Part shown: positions 1 through 64,000 of the stretch, piece by piece
How the letters are laid out: every line of letters begins with the position of its first letter
Numbering within the stretch: position 1 is the stretch's first letter
NCBI RefSeq assembly: GCF_017254845.1
Contig: NZ_JAFKCU010000002.1
Span: forward strand, 1,167,956-1,231,955
DNA: 64,000 nucleotides
Direction of reading: 5' to 3'
From: Algoriphagus pacificus
GTDB lineage: Bacteria > Bacteroidota > Bacteroidia > Cytophagales > Cyclobacteriaceae
Made by a program: the position numbers and the translations under genes
The notes under the pieces: model-generated
Seen by the model: the letters and a program-made list of their open reading frames with translations, nothing else
The model's database searches: none
What the model was told of the DNA's origin: nothing

Positions 1-219
1 ACTTAGGTATTCAGCCATTTTAATGGAGGAAGCAGTTACTTCCGTGATTCCGTATTCTTTGGCCCAGTCACCGATTTCATGGGACTGTGCAGTTTTGAAA
101 TGGGGAACCAATTTCATGTTGTGGCGAGCAGCCTTGTCAGCCATGCGTTTGATGTTTGCGCGGCAGATATTTTCATCAAGAAGTAAAGTAGGAGAGGTAA
201 TGTGATCTAAATAGCTCAT
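1..219 (-). CDS. Alanine racemase N-terminal-fold PLP enzyme (D-threonine aldolase/DSD1-like), 5' part only
   Basis: Only the first 73 codons are present; the gene continues beyond the left edge. The translation opens MSYLDHITSPTLLLDEN and contains LVPHFKTAQSHEIG. This matches the start of fold-type III PLP enzymes of the D-threonine aldolase/D-serine dehydratase family, where the first strand is followed by a conserved PH-x-KT block whose lysine carries PLP (here K42). The gene is divergent from alaS, with about 200 bases between them. The substrate cannot be decided from this fragment: D-threonine aldolase, D-serine dehydratase and 3-hydroxy-D-aspartate aldolase all share this N-terminus. 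Confidence 0.8.
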   Translation of the reverse strand, partial: MSYLDHITSPTLLLDENICRANIKRMADKAARHNMKLVPHFKTAQSHEIGDWAKEYGITEVTASSIKMAEYLS

Positions 220-347
220 TATGATTTTTGAGTTTTAAAAGTTTATTGAAAGTAAGAAAGATTTATGAAGTTGGAAACTGGATTGGAATCAAAGGAAGTT
301 CAAAATAGAAATTCCGTAAACAATGCAGGTAACACCATCAATTCTAT

Positions 348-355
348 TAATTTTG
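348..355 (+). promoter_or_regulatory. Candidate Bacteroidota -7 element upstream of alaS
   Basis: TAATTTTG fits the Bacteroidota sigma-ABfr -7 consensus TAnnTTTG. It lies about 62 bases before the alaS ATG, in the divergent intergenic region. No clear -33 TTG was found at the right distance. Confidence 0.35.
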
Positions 356-417
356 TCACCCGATAAAATTGGCTGGAGTTCAGCTGAAAAGAGTTAATAA
401 TTGCCTCAAAACCTTTC

Positions 418-3042
418 ATGGAAGCAAAAGAAATCAGGAGCACCTTCATTGAGTTTTTCCAATCCAAAGAACATTATTACGTTCCGTCCTCACCAATTGT
501 AGTCAAAAATGATCCCACGTTGATGTTTACCAATGCAGGGATGAATCAGTTCAAAGACGCTTTTTTGGGAAATGAAGTCGCCAAATATGCTCGTGTAGCC
601 AACTCTCAAAAATGTCTTCGTGTCAGCGGCAAGCACAACGACTTGGAAGAAGTGGGCGTGGACACCTACCATCATACCATGTTTGAGATGCTTGGCAACT
701 GGTCTTTTGGAGATTATTTCAAAGCAGAGGCAATCGAATGGGCATGGGAGCTATTGACTGAGGTTTATAAACTTCCAAAAGACAGACTTTACGTTTCGGT
801 TTTTGAAGGCGATACAGGAGATAATCTTGCGATGGATTCCGAAGCTTTTGATTTTTGGAAAAAAATCGTTCCTGAGGACCGAATTATCATGGGTTCCAAG
901 AAAGATAATTTCTGGGAAATGGGAGATACAGGACCTTGCGGACCTTGCTCTGAAATCCACATAGATTTAAGGCCAGATTCTGAAAGAGCAAATGTTGCTG
1001 GAAGAGATTTGGTCAATAATGACCATGAACAGGTTATCGAAATCTGGAATTTGGTTTTCATGCAATTCAACAGACTTGCTGATGGAAGCCTGAAAGAATT
1101 GCCAGCCAAACATGTGGATACAGGAATGGGATTCGAGCGATTAGTTCGTGCTATCCAGCAAAAATCCTCCAATTACGATACGGATTTGTTTGCACCTTTT
1201 TTAGCTGCTTTGGCAAAGAAATCAGGCAAAACCTATGGAAAAGACGAACAAACTGATATTGCATTCAGAGTAATTGTAGACCATATTAGAGCTATTTCAT
1301 TTACGATTGCAGATGGACAGCTACCTTCCAATAATAAAGCGGGTTACGTAATCCGTAGAATTTTGAGAAGAGCGGTTCGTTATGGATATACCTTTTTGGG
1401 CTTTCATGAGCCGTTTTTGTATGAACTGACTTCTTTGATTGCTGAAAATTTTGGAGATGTTTTTCCAGAAGTAAGACAGCAGCAGGAGTTCATTTCCAAA
1501 GTCATATATGAAGAAGAAGCATCGTTCTTGCGTACTTTGGACAATGGCTTGAAAATATTAGACCAAATCAAAGCTGAGCTGAAGGAAAAAAATGAAACGG
1601 TAATTCCTGGCAAAACTGCTTTTGAATTATACGACACTTTCGGTTTCCCTTTGGATTTGACTTCTTTGATTGCCAGAGAAAATGGGCTTTCACTTGATGA
1701 GAAAGGCTTTGCCATTGAAATGGAAAAGCAAAAGACTAGATCTAGAGCTGCCTCTGAATCAGAAACCGGAGATTGGGTATTGGTTCATGAAGATTCTGGA
1801 GTGGAATTCATTGGATACGATTTTCTGGAATCTCATTCCCATATCATCAAATACAGAGTTATCACTGATAAAAAAGGAGACAAATACCAGATTGTATTAG
1901 ATAAGACTCCATTTTATGCTGAAAGTGGAGGTCAAGTAGGAGACACAGGATGGTTGGTTTCTGACACGGAGAAAATCCGAGTGATCGATACCAAAAAAGA
2001 AAATGACCTGATCGTTCATTTTGTTGAAAAGCTGCCAAAAACTCCTGGTGTGAGGTTTTCTGCCGAGGTGGATCGTGAGAAAAGGAAATTAAGTATGAAT
2101 AATCATACTGCTACCCATTTGCTTCAGTCTGCTTTGAAACAAGTTTTGGGAGATCACATCCAGCAAAGAGGTTCTTTGGTCAATGAGGAATTGCTTCGTT
2201 TCGATTTTTCTCATTTTGGAAAAGTAACAGACGAAGAGATTGCGCAAGTGGAGGAAATCGTCAATGCTAAAATCAGAGAAAATATTCCTTTAGTCGAACA
2301 ACGAAATGTGCCGATTGAGGAAGCGAAAAAGATGGGTGCAACAGCGCTTTTCGGAGAAAAATATGGGGACTTTGTTCGCGTTATCACATTTGACCCGAAT
2401 TATTCTGTAGAACTTTGCGGTGGAACTCACGTCCCTTCTACAAGCCAAATAGGACTGTTTAAGATTGTTTCTGAAGGATCAAGTGCTTCTGGAGTCCGAA
2501 GAATTGAAGCGATCACTGCAAAAGCGGCTGAAAGCTATTTAAGAGAACATGACATTTTGGTGAAAGAGATTCAAGAGCTTTTGAAAAATCCAAAGGATAT
2601 AAAAAAGGCAGTTGAAGCTTTGATTCAGGAGCGAAATGAGCTCAAAAAAGAAATCGAAAGTCTGCATCAGGAAAAGGCTGGAGCTGTAAAAGGTCAGTTA
2701 TTAAATCAATTCGTAGAAGCAGATGGCATCAACACTTTGATTGCCCAGGTAAGTCTCCCGAATGCTGATTCTCTGAAAAAATTGGCTTATGAATTAAAAA
2801 ATGAAGTCGAGAATGCATTCGTGATTTTGGCAGCTGCCATCGATGGCAAGCCACAGATTGCGGTAATTATCGAAGATGCTTTGGTACAAAGTAAAAATCT
2901 GAATGCCGGTCAAATCGTAAGGGATTTGGCAAAAGAGATTCAAGGCGGCGGCGGAGGTCAACCGTTTTTTGCCACTGCTGGCGGAAAAGATCTTGCTGGT
3001 CTAGAAAGAGTAGTGGCAAAGGCCAGAGAATTGTACCTTTAA
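418..3042 (+). CDS. alaS: Alanyl-tRNA synthetase
   Basis: Charges tRNA-Ala with alanine in the cytoplasm and deacylates mischarged tRNA. The 874-residue length is normal for full bacterial AlaRS. The N-terminus MEAKEIRSTFIEFFQSKEH and motif NDPTLMFTNAGMNQFKDAF form the class II catalytic core (about residues 1-240), followed by the tRNA recognition region. The editing domain shows the zinc-binding HTATH (H563-H567) and CGGTH (C667-H671) motifs. The C-terminal C-Ala domain ends with a glycine-rich GGGGGQPFFATAGG segment. The start at 418 puts the conserved E-I-R-x-x-F motif at the expected distance from the N-terminus. gatB follows after 20 bases, so the two are probably co-transcribed. Confidence 0.98.
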   Translation: MEAKEIRSTFIEFFQSKEHYYVPSSPIVVKNDPTLMFTNAGMNQFKDAFLGNEVAKYARVANSQKCLRVSGKHNDLEEVGVDTYHHTMFEMLGNWSFGDYFKAEAIEWAWELLTEVYKLPKDRLYVSVFEGDTGDNLAMDSEAFDFWKKIVPEDRIIMGSKKDNFWEMGDTGPCGPCSEIHIDLRPDSERANVAGRDLVNNDHEQVIEIWNLVFMQFNRLADGSLKELPAKHVDTGMGFERLVRAIQQKSSNYDTDLFAPFLAALAKKSGKTYGKDEQTDIAFRVIVDHIRAISFTIADGQLPSNNKAGYVIRRILRRAVRYGYTFLGFHEPFLYELTSLIAENFGDVFPEVRQQQEFISKVIYEEEASFLRTLDNGLKILDQIKAELKEKNETVIPGKTAFELYDTFGFPLDLTSLIARENGLSLDEKGFAIEMEKQKTRSRAASESETGDWVLVHEDSGVEFIGYDFLESHSHIIKYRVITDKKGDKYQIVLDKTPFYAESGGQVGDTGWLVSDTEKIRVIDTKKENDLIVHFVEKLPKTPGVRFSAEVDREKRKLSMNNHTATHLLQSALKQVLGDHIQQRGSLVNEELLRFDFSHFGKVTDEEIAQVEEIVNAKIRENIPLVEQRNVPIEEAKKMGATALFGEKYGDFVRVITFDPNYSVELCGGTHVPSTSQIGLFKIVSEGSSASGVRRIEAITAKAAESYLREHDILVKEIQELLKNPKDIKKAVEALIQERNELKKEIESLHQEKAGAVKGQLLNQFVEADGINTLIAQVSLPNADSLKKLAYELKNEVENAFVILAAAIDGKPQIAVIIEDALVQSKNLNAGQIVRDLAKEIQGGGGGQPFFATAGGKDLAGLERVVAKARELYL

Positions 3043-3062
3043 AAAATTGAAAAAACGCTGTA

Positions 3063-4523
3063 ATGGTTAGCGAAGAAATAAAAGACAAGTATCAACTGGT
3101 CATTGGACTTGAAGTTCATGCCCAGTTGCATACGAAGAGTAAAATTTTTGCTTCAGACTCAACAGAATACGGTAATTCTCCAAATACCCAGATTTCTGTC
3201 ATTACCCTTGGCCATCCTGGTACTTTACCGAAGGTGAATAAAAAGGCGATTGAATACGCAGTGAAAATGGGTTTGGCTTGTAATTCAGAAATCACAAGAC
3301 ATAATATTTTTTCAAGAAAGAATTATTTCTACCCTGACCTTCCAAAAGGCTATCAGATTACACAAGACAAAGGACCTGTGTGTGTCGGAGGTACTGTTCC
3401 TATTAAGTTAGAAGACGGGACCACGAAAGAGGTTCTACTCAACCGTGTGCATATGGAAGAAGATGCCGGTAAATCCATTCACCTAGCAGGAGAGCCGGAT
3501 ACCTTGGTAGATTTTAACAGAGCAGGTACACCTTTGATCGAAATCGTATCTGAACCGGATATGAAGTCTCCAGAAGAAGCCTATGCTTTTTTGGCGGAGA
3601 TTAAAAAACTGGTGAAATACCTGGATATCTGTGATGGAAACATGGAGGAAGGATCACTGAGATGTGATGCCAACGTTTCTGTGATGTTGAAAGGAGCCAA
3701 AGAATTAGGAAAGAAAGTGGAAGTGAAGAACATGAACTCTTTCCGAAACGTTTTCCGGGCAATTGAACATGAGCACAATCGCATCATAGAATTATTGGAA
3801 GCAGGGAAAGAAGTGATTTCTGAAACGAGGACTTTTGATGCTGCTACTGGAACAACAGCTAGTATGCGAACCAAAGAGGACTTAAACGATTACAGGTATT
3901 TTCCTGAGCCCGATTTGAGTCCTGTAGTCATTTCAGAGGAGTGGTTGCATTCGATTCGCGAAACTATGCCGATTCTCCCAAGGGAGCTTCAGAAGAAATT
4001 TGTCGAAGAGTTCGGTTTACCAGAGTACGATGCTTCATTTTTGACTGAATCAAAGGAAATGGCTTTATGGTTCAATGAGCTTTGTACCAAAACAGGAAAT
4101 TATAAAGCAGCATCCAATTGGATGATGGGACCTGTTAAATCGACTTTGAATGAATCAGGGGTGACAATTACGGATTTTCCAGTGAGTACCGATTCGTTGT
4201 CTGATTTGATCGCTTTGGTAGATGAGGGAAAAGTGAGCTTTTCAATTGCTTCTCAAAAGATATATCCAGAAATGGTTCAAGGTTCAAAAGCCTCGCCACT
4301 GGATATTGCTCATCAATTCAACCTGATACAGGAATCAGACGAATATTCCTTGAAGCCAATCATTGAATCTGTTTTAGAGGAAAATAAAACAAAAGTGGCT
4401 GAATATAAGTCTGGTAAAAAAGGTCTGATTGGCATGTTTATGGGACAGGTAATGAAAAAATCCCAAGGAAAGGCAGATCCAAAAGTTGCCACAAAACTAT
4501 TAACTGAATTATTAGAAAAATAA
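3063..4523 (+). CDS. gatB: Aspartyl/glutamyl-tRNA amidotransferase subunit B
   Basis: Subunit B of the GatCAB complex, which converts misacylated Glu-tRNA-Gln (and Asp-tRNA-Asn) to the amide form in the cytoplasm. The 486 residues begin with the family signature YQLVIGLEVHAQLHTKSKIF. They include FYPDLPKGYQITQ and the GatB signature region around NRAGTPLIEIVSEPD, with the helical GatB/YqeY tail at the C-terminus (roughly residues 330-486). The partner genes gatA and gatC are not in this window, so the complex is encoded at separate loci. The gene sits 20 bases after alaS and 4 bases before the thioredoxin lipoprotein, giving a translation-related operon with an envelope gene attached. Confidence 0.97.
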   Translation: MVSEEIKDKYQLVIGLEVHAQLHTKSKIFASDSTEYGNSPNTQISVITLGHPGTLPKVNKKAIEYAVKMGLACNSEITRHNIFSRKNYFYPDLPKGYQITQDKGPVCVGGTVPIKLEDGTTKEVLLNRVHMEEDAGKSIHLAGEPDTLVDFNRAGTPLIEIVSEPDMKSPEEAYAFLAEIKKLVKYLDICDGNMEEGSLRCDANVSVMLKGAKELGKKVEVKNMNSFRNVFRAIEHEHNRIIELLEAGKEVISETRTFDAATGTTASMRTKEDLNDYRYFPEPDLSPVVISEEWLHSIRETMPILPRELQKKFVEEFGLPEYDASFLTESKEMALWFNELCTKTGNYKAASNWMMGPVKSTLNESGVTITDFPVSTDSLSDLIALVDEGKVSFSIASQKIYPEMVQGSKASPLDIAHQFNLIQESDEYSLKPIIESVLEENKTKVAEYKSGKKGLIGMFMGQVMKKSQGKADPKVATKLLTELLEK

Positions 4524-4527
4524 ACTT

Positions 4528-5640
4528 ATGAAGTATTCATTGCTTTCATTCATCTTTCTACTTAGCCTATCGGTTTTTTCCTGCACCAGCGGGGAATCTG
4601 AAAATGATGGAGTGGTCAGTGTTTCTGGTCAAATAGAAAATGCGCCAGAAGGATTGGTTATCCTATCCAGATTTACGGAGAGCCGCCCTGTTGTTGTGGA
4701 TACGCTTGAGTTGAAATCGGATGGCAAATTTGATTACAACCTTGATGTTGACGTTCCGACTTTCTACGAGCTCAATTTATTTGGTCAAAGATCCGTACGC
4801 TTGGCACTTTTCAAGGAAGATGTACAAATAGCCTATGATTTTTCTGATCCAGAGAGTTTGGCAATCACCGGTTCTAAAGACAGCCAGGAGATGCAAAAAA
4901 TAGACGGTTTGATTTCCAGATACCAAGAGAAGGTTAACAATTTGAATGAGGCGTACTATGAAGCAATGAGTAGCAATGATACAGAAGCTATCAAGAAAAT
5001 TCAGGCGGATGCACTTCTTTTGGAAGATGATCAGGCAAAGCAAGTGAAAGATGTGATCAATAGCATGGGAGATAGTTTTGCTTCCCTAGCAGCAATTGGT
5101 CTTTTGAATTCGAAGAATGAATTTCAGTTTTTGGATAGTTTGGTAACTGAATTGAATGAAAAATATCCTGAGACGAAGATGATCATTCAGCTGAAACAAC
5201 AACTGGATGAGATGAGAGCTTTGTCAATGGGACAGGTTGCACCTGAAATTGAATTGCCAAATCCAGAAGGACAAATGGTAAAGCTTTCTGATTTTAGAGG
5301 AAAATACGTTATGATTGATTTTTGGGCTGGCTGGTGCAAGCCTTGCAGAGAAGAGAATCCAAACGTGGTAAGACTTTATAATCAATACAAAGATCAGGGT
5401 TTTGAAGTGTTTGGAGTGTCTTTAGACCGGACCCGTGAAGCTTGGGTAGATGCAATTTTCGAAGATGGATTGACTTGGACTCAAGTTTCAGATCTAAAAT
5501 ATTTCAATTCCGTGGCAGCAGAAACGTATCAGGTCAATGCAATTCCAGCAACTTATTTGATTGATCCGGATGGAAAAATCATCGGAAAGGATTTGAGAGG
5601 TCCTAGTCTTGAAAGTAAACTGAAAGAGATTTTTGAATAA
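4528..5640 (+). CDS. TlpA-like thioredoxin-fold lipoprotein (DUF4369 + AhpC/TSA)
   Basis: Envelope disulfide oxidoreductase of a type abundant in Bacteroidota. The first 18 residues are a signal peptide ending in VFSC, so C19 should be lipidated. Residues about 28-130 resemble the beta-rich DUF4369 domain, followed by a helical linker (about 130-235). The C-terminal thioredoxin domain carries the active site WAGWCKPC (C270-C273), GVSLDRTREAWVDAI and a cis-proline region AIPATYLIDPDG. This CxxC is typical of TlpA/ResA reductases that supply electrons to envelope or cytochrome maturation proteins; the actual client is unknown. It is the last gene of the alaS-gatB run and ends at a strong terminator. 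Confidence 0.9.
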   Translation: MKYSLLSFIFLLSLSVFSCTSGESENDGVVSVSGQIENAPEGLVILSRFTESRPVVVDTLELKSDGKFDYNLDVDVPTFYELNLFGQRSVRLALFKEDVQIAYDFSDPESLAITGSKDSQEMQKIDGLISRYQEKVNNLNEAYYEAMSSNDTEAIKKIQADALLLEDDQAKQVKDVINSMGDSFASLAAIGLLNSKNEFQFLDSLVTELNEKYPETKMIIQLKQQLDEMRALSMGQVAPEIELPNPEGQMVKLSDFRGKYVMIDFWAGWCKPCREENPNVVRLYNQYKDQGFEVFGVSLDRTREAWVDAIFEDGLTWTQVSDLKYFNSVAAETYQVNAIPATYLIDPDGKIIGKDLRGPSLESKLKEIFE

Positions 5641-5663
5641 TTTTTAGAGTAGCCATATCAATT

Positions 5664-5699
5664 AAAAAAGCCTTCTGGATTTATTCAGAAGGCTTTTTT
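5664..5699 (+). terminator. Intrinsic terminator after the TlpA-like gene
   Basis: Inverted repeat AAAAAGCCTTCTG / CAGAAGGCTTTTT around an 8-base loop, ending in a T run. It closes the alaS-gatB-tlpA-like unit. Confidence 0.9.
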
Positions 5700-5723
5700 A
5701 TGAGCAGTTTGGATTTAAAACAA

Positions 5724-5760
5724 AAGGAAGGAGGAAAAAATTACCAAACAGTCCTTCCTT
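5724..5760. repeat. Inverted repeat in the tlpA-like/proC intergenic region
   Basis: AAGGAAGGA (5724-5732) is perfectly complementary to TCCTTCCTT (5752-5760), with a 19-base spacer. It has no T tract, so it does not look like a terminator. The rest of 5700-5935 is AT-rich and shows no coding sequence. Confidence 0.4.
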
Positions 5761-5935
5761 GAAAAATCGAGTCTTTTAAAAAGGAATAGCAAAAGTTGTT
5801 TATCACCCGAGACAAAACTAGTAAAAAGATTCAAAAGAAAAACAAAAGTTAAATTATTCTTTTTTGAACAAATATAATTTTAGAGTGATATTAAATAACT
5901 ATTCCTTGATTTTTAGATAATTTAGTTTCTGAACC

Positions 5936-6739
5936 TTATTTTTTTTCGATCTTTTCAAAACTGGCTATTACACCTCTTACCATTGCGGAACTAAATCCTT
6001 GGTGTTCCATCTCATTCAATCCTACAATCGTGCAACCTTTTGGAGTTGTCACTTTGTCAATGGCTTCTTCTGGATGTATGTTTTGCTGGATCATTAATTC
6101 CGCCGCGCCTTTGACTGTCTGGTTTACAATTCTACTTGCGGTTTTGGAATCAAATCCAATTTGAATTCCGCCTTGGATCATAGCACGCATAAATCTCAGT
6201 ACATATGCGATTCCGCAAGCACCTAAAACTGTCGAAGCCTCCATCAAGGATTCATCGATATCAATGGTAATCCCAATCGAATTAAACAGCTCTTTAGCCA
6301 AAGCAATTTGTTCCAGATTTGCTCCACTTTGGCAGATACAGGTGATTGATTCTTGAATATCTGCAGCAATGTTTGGCATGGCTCTGAATGCAACTGTCTT
6401 TGGGTCAATGACAGCATACATTTCTTTGAGAGTGATACCTGTAGCCAAGGAAATGATCAATTGCTTCTTAGGATCCAATGCTGGTTTGATCTCTTCCAAA
6501 ATAGGAGCAACATTGTAGGGCTTTACACCTAATAAAATGATGTCAGCATATTTGGCAGCAATTAAATTATCGGAATGAACATGAGCTCCTCTTGCCTCAA
6601 AACCAGAAAGACTTAATGTGTTTCTTTTTGTAAGGGTAAGGTTTTTAGGGTCAAAGCTGTCTTTTTCTAATAGGCCATTGGCTATTGAGGAACCAAGGTT
6701 GCCACAGCCAATAATTGCAATTTTTTGAGTTGAAAGCAT
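5936..6739 (-). CDS. proC: Pyrroline-5-carboxylate reductase
   Basis: Last step of proline synthesis: NAD(P)H reduction of pyrroline-5-carboxylate in the cytoplasm. The 267-residue length is typical. The N-terminal Rossmann motif KIAIIGCGNLGSSIANGLL binds the nucleotide, and ILLGVKPYNVAPILEEI is the usual second signature. The C-terminal dimerisation domain contains ASTVLGACGIAYVLRFMRAM and the signature region VTTPKGCTIVGLNEMEHQG. It is a single-gene unit. A TACCTTTA element at 6772-6779 on the minus strand is a possible -7 box. Other proline genes are not nearby. Confidence 0.95.
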   Translation of the reverse strand: MLSTQKIAIIGCGNLGSSIANGLLEKDSFDPKNLTLTKRNTLSLSGFEARGAHVHSDNLIAAKYADIILLGVKPYNVAPILEEIKPALDPKKQLIISLATGITLKEMYAVIDPKTVAFRAMPNIAADIQESITCICQSGANLEQIALAKELFNSIGITIDIDESLMEASTVLGACGIAYVLRFMRAMIQGGIQIGFDSKTASRIVNQTVKGAAELMIQQNIHPEEAIDKVTTPKGCTIVGLNEMEHQGFSSAMVRGVIASFEKIEKK

Positions 6740-6873
6740 GGGATTTCAAATAATTGAATGGAATTAATGCTTAAAGGTAAATAAAAGCCTTGTTTTATTG
6801 CGGAAAAGAGAATTTTCTACTTGAATCTGTTACTTCTTTTCTATTTCCAATTAAAAAATTGTGTAAGAATATC

Positions 6874-6904
6874 TTGACAATAAGTAAAGTTTGTTTTACA
6901 TTTG
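6874..6904 (+). promoter_or_regulatory. Bacteroidota promoter for the small membrane protein/XRE cluster
   Basis: TTG at 6874-6876, a 20-base spacer, then TACATTTG at 6897-6904. This fits the TTG-N19/20-TAnnTTTG architecture of Bacteroidota housekeeping promoters. The first ATG (6923) lies 18 bases after the -7 box, so the leader would be only about 10 bases. Confidence 0.6.
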
Positions 6905-6922
6905 GTAAAAATTACTTGACTT

Positions 6923-7339
6923 ATGAAAGAGAAATCAATACTTCACGTTCCTTTACTTTCTCCTGTATGGAAGAAAGTGGCATTTCTATTTTTCCCTTTA
7001 CCAGTTCTTTTGGTGATCGGGATGGCATTTTCAAGACTAGATATCAGCCCGGATGATTCGGCTCAGATCATCTATGGTTTTTGGGCTATTGGTTTTGGAT
7101 TGCTGAATTTATCCAGAGAAAAGGAAGAAGATGAGATGATTAAATCATTTCGTTTACAGGCGTTTCAAACAGGATTTTATTGGTTGATCTGGGGATTAGC
7201 CGCAATTATGCTGATTAATTATGTGAGATATGGGAGTATCGTCTCTGAAATATTTTCAGCTTACCTGGTATTGTTTTTATTGAACGCCTACATCTATGGA
7301 GCTTTTCAGTATCAGAAGTATATCGCTTCAAAAGACTAA
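6923..7339 (+). CDS. Small four-helix membrane protein, unknown function
   Basis: A 138-residue protein with four hydrophobic stretches, centred near residues 25, 50, 85 and 115 (for example VAFLFFPLPVLLVIGMAF and GFYWLIWGLAAIMLI). It has no enzymatic motif that I recognise. Start 6923 lies directly behind a good promoter. It heads a three-gene unit with another small membrane protein and an XRE regulator. This arrangement recurs in Bacteroidota and Firmicutes, where the regulator controls the membrane genes. Function is not known. Confidence 0.75.
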   Translation: MKEKSILHVPLLSPVWKKVAFLFFPLPVLLVIGMAFSRLDISPDDSAQIIYGFWAIGFGLLNLSREKEEDEMIKSFRLQAFQTGFYWLIWGLAAIMLINYVRYGSIVSEIFSAYLVLFLLNAYIYGAFQYQKYIASKD

Positions 7340-7357
7340 CTCTAAAATTTGACCGAT

Positions 7358-7588
7358 ATGCTTACAAAAATCTTACTTCCGCATAGGTTTCAAAACCTGA
7401 GGTTGGATTCAATACTTTTTGCCTGTTATGGATATTTCACTCTTAATATCGTGGGAACTATTCTAATTGATGGTTCAAAAAAACTTTCATTTTTATTTTT
7501 CAACATGCTCTCAATTCCGGTTTTATTTATCCTTAAGTACAGTTGGATCATGTATTGTCAAAGCAAAAAACCTAGTATGGCTTTATGA
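7358..7588 (+). CDS. Small two-helix membrane protein, unknown function
   Basis: A 76-residue protein starting at ATG 7358; an in-frame TTG at 7349 is possible but less likely. Two hydrophobic segments are visible (ILFACYGYFTLNIVGTILI and LSFLFFNMLSIPVLFIL). Its stop codon overlaps the start of the XRE gene in an ATGA junction, which suggests translational coupling and supports the gene being real. No family recognised. Confidence 0.65.
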   Translation: MLTKILLPHRFQNLRLDSILFACYGYFTLNIVGTILIDGSKKLSFLFFNMLSIPVLFILKYSWIMYCQSKKPSMAL

Positions 7589-7785
7589 AAAATACCATCA
7601 AAGTGGAAAGGGCGAGAAAAAACATGACTCAACAGGATCTAGCCGAAAAAGTGAATGTTTCCAGACAGACCATTAATAGCATCGAAGCGGGGAAATATGT
7701 TCCCTCAACGGTATTGGCATTAAAAATCGCCAGAGTTTTTGGGGTAGCGATGGAAGCTATTTTTGAATTGGAAGAAGGGGATTAA
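7585..7785 (+). CDS. XRE-family helix-turn-helix regulator
   Basis: A 66-residue stand-alone DNA-binding protein. The whole length is a Cro/C1-type five-helix domain: KVERARKNMTQQDLAEKVN, then the recognition helix VSRQTINSIEAGKYVPS, then VLALKIARVFGVAMEAIFE. This is the small YozG/Xre type, which usually sits beside membrane proteins that it regulates. The start overlaps the preceding gene (ATGA), so the two are coupled. The likely target is its own operon promoter at 6874-6904; this is inferred. Confidence 0.9.
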   Translation: MKNTIKVERARKNMTQQDLAEKVNVSRQTINSIEAGKYVPSTVLALKIARVFGVAMEAIFELEEGD

Positions 7786-7848
7786 GTGAGAATTCATTTA
7801 TTGGAATACCATTTGCACTTTTAGAGGCATAAAAGACGATAAAATCTT

Positions 7849-7856
7849 ACCTTTGC
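7849..7856 (+). promoter_or_regulatory. Candidate -7 element for the glycosyltransferase operon
   Basis: TACCTTTG matches TAnnTTTG exactly and is followed by the GCGCC start-region context common in this phylum. The GT start codon is 20 bases downstream. No convincing -33 TTG was found at the normal spacing. Confidence 0.5.
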
Positions 7857-7875
7857 GCCATATTCAAGCTTTTTC

Positions 7876-9042
7876 ATGCCCAAATTAATTCGAATCACCA
7901 CCGTTCCCATTTCTCTTAAACTTTTGCTTGCTGGGCAAATGAATTTTATGAAAAAAAATGGCTTTGAGGTAATCATGGTCAGTGCAGATGGGAGAGAAGT
8001 TTCGCAAGTAGTGAAATCAGAAGGGGTGAGGCATGAAGTAATTCCTTTTACAAGACAGATTACTCCAATAGAGGATATTAAGTGCCTTTATCAGCTCTAT
8101 CAACTTTTCAAGCGAGAGCAACCCGATATAGTACATTCTCATACGCCCAAAGCTGGGATTTTGAGTATGATTGCTGCGAAATTGGCTGGGGTAAAAGTCA
8201 GAATCCATACTTTGGCAGGAATTCCTTACATGGCAGCAGAAGGAGGAAAGAAGGGACTTTTGGAGAAGGTTGAGAAATACACCTACCAGAATGCAACTGA
8301 AGTTTGGCCTAATTCGATGGGACTCAAAAAGTTTGTGCTCAAAGAAAATCTTTGTCCCGAGGATAAATTACACATCATAGGTAAAGGCTCCTCAAATGGG
8401 GTTGATCTAAGCAAATTCAATCGAAATGCACTCAAGGAAAATCATTTGGTAGCTGCAACTATGCGGATTCTTCCTGGAGAAGATGAATTTGTTTTGCTTT
8501 CTGTTGGCCGGTTAGTAAAAGATAAAGGAATTGAAGAGTTGGTGTCAGCTTTTGTCAATTCAAAAATTGTCAATAAATCCAAGTTGGTTTTGCTGGGAAG
8601 TTTTGAACAGGATTTGAATCCTTTATCCCCAGAAACAATCCAAACGATCACAGATCATCCTCGGATCATTCAAATCGATTGGTCTGATCATGTGGCTCAT
8701 TACATGGCTTTGGCAGATGTATTGGTTCATCCATCCCATCGGGAAGGTTTTCCAAATGTGCTTTTGGAAGCTGGAGCGATGCAACTCCCAGTGATTTGCT
8801 CAGATATAATCGGGAATGTAGATATCATTACCCAACAAAAAACAGGATTGATTTTTCCGGTAAAAGATGCAGCAGTATTGAAAGAAGCAATTGAGTTTGC
8901 CTATGTGAAAAGAGATAGCATGGCAAAAATGGCAGCGGCTCTATTTCAGGAAGTTGTCGAGAATTATAGCCGTCCAGCTATCCATTCAGAAATTTTTGAA
9001 CGATACCAACAGCTTTTGAAGGAGGTCAGTCCATCAGAATGA
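7876..9042 (+). CDS. Glycosyltransferase family 4
   Basis: A 388-residue GT-B-fold glycosyltransferase, probably building surface polysaccharide on the cytoplasmic membrane face. The N-terminal half contains [20 protein letters not shown], as in CapM/PglA-like enzymes. The C-terminal half carries the GT4 donor-binding region [19 protein letters not shown] with its E-x7-E pattern, and [17 protein letters not shown]. No signal peptide or clear membrane span is present. It is followed by two nucleotide-sugar enzymes on the same strand, consistent with a capsule or exopolysaccharide job. The sugar donor cannot be read from sequence. Confidence 0.9.
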
Positions 9043-9079
9043 CTTATATTTAGGGCCTGATCACGTAATACACTTTTAT

Positions 9080-10132
9080 ATGAAGTATCTGGTTACCGGA
9101 ACCGCTGGATTTATTGGTTTTCATGTCGCCCGCAAATTGTTGGGAAGAGGAGAAGAGGTAGTTGGCTTAGATATTATCAATGATTATTACGATATCAATT
9201 TAAAATATGCCCGCTTGGCGTCCATGGGGATAGCCAAAGAAGAAATTTCCAAAAACCAACTTGTTCAATCCACTCAGCTTCCAGGGTATAGGTTCGTCCA
9301 AATGGAGCTTGCCGAAAAGGAAAGTTTACTGGATTTGTTTAAGGAGGAGAAATTTGATGTGGTCATCCATTTAGCTGCTCAAGCTGGGGTAAGATATTCA
9401 TTAACACATCCAGAGGTTTATATTCAGAGTAATATTGTTGCCTTTTTGAATATTTTGGAGTGTTGCAGATTTCATCCTGTAAAGCATTTGGTTTATGCTT
9501 CTTCTAGCTCAGTTTATGGAGCAAATGAAAAACTTCCTTTTTCGACTTCAGATTCTGTAGATCATCCGATCAGTTTGTATGCAGCCTCAAAAAAATCCAA
9601 TGAGTTGATGGCTCATACATACAGCCACTTGTTTGGAATACCTACAACAGGTTTGAGGTTCTTTACTGTTTATGGCCCATGGGGCAGACCTGACATGGCA
9701 TTATTCCTTTTCACAGAAGCGATTTTAAAAGGAGAGCCAATTAAGGTTTTCAACTATGGTAAAATGAAGAGGGATTTTACATACATAGATGACATTGTGG
9801 AAGGAGTAATCCGAGTAGCAGATAGACCAGCTTCGGCAAACAAAGATTTTGATCCGCAAAACCCTGATCCAGGAAGTGGAAGAGCACCTTTCAAAGTTTA
9901 TAATATCGGAAATTCCTCACCAGTCCTTTTGATGGATTACATCAAAGCAGTAGAAAAGGGACTTGGCAAAGAGGCTAAAATGGAACTGCTACCATTGCAG
10001 CCAGGTGATGTTCCCGCTTCGCATGCGGATGTGACTGATTTGGTAAGAGACACGGGATACAAGCCAGCTACTCATATCGAAGATGGAGTAGGAGCCTTTA
10101 CCAAATGGTACTTGGATTACTATAAAAAATAG
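9080..10132 (+). CDS. NAD-dependent epimerase, probable UDP-glucuronate 4-epimerase
   Basis: Extended short-chain dehydrogenase that probably interconverts UDP-glucuronate and UDP-galacturonate for polysaccharide synthesis. The N-terminal [16 protein letters not shown] is the GxxGxxG NAD motif. [14 protein letters not shown] is characteristic of the CapI/LpsL (UDP-GlcA epimerase) branch. The catalytic pair is YASSSSVYG and YAASK. The substrate-binding region includes [20 protein letters not shown]. The 350-residue length fits. It lies between the glycosyltransferase (37-base gap) and rfbB (10-base gap). UDP-glucose 4-epimerase activity is the main alternative, but the NDYYD motif argues against it. 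Confidence 0.85.
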
Positions 10133-10142
10133 AACTGTAAAC

Positions 10143-11198
10143 ATGATAAAATCAATTTTGATCACTGGCGGAGCTGGATTCATTGGCAGCCATGTGGTGA
10201 AACTTTTTGTAGAGAAATACCCAGACTATCAGATTGTCAATTTGGACGCATTGACTTATGCAGGAAACCTGGAAAATCTGAAGGAAATTGAGGGAGCCTC
10301 CAACTATAGCTTCGAAAAAGCAGACATTCAGGATGCGGATAAGTTAAATGAGATTTTTGCGAAGCATCAGATTACAGATGTTATCCATTTGGCAGCAGAG
10401 TCACATGTGGATAGATCAATTTCAGACCCTTTGGCTTTTGTGAAAACCAATGTATTTGGAACAGTTAATTTGTTGAACGCAGCCAAAGAATATTGGAAAG
10501 AGGACCTTTCAAAGCATTTGTTTTATCATGTCTCTACAGATGAGGTTTACGGTTCTTTACATGACGGTGGATTCTTTTTAGAAACTACTCCATACGATCC
10601 TCAGTCTCCTTATTCTGCATCTAAGGCTTCTTCTGATCATTTTGTAAGAGCTTACGCAAATACTTATAAAATAAGAACAGTTGTTTCCAATTGTTCTAAT
10701 AATTATGGACCGAATCACTTTCCTGAAAAGTTAATTCCACTTTGTATCCATAATATCAGAAACAATAAACCGCTTCCGGTTTATGGAAAAGGCGAGAATA
10801 TTAGAGATTGGTTGTTTGTAAAGGATCATGCCAGAGCTATTGATACGGTTTTTCATAAAGGGAAAGCAGGAGAAACCTACAATATTGGTGGTTTCAATGA
10901 GTGGAAGAACATCGATATCGTAAGGCTGCTTTGTCAGAAAATGGATGAGAAATTAGGTCGTGAAAAAGGGACTTCTGAGAAGTTGATCACTTTTGTAACG
11001 GATCGGGCTGGCCATGATATGCGCTATGCGATTGATGCTACTAAAATCAAAGAAGAACTCGGATGGGAGCCAAGCTTGCAGTTCGAAGAAGGAATAGAAA
11101 TCACAATTGATTGGTATTTGAATAACCAAGAATGGCTGGACCACGTGACTTCTGGAGCTTATCAGGATTACTATTCTGACCTCTATGGAAATAGATAA
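10143..11198 (+). CDS. rfbB: dTDP-glucose 4,6-dehydratase
   Basis: Makes dTDP-4-keto-6-deoxyglucose, the second step toward dTDP-rhamnose and related deoxysugars. It has 351 residues. The NAD motif is TGGAGFIGSHVVKLFV, followed by the family signature LDALTYAGNLENL. The catalytic segment is HVSTDEVYGSL with the dehydratase Asp/Glu, and YSASKASSDH supplies the YxxxK. NNYGPNHFPEKLIPL and GENIRDWLFV are also typical of RmlB. rfbA, rfbC and rfbD are not in the window. It ends at a strong terminator, closing the polysaccharide unit. Confidence 0.95.
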   Translation: MIKSILITGGAGFIGSHVVKLFVEKYPDYQIVNLDALTYAGNLENLKEIEGASNYSFEKADIQDADKLNEIFAKHQITDVIHLAAESHVDRSISDPLAFVKTNVFGTVNLLNAAKEYWKEDLSKHLFYHVSTDEVYGSLHDGGFFLETTPYDPQSPYSASKASSDHFVRAYANTYKIRTVVSNCSNNYGPNHFPEKLIPLCIHNIRNNKPLPVYGKGENIRDWLFVKDHARAIDTVFHKGKAGETYNIGGFNEWKNIDIVRLLCQKMDEKLGREKGTSEKLITFVTDRAGHDMRYAIDATKIKEELGWEPSLQFEEGIEITIDWYLNNQEWLDHVTSGAYQDYYSDLYGNR

Positions 11199-11218
11199 GC
11201 TGTAAATTTTGAAAAATT

Positions 11219-11246
11219 TAAGGCCTGTATTTGCAGGCCTTTTTTC
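11219..11246 (+). terminator. Intrinsic terminator after rfbB
   Basis: AAGGCCTG / CAGGCCTT hairpin with a 6-base loop followed by a T run. Confidence 0.88.
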
Positions 11247-11281
11247 GTAAAAGTTTAAATCAATATCTTAATGTATGAAAC

Positions 11282-11318
11282 AAAAAAAGCACCTAAAGAA
11301 TCTCTAGGTGCTTTTTGT
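11282..11318 (-). terminator. Intrinsic terminator for the Asp-box propeller gene
   Basis: AAAAAGCACCTA / TAGGTGCTTTTT hairpin with a 9-base loop, just beyond the stop of the leftward gene. It would work in both directions. Confidence 0.85.
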
Positions 11319-11333
11319 TTTTATCCTGTTTGA

Positions 11334-14300
11334 TTAGTTCTTCACATTTTCGAACAGGTCAATTTTAGTGTTTTTCACTTTTTCTTCGAATTCTTTCCAA
11401 TCACCATTCATAAACTCATCCACTTTGGCAATGGCCTGATCTGCGGCTTGTTTTCCTTGATCATATAGCCTTTGCTCTGTTTCACCAGGGGCAGAATAAG
11501 AAGAGTTAACATAGCTTCTTGGGGCAAATACCTTGCTCATCGTAGTTGGATACAGGTTTCTTACGATTCCTTGACCTTCCATAGTTGGTCCAGAGAAAGC
11601 TTCGCGAGTAGTATCCAATTTTTTCTTGATGTCTTTTGCTGCCTTGGCCAATTCTTTGGCTTCATCTGTCTCTACATCTTTGGTCAAAGTCATCACTTTA
11701 TCAATCACTTTTTGAGCTTCATCCAATTTCTTGGTAGACTCAGAAACCTCGCTGGAAAGAGCTTCTAATTTCTTCAGGAACTCATCTTTCGCTTTCAGAT
11801 CCGCCATGTTTACCTGGATTCTTGGGTCAGAATAAACTTTAATGCTTGTTTCAGATTCTTCTTCTCCATAAGCAAATACTACTTTATAGGTTCCAGGTAA
11901 AGCATCACCTCCTGAAGGCTCGAAAAATCCTGATCTTCTTCCTCCGCCACCACGGCCACCAAATCCACCAGTTGATTCTACAGTGGATTTTCTATCAAGG
12001 TTCCAGCTTATTCTGTTTACTCCTTTAGAAGGAACAGTTTTCAAAGTTCTGATTTGCTCTCCAGCTTTATTGAAGATTTTAACTGTTACGGTATCCAATT
12101 TCTCTTTATCATCATTGATAATAAAGCTTAATCTTCCTCCTGTATCTCTGTTTTCTCCAGCGAAAATTCCATCTGCTGGGAATCTTTCACCTACTGGTTG
12201 CTGAATTTCTGCTTGGTAAGCATCTGGTGCTGGAACAGCAGTGATTTTTGCACTCGGTTTTGCTCCACCATTTGCTGCAAAAACGCGCAAAGGTCTGATA
12301 TCATCTAATACATAGAATGCTCTTCCGAAAGTTCCGATTACCAAATCAGCTTCTCTTTCCTGAATAGTCATGTCATAAGTTGAAACAGCCTTTGGATAAC
12401 CATGCTCCCATTTGTTCCATGTTTTAGCCTTATCAAAGCTGACATAGAGCCCGTATTCTGTTCCTAGAAATACCAAATTTGGCTCAACTGGATCTTGCTT
12501 AATAGATAAAGTATATCCCCAAACTTGAGAATCATTTACAATTCTTGTAAAACTAGAACCACCATTGGATGTATGATAAGCATAGGCAGTGAAGTCATTA
12601 TTTCTGTAATTGTTAGCGATTATCCAAGCCTCGTTTGCATCATAGGTAGATGCTTGAATCTGAGGAATCCAAGAAGCCTTCGGTAAACCAGTCAATTTAC
12701 CAACTACATTAGTCCAGGATTTTCCTCCATCTTTTGTTACCTGTACATTTCCATCATCTGTTCCTACCCAAATCACATTTGGATTAACTGGGCTAGGAGC
12801 GATAGCGATGATAGTTGTGTGGTTTTCAGCACCCGTAATATCATATGTCAAACCACCGGTTTTTTGCTGTCTCTGCTTAGTAGAGTCATTGGTAGTAAGA
12901 TCCGGAGAAATGATCTCCCAGGTGTCACCGCTATCAGTGGATTTGTGAAGGAACTGTGATCCATAATAAAGCGTGTTTTCATCATGTGGATCTTGGGCTA
13001 TAGCCGCGTTCCAGTTAAATCTCAAAAAGACATCACTATCAGGATGCGTAGGACGGATAGTTTTATTGTGACCAGTTGCCTTATCAAATCGGGAAACATT
13101 CCCAGCCTGAGACATGGTATAACCGAATCTTGAGTTTGCAGGATGTGAAACTACATCGAAGCCATCACCAAAAGAAACTTCTTGCCAATAGCTATTTCTA
13201 ATTCCATCTCTTCTCCAAACGTATGCAGGTCCAGTCCAAGAACCATTGTCTTGCATTCCTCCATAGATATTATAAGGAATTTCATTGTCTACATTCACAT
13301 GATAAAACTGTCCTACAGGCAAATTATCGGCAAAGAACCATGTTTTACCGCCATCTCGAGAGATGTTCAATCCACCGTCATTTCCATCAATCAGGATTTT
13401 TGGATCGTTAGGGTTGATGTACCAAGCATGATGATCTGGGTGGACACCTTGGTATTGTAGCAATTGGGTGAATGTATTTCCTCCATCTTCGGTAATTCCT
13501 ACTCTTGAATAAAGTGTGTAAAGCCTGTTTTCATTTTTAGGGTCAGCGTGGATATCAAAATAATAAAAAGGTCGGTCTCCGATAGAACCATCAGAATTGA
13601 TCATCTTAAAGTTATTTCCTCCATCTTCAGATACATACAATGCATTTTTAGAAGATTCGATCAATGCATAGATTTTATCGCTGTTAGCCGCTGAAATAGC
13701 CAATCCCATTCTTCCCAAATCACCTTTAGGAAGTCCGTTCTTTTCATCTAGTTCCTTCCAGGTATCTCCGCCATCATAGGTAACATACAAGCCAGAAGAA
13801 GGTCCTCCAGATTCGAAAAAGTATGGATATCTTCTATGCTGCCACATGTTGACGAAGATCTTGTTTGGATTATTCGGATCCATGATCATTTCACCAACAC
13901 CCGTTTTGGTATCTATGTAAAGGATTTTTTCCCATGTTTTACCACCATCTGTAGTTCTGTATAATCCTCTGTCTTCTTGCTCTCCCCAAGGAGAACCGAT
14001 TGCACCTACATAAACAGTGTTTGGATCATCAGGATGAACGATAATTCGATGGATAGCTCTTGTTTTTTCTAATCCCATCAATTCCCAGGTTTCTCCGGCA
14101 TCTAAGGATCTATAAACCCCGTATCCCAAATTCAAGGAGTTTCTTGGGTTTCCTTCTCCAGTACCTACCCAAATGATGTTAGGGTTTTTTTGATAAATGG
14201 AAATTGAACCGATAGAATGTACTTTTTGCTCATCAAAAATTGGCTTCCAAGTAATCCCACCAGAAGTTGATTTCCATAAGCCTCCTGAAGCGGATCCGGC

Positions 14301-14474
14301 ATAGATGATGGATGGATTATCATCTACCGCATCTATGGCAGTAATTCTTCCACTCATTGCAGCAGGTCCTATACTTCGAGCTTTCATAGATTTGAATAAA
14401 TCCATGTCCACCTCTTGAGCATACGAACTCAAACTTAGCAACAAGGCAAAGGTTAGGATGTAAAGTTTTCTCAT
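11334..14474 (-). CDS. Secreted Asp-box (BNR/VPS10-sortilin-like) beta-propeller protein
   Basis: A 1046-residue exported protein with a Sec signal peptide (MRKLYILTFALLLSLSSYAQ). It carries about eleven Asp-box turns of the type S/T-x-D-G-G-x-T-W, for example RTTDGGKTWEKI, VTYDGGDTWKEL, ISRDGGKTWFFA and VTKDGGKSWTNV. They span roughly residues 60-720 and imply two sialidase/sortilin-type propellers. The C-terminal part (about 760-1046) has a glycine/arginine-rich linker (GGRGGGGRR) and a charged helical segment. These proteins are often annotated as glycosyl hydrolases, but no catalytic residues of that class are evident here. A binding or scaffold role at the cell surface is equally possible. 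It is divergent from the M1 peptidase gene. Confidence 0.88.
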   Translation of the reverse strand: MRKLYILTFALLLSLSSYAQEVDMDLFKSMKARSIGPAAMSGRITAIDAVDDNPSIIYAGSASGGLWKSTSGGITWKPIFDEQKVHSIGSISIYQKNPNIIWVGTGEGNPRNSLNLGYGVYRSLDAGETWELMGLEKTRAIHRIIVHPDDPNTVYVGAIGSPWGEQEDRGLYRTTDGGKTWEKILYIDTKTGVGEMIMDPNNPNKIFVNMWQHRRYPYFFESGGPSSGLYVTYDGGDTWKELDEKNGLPKGDLGRMGLAISAANSDKIYALIESSKNALYVSEDGGNNFKMINSDGSIGDRPFYYFDIHADPKNENRLYTLYSRVGITEDGGNTFTQLLQYQGVHPDHHAWYINPNDPKILIDGNDGGLNISRDGGKTWFFADNLPVGQFYHVNVDNEIPYNIYGGMQDNGSWTGPAYVWRRDGIRNSYWQEVSFGDGFDVVSHPANSRFGYTMSQAGNVSRFDKATGHNKTIRPTHPDSDVFLRFNWNAAIAQDPHDENTLYYGSQFLHKSTDSGDTWEIISPDLTTNDSTKQRQQKTGGLTYDITGAENHTTIIAIAPSPVNPNVIWVGTDDGNVQVTKDGGKSWTNVVGKLTGLPKASWIPQIQASTYDANEAWIIANNYRNNDFTAYAYHTSNGGSSFTRIVNDSQVWGYTLSIKQDPVEPNLVFLGTEYGLYVSFDKAKTWNKWEHGYPKAVSTYDMTIQEREADLVIGTFGRAFYVLDDIRPLRVFAANGGAKPSAKITAVPAPDAYQAEIQQPVGERFPADGIFAGENRDTGGRLSFIINDDKEKLDTVTVKIFNKAGEQIRTLKTVPSKGVNRISWNLDRKSTVESTGGFGGRGGGGRRSGFFEPSGGDALPGTYKVVFAYGEEESETSIKVYSDPRIQVNMADLKAKDEFLKKLEALSSEVSESTKKLDEAQKVIDKVMTLTKDVETDEAKELAKAAKDIKKKLDTTREAFSGPTMEGQGIVRNLYPTTMSKVFAPRSYVNSSYSAPGETEQRLYDQGKQAADQAIAKVDEFMNGDWKEFEEKVKNTKIDLFENVKN

Positions 14475-14638
14475 GCGTATTTAAGGTTGTTTTTTTTCTA
14501 AAATAAGACAATTCAACGAGCTTGCGGATGAATTTTTTTGAATGGCCATTGACCCACGTCAAAATCAATTTGATTTTTTATAGGTGGTTTGGGCTCGGCA
14601 TGCATTTTGGTTTTATTTACAGTAAAAAAAATATTCCT

Positions 14639-16480
14639 ATGTTTTATAATCTGAATAAGCCTCTCTTAGGGCTTTTTCTTTTTGTGGTTTCAGGAACTGC
14701 TGTTTTTTCCCAAACTGGAAGATTTCAGCAAGCTGCAGATTACAAAATGGAAGTAGATATGAATGTTACTTCCAATCAATACACTGGGACGCAGGTTCTA
14801 AAGTATACTAACAATTCACCAGACACCCTTTACAAAGTATTCTATCACCTTTATTTCAATGCTTTCCAGCCGGGAAGCATGATGGATGAGAGATCAAGAT
14901 CAATTTCAGATCCAGATAGACGGGTAGGAGATCGAATCAACGCTCTGAAGCCGGATGAGATTGGATACCTTCATGTCAATGAGTTGACAATGGATGGGAT
15001 GAAAGTTGACTATGAAGAAGTAGAAACCATTTTGGAAGTGACTCTTCCAAAGCCGATTTTGCCAAATTCTCAAGCAGAGTTCAAAATGTCTTTTGTAGGT
15101 CAGGTTCCAATACAAATCCGTCGTTCAGGTAGAGATAGCTCAGAAGGAGTTCGATACTCTATGTCTCAGTGGTATCCGAAAATGGCTGAATATGACGAGC
15201 AAGGCTGGCATTCCAACCCTTACATAGGACGTGAGTTTTATGGAATTTGGGGAGATTTTGATGTGAAAATCACTATAGATAAAACCTACACCCTCGGAGG
15301 AACTGGCTACCTGCAAAACCCTAACGAAATTGGTCATGGGTATGAAGATGCAGGTGTTAAGGTGCCCAAAGTGGATGGAAATACACTGACTTGGCATTTC
15401 AAAGCTCCAATGGTTCATGACTTTATGTGGGCTGCAGATCCTAAGTATCGTCATGAAAAGGTAGAAATGGAAAATGGAATTACTGTTCACCATTTATTCA
15501 TCCCTGATCCAGAGACTACTGAAAACTGGGAAAAACTAAAGGAATATACTCCAAAAGCTATCCAGTTTATGTCTGAGCACTTTGGTCAGTACCCTTACAA
15601 ACAATTCTCTGTTATTCAGGGTGGAGACGGTGGAATGGAATATCCGATGTCTACTTTGGTTACTGGAGGTAGAAACTTAAGAGGTTTAGTAGGCGTGATG
15701 GCTCATGAGTTGGCACATAGCTGGTACCAAGGAGTACTAGGTACAAATGAAGCTTTGTATCCTTGGATGGATGAAGGTTTTACTTCCTATGCTTCTAACT
15801 TGACAATGTCGGCGATTTATCAGCCTTCTGATAATCCTATGAGAGGTTCTTACATGGGTTATTACAGATTGGCGAAAAGTGGTTTGGAAGAGCCGATGAG
15901 TACTCATTCTGATCATTACCATACAAATTCTGCCTACAGCTCGGCTGCATATAGCAAAGGAGCTGTTTTCATGGCCCAGATGGGTTATATCATTGGAGAG
16001 GAAGCAAGGGATCGAGGACTTCATCGTTATTGGAACACTTGGAAATTCAAGCATCCAAACGCGAATGACGTGATCCGTGTGATGGAAAAAGAAGGCGGTC
16101 TGGAATTAGACTGGTACAAAGAATACTTTGTTTACACCACCAAAACCATTGATTATGGTATCAAGGCTGTTAACCAACAAGGAAACCAAACTGAAATCAT
16201 CCTAGAAAGAATTGGCTTGATGCCAATGCCTATTGATTTGGTGATTACTTATAAGGATGGAACCCAAGAGATGGTGTATTTGCCACTTGCGATTATGAGA
16301 GGGGAGAAAGCTCCAGAAGAAGGTGCTCCAACAAGAATAATCAGCGAAGACTGGCCTTGGACTAATTTGACCAAATCAATCAGAATTGATAAAAATAAAG
16401 ATATGATCAAGTCTATCGAAATCGATCCGAGTAAGAGATTGGCTGATGTAGAACAAGAAAATAATAAAGTGGAGTTTTAA
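14639..16480 (+). CDS. M1-family zinc metallopeptidase, exported
   Basis: Aminopeptidase of the gluzincin M1 family, probably periplasmic or on the outer membrane. The chosen start (14639) gives a 613-residue protein beginning with a signal peptide (LLGLFLFVVSGTAVFSQ); the frame is open further upstream but that stretch is not signal-like. The zinc site is HELAH (H356, E357, H360) followed after exactly 18 residues by E379, the M1 spacing. Upstream is GGMEYP, which replaces the usual GAMEN exopeptidase motif. The N-terminal part (about 20-230) is the beta-sandwich M1 domain. The gene ends in a terminator that begins inside its last codons. Confidence 0.93.
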   Translation: MFYNLNKPLLGLFLFVVSGTAVFSQTGRFQQAADYKMEVDMNVTSNQYTGTQVLKYTNNSPDTLYKVFYHLYFNAFQPGSMMDERSRSISDPDRRVGDRINALKPDEIGYLHVNELTMDGMKVDYEEVETILEVTLPKPILPNSQAEFKMSFVGQVPIQIRRSGRDSSEGVRYSMSQWYPKMAEYDEQGWHSNPYIGREFYGIWGDFDVKITIDKTYTLGGTGYLQNPNEIGHGYEDAGVKVPKVDGNTLTWHFKAPMVHDFMWAADPKYRHEKVEMENGITVHHLFIPDPETTENWEKLKEYTPKAIQFMSEHFGQYPYKQFSVIQGGDGGMEYPMSTLVTGGRNLRGLVGVMAHELAHSWYQGVLGTNEALYPWMDEGFTSYASNLTMSAIYQPSDNPMRGSYMGYYRLAKSGLEEPMSTHSDHYHTNSAYSSAAYSKGAVFMAQMGYIIGEEARDRGLHRYWNTWKFKHPNANDVIRVMEKEGGLELDWYKEYFVYTTKTIDYGIKAVNQQGNQTEIILERIGLMPMPIDLVITYKDGTQEMVYLPLAIMRGEKAPEEGAPTRIISEDWPWTNLTKSIRIDKNKDMIKSIEIDPSKRLADVEQENNKVEF

Positions 16481-16493
16481 GCTCCACTTTTAT
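16466..16493 (+). terminator. Terminator overlapping the M1 peptidase stop codon
   Basis: AAAGTGGAG / CTCCACTTT hairpin; the stop codon lies in the 7-base loop. Confidence 0.75.
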
Positions 16494-16507
16494 AAAATTC
16501 TTTAAAT

Positions 16508-16537
16508 AAAAAAGGTGATCATTTGATCACCTTTTTT
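16508..16537. terminator. Bidirectional terminator between the M1 peptidase and the Hc1-like gene
   Basis: A 14-base perfect palindromic stem AAAAAAGGTGATCA with a 2-base loop, flanked by A and T runs. It serves the convergent genes on both sides. Confidence 0.88.
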
Positions 16538-16547
16538 ATTACTTACC

Positions 16548-16724
16548 TCATCCGGCGTTTTTCTTGTCTTGAACTTCTTTTCGAATGTCCTGTGCCAGAT
16601 TCTTTAGGTCTTGCATTCCTTTTCTAACTCGGGTACCAGCAGCTTGGTTACCTTTATCATAGAATTTTTCAAAATCGGCTTCTAGGCCCATTACTAGATC
16701 TTTAACTTCACTAAATCTGCTCAT
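16548..16724 (-). CDS. Histone H1-like (Hc1-type) small basic protein
   Basis: A short gene of 58 codons plus stop. The translation begins MSRFSEVKDLVMGLEADFEK, continues FYDKGNQAAGTRVRKGMQDL and ends KNLAQDIRKEVQDKKNAG. It is a lysine/arginine-rich, single-helix-like protein with the YDKGNQAAGTRVRKGMQ core that I associate with the Hc1 (histone H1-like) family, widespread in Bacteroidota. Its likely role is nucleoid binding and compaction in the cytoplasm. It starts at the ATG at 16724 and lies between a terminator and the leftward oxoamine synthase, with about 100 bases separating them. No signal peptide or membrane segment. Confidence 0.85.
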   Translation of the reverse strand: MSRFSEVKDLVMGLEADFEKFYDKGNQAAGTRVRKGMQDLKNLAQDIRKEVQDKKNAG

Positions 16725-16827
16725 AGTAAAAGTGATTATTTATTAGGTTGATGATAAGTTTATAGTGTTCAATATAGCCTAAATACTTGCTAAATCAATC
16801 AGGAGGCCGTTTTTTTTGAATTTTTTT

Positions 16828-18078
16828 TTATTCTCCGAAAGAAATAGCCAACTCAGAATTCTTATAAACTCCACTTGTCAGTTTTTCTTTGATTGCTGCA
16901 AAGGCCTGAATTGTTTCCTCTACATCTGCCAAGGTGTGAACCGCTGTTGGGATTAATCTCAAGATAATCATTCCTTTAGGTACAACAGGATAAATCACTA
17001 CAGAACAGAAGATTCCGTAATTCTCTCTTAGGTCTTTTGAAAGGGCTGCAGCCTCTCCAACTGTACCATTCAAAACCACAGGAGTTACCGGTGAATTTGA
17101 TTTCCCAGTGCTGAATCCATTCTTATGCAAGCCATCACGAAGAGCATGTACAATCTTCCATAGATTATCCTTCAATTCTGGCTGTGTTTTCAATAATTCC
17201 AATCTTTTCAATGCGCCTTCTACCAATAACATTGGAAGAGACTTTGCGAAAATCTGAGAACGCATGTTATATCGAAGGTAAAGGATCACCTCTGCGTCAC
17301 CTGCAATGAATGCTCCAATACTTGCCATAGATTTGGCAAAAGTGGAGAAATATAAATCTACCTGATCTTGTACGCCTTGCTCTTCATCTGTTCCAGCTCC
17401 AGTTTTTCCCATGGTGCCAAAACCGTGCGCATCATCGATCAATAGTCTGAAATCAAATTTTTGCTTCAAAGCAACGATTTCCTTCAGCTTGCCTTGATCT
17501 CCTGTCATACCGAATACTCCTTCAGTGATTACAAGAATACCTCCGCCAGTTTCTTTTGCTAGCTTGGTAGCTCTTTCCAGTTGCTTTTCGCAGTTTTCAA
17601 TGTCATTGTGAGGGAACACATATCGTTTGCCCATGTGCATTCTCAATGCATCAATAATACAAGCGTGGCATTCGGAATCATATACTACAACATCTTTTCT
17701 ATCCAAAAGAGAATCGATCACAGACATGATGCCCTGATAGCCGTAGTTCAATAAGTATGCTTTTTCTTTTTTAACGAAACTTGCCAATTCATCTTCCAAC
17801 TTCTCATGCATAGTAGTCTGACCTGACATCATACGTGCACCCATCGGATATGCAGCACCCCACTTTGCAGCGCTATCTGCATCTGCTTTGCGTACTTCAG
17901 GATGATTGGCCAAACCCAAATAGTTATTCAAACTCCAGGTAAGAACTTCTTTTCCTTGAAACATCATACGAGGTGCAATTTCACCTTCGAGTTTAGGAAA
18001 TGAGAAGTAGCCGTCTGCAAACTCAGAGTGTTTGCCCAACGGGCCCATATTCGTTTTTAATTTTGCAAATAGATCCAA
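16828..18078 (-). CDS. Alpha-oxoamine synthase family PLP enzyme (serine palmitoyltransferase-like)
   Basis: A 416-residue fold-type I PLP enzyme of the family that joins amino acids to acyl-CoA (SPT, KBL, AONS). The motifs are LTWSLNNYLGLANHP, DSECHACIIDALRMH (H138 stacks on PLP), LLIDDAHGFGTMGKTGAGT (D215/H218) and STFAKSMASIGAF with the Schiff-base lysine K249. Bacteroidota make sphingolipids, and this sequence resembles their serine palmitoyltransferases. However, glycine C-acetyltransferase (KBL) cannot be excluded by eye, and no threonine dehydrogenase or biotin genes lie nearby. A CAAAAATA box at 18147-18154 (TATTTTTG on the minus strand) is a plausible -7 element. Confidence 0.85.
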   Translation of the reverse strand: MDLFAKLKTNMGPLGKHSEFADGYFSFPKLEGEIAPRMMFQGKEVLTWSLNNYLGLANHPEVRKADADSAAKWGAAYPMGARMMSGQTTMHEKLEDELASFVKKEKAYLLNYGYQGIMSVIDSLLDRKDVVVYDSECHACIIDALRMHMGKRYVFPHNDIENCEKQLERATKLAKETGGGILVITEGVFGMTGDQGKLKEIVALKQKFDFRLLIDDAHGFGTMGKTGAGTDEEQGVQDQVDLYFSTFAKSMASIGAFIAGDAEVILYLRYNMRSQIFAKSLPMLLVEGALKRLELLKTQPELKDNLWKIVHALRDGLHKNGFSTGKSNSPVTPVVLNGTVGEAAALSKDLRENYGIFCSVVIYPVVPKGMIILRLIPTAVHTLADVEETIQAFAAIKEKLTSGVYKNSELAISFGE

Positions 18079-18146
18079 AGCGTTTTTTTATTTTAGGTGA
18101 GTTCTGTTACGATTAAGTTTAGGTGATCTTTTCATCAAAAATCCGT

Positions 18147-18154
18147 CAAAAATA
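18147..18154 (-). promoter_or_regulatory. Candidate -7 element for the oxoamine synthase gene
   Basis: Reads TATTTTTG on the minus strand, matching TAnnTTTG. It lies about 70 bases upstream of the start codon at 18078. No -33 element was confirmed. Confidence 0.35.
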
Positions 18155-18271
18155 AAACTTTAATGCCGTCTAAGCAAAAAACGATTTTCGAAACCACGCT
18201 TTCTTTACAATACTCAGATAATTTTCCTTAATTCGTCCCTGACCCAAATAAAACTTAGAAAATAAATAAGC

Positions 18272-19774
18272 ATGCCCAAAATCAAGAAAATACTGGTTGC
18301 CAATCGAGGTGAAATAAGTCTTCGAATCATGCGCACAGCAAAAGAAATGGGAATAAAGACTGTAGCTGTTTACAGTGAAGCAGATAGGCTTTCGCCACAT
18401 GTCAAGTTTGCTGATGAGGCAGTTTGCCTAGGGCCACCACCTTCCAATCAATCCTATCTTTTAGGAGAAAAAATCATAGAAGTTTGTAAGGAATTAAATG
18501 TTGATGCCATCCATCCTGGCTACGGATTTCTATCAGAAAATACTGATTTCGCCAGAAAAGTGAAAGATGCGGGATTAATTTTTATCGGTCCTTCACCAGA
18601 GTCTATTGAGGTGATGGGAAGTAAATTGGCTGCTAAACAGGCTGTTTCAGCTTATGACATTCCCTTGGTTCCTGGTACGGAAGAGGCTATTTCAGATATC
18701 TCTGAAGCTAAAAAAGTAGCAGCAGAAATAGGTTACCCAATCCTTATTAAAGCAAGTGCCGGAGGAGGAGGAAAGGGTATGAGGATAGTTGAAAATGAAG
18801 CTGAGTTTGAAGAGCAAATGGATCGTGCAATCAGTGAAGCAGTTTCTGCTTTTGGAGATGGAGCAGTATTTATTGAAAAATACATTACCTCTCCTCGACA
18901 TATTGAAATTCAAGTCTTGGGAGACCAATTTGGTAATACAGTTTATTTATTCGAAAGAGAGTGCTCCGTTCAGCGGAGACATCAAAAAGTAATTGAGGAA
19001 GCTCCCTCAGCTGTGGTAACACCTGAAATGAGGAAGGCTATGGGAGAAGCGGCAGTAGGCGTTGCAAAAGCTTGTAATTATTACGGTGCAGGTACTGTCG
19101 AATTTATCGTGGATGACTCTTTGAATTTCTACTTTCTAGAAATGAATACCCGTTTGCAAGTGGAACATCCAGTGACGGAGATGATCACCGGAAAAGATCT
19201 GGTAAGGGAGCAAATTTGGGTTGCTGAAGGAAAAAAACTTTCATATAATCAGGAAGATCTAACCATTAATGGCCATGCAGTGGAAGTTAGAGTTTATGCT
19301 GAAGATCCCTGCAATAACTTCTTACCGGATATAGGGACTTTGGAAACCTATAAACGCCCCCAAGGACCAGGAATCAGGGTAGATGATGGTTTTGAGGAGG
19401 GAATGAAAATCCCGATTTATTACGATCCTATGATTGCCAAATTGATCACGCATTCAGAAAATAGAACTGCTGCGATTGAAAAAATGATCCGAGCTATTGA
19501 GGATTATAAGATTACAGGAATTCAGACCACTTTAGGTTTTTGCAAATTCACATTGGAGCATGAAGCATTCACCTCTGGGAATTTTGACACCAAATTTGTG
19601 GAGCGATATTTTAAACCTGAGGTTTTGGACCCGGTATTTTCAGTGGAAGAGAAGGAGCTACTAAGTGCATTGGCAGTGGAGTTTTTCGCAGCATCTAAAG
19701 GGAAAGCAAACAAAAAAGATGAGACAGTTGATGCGCCGAAAGTATCAGCTTGGAGAAAACGACTGGATCACTAA
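18272..19774 (+). CDS. accC: Biotin carboxylase subunit of an acyl-CoA carboxylase
   Basis: ATP-dependent carboxylation of biotin for acetyl-, propionyl- or related acyl-CoA carboxylases in the cytoplasm. The protein has 500 residues: N-terminal KKILVANRGEISLRIMRTAKE, the ATP-grasp glycine loop KASAGGGGKGMRIV (about 160-173), ECSVQRRHQKVIEEAPS, and EMNTRLQVEHPVTEMITG near residue 295. The last 50 residues (FFAASKGKANKKDETVD...) are a linker-like extension beyond the plain AccC length, as in propionyl/methylcrotonyl-type A subunits. No BCCP or carboxyltransferase gene is adjacent, so partners are elsewhere. The stop codon overlaps the next start in TAATG. Confidence 0.93.
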   Translation: MPKIKKILVANRGEISLRIMRTAKEMGIKTVAVYSEADRLSPHVKFADEAVCLGPPPSNQSYLLGEKIIEVCKELNVDAIHPGYGFLSENTDFARKVKDAGLIFIGPSPESIEVMGSKLAAKQAVSAYDIPLVPGTEEAISDISEAKKVAAEIGYPILIKASAGGGGKGMRIVENEAEFEEQMDRAISEAVSAFGDGAVFIEKYITSPRHIEIQVLGDQFGNTVYLFERECSVQRRHQKVIEEAPSAVVTPEMRKAMGEAAVGVAKACNYYGAGTVEFIVDDSLNFYFLEMNTRLQVEHPVTEMITGKDLVREQIWVAEGKKLSYNQEDLTINGHAVEVRVYAEDPCNNFLPDIGTLETYKRPQGPGIRVDDGFEEGMKIPIYYDPMIAKLITHSENRTAAIEKMIRAIEDYKITGIQTTLGFCKFTLEHEAFTSGNFDTKFVERYFKPEVLDPVFSVEEKELLSALAVEFFAASKGKANKKDETVDAPKVSAWRKRLDH

Positions 19775-21072
19775 TGGCTGAAATTTTACCCATCAAAGCC
19801 TGGAGATATAATCCCAACTATATTTCCCAGATTGAACAGTTGACCGCTCCTTTATTTGATGTAGTCTCATTAAAGCAAAGGCAGTTATTGTATGAAAATC
19901 CTCTGAATTCCATCCATTTGTCTGTGCCAAAAGGCCCAGATCCTGCAGAAAGTGCCAAGGAACTTTTAAATAAATGGAAGCAGGAACAGGTGATCTGCCA
20001 AGATGAAATACCAGGGATTTATGTTTACTACCAATATTTTCGATTGCCTGGAGAGCATGAAGAACGATGCAGAAAAGGATTTATCGCACAGATTAAAGCC
20101 TATGACTGGTCTGAGAAAATAATTCTGAGGCATGAAAATACCATCGTACATGCTGTAAATGATCGGATTGATTTGTTGAAAGCAACGGAGATTCAGGCTA
20201 GTCCGACTCATGGATTGTATGAAGATTCTGAAAATCAACTCGATGAATACATGGATGAGGCAATCTCAAATCCTTTGTATGAATTGGAAGATTATCAAGG
20301 AGTAAGGGAGGTATTGGGAGTCATCCAAAATCCGGAAATTATTCAAAAATTCCTTGCAGTCATGCAGGATAAACAAGTGATTTTAGCAGATGGTCATCAT
20401 CGATTGGAAGGTGCTATAGCTTATCGTAAGATGTGCCAAGGCCAATTTCCTGAATCTAAATGGAAGGGATTTGAATATCATATGATGTACTTGACAAACA
20501 CATCCGGAAACCATCTCAAAATACTACCTACCCATCGTTTATTCTCTGGTTTGAACCTAGGTCAATCAGAGTTTTTGGAGTTATTGAAAGAGTGGTTTGA
20601 AGTGAAGAAATTTCACGATCAAGAGGAATTAGGGGCTTATGCATTTCATAAACCATGGTCTTATGGTTTGGTAATTGGCGATGAGAGCTACTTGCTTCAA
20701 TTAAAAAGTGAGAAGTTTTCAGCAATCGATTCTCATTTTCCGGAGGTCATCAAAAAGCTGGATTTGGCTGTTCTCCATGAGGTGGTTTTTGAGAAAATTC
20801 TGGGAATCCCACTGGAGCAGCAGCGGCATTCGGAGCAAATAAATTATGAAAGAAATTTTTCCAGATGTATTCATGAAGTCCAACAGGGAAAGGCTAGCTT
20901 TGCAATCATTACTCGCGAGTTGGAGATGAAACAAGTGCTTGAAGTATGTAGATCAGGACATGTGATGCCTCAAAAGTCTACCTACTTTTATCCAAAAGCC
21001 TTGGGAGGATTGCTTTTTGCGAGTATCAATCAAAAGGAATTTGAATTCGATTATGGGGCCTTTTTTAAGTAA
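19774..21072 (+). CDS. DUF1015 family protein
   Basis: A 432-residue cytoplasmic protein of the DUF1015 family. It begins MAEILPIKAWRYNPNYISQI (the usual family start, where a proline/leucine-rich first strand leads into the domain). It contains PLYELEDYQGV and a VILADGHHRLEGAIAYRKM segment, the conserved D-G-H-H-R core. Biochemical function is unknown; some annotations suggest a kinase or hydrolase link to amino-acid metabolism, which I cannot support. The start overlaps the biotin carboxylase stop (TAATG), and its 3' end overlaps maf by 20 bases, so translation of all three is probably coupled. Confidence 0.88.
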   Translation: MAEILPIKAWRYNPNYISQIEQLTAPLFDVVSLKQRQLLYENPLNSIHLSVPKGPDPAESAKELLNKWKQEQVICQDEIPGIYVYYQYFRLPGEHEERCRKGFIAQIKAYDWSEKIILRHENTIVHAVNDRIDLLKATEIQASPTHGLYEDSENQLDEYMDEAISNPLYELEDYQGVREVLGVIQNPEIIQKFLAVMQDKQVILADGHHRLEGAIAYRKMCQGQFPESKWKGFEYHMMYLTNTSGNHLKILPTHRLFSGLNLGQSEFLELLKEWFEVKKFHDQEELGAYAFHKPWSYGLVIGDESYLLQLKSEKFSAIDSHFPEVIKKLDLAVLHEVVFEKILGIPLEQQRHSEQINYERNFSRCIHEVQQGKASFAIITRELEMKQVLEVCRSGHVMPQKSTYFYPKALGGLLFASINQKEFEFDYGAFFK

Positions 21073-21640
21073 TCTTAAGGACAAAAAAATCATCCTGGCA
21101 TCAAACTCTCCGAGGAGACAAGAGTTGCTGAAAGGGCTTGAAGTAGCATTTGAAGTAAGAGTAAACGAAGTAGATGAACGGATTCCGGCAGATATGAAAC
21201 CGGAATTTGTGGCAGCGTATCTCAGTAAGTTGAAGGCAGATTCTTATCCAGAGTCCTTAAATGACGGTGAGATATTGATTACTTCTGATACTGTCGTAAT
21301 CGAAAATGGGCATGTGCTTGGAAAACCAGAAACTGAGCAGGAGGCATTTGATATGCTGAAGAGCTTATCAGGTGCTACGCATAGTGTAATGACTGCAGTG
21401 ACCTTTAAAAACAAGCAGAGACAGCTGACGGTAGAGGACGAGACGAAAGTCACTTTTCGCTTTTTGGAAGAAGATGAAATCTGGCATTATATAAAAACCT
21501 ACAAACCGTTTGATAAAGCAGGAGCTTATGGCATCCAGGAATGGATAGGTTTTATTGGGGTGACAAAGATGGAAGGGTCTTATTTCAATGTGATGGGATT
21601 TCCACTGCACCTTATCTACGAGCAACTCAAAAAATGGTAA
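21053..21640 (+). CDS. maf: Maf-like nucleoside triphosphate pyrophosphatase
   Basis: House-cleaning enzyme that hydrolyses non-canonical or excess NTPs (dTTP/UTP or m7GTP type) to NMP and PPi. The 195-residue protein has the Maf signature LASNSPRRQELLKGL near the N-terminus, LITSDTVVI (catalytic Asp), GKPETEQEAFDMLKSLSG and the C-terminal YKPFDKAGAYGIQEW ... MEGSYFNVMGFPL. The start at 21053 lies inside the end of the DUF1015 gene. Which Maf subtype it is cannot be decided confidently by eye; the AGAYGIQ and GSYFNVMG motifs favour the YhdE (dTTP/UTP) type. Confidence 0.94.
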   Translation: MGPFLSNLKDKKIILASNSPRRQELLKGLEVAFEVRVNEVDERIPADMKPEFVAAYLSKLKADSYPESLNDGEILITSDTVVIENGHVLGKPETEQEAFDMLKSLSGATHSVMTAVTFKNKQRQLTVEDETKVTFRFLEEDEIWHYIKTYKPFDKAGAYGIQEWIGFIGVTKMEGSYFNVMGFPLHLIYEQLKKW

Positions 21641-21681
21641 AAAAAAGACCTTCAGCGAATAAACACTGAAGGTCTTTTTTT
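21641..21681. terminator. Shared terminator between maf and the efflux adaptor gene
   Basis: AAAAAAGACCTTCAG / CTGAAGGTCTTTTTT hairpin between convergent genes, with T runs on both strands. Confidence 0.9.
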
Positions 21682-21694
21682 GAATTATTTCTTA

Positions 21695-23014
21695 TTAATT
21701 GGACGCTCCAGGAGCAGCAGGTTTAACGGATTCCATTTTTTTCACTAGATCACCTTCTTTCAATTGTTTGCTGACAACGAAGTAAGGACCTGAAATAATT
21801 TCTTCTCCTTCTGCAATTCCTTCTAGTACTTCGATATTTTCAAAATCGGAGATACCAGTTTTGATTTCTTTGATTTTAGCCACACCATTGTCGCTGATGA
21901 AAACCAATTCCTTAGACTTTGTTGTTCCACCGGCAAGGGTATCCAATTTGTTTTCTCTGGTAGTTACAGCAGAAAGTGGAATAGCCAAAGCATTGTTTTT
22001 AGAGGTGGTCAAAATTTCAACAGAAGCTGTCATACCAGGTCTGAAAGGATATTTTGTCCCTGCAGCTACCAAGTCTTGATAAGAACTGTTCAAAATTCTG
22101 ATTTTCACTTTGAATTCAGTTACTGCATCAGCAGATGCTTTGGTATTTGCCGTGTTTGCAATGCTGGTTACAACTCCTTTGAATTTTTTACCTGTAGTAG
22201 AGTAAGAGTCTACATCGATGATGGTAGTATCTCCCATGCTTAGACGAATGATGTCGTTTTCGTTCACATCCACTCTAACTTCCATTTTGGATAGATCTGC
22301 AATGGTCAACATATCAGTTCCCGCCATTTGTTGAGTACCTACCACACGTTCGCCTTTTTCTACCAATAGGTTTGAAACAATACCGTCCACTGGAGAATAA
22401 ACATTTGTCAAACGTAAATTTTCTGAAGCTTCATTTACAGTTGCCTGAGAACTTTTTACTACGTATTCAGAAGCAATCACGCTTTGTTTTGCAGCTTCTA
22501 AGTCTTTTTGAGCTGTGATGTAATTTGCTTGTGCAGTTTCAAAATCAGCCTGAGAGATAGCTTTTTGCTCATACAAAGTTTTCTGTCTGTTGAAGTTCAA
22601 CTCAGCTTGCGTGAACTGCGCTTCAGATCTTTGAAGACTTGCTTTGGCTTGAGAAAGGTTTGCCATTTGCTGATTCAAATTCGCTTTAGACCTATCCAAA
22701 GCAGAAATGAAGTTGTCAGGACGGATTTTCACAAGTAATTTTCCTTCAGCTACTGAGTCACCTTCTACCACGTTCAATTCGATGATTTCACCTGCAACAT
22801 CAGGAGAAAGCTTTACTTCTACTTCAGGCTGTATTTCACCGGAAGCACTTACCTTCTCAATAATTTGAGTTCTTTTTGCAGTTGCGAATTCTACCTCGAT
22901 TTCCTTTGCACCTCCAACCCATCCCGCTGCGCGGCCGATGATCGCAAAAACAATAATTAATCCTACTGCCCCGAGTAGGTAATACAATAGCTTGTTCGAC
23001 TTTTTATTAGCCAT
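21695..23014 (-). CDS. Efflux transporter periplasmic adaptor (HlyD/MFP family)
   Basis: Membrane fusion protein linking an inner-membrane pump to TolC. It has 439 residues. The N-terminal hydrophobic anchor (LLYYLLGAVGLIIVFAIIGRA) keeps it attached to the inner membrane. A split biotinyl-lipoyl domain contains VKLSPDVAGEIIELNVVEGD and VYSPVDGIVSNLLVEKGERV. Between them is a long alpha-helical hairpin (about 105-200, rich in A, Q, E, K). The C-terminal beta-barrel is followed by a membrane-proximal domain with FRPGMTASVEILT. It lies 3 bases after the tolC-like gene on the same strand. No MacB ABC or RND pump gene is next to it, so the cognate pump must be encoded elsewhere. Confidence 0.93.
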   Translation of the reverse strand: MANKKSNKLLYYLLGAVGLIIVFAIIGRAAGWVGGAKEIEVEFATAKRTQIIEKVSASGEIQPEVEVKLSPDVAGEIIELNVVEGDSVAEGKLLVKIRPDNFISALDRSKANLNQQMANLSQAKASLQRSEAQFTQAELNFNRQKTLYEQKAISQADFETAQANYITAQKDLEAAKQSVIASEYVVKSSQATVNEASENLRLTNVYSPVDGIVSNLLVEKGERVVGTQQMAGTDMLTIADLSKMEVRVDVNENDIIRLSMGDTTIIDVDSYSTTGKKFKGVVTSIANTANTKASADAVTEFKVKIRILNSSYQDLVAAGTKYPFRPGMTASVEILTTSKNNALAIPLSAVTTRENKLDTLAGGTTKSKELVFISDNGVAKIKEIKTGISDFENIEVLEGIAEGEEIISGPYFVVSKQLKEGDLVKKMESVKPAAPGASN

Positions 23015-23017
23015 GAT

Positions 23018-24367
23018 TTAGTTTAAGTTAATTGGATTGCCCAAGTAAAAATCAAGAACTTTTACTCTGAAAATGTATGTGTATTTAGCATTCAACAAGT
23101 CCGCTTGTGCATTGAACAAGTTGTTTTGTGCTACTTGGAAGTCAACAGAATTGATGGCTCCTAGATCAAATCGCTGTTGTGCAATTCTGAAGGATTCCTC
23201 TAGACTTTTTACTTGAATAAGGGAAGCTTCATAGGACTGCTCTGCTGCCAAAGCACTGTTGTATGCAGATTCGATGTCATTTCTCAATTGGTTTTCTGCT
23301 TCCAAGGCAGCTACTTCACTGATTTGTTTCTGCACACGTGCGCGTTGCACACTGGCTTTATTATTCAGTCTTGAGAAAATTGGAATGCTTAATTGCAAAT
23401 TTAAAGATTGCGAAAGGTTGTTTTCAATCTGTTGACCAAATGAAGGTCTTTCTGTATTGAAAGCCTGATCAACATAGTTGGAGAAAATATTTGCTCCTAA
23501 CCCTAAAGTTGGATAGTAACCTGCTTTAGCCAATTTCACACCATATTCCGCGCTTTCAATATTTGCCTGGGCAGCTTTGATTTCAGGCATAATGTCAAGA
23601 GCTGCATTGTAGATATCTCTTGGCGTTTCAGTAGCCATCAATGCCTCATTGATTTCAAATTCAGGTTCGATCACCGAAAATTCAGGAGTATAAGGGATTT
23701 GCAGTGCTTGAGCCAAGTTCAGTTTTGCAATGTTGTAATTGTTCTTTGCATTAATCAAGTTCACCTCATTCGTAGCATTTTGAGCCTGCACATCCAATTG
23801 ATCTGAAAAAGGCAAAGATCCTGCATCGACCAATTTGGTTGTTCTCTCTAATTGATCCTTGGTTGTCGCCAATTGGTTTTCTGCAACATTGACTTGCTCT
23901 CTGTTAAAAACCACATTAATGAATAAGTTGATGATGTTTAGAGTAATGTCATTTTTGGTTGCTTCGATATTATACATCCCTGCTTCCAAGTTTACTTTCG
24001 CTTGCTTGATCGAATTGTTGATCTGATTCCCTGCGAAAATTGTGGCATTGGAAGAAGCCGAAACGTTGATATTACCGATTCTGGCAGTTTCAAAGAGGTT
24101 GGTTACCGGGTTAATTGATCTACCCCAACGATAACCACTACTTGCACCAGTCGAAAGGTTAGGCAATCGTTGTCCCTGATTTTGAAGCAAAGTCGCTTCA
24201 TTTGATATTTGGTTCAGTTCGCTTCTCTTTAATGTCAGGTTATTTTCCAAAGCGATTGAAACAGCGGTTTCTAGGTCAAGAGGACCTGAGGGAATTGCTG
24301 TTTCTTGCGCAAAAGTGGAAAAATTTAAACCCGCTAATAAAGCGAATCCTAAAAAGCATTTTCTCAT
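23018..24367 (-). CDS. TolC-family outer membrane efflux protein
   Basis: Outer-membrane channel of a tripartite exporter. It has 449 residues with a Sec signal peptide (CFLGFALLAGLNFSTFAQ). Two homologous halves each carry long coiled-coil helices, with LDLETAVSIALENNLTLKRSELN at the start of the first and IYNAALDIMPEIKAAQANIES at the start of the second. FRIAQQRFDLGAINSVDFQVAQN is the usual C-terminal OEP motif. It is followed by the adaptor gene (3-base gap) and preceded by sdaAB (14-base gap). Confidence 0.93.
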   Translation of the reverse strand: MRKCFLGFALLAGLNFSTFAQETAIPSGPLDLETAVSIALENNLTLKRSELNQISNEATLLQNQGQRLPNLSTGASSGYRWGRSINPVTNLFETARIGNINVSASSNATIFAGNQINNSIKQAKVNLEAGMYNIEATKNDITLNIINLFINVVFNREQVNVAENQLATTKDQLERTTKLVDAGSLPFSDQLDVQAQNATNEVNLINAKNNYNIAKLNLAQALQIPYTPEFSVIEPEFEINEALMATETPRDIYNAALDIMPEIKAAQANIESAEYGVKLAKAGYYPTLGLGANIFSNYVDQAFNTERPSFGQQIENNLSQSLNLQLSIPIFSRLNNKASVQRARVQKQISEVAALEAENQLRNDIESAYNSALAAEQSYEASLIQVKSLEESFRIAQQRFDLGAINSVDFQVAQNNLFNAQADLLNAKYTYIFRVKVLDFYLGNPINLN

Positions 24368-24381
24368 GTAGTTGTGTGTAG

Positions 24382-25059
24382 TTATAGGTCAATATCAGGT
24401 ATATAAATTAATTCTTTAATCCAAGGCAAAGATTGGAGGTATTGTCTGGTGATTTCCTGAATTCCAGAGTCCATTTCTATGACGTGGCAAGCCTTGTCAT
24501 TTTTTCCTTTTCTGGATACAGACATCGTGGCGATATTTGTTTTCTCCTGTGCAATAACACTGGATATAAACGCAATAGCACCAGAAACATCATCTGCCTT
24601 GATTATTAGGGTGTGGTCCTTAGCCGAGAAATTTGCCACAAATCCATCTACTTCAGCAATGTTGATCACACCACCTCCTAAGCTTTCACCGACCACCTCT
24701 ACTGATCTATCACCTTTTGTGAGATTCAGCTTAATGGTATTTGGATGGTGTATGGATGAATTTCCAATAGATTTGAATTGATATTCAAATCCAATTTCCT
24801 CTGCAATTTCCAAAGCATTTTTTATGCGGGCATCGTCAGTTTTGAAATCCATTAATCCACCTATGATCGCACGGTCACTTCCATGTCCTTCATAGGTTCT
24901 GGCAAATGAATTATAGAAGGTAATCAAAGCTTTATCGGGCTTTCCCCCTAAAACGCGTATTGCAGCTCTCGCTATTCTAACTACTCCAGCTGTATGTGAT
25001 GATGAAGGTCCAATCATGACAGGTCCGATCATATCAAAAACGCTACTCTTATTTGCCAT
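24382..25059 (-). CDS. sdaAB: L-serine ammonia-lyase, beta subunit
   Basis: Beta subunit of the two-component iron-sulfur L-serine dehydratase, which deaminates serine to pyruvate. It has 225 residues. The first part has FDMIGPVMIGPSSSHTAGVVRIA and TYEGHGSDRAIIGGLMDF, which are the ASB-domain substrate motifs. Residues about 145-222 form an ACT domain (VANFSAKDHTLIIKADDVS). The alpha subunit, which holds the cluster cysteines, is not in the window, unlike the adjacent pairs seen in many Firmicutes. The gene sits ahead of the TolC/adaptor genes and could share their transcript. Confidence 0.92.
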   Translation of the reverse strand: MANKSSVFDMIGPVMIGPSSSHTAGVVRIARAAIRVLGGKPDKALITFYNSFARTYEGHGSDRAIIGGLMDFKTDDARIKNALEIAEEIGFEYQFKSIGNSSIHHPNTIKLNLTKGDRSVEVVGESLGGGVINIAEVDGFVANFSAKDHTLIIKADDVSGAIAFISSVIAQEKTNIATMSVSRKGKNDKACHVIEMDSGIQEITRQYLQSLPWIKELIYIPDIDL

Positions 25060-25223
25060 GGCAATTTTTAACCAATATTGATGCTAAGCTATTTAATGCT
25101 TCGTTATTAAACTCAAAAATGTGATTTATCACTCAGAATTCCTCATAGAGGGCGATTTCTTTACTACTTTTAACGAGTTCAATGGAAGACACTTTTACAA
25201 ACTGAACGATTTCGAACAGGTTT

Positions 25224-26036
25224 ATGAGCGATTTTGAAACAAATTTCATTTTTAACCCCAAATCAAACGACTGGGGAGCTGAAGATTACATAAAATATCC
25301 CAACCGAGCAATGAATTTTGGAGATGGGGTTTTTGAATCTATGGTATTTTCCGATGGAAAGATTAGATTTTTAGAGAAGCATGACGCCAGATTAAGAGCA
25401 GGGTTAAAAGTATTAGGATTGTTGGAAGACAGGATCAATATCCAAAAATTGGAAGCATTTCTCCTTGAAAAGTATGGCTCCAAAAAATGTCGGGTACGAT
25501 GGAATGTCTTTCGGGCGAAATCCGGAACATACACACCTCAAACTCAAGAAACTCTTCAAACAATCCATATTAAAGAGTATGCTACTCCTGTTGGAGTTAA
25601 AGAGCAGGCCTATATTTCCACAAGAATCAAATTGTTTCCAAATGCTTGGAGTCATGCCAAAACTTTGAATGCCTTACCTTATGTATTGGCCAATCAAGAA
25701 AGATTGGAAAAGGATATGGATGAAGTTATTTTAATGGATCATCGGGGATTTATTGCAGAGGCTGGTTCATCCAATATTTTTTGGAAAATCGGAGCAGACA
25801 TTTTTACACCTTCTTTAAAGTGCTCCTGTATTGCTGGAGTAGGGAGGGCAGTTATTCTTGAATCTTTAAATACCATGGGGATAGAAATTCAACAAGGCTC
25901 TTTTTTACCTGAACATTTGGCAAAAGCCAGCACAGTTTGGGTGTCTAATGCAATGGGAATAAGCTATTTAAAAAAAATAGGTGAGGTAGAATATGCCATT
26001 GAACCACTTCCATTTTTAGAAAAGCTATTTAAATAG
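25224..26036 (+). CDS. Class IV aminotransferase (aminodeoxychorismate lyase/BCAT-like)
   Basis: A 270-residue fold-type IV PLP enzyme. AMNFGDGVFESMVFSDGKI is the N-terminal signature, the PLP lysine is K146 in AKTLNALPYVLANQ, and FIAEAGSSNIFW contains the conserved E179. The short length and lack of branched-chain-specific blocks favour 4-amino-4-deoxychorismate lyase (PabC, folate pathway) over a branched-chain aminotransferase, but this is inferred. No folate genes are adjacent. The start ATG lies inside the end of a short upstream reading frame (25121-25237). The ribosome binding site is weak. Confidence 0.85.
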   Translation: MSDFETNFIFNPKSNDWGAEDYIKYPNRAMNFGDGVFESMVFSDGKIRFLEKHDARLRAGLKVLGLLEDRINIQKLEAFLLEKYGSKKCRVRWNVFRAKSGTYTPQTQETLQTIHIKEYATPVGVKEQAYISTRIKLFPNAWSHAKTLNALPYVLANQERLEKDMDEVILMDHRGFIAEAGSSNIFWKIGADIFTPSLKCSCIAGVGRAVILESLNTMGIEIQQGSFLPEHLAKASTVWVSNAMGISYLKKIGEVEYAIEPLPFLEKLFK

Positions 26037-26155
26037 CATCAGAATCAGAATAATTTATTTTTAGACCTTTGAATGAAAGTCTTATATTTATCGCCTTGTC
26101 TTTTATTAAGGCAAGATGAAATAAATATTAAGCCCAAACATCAACCTATTCCCTT

Positions 26156-27799
26156 ATGCTCTTAGAACCCTTAGACCTGATTGTTTTTGTAGGCTACTGT
26201 CTGCTCATCATCGGGATGGGCCTTTTTGTATCCCGTGAAAAGAAAGGCCACGTTAAAAACTCCTCAGATTATTTCTTGGCATCCAAAGCGCTCCCTTGGT
26301 GGGCAGTAGGTGCATCCTTAATTGCTTCCAATATTTCTGCGGAACAGTTCATCGGAATGTCTGGATCTGGCTTTGCCATGGGATTAGCGATCTCAACATA
26401 TGAATGGATGGCTGCTGCTACTTTGCTGGTTGTAGCGATCTTTTTCTTGCCAGTTTATATCAAAAAAGGCATTTATACCATGCCAGGATTTTTGCTGGAT
26501 AGATATGACACCCGTGTCAGAACTACCATGGCGATCTTCTGGCTTCTATTATATGTATTTGTGAACTTGACCTCAGTCCTTTATTTAGGAGCATTGAGTT
26601 TGAATACCATTCTGGATGTACCCATGGGTTATGGGATAGCTGGTTTGGCCATGTTTGCAATGATTTATTCCATCTATGGAGGTTTGAAAGCGGTAGCTTG
26701 GACAGATGTTGTTCAGGTTGTTTTCTTGGTCGCAGGTGGATTGGCCACAACTTACATTGCTCTTCAAATGGTAGGGTCTGGAAATGCTTGGGATGGATTA
26801 AGTCTACTAAGACAAGAAGTTCCTGGTCACTTTTCCATGATTTTCTCTAAAGGAGAGATGATGATTCCAGATGGAGCAGGTGGAGAAAGAGATGCCTATT
26901 TAGATCTTCCTGGTATTTCTGTGCTGGTAGGTGGTATGTGGATTACAAACTTGAGTTATTGGGGTTTCAACCAATACATCACGCAGAGAGCTTTAGCTGC
27001 CAAAAACCTTGACGAAGCTCAAAAAGGGATGATTTTCGCAGGCTTTTTAAAGTTATTGATGCCTTTGATCGTGGTGATTCCAGGTATTGCTGCATGGGTT
27101 ATTGTGAAAAATGGTATTGATGTGAGTTTTATGGAGTCTATGAAAGACCCTGCAACTTCCTTGATCAAATCAGATAGAGCATATCCTACCTTACTTCAAT
27201 TGTTGCCAGTAGGTCTGAAAGGTTTGGCTTTCGCAGCTTTGACCGCAGCCATTGTATCTTCTTTGGCATCTATGGCGAATAGTACTTCTACTATCTTTAC
27301 CATGGATATTTATCAGAAATATTTCAGCAAAGGAGCTTCTGAAACAAAACAGGTGAGAGTTGGTAGAATCACAGCGATGGTCGCCTTTGTGGTGGCAGCA
27401 ATCGTAGCACCAGCCTTGGGTCAATTAGATCAGGCATTCCAGTTTATTCAGGAATATACTGGCTTTATCAGTCCAGGGGTATTTGCAATTTTCTTCTTTG
27501 GTGTATTCTGGAAAAAAACTACCTCCAATGCAGCCCTTACAGCTGCGGCATTAAGTATTCCATTATCTGTGGTACTTAAAATCGGATTGCCAGACCTTCC
27601 ATTTATTGATAGAATGGGTGTGGTATTCCTGATTTTGGCTGCATTGATGATTATCATCAGTTTGGTTGAAGGAAAAGGTAAAGACCATCCAAATAGTATT
27701 GAGATCAACAAAGATCTATTTAAGACCAGTACCGCATTTAAGATTGGTGCATTTTTGATTGCTGGAATCACAGCTGCACTTTACATCGTATTCTGGTAA
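26156..27799 (+). CDS. Sodium/solute symporter (SSS family), probable xylose transporter
   Basis: A 547-residue inner-membrane Na+-coupled symporter with about 14 hydrophobic helices. Residues SSDYFLASKALPWWAVGASLIASNISAEQFIGMSG form the TM1-TM2 region typical of the SGLT-like branch, and NLSYWGFNQYITQRALAAK is the conserved TM6/7 region. It is followed after 12 bases by xylB and then xylA, so D-xylose (possibly other pentoses or hexoses) is the likely substrate. It heads the operon. No local xylose regulator is present. Confidence 0.9.
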   Translation: MLLEPLDLIVFVGYCLLIIGMGLFVSREKKGHVKNSSDYFLASKALPWWAVGASLIASNISAEQFIGMSGSGFAMGLAISTYEWMAAATLLVVAIFFLPVYIKKGIYTMPGFLLDRYDTRVRTTMAIFWLLLYVFVNLTSVLYLGALSLNTILDVPMGYGIAGLAMFAMIYSIYGGLKAVAWTDVVQVVFLVAGGLATTYIALQMVGSGNAWDGLSLLRQEVPGHFSMIFSKGEMMIPDGAGGERDAYLDLPGISVLVGGMWITNLSYWGFNQYITQRALAAKNLDEAQKGMIFAGFLKLLMPLIVVIPGIAAWVIVKNGIDVSFMESMKDPATSLIKSDRAYPTLLQLLPVGLKGLAFAALTAAIVSSLASMANSTSTIFTMDIYQKYFSKGASETKQVRVGRITAMVAFVVAAIVAPALGQLDQAFQFIQEYTGFISPGVFAIFFFGVFWKKTTSNAALTAAALSIPLSVVLKIGLPDLPFIDRMGVVFLILAALMIIISLVEGKGKDHPNSIEINKDLFKTSTAFKIGAFLIAGITAALYIVFW

Positions 27800-27811
27800 A
27801 AAAACAGCGTA

Positions 27812-29314
27812 ATGAGAAGATTATTATTAGGATTAGATATAGGAAGTTCTTCTATCAAAGCGTCTCTTTTGGATGCAGACACTGGAAAAGCCATAGTAGC
27901 CAAGGCATTTCCAGAAGAAGAGATGGAAATAAAATCTCCCCAGACTGGTTGGGCCGAGCAGGATCCGGAAACCTGGTGGAAATACATTAAACAAGCCAGT
28001 AAATTTGTACTTGGCAAGGCTGATGTAAAGAAGGGCGAACTCAAAGGAATCGGCATAGCCTATCAAATGCACGGTTTGGTTTTGGTCGATAAGGATCAAA
28101 ATGTGTTGAGGCCATCAATTATCTGGTGTGATAGCCGGGCAGTTGGTATTGGTGAAAAAGCTTTTAAAGATCTTGGTCAAGATTATTGCTTGCCACATCT
28201 TCTTAACTCACCTGGAAATTTTACAGCCTCTAAGCTTCGATGGGTGATCGAAAATGAACCTGAAGTTGCTTCCAAGATTCACAAAATTATGCTTCCTGGG
28301 GATTTCATAGCAATGAAATTAACAGGAGAAATCTTGACATCTGAAACAGGACTTTCAGAAGGGATTTTCTGGGATTTCAAAGAAAATGGAGTCAGCAAAA
28401 AAGTGCTGGATAACTATAATATTCCTTTGGAATGGCTTCCAGAAGCAGTTCCTTCTTATTCTATCCAAGGAAAAGTAACTTCTCAATCTTCTGAAGTGAC
28501 GGGAATAGAAGCTGGTGTACCTGTTTCATATCGAGCTGGTGATCAGCCAAATAATGCATTTTCACTTCAAGTATTGAAGCCAGGAGAATTGGCTACTACT
28601 GCTGGTACATCAGGAACTGTTTATGGTGTATGTGATACCCCATTGTATGATCCTCAATCCAGAGTCAATACCTTTGTGCACGTAAACCATACCAAAGAAA
28701 ACCCATCTTATGGGGTTTTACTTTGCGTGAATGGAACCGGAATTCTCAATAGCTGGATTAAGAAAGTGATGGGAGCCGGTAAAATTGATTACGATGAAAT
28801 GAATAACCTGGGAAGTGCTGCTCCTATTGGTTCGGATGGGTTGACATTTATCCCATTTGGAAACGGAGCAGAACGAATCATGCAAAATAAACCAGTTGGA
28901 GCGCATTTACTTGGCTTGGACTTATTGAAGCATGATAAAAAGCATATGATTCGTGCAGCCCAAGAAGGAATCGTTTCAGCGCTTACATTCGGTTTTAGAA
29001 TCATGCAGGACATGGGAATGGATCTCAAGACTGTAAAAGCCGGAAAAGCAAATATGTTCTTAAGTCCAATCTTCAGAAAAACCTTTGTTCATATGAACAA
29101 GGTGGTTTTGGAACTCTATGATACCGATGGAGCACAAGGTGCTGCCAGAGGAGCTGGTATCGGTGTGGGTTTGTTTAAAACTGAAGGTGAGGCTTTCGAA
29201 GGTCTGGAATTATTGGAGACCCTAGAGCCAAACCAACATTTTTATGAACCTTACGAAGAAGTCTATTCCCATTGGAAAAACCAATTGGAGCAGATTCAAA
29301 AATTAAGAGTATAA
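27812..29314 (+). CDS. xylB: Xylulokinase (FGGY family)
   Basis: Phosphorylates D-xylulose to xylulose 5-phosphate in the cytoplasm. It has 500 residues. N-terminal RRLLLGLDIGSSSIKASLLD is the phosphate-1 motif, GWAEQDPETWWKYIKQA is the FGGY N-terminal signature, and GIGIAYQMHGLVLVDKD and IIWCDSRAVGIGE bind the sugar. ATTAGTSGTVYGVC is the phosphate-2 loop, and DTDGAQGAARGAGIGVGL is the C-terminal signature. The position between a sugar symporter and xylose isomerase fixes the substrate as xylulose with high likelihood. Confidence 0.95.
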   Translation: MRRLLLGLDIGSSSIKASLLDADTGKAIVAKAFPEEEMEIKSPQTGWAEQDPETWWKYIKQASKFVLGKADVKKGELKGIGIAYQMHGLVLVDKDQNVLRPSIIWCDSRAVGIGEKAFKDLGQDYCLPHLLNSPGNFTASKLRWVIENEPEVASKIHKIMLPGDFIAMKLTGEILTSETGLSEGIFWDFKENGVSKKVLDNYNIPLEWLPEAVPSYSIQGKVTSQSSEVTGIEAGVPVSYRAGDQPNNAFSLQVLKPGELATTAGTSGTVYGVCDTPLYDPQSRVNTFVHVNHTKENPSYGVLLCVNGTGILNSWIKKVMGAGKIDYDEMNNLGSAAPIGSDGLTFIPFGNGAERIMQNKPVGAHLLGLDLLKHDKKHMIRAAQEGIVSALTFGFRIMQDMGMDLKTVKAGKANMFLSPIFRKTFVHMNKVVLELYDTDGAQGAARGAGIGVGLFKTEGEAFEGLELLETLEPNQHFYEPYEEVYSHWKNQLEQIQKLRV

Positions 29315-29356
29315 TCGCGGCATTAAACCTATTGTATTAACCTAAAATAAATTACC

Positions 29357-30670
29357 ATGTCAAAATTATTTTTCCCTTCGATAGACAAAATTCCTTTTGA
29401 GGGAAAGGATAGCGATAATCCGATGGCATTCCGCTATTACGATGAAAACCGCATTATCGCGGGGAAGACTATGAAGGAACACTTCAAGTTTTCTATCGCT
29501 TACTGGCACTCTTTCTGTGGAACCGGTGGAGATCCGTTCGGTCCTGGAACGATCGTTCATCCTTGGGATGCATCTCCTGATCCAATCCAAAGAGCAAAAG
29601 ATAAAATGGATGCTGCTTTCGAGTTTATCACTAAAATCGGAGCGCCGTACTATTGTTTCCACGATGTCGATTTGATCGACGAAGGAAAAGATATCGCAGA
29701 ATACGAAGAGAGAATGAAAATCATCGTGGAGTATGCTAAGCAAAAGCAGGCAGAAACAGGTGTAAAATTACTTTGGGGTACTGCCAATGTCTTCAGTAAT
29801 CCTCGCTACATGAATGGTGCATCTACCAACCCTGATTTTGATGTTTTGGCTTATGCTGCAACACAAGTGAAGAATTCAATTGATGCAACGATCGCTTTGG
29901 GCGGTGAAAATTATGTGTTCTGGGGAGGAAGAGAAGGTTACATGTCTTTGTTAAATACTGACATGAAGCGTGAGACAGAACACTTGGCCAAGTTCCTTAC
30001 TATGGCTAGAGATTACGCTAGAAAAAATGGTTTCAAAGGTACTTTCTTCATCGAACCAAAACCAATGGAGCCAACCAAGCATCAATATGATTACGATGCA
30101 GCTACAGTAATCGGCTTCTTGAGACATTATGGTTTGGATAAGGATTTCAAATTGAACTTGGAAGTTAACCATGCAACCTTAGCGGGTCACACATTCCAGC
30201 ATGAACTTCAAGTGGCTGCAGATGCAGGAATGCTTGGAAGTATTGATGCAAATAGAGGTGACTACCAAAACGGTTGGGATACTGACCAGTTTGCTATGAA
30301 CCTTCAGGAAATGACAGAAGCAATGTTGGTTATTCTAAATTCTGACGGTCTGCAAGGTGGTGGAGTAAACTTCGATGCAAAAATCAGAAGAAACTCAACC
30401 GATCCTGAAGATTTGTTCTTGGCACATATCGGAAGTATGGATGCTTTTGCAAGAGGTATGCTGATAGCTCAGGATATTTTGGACAAATCTGATTACTTGG
30501 AAAGAAGAAAGAACAGATATGCAAGCTATGATTCCGGAAAAGGTAAAGCTTTTGAAGAAGGTTCTTTGACTTTAGAAGATCTTCGTAATTACGCTGCTGA
30601 AAATGGCGAGCCTGCAAAAACTAGCGGTAAGCAAGAATATTTCGAAAATCTATTGAATAGATTTATTTAA
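29357..30670 (+). CDS. xylA: Xylose isomerase
   Basis: Converts D-xylose to D-xylulose, using two divalent metals in a TIM barrel. The 437-residue length is that of class II enzymes. It shows [18 protein letters not shown], the catalytic [13 protein letters not shown] (H102, D105), [32 protein letters not shown] (metal glutamate) and [17 protein letters not shown]. It is the last gene of the symporter-kinase-isomerase operon, with a terminator 23 bases beyond the stop. Confidence 0.98.
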
Positions 30671-30692
30671 TATCAACCGTATTTTAATGATT

Positions 30693-30726
30693 AACAGCCT
30701 GGTGAATTATTTCATCAGGCTGTTTT
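30693..30726 (+). terminator. Terminator of the xylose operon
   Basis: AACAGCCTGGTGAA / TTCATCAGGCTGTT stem with one G-T pair, a 4-base loop and a short T run. Confidence 0.75.
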
Positions 30727-30779
30727 GTTATGGACATGTCATTATTTTTCAGCAATTTTCTGACAAATACCCAAAGCCT

Positions 30780-32687
30780 ATGAAACGATACTTAATCCTA
30801 ATTATCCTCCTGGCAACCTTTGCCTGCGATTCAGATAAGTTTGAATCAGAAGTAATTCTCCCTAAAATTTTTGAAGAGGGCATGGTGATCCAAAGAGATC
30901 AGAAAATCCACGTCTGGGGAAAGGGAATTCCATCTGAAAAAGTGAGAGTCTCCATCGATGGACTGATGGGAAGTACAGAGGTGGAACCAGATAGTACTTG
31001 GTCAATTATGTTGCCTAAATCGTCTGCTGGAGGGCCTTATACCTTGGAAGTCAATCAAAAGAAAATTGCAGATGTTTATGTCGGTGATGTTTGGCTGGCT
31101 GGTGGTCAATCCAACATGGAATGGGCATTAAAGTCTGCAGTTATTGGAGCTGAAAAAGAATTTGTGGAAGGTGGATTTCCTGAAATAAGATTCTTTAAAG
31201 TTCCGCAATCCTATAGTGCAGAACCACTTGATGATGTCGTAGGTGGAGAGTGGAAAGTGGCTAATCCAGAAAATATGCCCAATTTTTCTGCCGTAGCCTG
31301 GTTCTTCGCTAAAAGAAATCATATTGAAAAAGATGTCCCTGTTGGCATAATTGAATCTAACTGGGGAGGAACTCCAGCTGAAGGCTGGACTGAAGCTTCT
31401 GTACTTGCGGGAATGAAAGCGTCTTATTCCGAAGAGGCAAAGGATATCATGGAAAACGCAGCTAAATGGCAAAATGAAGTTGAGGAAAATGAAAAAAGAA
31501 AGGAGTTACGAAATAAACTAGTAACAGGTCCTGATTCCTTAACCGCGATCGAAGTGGCTGGAATAGAGTATAATGATTCGAATTGGAGGACTATTAACCT
31601 TCCTGAATCAAATCCATTACAACATATTGCTTGGTTGCGTAAAGAATTTACTGCTTCTGGAAATGAAGGAGCCATGCTTCATTTACCCAATATCGATCAA
31701 ATGGCTTACTTATACTTGAATGGAAAGCCATTGTATTATAAAGATTGGGGTAAACCAATGGTCGACCTTGAAATTCCAGCATCAGCCTTAAATGAGGGTA
31801 TGAATGTTTTGACTGTTCGTGTGATAAATACATGGAACAATCAACCAGTTTTAGGAGCAAAAGGCGAAATGTATTTGACTCAAGGAGCGAAAAAAATCTC
31901 CCTAGAAGGAACATGGAAGTATTCTAATGATATTATAGAACCCATGTTGCCAAATGTTGAAAGGTTAAATTGGAAGCCGGGGATGATGTTTAATGCCATG
32001 ATCCAACCCATTACAGGATACCCGATCAAAGGAGCAATCTGGTATCAAGGAGAAAGTAATGCGGGAAGAGCAAATGAATATCAGGAGTTATTTTCTGCTA
32101 TGATTACTAATTGGCGACAGCATTGGAATATTGGTGAGTTCCCATTCCTCTTTGTTCAGTTGGCCAATTTTATGGAAAGGAAATCTCCGCATCCTGATAG
32201 TGATTGGGCGTTTTTAAGAGACGCACAAACCCAGACCTTGACTGTTCCAAACACAGGGATGGCGGTAATTATTGATATTGGGGAGGCTGGAGATATCCAT
32301 CCGAAAAACAAAAAAGATGTCGGAGAAAGACTTTGGCTACAAGCTAGAAAAGTAGCTTACCAAGAAGATCTTGTTGCCTCAGGGCCAGTAATTGAAAGTG
32401 CTAGTGCAGAAGAAGGAAAGATTGTAGTCACGTTTGGGTCTGTAGGAGAGGGGCTTGAATTATCCGATGGTGCGGGAGTTGTCAAGGGTTTCATTATTGC
32501 TGATTCCAGAGGAAATTTCCTGGACGTAGAAGGTAAAATTTCAGGAAAGAATGAAGTGGTTTTCGAAACTTCAATAAACAATCCGAGCGAAATACGGTAT
32601 GCTTGGGCAGATAATCCAGAAGTGAATTTGATCAACAGTATTAAGCTTCCGGCAGCACCTTTTCGTTATAGTTTTGAAAATGAATAA
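30780..32687 (+). CDS. Sialate O-acetylesterase-like SGNH lipoprotein
   Basis: A 635-residue exported carbohydrate esterase. Start 30780 gives a lipoprotein signal (YLILIILLATFAC). The SGNH/SASA catalytic core is split. Block I is WLAGGQSNMEWALKS (nucleophile Ser in GQSN), NWGGTPAEGW follows, and then an inserted galactose-binding-like beta domain (about 260-390, NIDQMAYLYLNGKPLY). Next comes GAIWYQGESNAGRANEYQ, and block V is DIGEAGDIHPKNKKDVGERL with the Asp/His. Its place behind the xylose operon suggests deacetylation of plant or algal xylans rather than sialate; this is inferred. It is transcribed separately, as a terminator precedes it. Confidence 0.9.
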   Translation: MKRYLILIILLATFACDSDKFESEVILPKIFEEGMVIQRDQKIHVWGKGIPSEKVRVSIDGLMGSTEVEPDSTWSIMLPKSSAGGPYTLEVNQKKIADVYVGDVWLAGGQSNMEWALKSAVIGAEKEFVEGGFPEIRFFKVPQSYSAEPLDDVVGGEWKVANPENMPNFSAVAWFFAKRNHIEKDVPVGIIESNWGGTPAEGWTEASVLAGMKASYSEEAKDIMENAAKWQNEVEENEKRKELRNKLVTGPDSLTAIEVAGIEYNDSNWRTINLPESNPLQHIAWLRKEFTASGNEGAMLHLPNIDQMAYLYLNGKPLYYKDWGKPMVDLEIPASALNEGMNVLTVRVINTWNNQPVLGAKGEMYLTQGAKKISLEGTWKYSNDIIEPMLPNVERLNWKPGMMFNAMIQPITGYPIKGAIWYQGESNAGRANEYQELFSAMITNWRQHWNIGEFPFLFVQLANFMERKSPHPDSDWAFLRDAQTQTLTVPNTGMAVIIDIGEAGDIHPKNKKDVGERLWLQARKVAYQEDLVASGPVIESASAEEGKIVVTFGSVGEGLELSDGAGVVKGFIIADSRGNFLDVEGKISGKNEVVFETSINNPSEIRYAWADNPEVNLINSIKLPAAPFRYSFENE

Positions 32688-32688
32688 T

Positions 32689-32721
32689 AAAAAAGGCCTC
32701 TGATTCAGAAGCCTTTTTTAT
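32689..32721. terminator. Shared terminator, esterase/alpha-beta hydrolase
   Basis: AAAAAAGGC-CTCTGA / TCAGA-AGCCTTTTTT hairpin with one mismatch between convergent genes. Confidence 0.8.
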
Positions 32722-33795
32722 TTAGTTTCCATTTATAGAATTGAGCTCTTCTTCCATTTCGTTCAATTCATTCACTTTTTGTTGAAAGTCTGCCCTGGAC
32801 GGTACTTTGGCCACATTTTCTAGAAAATCGATCGTTTTAAAAAGAACTCCTTCCCAATCTTTCGAAGTAATAGAACTCCCAATCACATGATCTCCGGCTT
32901 CTGGAAAAGCCTCTTTTCTCTTCAAGGCATCAGGTGTTCCTAATTCCTCATACATATTTAGCATTTCTGGAACGGACACTACAAAGTCTTGTTCTTCTTC
33001 ACTTTTATAATAGTAGCCTAAAAATAAGGGTTGGTGGATTTTGGAATAAGTTTGCTTATTCATCATGCTATACATAAGCACTGCCAAACTTTCGTATCCG
33101 TTGATATGATAGTCTTCAGACCAATACAAAGCCTTTTCCCCGGTTCTATTTTGGTGAATTACCTTGTCATCCATCATAGTCCAAATCATAAGTTGCTGGG
33201 CCCAAGGAGTAAAGAATGCTTCCAGTTTATTTCCATTATCCCGTATCGCTGGAGAGTATACTACCACAGCTTTGATGGTAGGTTGCTGGCTGGCAAGAAG
33301 CAGCGTTAGAGCGCCTCCCATTGAAGTTCCTACAACGATAACTGAATCACCTAAACTTTGGCCCATTTGAAAAGCTTCTCCAGCTGCGTCGGCTAAAGCC
33401 TGAGCAGATAAATATTCCATTCCATTGGCTCTTTTAATCCCATGTTCTGGAAGCCTTGTTACAAATAAATTGGCCCCAAAATGTGCTGCCAGGAACCTGT
33501 GAACAGGATCTCCTTCCATTGGACTTGCCCCAAATCCATGAATGTATACTATCGAATAAGGCGTTTTTCTTTTGTTTGTACTGTCAGCCCAAACAATATA
33601 AGCTTCGTTATCAGGCTTCAAACCTACAACAGTGTCTTCCCTTTCATTCACATAGCTTTGGATTTCCTGAACTCTGGTTGGTACTTCCGGAAAATTGATA
33701 GTCAATTGTTTTTTTTTGACATTTGGTCCAAGCATATACAGAATCGCCAGAACCATGGCTCCAGTAAAGATTCCAAGAAATATTTTACGCAACAT
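32722..33795 (-). CDS. Membrane-anchored alpha/beta hydrolase
   Basis: A 357-residue serine hydrolase. An N-terminal hydrophobic anchor (IFLGIFTGAMVLAILYML) places it at the membrane facing the periplasm. The fold markers are IVYIHGFGASPMEGDPVH (oxyanion HG), VIVVGTSMGGALTLLLA (nucleophile in G-T-S-M-G) and a C-terminal GDHVIG with the likely catalytic His. The substrate is not known; carboxylesterase or monoglyceride lipase-like activity is plausible. It is translated after the lipoprotein gene on the same strand (5-base gap), which suggests an operon. Confidence 0.87.
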   Translation of the reverse strand: MLRKIFLGIFTGAMVLAILYMLGPNVKKKQLTINFPEVPTRVQEIQSYVNEREDTVVGLKPDNEAYIVWADSTNKRKTPYSIVYIHGFGASPMEGDPVHRFLAAHFGANLFVTRLPEHGIKRANGMEYLSAQALADAAGEAFQMGQSLGDSVIVVGTSMGGALTLLLASQQPTIKAVVVYSPAIRDNGNKLEAFFTPWAQQLMIWTMMDDKVIHQNRTGEKALYWSEDYHINGYESLAVLMYSMMNKQTYSKIHQPLFLGYYYKSEEEQDFVVSVPEMLNMYEELGTPDALKRKEAFPEAGDHVIGSSITSKDWEGVLFKTIDFLENVAKVPSRADFQQKVNELNEMEEELNSINGN

Positions 33796-33800
33796 GTGGT

Positions 33801-34403
33801 TTAGTTAGTTTTTAAGTAGGGTGAACTTGAATCAACAGAAACATTGGTTCCATCTTTTAAGAAAAGAAAGGTTCGGGTTTTTAGCTGTTGGTAATTTTCA
33901 GGTACAATGTTAAGCGTTGCTCCTAAATAAATGGATAAGTTATCAAACTGCCTAAATCTGTTTAAAGTTGTCTCGGAGTTGACTTTTAGCAAATAGGAAA
34001 TATCTGTTCCAACCGGCAAACCATTGAAAGGAGCCAATAGTGTGACAGCGATGTTGGAAATGTTTTTAAAATTATATGATTGAATACAGGTCAGTGCCAT
34101 TGCGCGACCCGGAAGGTTTCCGATAAAGCCTTCGGTATTCAATTGAGGAACAAGCTCAAAATTGAAAGAAAAATCTTTCAGAGCAACGGTGTCCTGATCT
34201 GTAGCAAAGCTGGACCCTTTGTAAGGACTGTAAGTGATTTTGATATCAGTGGCGTTCACTGTTTTGGCTGCGGGACAGGAGTTGAAAGGGTCTGAATCCA
34301 GTTGATCCACACAGGAGCCAAAGACCAAAACCAACAAATAAATATGGGATAGGAATAAAGTTGCCAAAACTCCTTTTTTCATACCAGATAACTTATTTTT
34401 CAT
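33801..34403 (-). CDS. Lipoprotein of unknown function
   Basis: A 200-residue protein using the ATG at 34403 (another ATG at 34382 would give 193). The signal peptide ends in LVLVFGSC, a lipobox. The mature part is predicted beta-rich with no known catalytic motif and a few cysteines (for example NSCPAAK). Several small Bacteroidota lipoproteins look like this; I do not recognise the family. It precedes the alpha/beta hydrolase by 5 bases and is probably co-expressed with it. Confidence 0.7.
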   Translation of the reverse strand: MKNKLSGMKKGVLATLFLSHIYLLVLVFGSCVDQLDSDPFNSCPAAKTVNATDIKITYSPYKGSSFATDQDTVALKDFSFNFELVPQLNTEGFIGNLPGRAMALTCIQSYNFKNISNIAVTLLAPFNGLPVGTDISYLLKVNSETTLNRFRQFDNLSIYLGATLNIVPENYQQLKTRTFLFLKDGTNVSVDSSSPYLKTN

Positions 34404-34531
34404 CTTTTCCACAAATAAAAATAGCAATCTTAATTTAAGTTCTAATTAAAATCAGATTTGATATTATTTTGAAAGACTTTATGTAGCATTGCACTTGATT
34501 GCTACGTAATTGTAATAACACAAGAAATTTA

Positions 34532-35068
34532 ATGACCATGAAAAAAATCATTTTTATCGGCCTTCTGTTTTTTAGCCTTGGAACTCTATTCGCCCAGGAA
34601 AAACTGCCTACTAAATCTGTTTATTTAGAGCTCGGAGGTCCTGGATTGCCGTATAGTTTTAATTATGATTTTAGATTTAATCAGGAAAAAGTTGATTCTT
34701 GGGGAATGAGACTTGGCTTTGGAGGCTTTGCGATGGATGGAGAGTCATTTTTCTCTCTCCCAGTAATGGCAAACAGGCTTATGGGAAAAGGCCCTCATTA
34801 TTTTGAAATCGGCTTAGGGGCTACCTTTTTTGCATTCAAGCAGAGACAATATGATTATGGATATTGTACCAATTGCGTGACTGATTATGATTACAATTTT
34901 ATTTTAGATGTGGATGGCTCACCAAGTGTGATGGGAACTATGAATTTTGGATATAGAAAAGTTCCTGTCGATGGCGGGTTTATGTGGAAGATAAACATCA
35001 ATCCAATCTTTAATAACAATGGTTTTTGGCCATTGTATGCAGGAGTAGGTTTTGGATATGCTTTTTAA
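34532..35068 (+). CDS. Small exported beta-barrel-like protein, unknown function
   Basis: A 178-residue protein with a Sec signal peptide (IIFIGLLFFSLGTLFAQ). The mature part alternates aromatic and glycine residues (LELGGPGLPYSFNYDFRF, GAGVGFGYAF-like ends) and ends in an aromatic residue (F), as small outer-membrane barrels do. A CTNC pair sits near residue 110. An inverted repeat GTAGCA/TGCTAC (34483-34505) lies just upstream and may be regulatory. The start could also be the ATG at 34538. Function unknown. Confidence 0.7.
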   Translation: MTMKKIIFIGLLFFSLGTLFAQEKLPTKSVYLELGGPGLPYSFNYDFRFNQEKVDSWGMRLGFGGFAMDGESFFSLPVMANRLMGKGPHYFEIGLGATFFAFKQRQYDYGYCTNCVTDYDYNFILDVDGSPSVMGTMNFGYRKVPVDGGFMWKININPIFNNNGFWPLYAGVGFGYAF

Positions 35069-35078
35069 ACTTTCCCCT

Positions 35079-35396
35079 CTATAGTTCAAATCCATAATCC
35101 CTCTCCACAAGGCAGATCCTAGTTTTATAGGCAGAATACCATTTTTCCCTTCCTTTTTTTTGAGCAAGTAAGTGGTCAGATTGTTTTTTCCAGTTTTTAA
35201 TGGATTCGAGATCTTTCCAATAGCTCACAGTAATCCCAATGCTTTCTCGGGCAGATTCATGCCCTAAATACCCGGGTTGGAGCTCTGCCAAACGCACCAT
35301 TTCAGCCGCAGTTTCCTGGTATTTTTCTTCGATTTCTGTCCTTAAGCTGGTGAAAATAACTGCGTAATAAGGGGTTTGTGGAGTTGAAGCGATCAT
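35079..35396 (-). CDS. Antibiotic biosynthesis monooxygenase (ABM) domain protein
   Basis: A 105-residue dimeric alpha-beta barrel protein. YAVIFTSLRTEIEEKYQETA and MVRLAELQPGYLGHESARES followed by ITVSYWKDLESIKNWKKQSDH are the typical ABM strands and helix. Such proteins act as quinol monooxygenases, haem-degrading enzymes or unknown small-molecule oxidases; no haem-binding pattern is obvious here. It is convergent with the preceding gene, with 10 bases between their ends. Confidence 0.88.
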   Translation of the reverse strand: MIASTPQTPYYAVIFTSLRTEIEEKYQETAAEMVRLAELQPGYLGHESARESIGITVSYWKDLESIKNWKKQSDHLLAQKKGREKWYSAYKTRICLVERDYGFEL

Positions 35397-35700
35397 TTTT
35401 ACAAATTTTAACTAGGGGTAAAACCGGTTTGAGTTGTCTAGATAGAAACGATGTAAAACTAAACCAAAAAACTGTTCTAAATGACTCCAAAGCAAGATTT
35501 TGTGTTTGAAATAATGATTTCAAAGCAAAGAGGGGATCTATCCCCACCCGCACTAAAGGTCTCAGATTCAATCAATAAGAATTGACCTAAATCAAGAAAA
35601 TTTAATTTCTAAAACAGGCGCTGGAAAAACACCGTACATTTGTATGCATGCAGCGCTTTCTAAATTTATTATTAAAATAAAATTTTAAAATCTGCATAAA
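35397..35700. other. Intergenic region before the GIN-domain lipoprotein
   Basis: 304 bases without a gene. It holds a candidate -7 element (35635-35642) flanked by a short inverted repeat GCGCTG (35618-35623) / CAGCGC (35651-35656), and an AT-rich leader. Nothing else recognised. Confidence 0.5.
35635..35642 (+). promoter_or_regulatory. Candidate -7 element for the GIN-domain lipoprotein
   Basis: TACATTTG matches TAnnTTTG and lies 58 bases before the start codon. It sits inside the GCGCTG/CAGCGC inverted repeat, a possible operator. Confidence 0.4.
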
Positions 35701-36648
35701 ATGAAGTTCAAAAGGAATTTATTAAAAGTATTTGCTGTATTAGCAGTAGTATCTATTCAGGGCTTGTTTAGCTCATGTGATACTGAGTTGGAGGTAGTCC
35801 AAACAATTAATGAGGAATTCGCTGGAATAAACCAGATTGAAATTGAATCAGGTTTCTTGGATGTAATCTATCGAGGTGATGCTTCCATGACGACTGTTCA
35901 ATTGGATGCTTTATTGGAATCGAATAGATCAGGAAGATATCAGATAGACTACCGAGAGGAACCAGGAAAACTCATTATTGAATTGGATCAAAGAAATCTA
36001 GGCGTTACAGGTAGAACGAGAGGTTACATTTATTTGACTGGACCTTTAGAAATGGAAATGGATGTCGAAGTTGGTTCTGGAAAAGGAACCGTTTCAAATG
36101 TATCCGGAGATCAAATGGATTTTTCTGCAGGTTCAGGAAGATTAGTCGTTCAAGATGTTTCAGGGAATTCTATTAAGATAAATGCTGGTTCAGGAGACTT
36201 GGATCTAGTAAACTTAGAGGGAAATACTACTATTGAAATTGGGTCTGGAAGAGTTTCTTTAAACAATTTATTAGGTGATATTTCAATAAATGGATCTTCA
36301 GGTAGCTATAAAATCCGAGGTGTAGAAGGAATGTTACATGCGAAGTTGAGCTCAGGAAATATGGATTTGTCAGAAATCGATCAACTGGGAAAACTTGAAG
36401 TTTCATCTGGTAGAATCAATGCAGTTAATTCTGGCCTTAGTGGATTATCTAAGTTTAATGCATCTTCCGGAAATATCAGAATTCAAACATTTTCATCACT
36501 TAATGGATTTAACTATAACCTTCAGGCCGGAAGTGGAAAAGTAAGCGTGGGAGACAGTTCTTCCAGCGGGAATTTAAAGATAGATAATGGTTCTCCTTAT
36601 ACCGTGTCTGGTGTTGTCTCTAGTGGCAACATTGAAATAAGGAATTAG
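35701..36648 (+). CDS. GIN/DUF4097-type beta-helix lipoprotein
   Basis: A 315-residue lipoprotein with lipobox LFSSC after a signal peptide. The mature part is a repetitive beta-helix. Short strands are separated by G-S-G or S-S-G turns about every 20 residues (GSGKGTVSNV, GSGRLVVQDV, GSGDLDLVNL, GSGRVSLNNL, SSGNMDLSEI, SSGRINAV, SSGNIRIQ, GSGKVSVG, SSGNIEIRN). This is the head-GIN/DUF4097 putative adhesin pattern found near anti-sigma and stress genes in Bacteroidota. The molecular function is unknown. It is a single gene ended by a strong terminator. Confidence 0.88.
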   Translation: MKFKRNLLKVFAVLAVVSIQGLFSSCDTELEVVQTINEEFAGINQIEIESGFLDVIYRGDASMTTVQLDALLESNRSGRYQIDYREEPGKLIIELDQRNLGVTGRTRGYIYLTGPLEMEMDVEVGSGKGTVSNVSGDQMDFSAGSGRLVVQDVSGNSIKINAGSGDLDLVNLEGNTTIEIGSGRVSLNNLLGDISINGSSGSYKIRGVEGMLHAKLSSGNMDLSEIDQLGKLEVSSGRINAVNSGLSGLSKFNASSGNIRIQTFSSLNGFNYNLQAGSGKVSVGDSSSSGNLKIDNGSPYTVSGVVSSGNIEIRN

Positions 36649-36671
36649 TGAAAAGTTGTTCACAATCACCT

Positions 36672-36699
36672 TAGCCCCGATAGTTTCGGGGCTTTTTTT
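36672..36699 (+). terminator. Terminator after the GIN-domain gene
   Basis: AGCCCCGA / TCGGGGCT hairpin with a 4-base loop and a seven-T run. It separates this gene from the unusual two-gene unit that follows. Confidence 0.92.
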
Positions 36700-36902
36700 A
36701 TGGTTGCCTACCGAAAGTCTACTTAATTTAAAAATGAAATAATCATATTTAATAATAGTTTTATATTATTCATTTATTTTTTGATTAGATATTTTCTTAA
36801 ATATGTTTTTTAATGAACACAAATGCCTTATTTTTAAGGTCATAACTGTTTTGATATTTTACTTTACATATACCTAATTTTTAAACTTAAACTTTTATTA
36901 TC

Positions 36903-38945
36903 ATGGGAAGTCTTACCGTAACCCAATTAAAGTCCATCCAAAATGGCAACAGCTTAAAATCAAAAGTAACTGCGATGCAAGCCGCAAGGTTTGATCGAAA
37001 AAACATCGCACAAGTTCTAAAAGCTTCTGAAGAAACGAGTGAATCAGATCTGGTTTTAACTTCAAAAGCTATTCTTTTGAGAAGTCAAAATGGTGACTTT
37101 GAAGAAGGATTTGAACTAGCAACTTGGTCTGTCAAAGCAAAACCGGCCTCCAGAAAAGTAGTGGTAAAGAGTTTTTTGCAAAACAAACAAGCTCCTTTGT
37201 TAGTGCATCACATGGCTCGGATGAAGCGAGCGGATGCAAAGAATTTGATGAAAGATTATTTTTCTGAAGGAGGTAACATCAAGGATATTGCAGAATGGCT
37301 TAGTGTGGCGGGAAATATATTGAAAACAGGAGTTGTGCCCGATGAAACAGACGGATTATGGGGTTGGGTCAAAGATGCAGTGGGTACTGTGGTCGATGCG
37401 GTTGTTGGTGCAATTAATACTGTGGCGGATGCGATAAAAGAAGCTGGAAAGAATCTAGCAGAGGCAATTTCAGCTGTGGTTTCTTGGACCCAAAGTAAAA
37501 TCAATGATTTTGTAGAGGCGATAATTCGGGCGGGCAAATCCGTCATTCAAATTATGAATGAAGCAGTGAAAAAGGGAACTGCGGCAATTCAAAAATTTAT
37601 TCAGGCAGTCATAGAAGCTGGCAAAAAGGGAATTGAAATCCTTAATTGGGCCATTTCTCAAGCTGAAGCCATTTTAAAAACTGCTTTGACAAAATTAGAG
37701 CAATTGTTAGGCTCATTTACTTCTTTATTGTTTGAGATAGCTAAAATGGCTACTTCTAGAATTTTTGCAGTTGTAAAAGCTCTTTTGAGTGCAGGAAAGT
37801 CTGTTCTTGATTTCGTTTCAAGGCTGGATAGAATTTCTTACAGTATTGCAAAGCAAATTGTTCAGGAAATAAAGAGAGTGGGAAGATCGATTCGTGAAAT
37901 CATGAATGCAGTCATTAACCGATCAAGATACATTGCTAGAGTGGTTTTGGATGCTTTGAAATCTTTGGGTAATTCTATCAGGACAATTTTGGCCGAAGTA
38001 GTTAATAAGACGATCAATCAGCTTTCTGTTATAATTGGCGCTTTAAAAGATCTAGCAATTTCACTTGCCCAGATTTTAGATGAGATAGCCAAGTTTACTT
38101 TGGCACAAGCTAAAAAGCTAATGATGGCATTAAGAATTATCTGGACTCAGGTAAAAGAGATTTTGGAGTTTATAGCAAGAAAGACTGAGTCTGTGATCAG
38201 AACATTAATGGCTGCATTTATTGGCACATTGATTCACATCAAAGAAGTGGTCAGAACAATTGTTGAAGATGTCAGAGCTGCATTTAGAGAAGGCCTGATC
38301 AAAGGTCTAATTCAAATTGGGAAATCAGCAGTAACCTTGATGGTAGAAGCTTTAAAAATAAGCGCTTCTGTAGCCGCTGTTTTATTTGCGATTTTGATGG
38401 ATGTTTTTGGTTCTCATAGAGGCCTGAATGCCAAAGAGAGAGCAGAAGCAGAAAAAGTCTTCGGAATTTCAATTGATTTGGATCAGGTTCAACTGACTAC
38501 TGCAAGTTTTCCTGCAGACTTTATCATGTGGCTAAATAAAAACCGTCCATTTACCACGATGTATGTGATCAATTATAAGTCAGGTACAACGCTGCCAATG
38601 GATACCTTGATCCATGAACTTGTTCATGTTTGGCAGGCTGTGAATTCTGGAGGAGTATATATGTTAGAAGCCTTGCATTCACAATTCTTTGGTAAAGGAT
38701 ATAATCTTTCGGAAGCAGATATCAGAAATGCCAATGGAAAGCTTTTGAATTTGGAAAGAGAACAACAGGCAGTTTTGGTGGAAGATTATTGGAAAGCTAA
38801 ATTCAATGGCGAAAGAATTCCAATTGCTTTGGACCTAATTGAACCTCTTGCAAAACAAGTTTATAAGGCTAAGTTTAAGTTTGGAACGTTTACCTTGAAA
38901 GATTTGGAATTTGTCACAAGACCGACATTGGTATTAAGTAATTAA
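36903..38945 (+). CDS. 29-residue helical repeat protein with C-terminal DUF4157-like HEXXH domain
   Basis: A 680-residue protein with no signal peptide. Residues 1-145 are a helical N-terminal domain of no known family. Residues about 150-500 are amphipathic helix. A glycine or its replacement recurs at 182, 211, 240, 269, 298, 327, 356, 385, 414, 443 and 473, a 29-residue period with cores such as AIIRAGKSVIQIMNEAV, EIKRVGRSIREIMNAVI and ALKSLGNSIRTILAEVV. There is no proline from about residue 147 to 536. Residues about 505-645 hold FGISIDLDQVQL, LIHELVHVWQAVNSG (H571-E572, H575) and EREQQAVLVEDYW. This matches my memory of zinc-peptidase-like DUF4157-related domains linked to contractile injection systems. 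It is followed by a caspase-like gene after 9 bases. The role is unknown; a toxin, membrane-active or scaffold function are inferences. Confidence 0.85.
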   Translation: MGSLTVTQLKSIQNGNSLKSKVTAMQAARFDRKNIAQVLKASEETSESDLVLTSKAILLRSQNGDFEEGFELATWSVKAKPASRKVVVKSFLQNKQAPLLVHHMARMKRADAKNLMKDYFSEGGNIKDIAEWLSVAGNILKTGVVPDETDGLWGWVKDAVGTVVDAVVGAINTVADAIKEAGKNLAEAISAVVSWTQSKINDFVEAIIRAGKSVIQIMNEAVKKGTAAIQKFIQAVIEAGKKGIEILNWAISQAEAILKTALTKLEQLLGSFTSLLFEIAKMATSRIFAVVKALLSAGKSVLDFVSRLDRISYSIAKQIVQEIKRVGRSIREIMNAVINRSRYIARVVLDALKSLGNSIRTILAEVVNKTINQLSVIIGALKDLAISLAQILDEIAKFTLAQAKKLMMALRIIWTQVKEILEFIARKTESVIRTLMAAFIGTLIHIKEVVRTIVEDVRAAFREGLIKGLIQIGKSAVTLMVEALKISASVAAVLFAILMDVFGSHRGLNAKERAEAEKVFGISIDLDQVQLTTASFPADFIMWLNKNRPFTTMYVINYKSGTTLPMDTLIHELVHVWQAVNSGGVYMLEALHSQFFGKGYNLSEADIRNANGKLLNLEREQQAVLVEDYWKAKFNGERIPIALDLIEPLAKQVYKAKFKFGTFTLKDLEFVTRPTLVLSN

Positions 38946-38954
38946 TAAGTCTAT

Positions 38955-39839
38955 ATGAACTATGCGATCATCATCCCTGAATCATGGCTTGATGACTTAA
39001 TGAAAAGTAAAGCTGGATGGATCAATTTTCCATCCAGCTGTTTTTTTATCTATCATCAAGAATTAGATCTTACTAGGCTTAAAGCGAACCCTTCCATCAA
39101 ACTGCAGCTTTCAGAAAATAATATAGCAGCAGTTTTATGGATCTTGCCTAGAAAATTTTCTGACAAAAAACATCAAAAAAAGTGGCCTAAATTGATTCAG
39201 AAAAGTAAATCCCAGGTCTTTGTCAATTCTTTAATTTTTGCTGATTCATGGAATGATTGCTCTATACTATTTGAACAATATTTTAATTCAGTTGATAAAT
39301 ACTATAACCGGACCTCAGTAAGTTGCCAGTATGAACCAGCATATACTACGTTGCTAGGCGACTGGGATAAATCTGGAGCTTTATCCTTTCATCCGGGGGA
39401 CTTTTTTAAAGAAGAGTTTTTAGAAGAAATAAAGAGAATGTCAGGTAACTGGGTTTATTTTGGTCATGGAGAAGGTGATCGCTTAAGGGGGTATGGACAT
39501 TTGGAAAAACTTGAATTATTACAGAATGGACCATCGAAACCGCTTAACTCCACTCTGTGGTTTACCTGCTCAACCCTCCAAGAAAAAAAAGGATCTAGTC
39601 TTGCTTTTAGTTGGTTCAGCGAAAACAACACTTTTTGCTTATTAGCCAGTGCCCATAAAGTTAAAACTGTTGAAAATCAGGCAATTTCTAGTTCCTGGTT
39701 AGATGTGATTCTAAATGAGAAGGAATTGACAATTGCCGATATTCTTTTGAAAATTTACTCGAAAGCCCCAGACTTTTTCAGTCCAATTTTAAACCAATAC
39801 CAACTATTGGGATTTCCATGGGTGAAAATGGGAATCTAA
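38955..39839 (+). CDS. Caspase-like (C25 gingipain/CHAT-type, clan CD) cysteine protease candidate
   Basis: A 294-residue protein without signal peptide. The C-terminal half looks like a clan CD protease core. NWVYFGHGEGDRLRGYGHL supplies the catalytic His (H171) at the end of a strand, and STLWFTCSTLQEKKGSSLA supplies the Cys (C205) after the next strand. FCLLASAHKVKTVENQAI and LTIADILLKIYSKAPDFF then resemble the post-cysteine part of C25/CHAT domains. The N-terminal 130 residues are probably a degenerate half-domain. The His-Cys pair is seen directly; the family call is by resemblance. It lies 9 bases after the helical HEXXH gene, and an intrinsic terminator is embedded in its codons 19-31. 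Confidence 0.7.
   Translation: MNYAIIIPESWLDDLMKSKAGWINFPSSCFFIYHQELDLTRLKANPSIKLQLSENNIAAVLWILPRKFSDKKHQKKWPKLIQKSKSQVFVNSLIFADSWNDCSILFEQYFNSVDKYYNRTSVSCQYEPAYTTLLGDWDKSGALSFHPGDFFKEEFLEEIKRMSGNWVYFGHGEGDRLRGYGHLEKLELLQNGPSKPLNSTLWFTCSTLQEKKGSSLAFSWFSENNTFCLLASAHKVKTVENQAISSSWLDVILNEKELTIADILLKIYSKAPDFFSPILNQYQLLGFPWVKMGI
39011..39047 (+). terminator. Intrinsic terminator inside the 5' end of the caspase-like gene
   Basis: AGCTGGATGG (39011-39020), 9-base loop, CCATCCAGCT (39030-39039), then G and seven Ts. It is a perfect 10-bp stem plus U tract located in codons 19-31 of a reading frame. It would attenuate transcription from the upstream gene. Confidence 0.8.
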
Positions 39840-39845
39840 ATTTTA

Positions 39846-40688
39846 TTATCTAATCTCTATCACGGGCTCTGCTTTCAGATATCCTAAGGACTGTAAAAAC
39901 TCATCTGATGCTTGAAGTGTCTTTTTATAATTTTCAAAATTGGAGTAATTAAAAAATCCATGTGGTTGATCTTCGTATAATTTTAGATCACATCTACTTC
40001 CCACTTTTTCCATTACCATTTGATAATATTCAGCAGTAATCACCGGGATAAGTCGATCCTTTGTTCCCAGCATAAAAAGAGTAGGAGGAGCTCCTACTCT
40101 GATGTTGTGTATAGGAGAAAATTTAGCGTATGCTTCACCGATTCTTTCAAAGCCATAGCCACCGGGACCGTTATCTATTACTGGGTTAAACAATATCAAA
40201 GCATTGGGAACAGCACTTACATCCAATGCATCGGTGCCTTCGTCAAAACCTTGACTCAAAGCAGTAGCTGCTGCCAAATGGCCTCCAGCAGAACCTCCAG
40301 CAGCAATAATTTTATGTGGGTCTATTTGAAAATCCGAGGCGTGGGTTCTTACATATCGAATGGCAGATTTAGCATCTTTAAGTGACTCAAAAGGAGATGT
40401 TTGGTGTATGTTTTTGACCCTATAATCAACCAAAAAACAGACAATTCCACGTTTAGCAAAATAAGCTGCCTGAGGAGCAAACTGTTGTCTACTTCCTCCA
40501 ACCCATCCACCACCAAAGAAAAATACCAAAGCTGGATATTCTTTGTTATCCTCCAAGTTCTCAGGATAAATCACCTCCATAAACAATTGGGTGGTATCCA
40601 CATCTTTATATAGAATCAACTCCTGAGCAAGACCAATTTTAAAAGCAGAACAAAAGCAGCAAAGAATCAGAAAAGTTTTGGAATTCAT
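39846..40688 (-). CDS. Exported alpha/beta hydrolase (BD-FAE/esterase-lipase type)
   Basis: A 280-residue esterase. The signal peptide (FLILCCFCSAFKIGLAQ) exports it. LVFFFGGGWVGGSRQQFAP is the oxyanion H/F-G-G-G motif variant, and IAAGGSAGGHLAAATAL holds the nucleophile Ser in G-G-S-A-G-G. LGTKDRLIPV carries the acid and DQPHGFFNY the His. Similar proteins deacetylate xylan or cleave feruloyl or carboxyl esters. It is convergent with the caspase-like gene with only 6 bases between them, so it is unlikely to be part of that unit. It follows the DUF3500 gene on the same strand. Confidence 0.9.
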   Translation of the reverse strand: MNSKTFLILCCFCSAFKIGLAQELILYKDVDTTQLFMEVIYPENLEDNKEYPALVFFFGGGWVGGSRQQFAPQAAYFAKRGIVCFLVDYRVKNIHQTSPFESLKDAKSAIRYVRTHASDFQIDPHKIIAAGGSAGGHLAAATALSQGFDEGTDALDVSAVPNALILFNPVIDNGPGGYGFERIGEAYAKFSPIHNIRVGAPPTLFMLGTKDRLIPVITAEYYQMVMEKVGSRCDLKLYEDQPHGFFNYSNFENYKKTLQASDEFLQSLGYLKAEPVIEIR

Positions 40689-40703
40689 AAAGGGGCTTAA
40701 TTA

Positions 40704-41711
40704 TTAATGATGGTCTGAATTTGCATAATGCTCTTTGATCAGGTCTTTTCCAAAATCTCCATCAAAATCTCTCCAAACCGTATGGATGTGGTTTGAATTA
40801 GACTGGGTATTATCAAACTCAATCAAAAATGATTTTCCTTGAACCCTATAATAATGCCCTTGTCCTAATTGAGTTGCACCTGCCCAGCCAAAACGGATTT
40901 CCCCTAATTCTTCTTCTTGAATGTTTTTCATCCTTGCTTTTGCAAGCTCATCAGGCATGGTTGCTAAATATTCATCAATCAGGCTTAAGAATACCTCTTG
41001 TTGCGTTGCGTTCAATTCACTGTATTTGATTCCAACCGGTGCTAAAGGATCTACATCGATCGAGTTTCTTGTCACAATTTCATTGATCGAATTTTCCTGA
41101 AAAACCGCCAAGGCTTTCTGATCCTGATTTAATGAATTGATTAATTGAAATCCCAAATCTTCTTCTCTATCCAATGTTCTTTCTCCTTTTCTTGGACCTG
41201 ATGGGATCATAGCAGGGTTGGCACCCAGAAACCTTGGAGCAATGGATTGGACACCATTCAATACAGTGAAATTTAATGAAATATGATGCCCTTCAAATGA
41301 CCAAGACCAAAGACTATCGCTTTCAGGGTTGCCATAGAAAGCGACAGAATATTTTTCAGGGTCTCGCATGACCGAATCACCTGAAATTTCACGAAGTACA
41401 TTTTCCAGATCAATGATTCTTTTTGCCTTTGAATAGCCGGTTTCGGAAAGGGAAGATTCGATCAACTCATGCAAGAGCTTTTGCTGATTCATATCCAATT
41501 CTGCCAAAGAAATACCCGCTCGGGGAAACATACTGCTTGGTACATAGTGCCATCGAGTTTTAGTCGAATCATTAAATGAAAACATTGCTTTTTCCTTCTG
41601 ATCCTGTCGCAATGAATCCAAAAATTTAGTAGCTGGATTAGACTGGAAGAAAATAAATGCAAGAAAAATGCAGGAAAAAATCAGTAGACCTAGTAAAACA
41701 ATTTTTTTCAT
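40704..41711 (-). CDS. DUF3500 protein, exported
   Basis: A 335-residue protein with an N-terminal signal/anchor (IVLLGLLIFSCIFLAFIFF). It has the DUF3500 pattern: LDSLRQDQKEKAMFSFND, WHYVPSSMFPRAGISLAEL, WSFEGHHISLNFTVLNG and FLGANPAMIPSGPRKGERTL, then GHYYRVQGKSFLIEFDNTQ and HIHTVWRDFDGDFG near the end. The histidine-rich blocks suggest a metal or substrate site, but the activity is not established. It lies 15 bases upstream of the esterase gene on the same strand, suggesting a two-gene operon. Confidence 0.9.
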   Translation of the reverse strand: MKKIVLLGLLIFSCIFLAFIFFQSNPATKFLDSLRQDQKEKAMFSFNDSTKTRWHYVPSSMFPRAGISLAELDMNQQKLLHELIESSLSETGYSKAKRIIDLENVLREISGDSVMRDPEKYSVAFYGNPESDSLWSWSFEGHHISLNFTVLNGVQSIAPRFLGANPAMIPSGPRKGERTLDREEDLGFQLINSLNQDQKALAVFQENSINEIVTRNSIDVDPLAPVGIKYSELNATQQEVFLSLIDEYLATMPDELAKARMKNIQEEELGEIRFGWAGATQLGQGHYYRVQGKSFLIEFDNTQSNSNHIHTVWRDFDGDFGKDLIKEHYANSDHH

Positions 41712-41917
41712 GATGATCTATTTAAGTTTAGAAAAATGAATATTTCTGAAACAAAATAGGACTTTTTGAAATAGAAATTAGAATTATTACTAGGTAAGGT
41801 TCAGTTTATTTCTCAGAAATGATTAATAGAAGTGCTTGATTTCAAGGATATAATAATCGAATTGATTTATGAAGCGTTTCCTCTATTCAGATTAATTGTG
41901 ATTAAAAAGTGAGCCTT

Positions 41918-42628
41918 TTAGAAATAAGTAAGGATTTCGGTAGCAATCAATTGATGACCTTTTTCATTAGGATGGTTGCCTTGAGACATGTAATCCTTAA
42001 CACAATCACAGGTTTCCTGTATGTTTTGAAAAATTCTGTAGCTATCAACCAAGCCTACTTCATATTTTTTGGCTAATGCAATAATCTGGTGTCTATGAAG
42101 GTCAAGTTCATTCCCAGTCTCAGTAAGATTAACCTTCAAATCAGGGGATGGCGTCAGCAAAATCACTTTTATATTTTTCTTCAAAGCTTTAATAATCATC
42201 TTTTCCCAGGCCTTTTTTGAGGCTGCTAATCCAATTCTTCGATCATTCAATGCATAATCGATAAATAAGATATCTGGTTGATGGGAAAGCACTTCTTTTT
42301 TGAATCGTTTCTGCCCAGATTCTGAATCCTCACCTCCAATGGAAGTATTGATACTATTCACTACCGCAAATGGATAAATTTCTTTTAGGCCTTTTAAAAC
42401 CAAAAGAGAGTAGGAGTCAAACGAATTGACAATAGGGGTTTTGAAATATCCGGCAGGAACACTGTGACCGTGATATGCCAAGTTTATGGTTCTGTTTTCG
42501 GGCCACTTGATTTGTAACTCCCTTTTAATGCCTTCCAGATAGGTTTCCTTATTGGAAATGTCTGTGGATTGAGAGAAAGAAAAGCTGGAAAGTAAAATAA
42601 AGAAGCAGACAAATAAGATAGGTTTCAT
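41918..42628 (-). CDS. SGNH/GDSL-family hydrolase, exported
   Basis: A 236-residue esterase with a signal peptide (LFVCFFILLSSFSFSQ). INLAYHGHSVPAGYF is block I with G-H-S in place of G-D-S, IDYALNDRRIGL matches block III (GxND-like), and GNHPNEKGHQLIATEIL is block V with the catalytic His. Deacetylation of polysaccharide is plausible. It is a single gene flanked by about 205 bases of AT-rich sequence on the 5' side of the DUF3500 gene, in which I see no feature. Confidence 0.85.
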   Translation of the reverse strand: MKPILFVCFFILLSSFSFSQSTDISNKETYLEGIKRELQIKWPENRTINLAYHGHSVPAGYFKTPIVNSFDSYSLLVLKGLKEIYPFAVVNSINTSIGGEDSESGQKRFKKEVLSHQPDILFIDYALNDRRIGLAASKKAWEKMIIKALKKNIKVILLTPSPDLKVNLTETGNELDLHRHQIIALAKKYEVGLVDSYRIFQNIQETCDCVKDYMSQGNHPNEKGHQLIATEILTYF

Positions 42629-42710
42629 TTATGGAGGCATTAATTGCTGTTATGATTTCGCGATTAGATTTCGAGAGTTTTCTACACGGGAAAATAAGTT
42701 TTGTCTGATG

Positions 42711-43679
42711 CTACAGTTTGATTACAATTTTTCCCTGATGCTTCCCTTCTCCAAAATACTGAATCAATCGAGGAACTTCCTCCAAAGAATAAGGTCCATC
42801 AATTTGGGTTTTCAATTGACCTGAAATAACCATTTCAGCCAACTCATCCAATCCTTCATTCGGTTTGAGAGCCAAGATCTGCAGTTTTTTACTTGTAAAA
42901 ACCGAGAGTATTTTACCCCAGAAAAGCAAACTGATTAGTTTATTTACATGACCCCCAATTGAAATATAATTCCCGTTTTCTTTCAAAGCTTTTAAATAGG
43001 AAAATGCACTCGAGGAGGTTTTGCAATCCAGAATCAAATCGTAGGTTTCTCCTGTGCGCGTAAAATCTGTTTTTTTATAATCCAACACTTGATCATAACC
43101 TAATGCATGCATCATTTGTAATTTCGGACCGGAATCCACGCCGGTTACATGGCATTGATAAGTTTTGGCGATTTGCAATCCCAAAGTTCCAACTCCTCCG
43201 CCACCTCCATTGATCAGGATTTTTTGACCTTTTTGAATACCGCCGATTTTCTTTATTGCTTGATAGGCAAGTGTTGCTGCATGTGGGATGGCTGCAGCAT
43301 CTTCAAAACCCAGCTTATCAGGTTTTGAGAGAAGTTCATTTTCAGGAACTGCGATATATTCTGCTAAAGTGCCAAAGCCAAAATTTGATATATCTCCAAA
43401 AACAGCCTCTCCAACTCTCTTTTGGGTTACTTTAGGGCCGATTTCTTCCACAATTCCTGACAATTCCATGCCGGGAATCCTGGATTTGGGTTTTGACAGT
43501 CCAAATAAAAAACGATATAAAAGAGGCTTACCTCTGACCATACTCCAATCATAATCATTAATTGCAGTTGCCACGATTTTGACTAGAACTTCATTATCCT
43601 TTGGAATAGGCTTTTCTTGTTCCACAAGGTGGAGAACTTGTTCAGGGTTGCCATATTTTTCAAAAACTTGGGCTTTCAT
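42711..43679 (-). CDS. Zinc-independent MDR oxidoreductase (quinone reductase-like)
   Basis: A 322-residue NAD(P)H-dependent medium-chain reductase. The N-terminal GroES-like domain (KPIPKDNEVLVKIVATAIND) is followed by PGMELSGIVEEIGPKV. The NADP-binding domain has KILINGGGGGVGTLGLQIAK. No zinc-binding cysteine pattern (structural CxxC set) is seen, so it belongs to the quinone reductase/enoyl reductase branch. The physiological substrate is not readable. Confidence 0.9.
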   Translation of the reverse strand: MKAQVFEKYGNPEQVLHLVEQEKPIPKDNEVLVKIVATAINDYDWSMVRGKPLLYRFLFGLSKPKSRIPGMELSGIVEEIGPKVTQKRVGEAVFGDISNFGFGTLAEYIAVPENELLSKPDKLGFEDAAAIPHAATLAYQAIKKIGGIQKGQKILINGGGGGVGTLGLQIAKTYQCHVTGVDSGPKLQMMHALGYDQVLDYKKTDFTRTGETYDLILDCKTSSSAFSYLKALKENGNYISIGGHVNKLISLLFWGKILSVFTSKKLQILALKPNEGLDELAEMVISGQLKTQIDGPYSLEEVPRLIQYFGEGKHQGKIVIKL

Positions 43680-43790
43680 AGAAAAAATAATGATTTAGAG
43701 TCTATAGTTATTTAAATCAGATTTGTCTCCTTTGGAATTTATTTCAACCGATATTTAACTTTTTTAAGCTCAAGAATTGAATTTCTATTT

Positions 43791-45005
43791 TCATTTAAGA
43801 CTTTCTAAGACCAACCGAACCAATTCATTTTTATCTCCATTTGGAATCCATCTTGCAACGATGACCAGTTCATTTTCCTGATCCACATAGATCATGTTGG
43901 TGCCTGCACCTATATGAGCAAAAGCAGTTTTAGGAGCTGCAGGGATAAATTCCTGATCGTTATTTAGAAAATAATTCATAAAACCATAGCCCGGATTTGC
44001 AGGGGTTGGAGTTTTCGATTTTTCAATCCAAGACTTTGGAATCAGCTGCTCCCCATTCCAATTCCCATCATTTAATGTCAAATAACCGAACCTGGCCTGA
44101 TCCCAGGCAGATAGCATCATGCCGCCTCCCCAATGTGAACCTCCGGATACAGATTGCACAATCTGCCCATCAATGATCACAAAGGAATTCTCATAGCCTG
44201 TCCATCTCCAAGTATCACTTGCTCCGATTGGATCCATGATTTTAGATTTTAAAACAACAGGCAGCGGTTTTCTCCAAACATTCATCAAAGCCAAAGCGAG
44301 CACATTCACTCGAGTATCATTGTATTCGTAAACAGAACCTGGAGCATTTTGAGGTCTGGCTCTTTTCTCTTTGGCACCTTCTCTTGGCCTGTCAGCCCAA
44401 TCTGGCTTTCCCCATAGAGAACCTTCCCAGTCAGAAGTCTGTCTCAAGAGATGATTCCAAGTGATCGTGCGATTATGCTCTGTATCAAAAAGCTCAAAAG
44501 TATCCTCGTCTTCAAAATGATCAGCTTTGTTGATTATTAATTTTGCTGGCTCATAAGGATAAATAGGAGCCATGTATGGATAAACCAAATCCTTTTCTGA
44601 GTTGATTAAGCCTTCTTGAACAGCTAATCCCGCAGTGGTGGAAAGAAAACTTTTGGCTACAGAAAAAGTCAAATCAACCCGATTAGGATCTCCCCATTGT
44701 CCGACCACATATCCTTTGTAGATAATTAATCCTGTGGCGGCACCTCTGATTTTCATTGGGCCTATAGGGTATCCAAAGGGCTCTCTTCCAAAACCACCTT
44801 CGTAATGCGCAATTTTCAGGTTAGGATCCTCTTGACTTTCATGTGAGATAGCATAATCAATTGCTTCCTGGATTTTTGCTTGATTTAGTCCAAGAGACTC
44901 AGGGCTTTTGCTTTCCCATTTGTTCTTTTCAGGGAAATAAGTTTGCGCAGAGATTCCTTGAATTCCTGCCATTAGAAGGCAAAGACCTAGGTATATTTTT
45001 TTCAT
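43791..45005 (-). CDS. Serine hydrolase of the class C beta-lactamase family, exported
   Basis: A 404-residue protein with a signal peptide (IYLGLCLLMAGIQGISAQ). The catalytic SxxK is S-V-A-K in LTFSVAKSFLSTT, the tyrosine motif is in VYEYNDTRVN, and the third motif region is AHIGAGTNMIYVD in place of KTG. Family members include esterases, D-aminopeptidases and carboxypeptidases; actual beta-lactamase activity is not implied. It is monocistronic and divergent from the flavoprotein gene. Confidence 0.9.
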   Translation of the reverse strand: MKKIYLGLCLLMAGIQGISAQTYFPEKNKWESKSPESLGLNQAKIQEAIDYAISHESQEDPNLKIAHYEGGFGREPFGYPIGPMKIRGAATGLIIYKGYVVGQWGDPNRVDLTFSVAKSFLSTTAGLAVQEGLINSEKDLVYPYMAPIYPYEPAKLIINKADHFEDEDTFELFDTEHNRTITWNHLLRQTSDWEGSLWGKPDWADRPREGAKEKRARPQNAPGSVYEYNDTRVNVLALALMNVWRKPLPVVLKSKIMDPIGASDTWRWTGYENSFVIIDGQIVQSVSGGSHWGGGMMLSAWDQARFGYLTLNDGNWNGEQLIPKSWIEKSKTPTPANPGYGFMNYFLNNDQEFIPAAPKTAFAHIGAGTNMIYVDQENELVIVARWIPNGDKNELVRLVLESLK

Positions 45006-45181
45006 TTATTAGCTGTTTATTGCGAGTTTACTTAATTTTATTTTGCTCTTTTGACCGTCTATCAATTCAATTTGTGAAAATTTTCAAAAACACTTTACAA
45101 GGTAATAAGTTAAGACCCTAAGCAAGGTGATTTTTACAAGGAAGAGGCTGAAGAAATTGCTTTTTAAGAAGCCAAATATTT

Positions 45182-46432
45182 ATGAATGATCAAAAAATAT
45201 ACATTATAGGGGCAGGATTAGCGGGATTAGTTGCTGCAATCGAATTGGAAAAGGCTGGATTTGCCCCCATAATATTAGAAAGTACCGGTGAGATAGGAGG
45301 AAGAGTTAAGACTGATGAGATAGATGGCTTTTTGATGGATCATGGATTTCAGGTTTTATTGACGGCTTATCCAGAGGTTAAACATTACTTGGATCTGTCT
45401 GCCCTCCATTTGAAAACATTTGAGCCTGGAGCAGTAATTTTTGGAGAGAAGGATTCTTATATTATTTCTGATCCGTTGAGAAATCCCTTGAAAGTAGTTG
45501 GAATGGCATTTTCCAGAGTTGGAACATTTCTGGATAAGGTGAAAATGTTCTCTTTGACGCAGGAATTAAAGAAAAAGCCTGTTGAGGAAATCTTTTCATC
45601 ACCTTCGGTTCCTACTTTACAATACTTAAAGTCTTACGGATTTTCTAACCAGATTATCGATAATTTCTTTCGACCTTTTTTCAGGGGGATTTTCCTTGAA
45701 AAGCATCTGAATACCTCATCCCGCATGTTTGAATTTGTTTTCAAGATGTTTAGTCTGGGACATGCAGCAGTACCTGAAAAAGGAATGGGAGAGATCCCGA
45801 AAATGCTGCGGAATCAATTGAGTAATACCCAGATTTATTTTAATTCACCGGTCAAGAAAGTGGAGGGAAAAACTATTTTCATGAAAAATGGAGATGAATT
45901 GGAAGCAGATCGAATCATCATTTGTACCCAGCCAGATCGTATCATGGAACAGCTTCAGGGACAATTTCCTGCTGCAAAACCTGTCATTACGCTTTATTTT
46001 TCACTTCAGAAATCCTTTATGGCCAGGCCAATGCTTGGCTTAGTTCCTGGTGAGAGCCACCTGATCAATAACATGGTTTTTATGGATGATGTGTCTCCAG
46101 CATATTCCAAAAATGATCGATCAATTCTAACTGTAACTGTTTTAGAATCAGATTTAAATGAGAAAGATTTGGTTCAGGCAGTGCAGGGAGAGTTAGAGCA
46201 TCTTTCAGGCATCAAAGCGGAATATTTTAAGTTCCATAAATCCTATTATATCACTCATGCTTTGCCAACGGTGGTGGATTTGAAGGCAAGTATTCCTGTC
46301 ACTGAATGCAAAATCATGGACCATGTTTATCTGGGAGGTGACTATATGTTGAATGGATCTATCAATGCTGCCATGACCTCAGGTAGATTAGCTGCCGAGG
46401 CTGTGATGTTGAGTTATACTCCCACGCACTAA
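45182..46432 (+). CDS. FAD-dependent amine oxidase/phytoene desaturase-like oxidoreductase
   Basis: A 416-residue flavoprotein. The N-terminal IYIIGAGLAGLVAAIELEKAG is the FAD dinucleotide-binding motif, followed by ESTGEIGGRVKTDEIDGFLMDHGFQVLL, the GGR motif of amine oxidases. The C-terminal VYLGGDYMLNGSINAAMTSGRLAAEAV completes the FAD site. Likely substrates are amines, carotenoid or protoporphyrinogen-like molecules; I cannot choose. No carotenoid genes are adjacent. The 176 bases upstream are AT-rich with no clear -7 box. Confidence 0.9.
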   Translation: MNDQKIYIIGAGLAGLVAAIELEKAGFAPIILESTGEIGGRVKTDEIDGFLMDHGFQVLLTAYPEVKHYLDLSALHLKTFEPGAVIFGEKDSYIISDPLRNPLKVVGMAFSRVGTFLDKVKMFSLTQELKKKPVEEIFSSPSVPTLQYLKSYGFSNQIIDNFFRPFFRGIFLEKHLNTSSRMFEFVFKMFSLGHAAVPEKGMGEIPKMLRNQLSNTQIYFNSPVKKVEGKTIFMKNGDELEADRIIICTQPDRIMEQLQGQFPAAKPVITLYFSLQKSFMARPMLGLVPGESHLINNMVFMDDVSPAYSKNDRSILTVTVLESDLNEKDLVQAVQGELEHLSGIKAEYFKFHKSYYITHALPTVVDLKASIPVTECKIMDHVYLGGDYMLNGSINAAMTSGRLAAEAVMLSYTPTH

Positions 46433-46476
46433 AATTCCAAGCATTAATTTTTTTACAAATAGGAAAAAAGAGCTGT

Positions 46477-46484
46477 TAACTTTG
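46477..46484 (+). promoter_or_regulatory. -7 element placing the PhnA-like start at or near +1
   Basis: TAACTTTG matches TAnnTTTG and ends only 4 bases before the ATG at 46489. Transcription would begin at or within a few bases of the start codon (leaderless mRNA). Confidence 0.5.
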
Positions 46485-46488
46485 CGGC

Positions 46489-46824
46489 ATGGAAAATATA
46501 CCCCCTTGCCCTTCTTGCAAATCTCCCTATGCGTATGAAATGGATGACAAACTTGTTTGCCCGGAATGTGGCTTCGAGTGGATTGCTGAAGAGGAGAAAG
46601 TAGAAGTAGGTTTGATCGTCAAAGATGCAAATGGAAACATATTGTCTGACGGCGATTCCGTAGTCATAGTAAAAGACCTCCCTGTCAAAGGTGCTCCCAA
46701 ACCCATTAAAGCAGGAACGAAAGTAAAAAGCATCAGATTAGTAGAAGGCGATCACAACATCGATTGTAAAATTGATGGTTTTGGCTCAATGGCTTTGAAA
46801 AGTGAGTTTGTCAAAAAAGCTTAG
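46489..46824 (+). CDS. PhnA/YjdM-like zinc-ribbon protein
   Basis: A 111-residue cytoplasmic protein. The N-terminal zinc ribbon is CPSC (C8-C11) and CPEC further on, in [23 protein letters not shown]. The C-terminal PhnA domain has [18 protein letters not shown] and [17 protein letters not shown], an SH3-like fold. It is called alkylphosphonate utilisation protein by history, but the actual function is unknown. The upstream -7 box sits right at the start codon. It is convergent with the ThuA gene across a short repeat array. Confidence 0.93.
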
Positions 46825-46837
46825 TGAAAGTGGAAAC

Positions 46838-46904
46838 ACGAAGTACAAATGATTTTATTTCGTACTTCGTACTTCCTACTTCTTATTTCTTACATCTTAT
46901 TTCC
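46838..46904. repeat. Degenerate heptanucleotide tandem repeat with inverted copy
   Basis: Six 7-base units at 46863-46904: TACTTCG, TACTTCC, TACTTCT, TATTTCT, TACATCT, TATTTCC. An inverted copy ACGAAGTAC (46838-46846) pairs with GTACTTCGT (46862-46870). It lies between convergent genes and runs into the ThuA stop codon. Confidence 0.75.
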
Positions 46905-47823
46905 CAATAGGAGTTTCATCGACTTTTACATCTCCCACTAGGTATTGCATTCCATCTAGGTAGAACTGAAGCAAATCAGGATTTTCGAAACTTTGGGCAT
47001 TGTGAGAAGGCGCGCTATACAAAACTCTTCCTTTTCCGTCTTTTCTGATCCATGCAACATAAGTTACTCCTTCAGTCAATTCTTGACCTTTCTTTTGAGC
47101 TTCGATCTCCGCATTGTTGAAATAGAGTAGTGGTTTAAAATCTAATTCTGCATAGGCATTTTTGTAAAAATAGGGTTCGTCTGTATGAACAAATCCATCG
47201 GCAGGAAATGCCTGAACCAGAGGATGTTTTGGATCCGCTAAGCGAACATGAATGGGTTGCTGCTTCGGATGATAATCAAAGGATCCTCCCAACAATCTGG
47301 AAAATTCCATGGAATTATTCAATGTTGTGTTTCCACCGTGAATGACAAATAATCCGCCTCCTTTTTTAACATAGTCAATCACATTCTTTTCAAGCTCTGC
47401 GGCCTTTTTCCAAACAGCGACACTATCCATCCCTCCATTTTCGCTCAACTTATCTACAAACAGATTTCTATAATTCGGCTTTGAGTTTGTGTTGTTGAAA
47501 ACAATCATATCATACTCTTTCAACTGATCTTTTTCCATCATTGCCAAATCAGTACTTGAGCTTACATCGAATGCTCCACTTTTCTCTCCCAAAATTTTAA
47601 ACATCGCTTCGGTATGAGGATTCACCCAATGCCAGAAGCCAGTATGGAGTGAAAAGACCAATACTTTCTTTTTCTTTTTGAATGGGAAAGTAGCTTTTTC
47701 GGGAGCCAGACTTTCAATTTTTGCTTTCCATTCTTGAGTCAATTCCACTTCTGGCATGCTCTGCGCGCAGGCAGAACCTAGGATCGATATGAAAACGATT
47801 GCGTAGATAATACTCTTCTTCAT
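46897..47823 (-). CDS. ThuA-domain protein, exported
   Basis: A 308-residue protein with a signal peptide (IIYAIVFISILGSACAQ; the cysteine may also be lipidated). The ThuA-like glutamine amidotransferase fold shows VLVFSLHTGFWHWVNPHTEAMF, YDMIVFNNTNSK, GGGLFVIHGGNTTL and GRVLYSAPSHNAQSF. ThuA proteins accompany trehalose or other sugar modification genes. It is divergent from the PmoA/Gfo-Idh-MocA operon, which supports a shared carbohydrate role. No catalytic Cys of a true amidotransferase is visible. Confidence 0.9.
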   Translation of the reverse strand: MKKSIIYAIVFISILGSACAQSMPEVELTQEWKAKIESLAPEKATFPFKKKKKVLVFSLHTGFWHWVNPHTEAMFKILGEKSGAFDVSSSTDLAMMEKDQLKEYDMIVFNNTNSKPNYRNLFVDKLSENGGMDSVAVWKKAAELEKNVIDYVKKGGGLFVIHGGNTTLNNSMEFSRLLGGSFDYHPKQQPIHVRLADPKHPLVQAFPADGFVHTDEPYFYKNAYAELDFKPLLYFNNAEIEAQKKGQELTEGVTYVAWIRKDGKGRVLYSAPSHNAQSFENPDLLQFYLDGMQYLVGDVKVDETPIGK

Positions 47824-47904
47824 GTTTTATTGGGGGTGTAGGTTTTAGGGTTTAGTTTAGATTTGAATATCTTTAAAAAACAGACCCAATAACCAGATTT
47901 TTCT

Positions 47905-48873
47905 ATGATTATCAAAAGAGTATTATCCGGACTGATGCTGGCTATCTTAATTCCGATTGCTGGATTTTCTCAAAAAGTCACCCTCAAAGAAACTGCAACA
48001 GGAATTGATTTTATGCTTGGTAATCAGCGAGTTTTGACTTACCAAACTGCAGTAGAGCCGGTTCCGGAAGGAGTAAAATCGGACTATGCAAAATCAGGAT
48101 TTATACACCCATTAACTTCTCCTTCTGGTCAGGTTTTAACCAGAATTCAACCAAAAGACCACTACCATCACTATGGAATCTGGGGGCCTTGGACTCGTGC
48201 TACTATTGGTGGCAGAGAAGTAGATTTTTGGAATCTGGCTGATCAAAAAGGAAGAGTGGACTTTGATCGAGTGATTGCTGAAAAGGAAGCTGGGGGAGTG
48301 GCTGAATTGACCGTGAGGCAAAAACACATTGATTTAAAAGCGCCAGAAAATGAAAAATTGGCCATTTCAGAAGACTTGACCATCAAGGTCATGCCAGTGG
48401 ATAAGGGAAGATTTTTGGTTGATTATACTTCTAATTTTTCTACCAAGCTGAAAGATGGAATCCTTTTAGATGCCTATCGCTATGGTGGTGGTTTGGGTTT
48501 CCGAGCTACTGAGGTTTGGGGCTCTGATAATAGTACAGTTCTCACCTCTGAAGGAAAAGATAGAAAAGCCGCTGATGGAACAGAAGCCAAATGGGTGATC
48601 ATTCAAGGGGAATCAGGTGCTCCAGAAGGAAAAAGTGGGCTTTTGATCATGAGCCATAATACCAACAAAGCTTTCCCCGAACCACTCAGAGTTTGGCCAG
48701 AAGAAAATTATGAAAGAAAAGGAAATGTCTTTGTGGAGTTTACCCCAATCAGACATGAATCCTGGGAAATACTTCCCAATAAACGCTACACCCTTAAGTA
48801 CAGAATGATAGTTTTTGATGGCGAAATGACAGCTGAGGAGGCTGAAAGCTATTGGAGAGCCTTCGTTAAATAA
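47905..48873 (+). CDS. PmoA-family (DUF6807) exported protein
   Basis: A 322-residue secreted protein with a signal peptide (LSGLMLAILIPIAGFSQ). Its IHPLTSPSGQVLTRIQPKDHYHHYGIWGPW motif with three histidines, followed by GGREVDFWNL, is typical of the PmoA family found in Bacteroidota and Planctomycetota next to Gfo/Idh/MocA enzymes. Despite its name it is not a methane monooxygenase. A role in sugar degradation is inferred from context. It is the first gene of a rightward set with two oxidoreductases. Confidence 0.85.
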   Translation: MIIKRVLSGLMLAILIPIAGFSQKVTLKETATGIDFMLGNQRVLTYQTAVEPVPEGVKSDYAKSGFIHPLTSPSGQVLTRIQPKDHYHHYGIWGPWTRATIGGREVDFWNLADQKGRVDFDRVIAEKEAGGVAELTVRQKHIDLKAPENEKLAISEDLTIKVMPVDKGRFLVDYTSNFSTKLKDGILLDAYRYGGGLGFRATEVWGSDNSTVLTSEGKDRKAADGTEAKWVIIQGESGAPEGKSGLLIMSHNTNKAFPEPLRVWPEENYERKGNVFVEFTPIRHESWEILPNKRYTLKYRMIVFDGEMTAEEAESYWRAFVK

Positions 48874-48931
48874 GATTCAAAACCTTTTATTCTGAGTTAA
48901 ATTATAGACCCTAACTTTAACCCAAACAACC

Positions 48932-50302
48932 GTGAAAAGAAGAACTTTTATAAAAAACGCAGGAATGGCAACCGCGGCCTTTGGAATCCCAACCATTGTT
49001 CCTGCTTCAGTATTTGGGAAAAATGCACCAAGTAACAGAATTCAAATCGGTCAGATAGGCTGTGGGCGAATAGCCAGAGATCATGATATTCCGGGAACTT
49101 GGAGACATGCCAGCGCACGTTATGTAGCAGTTTCAGACCTGGATTCCAATCGAATGCTGGACGGAAAAAACCTGATTGAAAATTATTACGCTAAGAATGA
49201 TAAAGAGGCAGCCGGTGAAATCAAACAATATGGCGATTTCAGGGAAATGCTTTTGAATAAAGAAATAGACGCAGTTGTGATCAGTACGCCAGATCATTGG
49301 CATTCACAGCCTGCGATGATGGCAGCATTAGCCGGCAAGCACGTTTACCTACAAAAACCAACATCTTTGACCATCAAAGAAGGAAGACAGCTGGCAGATG
49401 TTGTCAAAAAAACCGGCGTAAAACTGCAATTGGGAACACAACAGCGTTCCTCTGAGCAATTTAGAATTGCAGCAGAATTGGTGAGAAATGGCAGGATAGG
49501 AAAACTCCACACTGTCCGTATCGGCTTGCCTGGGGATCCTTCTGGTCCTGAAGCACCAGAAATGCCAGTTCCTAAAAACCTGAATTATGAAATGTGGCTA
49601 GGCTCAACTCCTGAAGTGCCTTATACTGAAATTGGGGTTCATCCACAAAAAGGCTACGGAAGACCGGGCTGGTTAAGGATCAACCAATTTGGAGCGGGAA
49701 TGATCACTGGATGGGGCCAGCATCATTTTGATTCGGCAGCATGGGGAATGGATACCGAGTTGACTGGTCCACGATACATTGAGGCGGTAGCAGAGTTTCC
49801 TCGTTCCGGACTTTGGAATGTGCACGGCGACTTCATGGTCAAAGCTGAGTATGACAATGGCATCAATATGTTTACCAGTGGAGGCTATCCAAATGGAATT
49901 CGTTACGAAGGAACAGATGGATGGATTTGGGTTTCGAGAGGCAATTATGTAGCATCTTCCAGTGATCCTGTGGCTCAAGGAGAAAGTGCAAAGGCATTAG
50001 ATGCTTCTGATCCAGCTATTCTAAAATCAGTCATTGGTCCCGATGAAATTCATTTGCAGAAGAGCACCGAACATCATGGGAATTGGCTAGGTGCTATTCA
50101 GGGAGAAAATGAGTTGCTTTCTCCAGTAGAAATTGGTCACCGTGCCTGCTCGGTTTGTTTGGTAAGTCACATTGCCATGCAACTAGGAAGAAGGCTGGAA
50201 TGGGATCCTGTTGCAGAGAGATTTGTAAATGATGATGAAGCGAATACCTACCTTAGCAGGGAGCAGAGAGCTCCTTATGGAACAGATTATGTCAAAGTTT
50301 AA
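48932..50302 (+). CDS. Tat-exported Gfo/Idh/MocA-family oxidoreductase
   Basis: A 456-residue NAD(P)-dependent oxidoreductase with a GTG start. A twin-arginine signal (MKRRTFIKNAGMATAAFGIP) indicates folded export to the periplasm. IQIGQIGCGRIARDHDIPG is the Rossmann glycine motif and AGKHVYLQKPTSLTIKEGRQL carries the EKP-like Lys-Pro block (here QKP). GAGMITGWGQHHFDSAAWGM holds the conserved D-x2-H-like region of the substrate domain. Such enzymes oxidise sugars or inositols, often with tightly bound NAD. It lies 58 bases after the PmoA gene and overlaps the next gene by 14 bases. Confidence 0.9.
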   Translation: MKRRTFIKNAGMATAAFGIPTIVPASVFGKNAPSNRIQIGQIGCGRIARDHDIPGTWRHASARYVAVSDLDSNRMLDGKNLIENYYAKNDKEAAGEIKQYGDFREMLLNKEIDAVVISTPDHWHSQPAMMAALAGKHVYLQKPTSLTIKEGRQLADVVKKTGVKLQLGTQQRSSEQFRIAAELVRNGRIGKLHTVRIGLPGDPSGPEAPEMPVPKNLNYEMWLGSTPEVPYTEIGVHPQKGYGRPGWLRINQFGAGMITGWGQHHFDSAAWGMDTELTGPRYIEAVAEFPRSGLWNVHGDFMVKAEYDNGINMFTSGGYPNGIRYEGTDGWIWVSRGNYVASSSDPVAQGESAKALDASDPAILKSVIGPDEIHLQKSTEHHGNWLGAIQGENELLSPVEIGHRACSVCLVSHIAMQLGRRLEWDPVAERFVNDDEANTYLSREQRAPYGTDYVKV

Positions 50303-51668
50303 AAGCGTAAATAGGCCATTACAAAAGGCCGTTTTAATAGCATCTGCAATACTATTTCAATTTTGCGATGCTCCAAAAGAAGAAATGAATACCGAGAAAT
50401 CCAGTGCAGCTATTCAGATTGTAAGTCTGGATCCAGGACATTTCCATGCAGGATTAATTCACAAGAGCATGTACCCTGAAGTGGATTCTACAATTCATGT
50501 TTATGCACCTGAAGGGGAGGAGTTAGGGGATTATCTTAAAAGGATAGCTGGATATAATGAACGCCCAGAAGATCCTACTGCCTGGAATGTAGAAGTTTAT
50601 ACTGGAGATGACTTTCTTCAGAAAATGATCCAAGAGAAAGCTGGGAATGTAATGGTTGTAGCCGGAAAGAATGATCGCAAAATTGATTATATCCTAGCGG
50701 CTTTGGAAAATGGAATGAATGTCTATGCTGATAAGCCTTTGGTGATCAATCCGGAAGGTTTTCAGAAATTGAAAAAAGCCTTTGAAATCGCTGGAGAGAA
50801 AAACTTACTCTTTTACGATATCATGACGGAGAGATTTGAAATCTCCACTATCCTGCAAAAGGAGCTTTCTGGGATCGAGGAGGTATTTGGGACAATAGAA
50901 CAAGGAACTCTCGAAAATCCAGCGATCACAAAAGAATCCGTGCACCACTTCTTTAAATATGTTTCAGGAGCACCATTGATTAGACCGGAATGGTTTTTCG
51001 ATACCGAAATTGAAGGATCAGGATTGGTAGATGTGACCACTCATTTGGTGGATTTGGTGCAGTGGGAAGCATTTCCTGGAGTTGTTTTGGATACAACGGA
51101 CGTAGAAATGATCGATGCGAAGCTTTTGTCTACTTCACTCGATTACGATCAATACAAACTGGTGACTGGCAAAACACCTCCTTTTCAAGAAGGAGAGACT
51201 CTTGATGTTTTTGCCAATGGCGAGATGAATTATACTCTGAAAGGAATCCACGCTAAAGTTTCTGTGAAATGGGCCTTTCAAGCTCCTGAAGGTACTGCAG
51301 ACACGCATTATAGCATCATGAGAGGCACCAAAGCTGATTTGATAATCAGACAAGGTGCTGAAGAAAATTACAAACCTGTTTTGTATGTGAAATTGAAAGA
51401 GCAACAAGACGAGGCTTTGGAAAAAGCAATTCAAGAAAGTTTGCAAGGTAAATATCCTGGAATTACTTTGTCAAAATTGGCTAATGGCGAATTTAAAATA
51501 GAAATCCCTGAATCTTACTCCGTAGGTCATGAGGCTCATTTTGCTCAGGTGACAGAAAACTATTTGAAATATTTCAAAGCAGGAGAACTTCCTGACTGGG
51601 AGGTGCCGAATATGATTGTCAAATATTATACGACGACCAAGGCTTTTGATGTGGCCAAAAAAGATTAA
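50289..51668 (+). CDS. Gfo/Idh/MocA-type lipoprotein with oxidoreductase C-terminal domain
   Basis: A 459-residue protein using the ATG at 50289. The signal region KAVLIASAILFQFC gives a lipobox. The Rossmann domain has IVSLDPGHFHAGLIHKSMY and NVMVVAGKNDRKIDYILAALENGMNVYADKPLVI, where D-K-P is the catalytic lysine motif. The C-terminal half has WFFDTEIEGSGLVDVTTHLVDLVQW, as in the putative oxidoreductase C-terminal domain. The overlap with the preceding Tat-exported enzyme suggests translational coupling. Both probably act on the same sugar derivative in the periplasm; the substrate is unknown. Confidence 0.87.
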   Translation: MSKFKSVNRPLQKAVLIASAILFQFCDAPKEEMNTEKSSAAIQIVSLDPGHFHAGLIHKSMYPEVDSTIHVYAPEGEELGDYLKRIAGYNERPEDPTAWNVEVYTGDDFLQKMIQEKAGNVMVVAGKNDRKIDYILAALENGMNVYADKPLVINPEGFQKLKKAFEIAGEKNLLFYDIMTERFEISTILQKELSGIEEVFGTIEQGTLENPAITKESVHHFFKYVSGAPLIRPEWFFDTEIEGSGLVDVTTHLVDLVQWEAFPGVVLDTTDVEMIDAKLLSTSLDYDQYKLVTGKTPPFQEGETLDVFANGEMNYTLKGIHAKVSVKWAFQAPEGTADTHYSIMRGTKADLIIRQGAEENYKPVLYVKLKEQQDEALEKAIQESLQGKYPGITLSKLANGEFKIEIPESYSVGHEAHFAQVTENYLKYFKAGELPDWEVPNMIVKYYTTTKAFDVAKKD

Positions 51669-51672
51669 ATCT

Positions 51673-51701
51673 GGCCTCCCAAACAGGGAGGCTATTTTTT
51701 T
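51673..51701 (+). terminator. Terminator of the PmoA/oxidoreductase unit
   Basis: GCCTCCC / GGGAGGC hairpin with a 5-base loop followed by a T run. Confidence 0.9.
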
Positions 51702-51712
51702 GTTTAATACTC

Positions 51713-53113
51713 ATGGCTGAACAAACTCAAAGCTCTGATAAGAAATTAACACTCGCGATTGCAGGAGCCGGAGGCTATGTGGGAAGATGGTTTATCCATC
51801 ACTACAAGGACAAATACAATATCATAGCCCTCAGTAGAAGGCAAATAGATTACAATCCTCACCCAGAAGTAACTTGGCGGCAGGTTGAACTCTATTCAAT
51901 CTCCTCGACAACCGAAGCTTTGAAAGGTGTAGATGTGGCGATGTATTTGGTACATTCTATGAATGCATCCACCCGTTTGAATCAAGGTAGTTTTGAAGAC
52001 ACAGATTTATTATTGGCGGATAATTTTTCCAGAGCAGCCCAAATCAACGGAGTCAAGCAGATTATTTACCTAGGGGGATTGCTTCCTAAAGAACCTGAGG
52101 AAAAGCTGTCCAGACATCTCAAAAGCAGGCTTGAAGTAGAAGAAACATTGGGTTCGAGGAAAGCTTATTTGACAGCGATTAGAGCATCAATTATCGTAGG
52201 CCCTGGCGGTTCTTCTTTTGATATGATCAAAAATCTGGTGAGAAGACTTCCTGTGCTTATGTGTCCAAAATGGACAGAATCAATGACTCAGCCTATTTCC
52301 TTGAGAGATACTTTGGATATTATTGATACCTGCATTGGGAATAAAAATGTATTCGGAAAAGCCATCGAAATAGGGAGTCCAGAAGTGATGTCCTACCGGG
52401 ATATGCTCGAAAGAACAGCTAAAGTAATGGGAAGGAAACGGCTCGTTTTTTCAGTCCCAGTTTTTTCTCTCGGGCTTTCAAAATTCTGGGTAGGCTTGTT
52501 TGGAGATAGCCCTCCGCAATTGGTTTCTCCTTTGGTGGAAAGTTTAAAGCATACCTTGACGGTCTCACCAGAATTGAAGTTTGACGAAAAGAAAATTGAT
52601 TATCTCAGCTATGAGGATTCGGTCAAAATAGCTTTGAACGAAGATACCAAGCCAAATCCAGTTACTTTTTTTCCAAGTGATAAGGTGAAAAACACGGTAA
52701 GAAGTATTCAAAGAATGCAAAACCAAAATCGTCACTCGGCACTTTGGGTCGCAAATCGATATAACCTCTGGTTGCCAAGTTTTTTCAGTTTTCTGATCAA
52801 TGGTAAAACATCAGAAAGAGGGGATTTGGGCTTCTATTTACTTTGGGGTAAAAAACCCATGCTTCAACTCACGATGATTCCGGATAGAAGTGACCAGCAA
52901 AGGCAACTTTTTTACATTTCTGGTGGTTGGCTTGTAAAGAGATTTGATTACGGCTGGCTCGAGTTTCGTGAAGTTTTGGACAGTAAATACATCATTTCTG
53001 CAATCCACGAATTTGTGCCTAGGCTACCTTGGCTTATCTATGTTACTACTCAGGCAAAGATGCATTTATGGGTCATGAACAGATTCAAATCTTATTTAGC
53101 TAAAAAAGATTAA
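51713..53113 (+). CDS. NAD(P)-binding SDR protein with DUF2867 domain
   Basis: A 466-residue cytoplasmic protein. The N-terminal atypical SDR domain has LAIAGAGGYVGRWFIHHYK and MYLVHSMNASTRLNQGSFEDTD, with IIYLGGLLPKEPEEKLSRHL replacing the normal YxxxK. The C-terminal DUF2867 domain (about 300-460) contains DLGFYLLWGKKPMLQLTMIP and RQLFYISGGWLVKRFDYGWLEFRE. Related proteins are annotated as nucleoside-diphosphate-sugar epimerases, without biochemical proof. It lies 45 bases after the previous gene beyond its terminator, and 45 bases before an aldo/keto reductase. Confidence 0.85.
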   Translation: MAEQTQSSDKKLTLAIAGAGGYVGRWFIHHYKDKYNIIALSRRQIDYNPHPEVTWRQVELYSISSTTEALKGVDVAMYLVHSMNASTRLNQGSFEDTDLLLADNFSRAAQINGVKQIIYLGGLLPKEPEEKLSRHLKSRLEVEETLGSRKAYLTAIRASIIVGPGGSSFDMIKNLVRRLPVLMCPKWTESMTQPISLRDTLDIIDTCIGNKNVFGKAIEIGSPEVMSYRDMLERTAKVMGRKRLVFSVPVFSLGLSKFWVGLFGDSPPQLVSPLVESLKHTLTVSPELKFDEKKIDYLSYEDSVKIALNEDTKPNPVTFFPSDKVKNTVRSIQRMQNQNRHSALWVANRYNLWLPSFFSFLINGKTSERGDLGFYLLWGKKPMLQLTMIPDRSDQQRQLFYISGGWLVKRFDYGWLEFREVLDSKYIISAIHEFVPRLPWLIYVTTQAKMHLWVMNRFKSYLAKKD

Positions 53114-53157
53114 CCATTTATTTAACCTACAAATCAGGATTTTAACTCCTTCAAAAC

Positions 53158-54105
53158 ATGAAAAATTTAACTTTTGCAAATGGCGACAAACTTCCCATTT
53201 TAGGATTAGGGACCTGGAAAAGTAAACCCGGAGAAGTAAAACAGGCAGTTCTTTGGGCGATAGAAGCAGGCTACAGACATATTGATGCTGCCGCCATTTA
53301 CCAAAATGAAGAGGAAGTCGGACAAGGAATTGCAGAAGCAATTAAATCTGGCTTAGTAAAAAGAGAGGAATTATTTGTGACATCCAAGCTTTGGAACAAT
53401 TCCCACAAGTACGAAGATATCCAACCAGCTTTGGAAAAAACATTGTCGGATCTTGGTTTGGACTACTTGGATCTTTATTTAGTCCATTGGCCAATTGCTT
53501 TCAAAAGAGGAATTGGTTTTGCAAAAACACGAGATGAATTTTACACATACCTTGATGTGCCTTTAACTCAGACTTGGGAAGGAATGCAGGCGGTAAAGAA
53601 AGCCGGATTGACCAGACATATTGGAGTTTCTAATTTCAACCAAGAAAAGCTTCGGGAAGTCATGAGCATCGGTGGTCAGATTCCAGAGATGAACCAAGTG
53701 GAAATGCATCCTTACCTGCCTCAAAAATATTTGGTTCAGTTTTGCATTGAAAATGGAATTTTGATGACAGCCTATTCACCTTTAGGCTCACCTGATTCCA
53801 GAAACGAAAGTCATGCAAATGATCCTGTTTTATTGAAAGATCCGGTAATTGACATCATAGCCAAAAAGCATAATGCTTCTATGGGACAAATCCTTATTGC
53901 TTGGTCCATTGCGAGAGATATTGCCGTGATTCCAAAATCCGTGAATCAGGGTAGGATCAAAGAAAACCTTAAAGCAGCATCAATTAAGTTGGATCAAAAT
54001 GATATGATGGAGCTAGATGATATAGGAGTGGATTTCCGTTTTATCAATGGTAAATTTTTCACGGGTGCAGAAAGCCCCTACAAGCTTTCCGATTTATTTG
54101 AATAA
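53158..54105 (+). CDS. Aldo/keto reductase
   Basis: A 315-residue NADPH-dependent TIM-barrel reductase. The catalytic tetrad is visible: D43 and Y48 in YRHIDAAAIYQNEEEVG, K77 in FVTSKLWN, and H110 in LDYLDLYLVHWP. Cofactor-binding motifs are HIGVSNFNQEKL, VEMHPYLPQ and VIPKSVNQGRIKENL. It is closest in pattern to AKR1/5-type aldehyde or sugar reductases. The substrate is not known. It is followed by a shared terminator. Confidence 0.95.
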   Translation: MKNLTFANGDKLPILGLGTWKSKPGEVKQAVLWAIEAGYRHIDAAAIYQNEEEVGQGIAEAIKSGLVKREELFVTSKLWNNSHKYEDIQPALEKTLSDLGLDYLDLYLVHWPIAFKRGIGFAKTRDEFYTYLDVPLTQTWEGMQAVKKAGLTRHIGVSNFNQEKLREVMSIGGQIPEMNQVEMHPYLPQKYLVQFCIENGILMTAYSPLGSPDSRNESHANDPVLLKDPVIDIIAKKHNASMGQILIAWSIARDIAVIPKSVNQGRIKENLKAASIKLDQNDMMELDDIGVDFRFINGKFFTGAESPYKLSDLFE

Positions 54106-54106
54106 A

Positions 54107-54132
54107 GAAAAAGCCCGATTCGGGCTTTTTTT
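54107..54132. terminator. Shared terminator, aldo/keto reductase and TrpF-like gene
   Basis: AAAAAGCCCG / CGGGCTTTTT hairpin with a short loop, T runs on both strands. It overlaps the last bases of the leftward gene. Confidence 0.9.
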
Positions 54133-54751
54133 AATCTTCAGTTTCTAAAACTTCGAGTATATCTGCAAGCTCATCAAAATCCTTTAATCCAGGTTTGATT
54201 TCCTCTCCACCTTCCAATACTATTCCTTTCAAATTCAGCGTATCGATCAGGTTATTTACATTCTCGGCACTTAAGCCAGCTCCCAAAATGACCTCACAGG
54301 TTTCAGAGAGAAGTTTTATCACTTCTTTATCACCAGGCGTCAAAGGATCATCATTGGAAGTAATATGAAAGATTATTCCTTCTTCCTTCAGTTTACCAGC
54401 AACATCGGCTTCCATATGTCTGACTTCTGCTAGATCTTTCTTGTAAATAGGTTTGTACCCAGCTACTTTAAGTGCTACTAGCTCATCAATTCTTGTATGC
54501 TCTACCCATGTGATAGCTGGATATTCCTTTAGCACTTCCAGGCAATCTTTCGCGGACAATTTTTCAAATTCACCAACAAATTCTAATCCTGAAACCCAGC
54601 CGGTAATCTCACCAAATTGAGCTGGTTTAACATATTTCGCAGCACTCTCTTCCAAGGCAAATCCAATGAGATTCACATACATTCCTGCACAATATCTTGC
54701 ATCACTTAGATTGGTGATACCACTTATTTTAACAAAAGTCCTTAAGGCCAT
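54131..54751 (-). CDS. TrpF-like TIM-barrel protein lacking TrpF catalytic residues
   Basis: A 206-residue protein resembling phosphoribosylanthranilate isomerase. The start FVKISGITNLSDARYCAG aligns with the TrpF motif VKICGIT, but the catalytic Cys is Ser. The TrpF GGTG...FDW block and the VLLDS aspartate are absent. The C-terminus LNLKGIVLEGGEEIKPGLKD keeps only the phosphate-binding strand (GVDVSSGVE-x-PGxKD in TrpF). This suggests a diverged paralogue with another function. No trp genes are nearby. The gene is single. Confidence 0.75.
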   Translation of the reverse strand: MALRTFVKISGITNLSDARYCAGMYVNLIGFALEESAAKYVKPAQFGEITGWVSGLEFVGEFEKLSAKDCLEVLKEYPAITWVEHTRIDELVALKVAGYKPIYKKDLAEVRHMEADVAGKLKEEGIIFHITSNDDPLTPGDKEVIKLLSETCEVILGAGLSAENVNNLIDTLNLKGIVLEGGEEIKPGLKDFDELADILEVLETED

Positions 54752-54880
54752 AGCTTAAAATTTAACGCCGTAAAGGTAATCAGGATGATGGGCTGGGAAA
54801 AGGTTTTTCCAAGAATATGATGGATCCAAAGAAGGGTTTAATAGGAAATTAAATGTATTTTTAAATCGTAAAATGAATCT

Positions 54881-55555
54881 ATGAAAAGACTCTTACCTCT
54901 CTTTTATCTTTTGGTTTTGATTGGTTTCTCTGGATGTGAAAGAGAAATAGAGGAAGATCCTGTGGATTTGGGTTTTGATTATCAGCCATTGGAAGTAGGT
55001 CGCTTTTGGATTTATTCTGTGGATCAAACCATCTACTTTGGAGAAAACGATTCTGAAACCGATTCCTTTTATTACAAGGATTTGATTTTTTCCAGCTTTC
55101 TCAATGAGGAAAATGAACAGGTTTTTATTCTTGAAAGAACTAAATCAGCTGACCTGGAAATTTGGGAGCCTGTTTTAAATTATACACTGCAGTACAAAGG
55201 CCAAACTTTAGTAAGAACAATTGAAAACCAAGCGCTTGTAACTCTTGTTTTTCCGCCAATAGAAGGTACGGTTTGGGATGCAAACACTTATAGAGATTTA
55301 CCGGTTGATGAATTTGAGGTGTTCCTTTTAAATGATTCAGGGGCGGCAAACTCTTTGCAAGTAAAACAGGAAGAGGCAGATGATCTTGTAACTTACAGGG
55401 ATATCCGATATGAAAATTACCAGTTGGGTGTAGGCTTAATTGAGGATTACAAAGAAGTGCTGACCTACTGCTCTAGAAACGATTGTCTGGGAGATCAGTT
55501 AATTGATTCAGGGAGTAAAATTCACATGAAACTTACCGAATATGGGAAACAATAA
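54881..55555 (+). CDS. Lipoprotein of unknown function
   Basis: A 224-residue lipoprotein with a signal peptide ending LIGFSGC. The mature protein starts with an acidic linker (EREIEEDPVD) and LGFDYQPLEVGRFWIYSVDQT, a pattern common to many Bacteroidota lipoproteins. It contains two C-terminal cysteines (TYCSRNDC). No domain was recognised. Its end overlaps the start of the subtilase gene by 14 bases, implying co-translation with that protease. Confidence 0.8.
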   Translation: MKRLLPLFYLLVLIGFSGCEREIEEDPVDLGFDYQPLEVGRFWIYSVDQTIYFGENDSETDSFYYKDLIFSSFLNEENEQVFILERTKSADLEIWEPVLNYTLQYKGQTLVRTIENQALVTLVFPPIEGTVWDANTYRDLPVDEFEVFLLNDSGAANSLQVKQEEADDLVTYRDIRYENYQLGVGLIEDYKEVLTYCSRNDCLGDQLIDSGSKIHMKLTEYGKQ

Positions 55556-57197
55556 ACTTTTATTTTTAGCGATCATTTTTTTTGGTTTTTGGAGTACTTC
55601 AGAGGCTCAGGATCGATATGCGGTATTCTTTAAATATAAACCCCAAGATTCCTATTCTTTAAGTCAGCCAGAGCAGTTTCTAACCCAAAAAGCTTTGGAA
55701 AGAAGGGCTAGGGAGGGAGTTTCGGTGGATTCCTTGGATTTGCCAGTTTCCCAGAAATACATTGATGAGTTGGAGGAAAAGGCGCATTACCTTTTGTATC
55801 CAAGTAAATGGATGAATGCTTTGTTGCTGGTAACGGACGAAGCAGGAGCCTTGGAAATGGAGGCATTGCCTTTTGTGGATCGAGTTGAAATGGTTGCATT
55901 GGATTTTATACCTAGTCCAAACGCCAAAGTAGGAAGGAAAATCTTTGCTTCTGTTAGTTTGAAAATCTGCCTTCCTGTGAATCATCGTAAGCTAGGGACC
56001 AATGAAAATCCGTATGATTTCCAAAATAGCCTTTTGGGAATTCCAGAAATGCATGAGGAAGGATTTACCGGAAATGGGGTGACTGTAGCTGTTTTCGATG
56101 CTGGATTTCCTGGAGCAAATGAAGCTTCAGCTTTAAATCATTTATTTGCTAATAATAAAATTCTGGGAACCAAAGATTTTGTAAAACCATGGTCTGAGAA
56201 TGTCTATACCTCAAATCAACATGGAACCAATGTTTTATCTCTTATAGCAGCAAAAGAGGAAGGTGTATTGGTCTCTGGGGCTCCAGATGCCAATTATATT
56301 TTGGCGATTACTGAAGAGGATGCAACGGAATATAAAATTGAAGAATACAATTGGGTGAAAGCCGCTGAATATGCAGATAGCCTTGGCGTAGATATTATCA
56401 ATAGCTCTGTAGGTTATTGGGATTTTGATGATCCAACTATGAATTATACCTTGGATGATCTGGATGGAAAAACTACTGTAATCGCCCGAGGAGCCAATGT
56501 AGCAGCCCAAAAAGGGATTTTGATTGTAAACAGCGTCGGGAATTATGGACCAAATGAGTCCAGCATAGTTTCTCCTGCAGATTCGGAATTTGTTTTGGCG
56601 ATAGGTGCTGTCAATAAAGATCTGGAAGTTTCCAATTTCAGTTCAAGAGGGCCAACTGGAGATGGTAGATTGAAACCCGATCTGACTACTTATGGTAATG
56701 GAGTGGCTTTGATCCGATCTAACGGAAGCTTGGGCTATTCCAACGGGACTTCTTTCTCAGCTCCGCAAATCACAGCCTTAGCAGCTGGACTTTGGGGAGC
56801 TAAACCAGAATGGACAAGAGCTGAATTGGTTGAAAACCTAATCAGAAGCGCCACTCAAGCCGATGCAAAAGACAATGAATTGGGATATGGTATTCCTAAT
56901 TTCTTTGATGCCTACTATGGAGAGATTCTGGCGGTCAATGCCGAAGAAAATGTCGCTTGGAAAGTGTATCCAAATCCACTTGCAGAAGATGATTTGACCA
57001 TTTATTTCGGTCAGGGTCTTAGTGCAGAATTCACTTTGATCGATATGAATGGAAAGACTTTAATGTCGTCCGTTCTACTTAGAAACGATGCAAAAGAGCC
57101 TTTCAGAACTTCCTTACAAGGCTTGAAACCTGGATTTTATATCGTACAGATGCAAGATGCCAGAAACCTGAAACGAACCAAGTTGTTTAGGCAATAA
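55542..57197 (+). CDS. Subtilisin-family (S8) serine protease with T9SS sorting domain
   Basis: A 551-residue secreted protease. It has a signal peptide (LLFLAIIFFGFWSTSEAQ) and an N-terminal propeptide region. The catalytic triad is D186 in VAVFDAGFPG, H227 in NQHGTNVLSLIAA and S404 in SNGTSFSAPQITAL; VNSVGNYGPNESS supplies the oxyanion Asn. From about residue 470 there is a Por-type sorting domain (WKVYPNPLAEDDLTIYF ... PGFYIVQMQ), so secretion goes through the type IX system to the surface. It overlaps the upstream lipoprotein gene. Confidence 0.95.
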   Translation: MGNNKLLFLAIIFFGFWSTSEAQDRYAVFFKYKPQDSYSLSQPEQFLTQKALERRAREGVSVDSLDLPVSQKYIDELEEKAHYLLYPSKWMNALLLVTDEAGALEMEALPFVDRVEMVALDFIPSPNAKVGRKIFASVSLKICLPVNHRKLGTNENPYDFQNSLLGIPEMHEEGFTGNGVTVAVFDAGFPGANEASALNHLFANNKILGTKDFVKPWSENVYTSNQHGTNVLSLIAAKEEGVLVSGAPDANYILAITEEDATEYKIEEYNWVKAAEYADSLGVDIINSSVGYWDFDDPTMNYTLDDLDGKTTVIARGANVAAQKGILIVNSVGNYGPNESSIVSPADSEFVLAIGAVNKDLEVSNFSSRGPTGDGRLKPDLTTYGNGVALIRSNGSLGYSNGTSFSAPQITALAAGLWGAKPEWTRAELVENLIRSATQADAKDNELGYGIPNFFDAYYGEILAVNAEENVAWKVYPNPLAEDDLTIYFGQGLSAEFTLIDMNGKTLMSSVLLRNDAKEPFRTSLQGLKPGFYIVQMQDARNLKRTKLFRQ

Positions 57198-57226
57198 CCG
57201 ATTTGAATTAACCATAAACTTTACCC

Positions 57227-57886
57227 ATGTCACTCTTAATTGCCCCATCTATTTTAGCGGCGGATTTTGCCAACCTTCAGAAAGAGGTAGAAATGTTAAA
57301 TTCTTCTCAGGCTGATTTTATCCACGTGGATATTATGGATGGTGTATTTGTCCCTAATATTTCTTTTGGTATCCCAGTGATGGAAGCAATTCATCGACAT
57401 GCCAAGAAACCATTAGACGTGCATTTAATGATTGTCGAGCCTGATCGGTATTTGGAGGCATTTAGAAATGCTGGAGCTCAGATCATCTCAGTTCATTTTG
57501 AGGCTTGTAACCACCTACACCGAACTATTCAAGGAATTAAGTCCTTGGGTGCTAAAGCAGGAGTTGCCATCAATCCTCATACGCCAATTGACTTTTTAAA
57601 AGAGGTAATTCAGGATATTGACGTGGTTTGTATGATGTCTGTCAATCCTGGATTTGGAGGGCAAAAATTCATAGAAAATACCTATGACAAAGTAGCGAGA
57701 TTAAAAGAGTTGATTCTATCAAAAGGAGCAAGTACAAAAATAGAAATAGACGGAGGAGTGAATTTGGGGAATGCCCCGAAACTTTTAATGGCTGGAGCGG
57801 ATATTTTAGTAGCAGGCAGCTTTGTCTTTAATTCGCCTGATCCTGTCGCAACTATCTCTGAATTGAAGTCTATCCGGATGGTATAG
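57227..57886 (+). CDS. rpe: Ribulose-phosphate 3-epimerase
   Basis: Interconverts ribulose 5-phosphate and xylulose 5-phosphate in the pentose phosphate pathway. The 219-residue TIM barrel has IAPSILAADFANLQKEV, the metal/catalytic FIHVDIMDGVFVPNISFG and LDVHLMIVEPDRY, SVNPGFGGQKFIE, and KIEIDGGVNLGN with the second catalytic Asp. It feeds the same pool (xylulose 5-phosphate) that the xylose operon in this window fills. Confidence 0.98.
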   Translation: MSLLIAPSILAADFANLQKEVEMLNSSQADFIHVDIMDGVFVPNISFGIPVMEAIHRHAKKPLDVHLMIVEPDRYLEAFRNAGAQIISVHFEACNHLHRTIQGIKSLGAKAGVAINPHTPIDFLKEVIQDIDVVCMMSVNPGFGGQKFIENTYDKVARLKELILSKGASTKIEIDGGVNLGNAPKLLMAGADILVAGSFVFNSPDPVATISELKSIRMV

Positions 57887-57999
57887 GACTATTGGCGACC
57901 GTTCATCCAAAAATACCTTAATAAACCCTAAAAGTCTTGATTTTTTGGAATATGGTTTATTTATTGAACATATTACGAAAACTAAAATCAGAGAAGATT

Positions 58000-58509
58000 A
58001 TGAAAAAAGTATTGTTGTTTGGAGCGTTTTTCGCATGTATGGGAATGACCGGATTTGCGCAGGAAGCAGCGGAAGAAGTTACGGATGAGGAGCTTACAAA
58101 GTTTGCCAATGTGGAAGTCATGACATCTGAGTACGTGGACTCAAAAACTGAAGAGTTGAGAGCTATGATTTTGGAGAATGAGATTTTCCAAGGTGGTGCT
58201 AGATATAATGAAATCAAAGCGGCTTGGGGAGATGAGGCAAAAATGGCAGAAGCAGAAATCACTGAAGAAGAAAAAGCAGCTTATCAAGCGGTTCAGGATT
58301 TCCAAAACTCACTTCAAGATGTAGTAAAAGAATATAAGACAGACTTGATCATGAATGATTCTATCTTAGGAGCATCTACTTATAATAAAGTAAATGGTGC
58401 ACAAAAATCTGATCCTGCTGTTAAAGAAAAACTTGATGCAATTATTGCTGAGCTTAAAGCCAAAAACGAAGGAGAAGAAGAAGATGGTGGCGAAGGTACT
58501 AGCAACTAA
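58000..58509 (+). CDS. Exported DUF4168-like protein with an internal duplication
   Basis: A 169-residue protein starting at ATG 58000. It has a signal peptide (LLFGAFFACMGMTGFAQ). The mature part resembles DUF4168: VTDEELTKFANVEVMTSEYVD, then a second related unit beginning ITEEEKAAYQAVQDFQNSLQD. Each unit ends with a Y-N-x-[IV]-x(n)-D segment (ARYNEIKAAWGDEAKM and STYNKVNGAQKSDPAV). The tail is acidic (GEEEDGGEGTSN). Function unknown. It ends at a terminator. Confidence 0.72.
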   Translation: MKKVLLFGAFFACMGMTGFAQEAAEEVTDEELTKFANVEVMTSEYVDSKTEELRAMILENEIFQGGARYNEIKAAWGDEAKMAEAEITEEEKAAYQAVQDFQNSLQDVVKEYKTDLIMNDSILGASTYNKVNGAQKSDPAVKEKLDAIIAELKAKNEGEEEDGGEGTSN

Positions 58510-58530
58510 TTCAAAATAATCCTACCTATT

Positions 58531-58560
58531 AAGCCTTCCTTGTGGAGGCTTTTTTTTTAT
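58531..58560 (+). terminator. Terminator after the DUF4168-like gene
   Basis: AAGCCT / AGGCTT stem enclosing TCCTTGTGG, followed by a run of eight or more Ts. Confidence 0.8.
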
Positions 58561-58597
58561 CTTCACACCAAGACAGCCGATTATTCGTTAGTTTTCT

Positions 58598-59620
58598 ATG
58601 ATGATGAAAAAACCACTACTATCACTTCTTTTAATTTGTTTTGCACTAGTTGCTTTTGCTCAGGATGAGGATGTGTTTGGTATTTCTACCAAAGCCAAAA
58701 ATCCTAAAAGTGAGAGTGCAGTGGGCAATATCACCAGAAATGTTTTAGAAATGTTCAGTTTGGAGCTTTCTACCGGAACTGCTTACAGCCAGTTTTCTAC
58801 CTCTTTTTACACTCCAAATACAGCCCTTTATCCTAATTTTTCCCAGTACCAGAACTTTGATAATCCATTGGATATTTCCGAAGAAAATCCTCTGGAAATG
58901 AAAAGCAATGACTGGGTATTTCCAGTGTTTAATGCTGGTTTAAGAATCAATTTATTTAATCTTCTGACTATTGGAGGAGGCTATGGGCAGGAATGGGGAG
59001 ACATGTCTGCAATGAAAGGCGGTGATTTTGAATTCCAATTTGAAGGAGCCTCTTATCAGGCAAGCAAACTTTATGGAACCGTGGGATTGGTACTCTACGA
59101 TGCGAAAAGAAGACAGGCTTTTTTAAGATGGAAATACAGAAAATATGCTTCGGCTAATTTTTACATGCAATCCGAGCTGACCCAGAGATCAAAACAAGTA
59201 TATCCTTGGCGTTTTATTTTGGAAGGAGAATTCGGTCAATTAAAAATGAAAAATTTTGTTGATGGAAGTCTGACTGCAAATGGAGCCATGTACGAACCAA
59301 AATTGGCAGTGGGAGACAAGCCATATATGGGTATTGCTTTACGGATTGAAAGGGACTTTTCTGAATACACCAAAATGTTTATCAAAGGCGGAGCAGAGTT
59401 TAGGGATTTCACTTATTCTGCATCTGATTTTTCTGAAGTTCAGGATCTTAAGCAAACACTATATGGAATGCAAGTAGGTTTTGCTGTTCGCTTCCCTGGA
59501 ACCAAAAGATGCAAAATTGCAGGTTGTGGCGTAGTGATGAAACACATGCATAATGGAATTGAGTATCGAGGCAGTGGGATTTTCAATTATCAGAACAGAA
59601 AAGTAGGTCAATGGTATTAA
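58598..59620 (+). CDS. Outer-membrane beta-barrel-like protein, unknown function
   Basis: A 340-residue exported protein (signal LLSLLLICFALVAFAQ). The mature part has alternating aromatic/hydrophobic strands (FNAGLRINLFNLLTIGGGYG, YGMQVGFAVRFPG) as in Bacteroidota outer-membrane proteins, and a C-terminal segment with two cysteines (RCKIAGCGVV). No specific family recognised. It is followed by gyrA after 96 bases. Confidence 0.72.
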   Translation: MMMKKPLLSLLLICFALVAFAQDEDVFGISTKAKNPKSESAVGNITRNVLEMFSLELSTGTAYSQFSTSFYTPNTALYPNFSQYQNFDNPLDISEENPLEMKSNDWVFPVFNAGLRINLFNLLTIGGGYGQEWGDMSAMKGGDFEFQFEGASYQASKLYGTVGLVLYDAKRRQAFLRWKYRKYASANFYMQSELTQRSKQVYPWRFILEGEFGQLKMKNFVDGSLTANGAMYEPKLAVGDKPYMGIALRIERDFSEYTKMFIKGGAEFRDFTYSASDFSEVQDLKQTLYGMQVGFAVRFPGTKRCKIAGCGVVMKHMHNGIEYRGSGIFNYQNRKVGQWY

Positions 59621-59716
59621 GTTTTTAAAGACTTTTTTTGACTTCATATTCTCTTTTCAAAACCATTGGGTTTTTACTATCTTGCAGGCTAATAATCGAC
59701 CCTACAAAAGCATTAT

Positions 59717-62263
59717 ATGGCTCAAGGAGAAAACGAGAACATCATACCCATTAACATTGAAGAGGAAATGCGCGGAGCCTACATCGATTATTCGATGTCG
59801 GTTATTGTTTCCAGGGCACTTCCAGACGTCCGTGACGGAATGAAGCCAGTTCATAGAAGGATCCTTTACGGGATGCAAGAACTAGGCGTACTACACAACA
59901 AACCCTATAAGAAATCTGCAAGAATCGTAGGTGAGGTACTCGGTAAATATCACCCACATGGTGATTCAGCTGTTTACGACACAATGGTTCGTATGGCACA
60001 GCCTTGGTCTCTTCGCTATCCTTTGGTGGATGGGCAGGGTAACTTCGGTTCGATAGATGGAGATAATCCAGCTGCGATGCGTTATACTGAGGCACGTCTC
60101 AAGCGTATTGCTGAAGAATTGCTGATTGATATCAATAAGGAAACAGTAGATTTTCAGTTCAACTTTGACGACTCCTTAAAGGAGCCAGTTGTGCTACCAG
60201 CTAAAGTTCCTGCACTTTTATTAAATGGAGCTTCTGGTATCGCAGTAGGTATGGCTACCAATATGGCACCTCACAATCTTGGGGAGGTCATCAATGGAAT
60301 CATTGCCTATATAGATAACAGAGAGATTACAGTTTCTGAATTGATGGAGCATATCATTGCTCCGGATTTCCCAACTGGTGGTATTATCTATGGTTACAAT
60401 GGTGTAAAGGCTGCTTTCGAAACAGGACGAGGAAGAATCGTCATGCGAGGAAAAGCCAATGTGGAGACCAAAGATGGAGGAAACAAAGAGATGATCGTCA
60501 TCACTGAGATTCCTTACATGGTCAACAAAGCCAATATGGTTGAGAAGACCGCGCAGCTGATTAATGAGAAAAAAATAGACGGAATTTCTGCTATTCGTGA
60601 TGAATCGGATAGATCAGGGATGCGTATCGTATACGAATTAAAGAGGGATGCCATTCCTTCAGTAGTACTTAATAACCTTTATAAGCATACTCAGCTTCAG
60701 ACTTCTTTCTCAGTGAATAATGTTGCCCTTGTCAAAGGAAGACCTTATACACTCAACTTAAAGGATCTGATTGTTCATTATGTGGACCACAGACATGAAG
60801 TGGTTGTCCGCAGGACTGAATATGAACTGAGAGAAGCTGAAAAAAGAGCACATATCCTTCAAGGATATTTGATTGCTTTGGATCATTTGGATGAGGTGAT
60901 CGCTTTGATCAGAAACTCAGCAGATCCAGAAACAGCTAGAAATGGTTTGATCGAAAGATTTGAACTAAGCGAAATTCAGGCAAGAGCTATTCTCGATATG
61001 AGATTACAGCGATTGACAGGAATGGAGCGAGATAAAATCATCCAGGAATACAAGGAAATCATGGCTTTGATCGAAGAGCTGAAAGAAATTCTTGCCAACG
61101 AGGAGAAGAGAATGGAAATCATCAAGACGGAACTCACAGAAATGAAAGACCGTTATTCTGATGATAGACGTACTGAAATCGAGCACAATGCTGAAGATTT
61201 CTCATACGAAGACATGATTCCTAATGAGGAAGTAGTTATTACAGTTTCTCATCAAGGATATGTAAAGCGTACTGCGCTTACAGAATATAGAACGCAAGGT
61301 AGAGGAGGAGTCGGTTCCAGAGGTGTAAGTACCAAGGAAGATGACTTTACAGAATACCTGTTCACTGCCTCTACTCACAATTACTTATTGATCTTCACCG
61401 ATAAAGGAAAATTATTCTGGTTGAAGACTTATGCGATTCCTGAAGGCTCTAAAACTTCTAAAGGAAGACCAATCCAAAACCTGATTAACATAGAATCAGA
61501 TGATAAAATCCGATCTATCATTCAGGTGGATGATCTTAATGATCAGGATTACATTAACAACCATTTCTTGGTAATGGTAACAAAGCAGGGGATTATCAAA
61601 AAGACTACACTTGAGCAGTACAGTAGACCAAGAACCAATGGCATCATTGCCTTGAACATCAGAGAAGATGATCAATTGGTAAAAGTGGATATGACGAATG
61701 GTGATCAGCATATCGTAATAGCTGCAAAATCTGGTAGAGCAATTCACTTCCCTGAAACAGCTGTAAGGCCTATGGGTAGAACTGCTACTGGTGTTAAGGC
61801 AATTACATTGACTGGTTCGGAAGACTTTGTAATTGGCATGGTTTGTGCCTCTGAAGAAACTGCAACTCTTCTGGTAGTTTCCGAAAACGGATATGGAAAA
61901 CGTTCCAATCTGGATGAATACAGAATTACTAACAGAGGTGGAAAAGGAGTGAAAGCAATGAACGTAACGGATAAAACCGGAGCTTTAGTTGCGATCAAGC
62001 AAGTGACTGATTCTGATGACTTAATGATCATTAATAAGTCGGGAATAATCATCCGGATTTCAATGGATACACTTAGAATTATGGGTAGAGCTACCCAAGG
62101 TGTTCGATTGATTAAAGTCGGCGAAAATGATCAGATTTCATCAGTTGAAAAAATCACTGTAGAAGAGGAGGAAGAGATTGACACCCTTGAATCTCCTGAA
62201 TCTGATTCTACAGAAACAACAAACGAAGCTCCTGATACCGCAGGGGATGAGCCAAATGAATAA
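59717..62263 (+). CDS. gyrA: DNA gyrase subunit A
   Basis: Introduces negative supercoils with GyrB. It has 848 residues. The cleavage tyrosine is Y123 in [15 protein letters not shown]. The quinolone-determining region [17 protein letters not shown] keeps the E. coli S83 and D87 residues (here S84 and D88), the susceptible form. The coiled-coil and C-gate regions follow, then six beta-pinwheel blades. The GyrA box is QGRGGVG (Q527-G533), a variant of QRRGGKG. The C-terminus is a strongly acidic tail ([14 protein letters not shown]). It is followed 29 bases later by a TPR protein. Confidence 0.97.
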
Positions 62264-62292
62264 CCAAACAAAAAAGTAAAAACGAATTAATA

Positions 62293-63507
62293 ATGAAGAA
62301 GCTAATTCTATCAATGGCCTTGATCGGTGCAACAACCCTGGCCTTTGGACAAAAAAAAGTAGTTAGGTCCGCAGAAAAAAACTTCAAATCAGGTGATCTT
62401 CAAACAGCATTATCTGAGGTAGAAGCTGCATCTGCCGACCCAGAGACAGGATCTGATCCTGCCACCTATCTATTGAAGGCACAAATCGAAACCAAAATGT
62501 TTGGTAGCGATTCTTCTAATACCATGCAGACTTATGAAATAGGAAAAGCTGCCCTAGCTACCTATATGAAAACCTTCGAAATGGCTGGATCTGATAAAAG
62601 TTCTGGCGTTGGAGAAGAAGTTTGGGAGGAAGATATTACTGGTGTGCCAGATAACTTGAGACCTTATTCTATCAACACTTTGAAAAATACTTCATTTGAC
62701 AAAGCGATTGAGAGATTCAATGAAGAGGACGAAGAAATGGCATACTATTTCTTTGACCTAGCAGGTGAAATCGATCCAAAAGACACTACCATTCATTACA
62801 ATGCTGGGTATATTGCTAATAACCTAGAAAAGTATGATGAAGCTAAGAAGCACTTTAACATGCTTTTGGACGTGGAAGAATATGATAAATTGAATACATA
62901 TTACTTCATGGTTCAAATCTTGAGTGGAGCTGAATCTAATCCAGAAGGAGCTTATGATATGGTAATGGCTGCTAGAGAAGAATATCCAGAAGACAAGATT
63001 CTTGCTGAATATGAAATCCAGTTGTTATTGCAATTGAATAAAATGGATGAAGCAATGGCTTCAATCAAAGAAGCATTGAAAAATGATCCTAACAACTCTG
63101 CAATTCTATTAAGATCTGGATATTTGAAAGAGAAATCTGGAGATATGGAAGGTGCATTAGCAGATTACAAAAAGTCTGTGGAAGTAGATCCTGATTTTTA
63201 TGACGGAAACTTCTACACTGGTGCTTTGATGCTTGATAGAGCAAGAGAAGTATTGGCTGAACTCAACAGTCTTTCTGATGAAGAGTGGGAAAAGAGATCT
63301 GAGTCAATGGGCAAAGAAGCGGATGGATATTACAGAGATGCAATTCCTTACTTTACAAAAGCTTTGGAAATCAGACCTGATAACACTGACGTGATGGAAG
63401 TATTGTTCCAGGTTCATACAAGACTGAAAAACGAAGCTGAAGCTGAAAAATACAATAAGAAACTGATCGAGTTGATTGGTCCAAATTGGATTGAAGGCGG
63501 AAATTAA
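62293..63507 (+). CDS. Exported tetratricopeptide repeat protein
   Basis: A 404-residue protein with a signal peptide (LILSMALIGATTLAFGQ). It contains at least four TPR motifs: TIHYNAGYIANNLEKYDEAKK, AEYEIQLLLQLNKMDEAMASI, AILLRSGYLKEKSGDMEGAL and YYRDAIPYFTKALEIRPDN. It likely acts as a periplasmic or outer-membrane scaffold. The short gap after gyrA suggests read-through, though the function is unrelated. It ends with a strong terminator. Confidence 0.9.
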   Translation: MKKLILSMALIGATTLAFGQKKVVRSAEKNFKSGDLQTALSEVEAASADPETGSDPATYLLKAQIETKMFGSDSSNTMQTYEIGKAALATYMKTFEMAGSDKSSGVGEEVWEEDITGVPDNLRPYSINTLKNTSFDKAIERFNEEDEEMAYYFFDLAGEIDPKDTTIHYNAGYIANNLEKYDEAKKHFNMLLDVEEYDKLNTYYFMVQILSGAESNPEGAYDMVMAAREEYPEDKILAEYEIQLLLQLNKMDEAMASIKEALKNDPNNSAILLRSGYLKEKSGDMEGALADYKKSVEVDPDFYDGNFYTGALMLDRAREVLAELNSLSDEEWEKRSESMGKEADGYYRDAIPYFTKALEIRPDNTDVMEVLFQVHTRLKNEAEAEKYNKKLIELIGPNWIEGGN

Positions 63508-63522
63508 TTCCGATAGAATATG

Positions 63523-63551
63523 AAAGCCAACCTTAAGGGTTGGCTTTTTTT
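63523..63551 (+). terminator. Terminator after the TPR gene
   Basis: AAAGCCAACC / GGTTGGCTTT hairpin with a 5-base loop and a T run. Confidence 0.92.
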
Positions 63552-63655
63552 ATGCCCATTCCTCATCAAGAATACTTCCACTTTGGAAAAATTGAAATAT
63601 CTCTCCATTTCATACTTTCAAACTCCTTTTAAAAGGGTTCTTTTTTTATTCCTCT

Positions 63656-63663
63656 TATCTTTG
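63656..63663 (+). promoter_or_regulatory. Candidate -7 element for the lipid A deacylase-like gene
   Basis: TATCTTTG matches TAnnTTTG, 23 bases before the start at 63687. A T-rich stretch lies at -33 but no exact TTG. Confidence 0.5.
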
Positions 63664-63686
63664 TGATTCATTTGTGAGTTTTTGCG

Positions 63687-64000
63687 ATGCCAGTACCATT
63701 CAAAGCAGTTACCCTTGCTGTTTTTAGTTTAGTGATTTCTTTCCAGGCAATTGGACAGTCCAAGTTTCAAAAATCATTGGCTATTACCTATGAGAATGGA
63801 CCTTTATTGGGTAATGGAAAAGACTGGGCAGATCAAATCAGGCAAACTGAGAGATACAATGGGATTGATGTACGTTTTGAATGGAGAAAGGTCGAGAACA
63901 CTTTTTATAATTACCTCTATCGATATCCAAGCATGGGTTTTGGATTCAGTTCCTTGGCTCATTATTCAGAGCAATTAGGAAGACCCATGGGGGTTTATGG
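63687..64000 (+). CDS. PagL-like acyloxyacyl hydrolase/lipid A deacylase family, 5' part only
   Basis: An open frame of 104 complete codons from ATG 63687 that runs off the right edge. It has a signal peptide (AVTLAVFSLVISFQAIGQ), then SLAITYENGPLLGNGKDWA and NYLYRYPSMGFGFSSLAHY followed by SEQLGRPMGVYG. The YP-x-x-G-x-G-x ... LG-x-P-x-x-x-Y pattern is typical of Bacteroidota acyloxyacyl hydrolase/PagL-like outer-membrane barrels. The catalytic His-Ser pair would lie beyond the window, so the call is provisional. Confidence 0.7.
   Translation, partial: MPVPFKAVTLAVFSLVISFQAIGQSKFQKSLAITYENGPLLGNGKDWADQIRQTERYNGIDVRFEWRKVENTFYNYLYRYPSMGFGFSSLAHYSEQLGRPMGVY

Follow-up and report, generated by a model that had tools for sequence, protein, structure and literature searches.

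What do two adjacent genes of the marine bacterium Algoriphagus pacificus do, when one encodes a long helical protein with an HELVH motif (P1) and the other a protein with a caspase-like His-Cys pair (P2)? I performed a bioinformatic analysis of both genes in the window (the whole 64,000-nucleotide stretch of DNA that was analysed) and of their relatives in other genomes.

The gene pair and its surroundings

The features are collected in Table 1. Both ORFs, their sizes, and the 9-base intergenic gap are exactly as the first-pass annotation gave them. The pair had also been described as an isolated unit, and it is one: the terminator-like hairpin sets it apart from the DUF4097 gene upstream, and the next gene after P2 (39846-40688) is convergent to it. 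The nearest genes are those of DUF4097, BD-FAE, and DUF3500 (Pfam), in a genome of 5.28 Mb. The GC content of P2 is 0.359, below that of 20 other sampled ORFs (0.368-0.416), and that of P1 (0.381) lies inside their range. Inside the P2 coding sequence, 56 bases past its first base, there is a perfect 11-pair hairpin (39011-39039) followed by GTTTTTTT. This hairpin could restrain the expression of P2 relative to P1; the P2 proteins of relatives differ where it sits.

Table 1. Features of the P1-P2 pair and their positions in the window
Feature	Position	Strand	Remarks
Terminator-like hairpin	36673..36693	+	8 pairs, 6 G-C, then T run; consensus match only
P1	36903-38945	+	680 aa; helical N-terminal domain, 29-residue repeats, predicted C-terminal zinc-peptidase domain
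P1 N-terminal helical domain	36903..37328	+	residues 1-142; model pLDDT block means 79-95
P1 29-residue helical repeat array	37404..38363	+	residues 168-487; 10/11 slots above threshold
Hydrophobic segment preceding the peptidase domain	38352..38408	+	residues 484-502; mean hydropathy 2.04 over 19 residues
P1 zinc-peptidase domain, VgrG2b type (predicted)	38409..38942	+	
HELVH zinc-binding motif	38613..38627	+	residues 571-575
E620, probable third zinc ligand	38760..38762	+	49 residues past H571
P2	38955-39839	+	294 aa; predicted gingipain-type (C25) cysteine protease
His171 codon, predicted catalytic	39465..39467	+	aligns with the GHG column of gingipain R and PorU
Cys205 codon, predicted catalytic	39567..39569	+	aligns with the Cys column of gingipain R and PorU

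P1, a predicted zinc peptidase on a helical repeat array

Alignments and a predicted model identify P1 as an alpha-helical repeat protein of preferred length with a C-terminal zinc peptidase of the VgrG2b type. It was found that 29 P1 proteins contain 491 detected 29-residue repeats, versus 0.01 per shuffled protein; autocorrelation is a second line of evidence for the array. The repeat number is 19 to 21 in 17 of the 29 proteins, and the remaining 12 have 7 to 11 or 26 detected repeats, so the length is not fixed everywhere. The model of P1 has a pLDDT below 50 over residues 356-503. One of the three most hydrophobic segments sits 85-110 residues before HEXXH in 21 of the 29 proteins.

The peptidase fold that had been expected in P1 was found at residues 487-651 of the predicted model, the portion matching the VgrG2b-type fold. 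The HELVH motif had been recognised correctly, but P1 does not end there as was thought, since 105 residues follow. H571, E572, H575, and E620 are invariant in all 25 aligned P1 sequences (the window and 24 of the 28 paired loci described below), and the four omitted loci have HE..H. Judging from this alignment, E620 is the probable third zinc ligand; VgrG2b uses H935 and E983, 48 residues apart, as ligands (PMC6899460). P1 has the features of a VgrG2b-type gluzincin, namely HEXXH with a distal Glu and the same predicted fold. Neither a T6SS carrier domain (VgrG, PAAR) nor a T6SS cluster was found for P1 with Pfam and among the nearest neighbour genes. P1 matches no Pfam family at the cut-off, having just weak matches to helical families, and its helical part matches ZorA of PADLOC-DB 2.0.0 weakly (20.2 bits, residues 314-410), which is likely compositional. 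Arg506, before the peptidase domain, is invariant and was considered as a cleavage site for P2. The candidate was dropped, as Arg506 is also present, by eye, in five P1 relatives without P2 nearby (L006-L010). No conserved P2-specific cut site was recognised in P1.

P2, a minimal gingipain-type protease

The pair H171 and C205 is as previously stated. In the alignment with gingipain R and PorU, H171 falls in the GHG column and C205 in the Cys column, which contain the catalytic residues of those enzymes. Both residues are invariant in 28 of 28 aligned P2 sequences (the window and 27 of the 28 paired loci); the omitted L027 keeps GHG and a Cys by eye. A gingipain fold was assigned to P2 in the predicted model. 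The caspase-like protease fold proposed for P2 stands, and P2 is closer to the gingipains (C25) than to the metacaspases. On this alignment and model, P2 is a cysteine protease of the gingipain type in minimal form, and its His/Cys pair is intact. The window P2 scores 18.4 bits against Pfam PF01364 (C25), below the gathering cut-off of 23, and the family is matched by 22 of 28 P2 members at E up to 0.1 (best 2.8e-12). No model of PADLOC-DB 2.0.0 was matched by P2, and neither P1 nor P2 is named by NCBIfam or PADLOC.

Conservation of the pair

Is this gene order kept elsewhere? One genome per species was scanned with the P1 peptidase domain; at least 237 relatives were confirmed, and the best 80 of the 237 were kept. 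A P2 homologue lies directly after P1 in 28 of these 80, in several phyla. With the chosen starts, the P1 stop and the P2 start are -26 to +12 bases apart in 27 of the 28 loci and +146 in L027. No P2 start was picked more than 30 bases upstream of the P1 stop. Conversely, P2-led searches turned up 17 standalone P2 genes in as many genomes, that of the window among them, and each of these genes adjoins a P1 domain. Since the pair occurs in 28 of 80 P1 relatives from several phyla and around 17 of 17 standalone P2 genes, the adjacency is far beyond chance. Kept adjacency and order had been set beforehand as the test on which the pairing could fail, and it came through from both sides. The 13 other matches of a deeper P2 profile sit in open reading frames 720-1327 codons long, a PorU-like size, and P1 is absent within about 1.5 kb of them (the loci cover about 1.5 kb on each side). 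Three further P2 matches, all weak, are at a second site in G408 and in G369 and G130.

The N-terminal domain of P1 was found in 28 of 28 paired relatives and 0 of 52 unpaired ones among the best 80 of 237, although the profiles of this domain and of P2 were made from paired members and favour that kind. Unpaired L041 matches just the repeat end of the N-terminal-domain profile. Most unpaired relatives (42 of 52) are shorter than 340 residues; among the 52, the contigs end soon past P1 in L035 (251 bases) and L061 (740), and the P1 start is cut in L036 and L080. Going by their titles, the hosts of the pair, several of them MAGs, include Algoriphagus, Flavobacteriaceae, Bacteroidales, Verrucomicrobiota, Acidobacteriota, Geobacter, Cellulomonas, Geodermatophilaceae, Pseudomonadales, and Thiodiazotropha. 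Gene fusion was considered for long P2 ORFs (Cellulomonas L043, L045, and others) and rejected, as they are out-of-frame upstream extensions. Searches with few queries, and weak for that reason, found no relatives of the P1 domain alignment or of one P2 (L042) in viral contigs, none of the P1 peptidase domain in phages, and none of one P2 (L043) in plasmids.

A five-gene form with fatty-acid-type enzymes

In 11 of the 28 paired loci, P2 is followed by genes for an acyl carrier protein (ACP), a beta-ketoacyl synthase (KS), and a short degenerate KS (KS'). The ACP has about 80 residues, with a DSL motif in the 10 that were read; its start shares 4 bases with the P2 stop in 7 of the 10 loci examined. 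Seven of the 11 KS were examined: both His motifs are present in all seven and the Cys motif in six by pattern, and in the remaining one the Cys stands, by eye, in a variant of the motif. In 6 of the 11 second KSs, reading by eye showed no active-Cys motif. Pfam was run on three KS; in L042, the KS matches FabF and AmcF models and the ACP matches ACP models, all below the NCBIfam cut-offs. The other 17 paired loci have no ACP/KS genes directly after P2, and a search of the 64-kb window (E up to 0.01) gave no ACP/KS match. When ORFs of at least 100 aa were clustered, any further gene family was shared by at most 6 of the 28 loci. No acyltransferase was recognised beside the pairs, where few neighbours are annotated. 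The 11 five-gene loci form one side of a branch in the P2 tree with a support of only 44/18, and the P1 tree needs three changes. In a Holophagaceae MAG (L031), a KS gene and an ACP-like ORF lie just past P2 on the opposite strand (9722-10942, minus strand).

Distribution and divergence

Within the genus Algoriphagus, the P2 gene is present in 9 of 73 genomes, and the pair occupies more than one site. The window pair lies about 4 kb from a 404-aa gene (43791-45005); in L021, L022, and L128, a relative of this gene is immediately upstream of the pair. The mixture of phyla in the P2 tree suggests horizontal spread, with weak support at key forks.

P1 is 66-94% identical within the genus, and P2 is less conserved. 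Between L021 and L022, P1 is 94% identical and P2 53%; dN is 0.389 for P2 and 0.034 for P1, and three flanking genes have values of 0.054-0.064. Ten Algoriphagus comparisons gave P2/P1 dN ratios of 2.4 to 11, and four comparisons of five-gene operons gave 0.8 to 1.7 (0.8 for L051 and L058). No positive selection is claimed, because synonymous changes are near saturation in most of these comparisons.

Comparison with known systems

P2 differs from gingipains R and K of family C25 (PDB 4ief, 1cvr, 4rbm) and from PorU (6za2) in being a bare 294-residue domain; its identity to the gingipains is about 10%, and the window P2 falls short of the Pfam cut-off. The C-terminal metallopeptidase of VgrG2b (PDB 6h56) is borne on a VgrG spike, whereas the P1 domain is borne on a 29-residue repeat array; genes of the VgrG2b metallopeptidase family sit upstream of a small immunity ORF (PMC6899460), and P1 is followed by a protease gene. 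Unlike the proteases separase, SAVED-CHAT, and TPR-CHAT (Craspase), P2 has its repeat partner in a protein of its own, which is itself a predicted zinc peptidase. The five-gene form resembles the KS/chain-length-factor/ACP sets of type II PKS and the cispentacin AmcF/AmcB models, its L042 KS matching FabF and AmcF. It differs by the short half second KS and the link to two proteases, and these counterpart genes are absent from the window.

As the first-pass annotation had assumed, no described system with this pair was found in the open-licence literature, NCBIfam, or PADLOC; most subscription papers and all bioRxiv preprints lie outside that scope. Each fold is already known; it is the operon combination for which this literature gave no description. 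Two unrelated peptidase clans stand side by side across several phyla, with an ACP/KS set added in 11 of 28 loci, and this pair, sometimes with fatty-acid-type enzymes, points to an undescribed molecular system.

Proposed role and alternatives

I tentatively favour a dedicated two-protease module in which P2 switches P1 and, in the five-gene form, ACP/KS supply an acyl group. That P2 may process P1, or that both may form an effector or defence module, had already been suggested by the first-pass annotation; either is an inference. P1 and P2 would both be produced in the cytosol. The P1 repeats may act as a scaffold by which the zinc peptidase is held or placed; P2 may cut P1, or a shared target on P1, to release or silence the zinc peptidase. 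CHAT and separase proteases, which work next to helical-repeat proteins, are the model for this switch. Where the operon has five genes, its dedicated ACP and ketoacyl-synthase pair would probably provide an acyl group, either to modify P1 or to gate the switch. The distribution is sporadic, which suggests a role in conflict or stress and not in housekeeping. Separase and Craspase pair repeat proteins with clan CD proteases; if P2 switches P1, the pair would be a bacterial counterpart. A bolder version is quite unlikely: a new, horizontally spread machine, with a 29-residue-repeat ruler of preferred length carrying the zinc peptidase, a gingipain-type switch, and, in the complete form with its own ACP/KS pair, an acyl group attached to or sensed by the proteolytic switch. 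If true, lipid-type chemistry and two-step proteolysis would be joined in one operon.

Several observations weigh against the switch, among them the lack of a recognised P2-specific cut site in P1, the deviating repeat number of 12 of the 29 P1 proteins, and the low pLDDT of residues 356-503 in the P1 model. The fatty-acid genes are also compatible with a modification or biosynthetic system. A system for the maturation of a protein or peptide is possible albeit unlikely; in it, ACP and the KSs would make an acyl chain, with P2 and P1 to cut it and link it to a protein. PorU, a C25 protease, is a transpeptidase; ACP, KS, and KS' come directly after P2 in 11 loci, with the 4-base overlap in 7 of 10, and the KS motifs are largely intact. 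However, 17 loci and the window have no such genes at that place, no other family recurs widely, and no acyltransferase was recognised among the few annotated neighbours. Algoriphagus would then retain the proteolytic half alone or borrow acyl carriers from elsewhere. A further observation against the switch is the high P2/P1 dN ratio in Algoriphagus, which would fit an antidote or a recognition protein and which an enzyme-substrate pair need not show. It is rather improbable that the VgrG2b-type domain of P1 is toxic and P2 is an immunity protease destroying it. P2 does take the place of the small immunity ORF of the VgrG2b family (PMC6899460) and diverges faster than P1 and the flanking genes between L021 and L022; yet the enzyme dyad is kept in every aligned P2, and P2 is not consistently faster in five-gene operons. 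That two unrelated enzymes are neighbours by accident is hardly credible given the adjacency seen from both P1 and P2 across phyla.

A role of the pair as a contractile injection system (CIS) effector, akin to Tme and other effectors of the tape-measure type, is very improbable. The helical part of P1 matches PHROGs tape-measure profiles (best E 1.7e-10), but the reversed helical part also matches tape-measure families, several of them the same (best E 3e-8), and the PDB match to gp57 is accompanied by matches to designed helical proteins. Because the reversed copy matches such families too, the matches were discarded as a sign of tape-measure descent. Of 24 Algoriphagus genomes searched, 17 have sheath-like genes. 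The genome of the window is one of the 17, and its sole match is on a contig other than that of the pair. The sheath profile (E up to 0.001) matched 18 of 30 paired versus 12 of 18 unpaired genomes, many of them drafts or MAGs in which absences are weak, and a CIS as a requirement for the pair was rejected on these counts. The Tme and Sle effectors resemble P1 in tying a long helical protein to a DUF4157-type domain; in them, this domain is N-terminal or in a partner and the genes are in CIS clusters (PMC11126660, PMC13277306). Neither is true of the window: P1 has no N-terminal DUF4157, its peptidase domain is C-terminal, and its gene is outside a CIS cluster. Pfam gave no DUF4157 match to P1 at E up to 10. 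The suggested link to contractile injection is not supported by the sheath counts and the reversed control.

Other observations on related loci

A Bacteroidales MAG (L025) and a Limnobacter MAG (L026) have Algoriphagus-type pairs whose P1 is 63% and 59% identical to that of the window, either by transfer or by mis-binning; GC is 0.52-0.53 for the L026 locus, P1, and P2. An LGFP-repeat protein gene ends on the same strand 16 bases before P1 in an Acidobacteriota locus (L028:3626-5563) and 30 bases before P1 in a Verrucomicrobiota locus (L030:3909-5504). In a Geobacter MAG, the gene after P2 (L029:9458-12034, minus strand) encodes cNMP-binding, sigma-54 activator, and 4Fe-4S domains.

In Psychrobacter (L091, L093, L095 from 8448 onward, and L064), short stand-alone relatives of the P1 peptidase domain are followed by a gene of 328-338 residues, which has no Pfam match in the two tested (L064, L095); they are possibly an effector and its immunity protein. 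Several Saprospiraceae relatives of P1 precede a gene of about 315 residues, which is CorA in the one tested (L057). For L020 and L021, both titled Algoriphagus aquimarinus, the sites of the pair differ, and the identity is 82% for P1 and 48% for P2; thus, they may not be one species.
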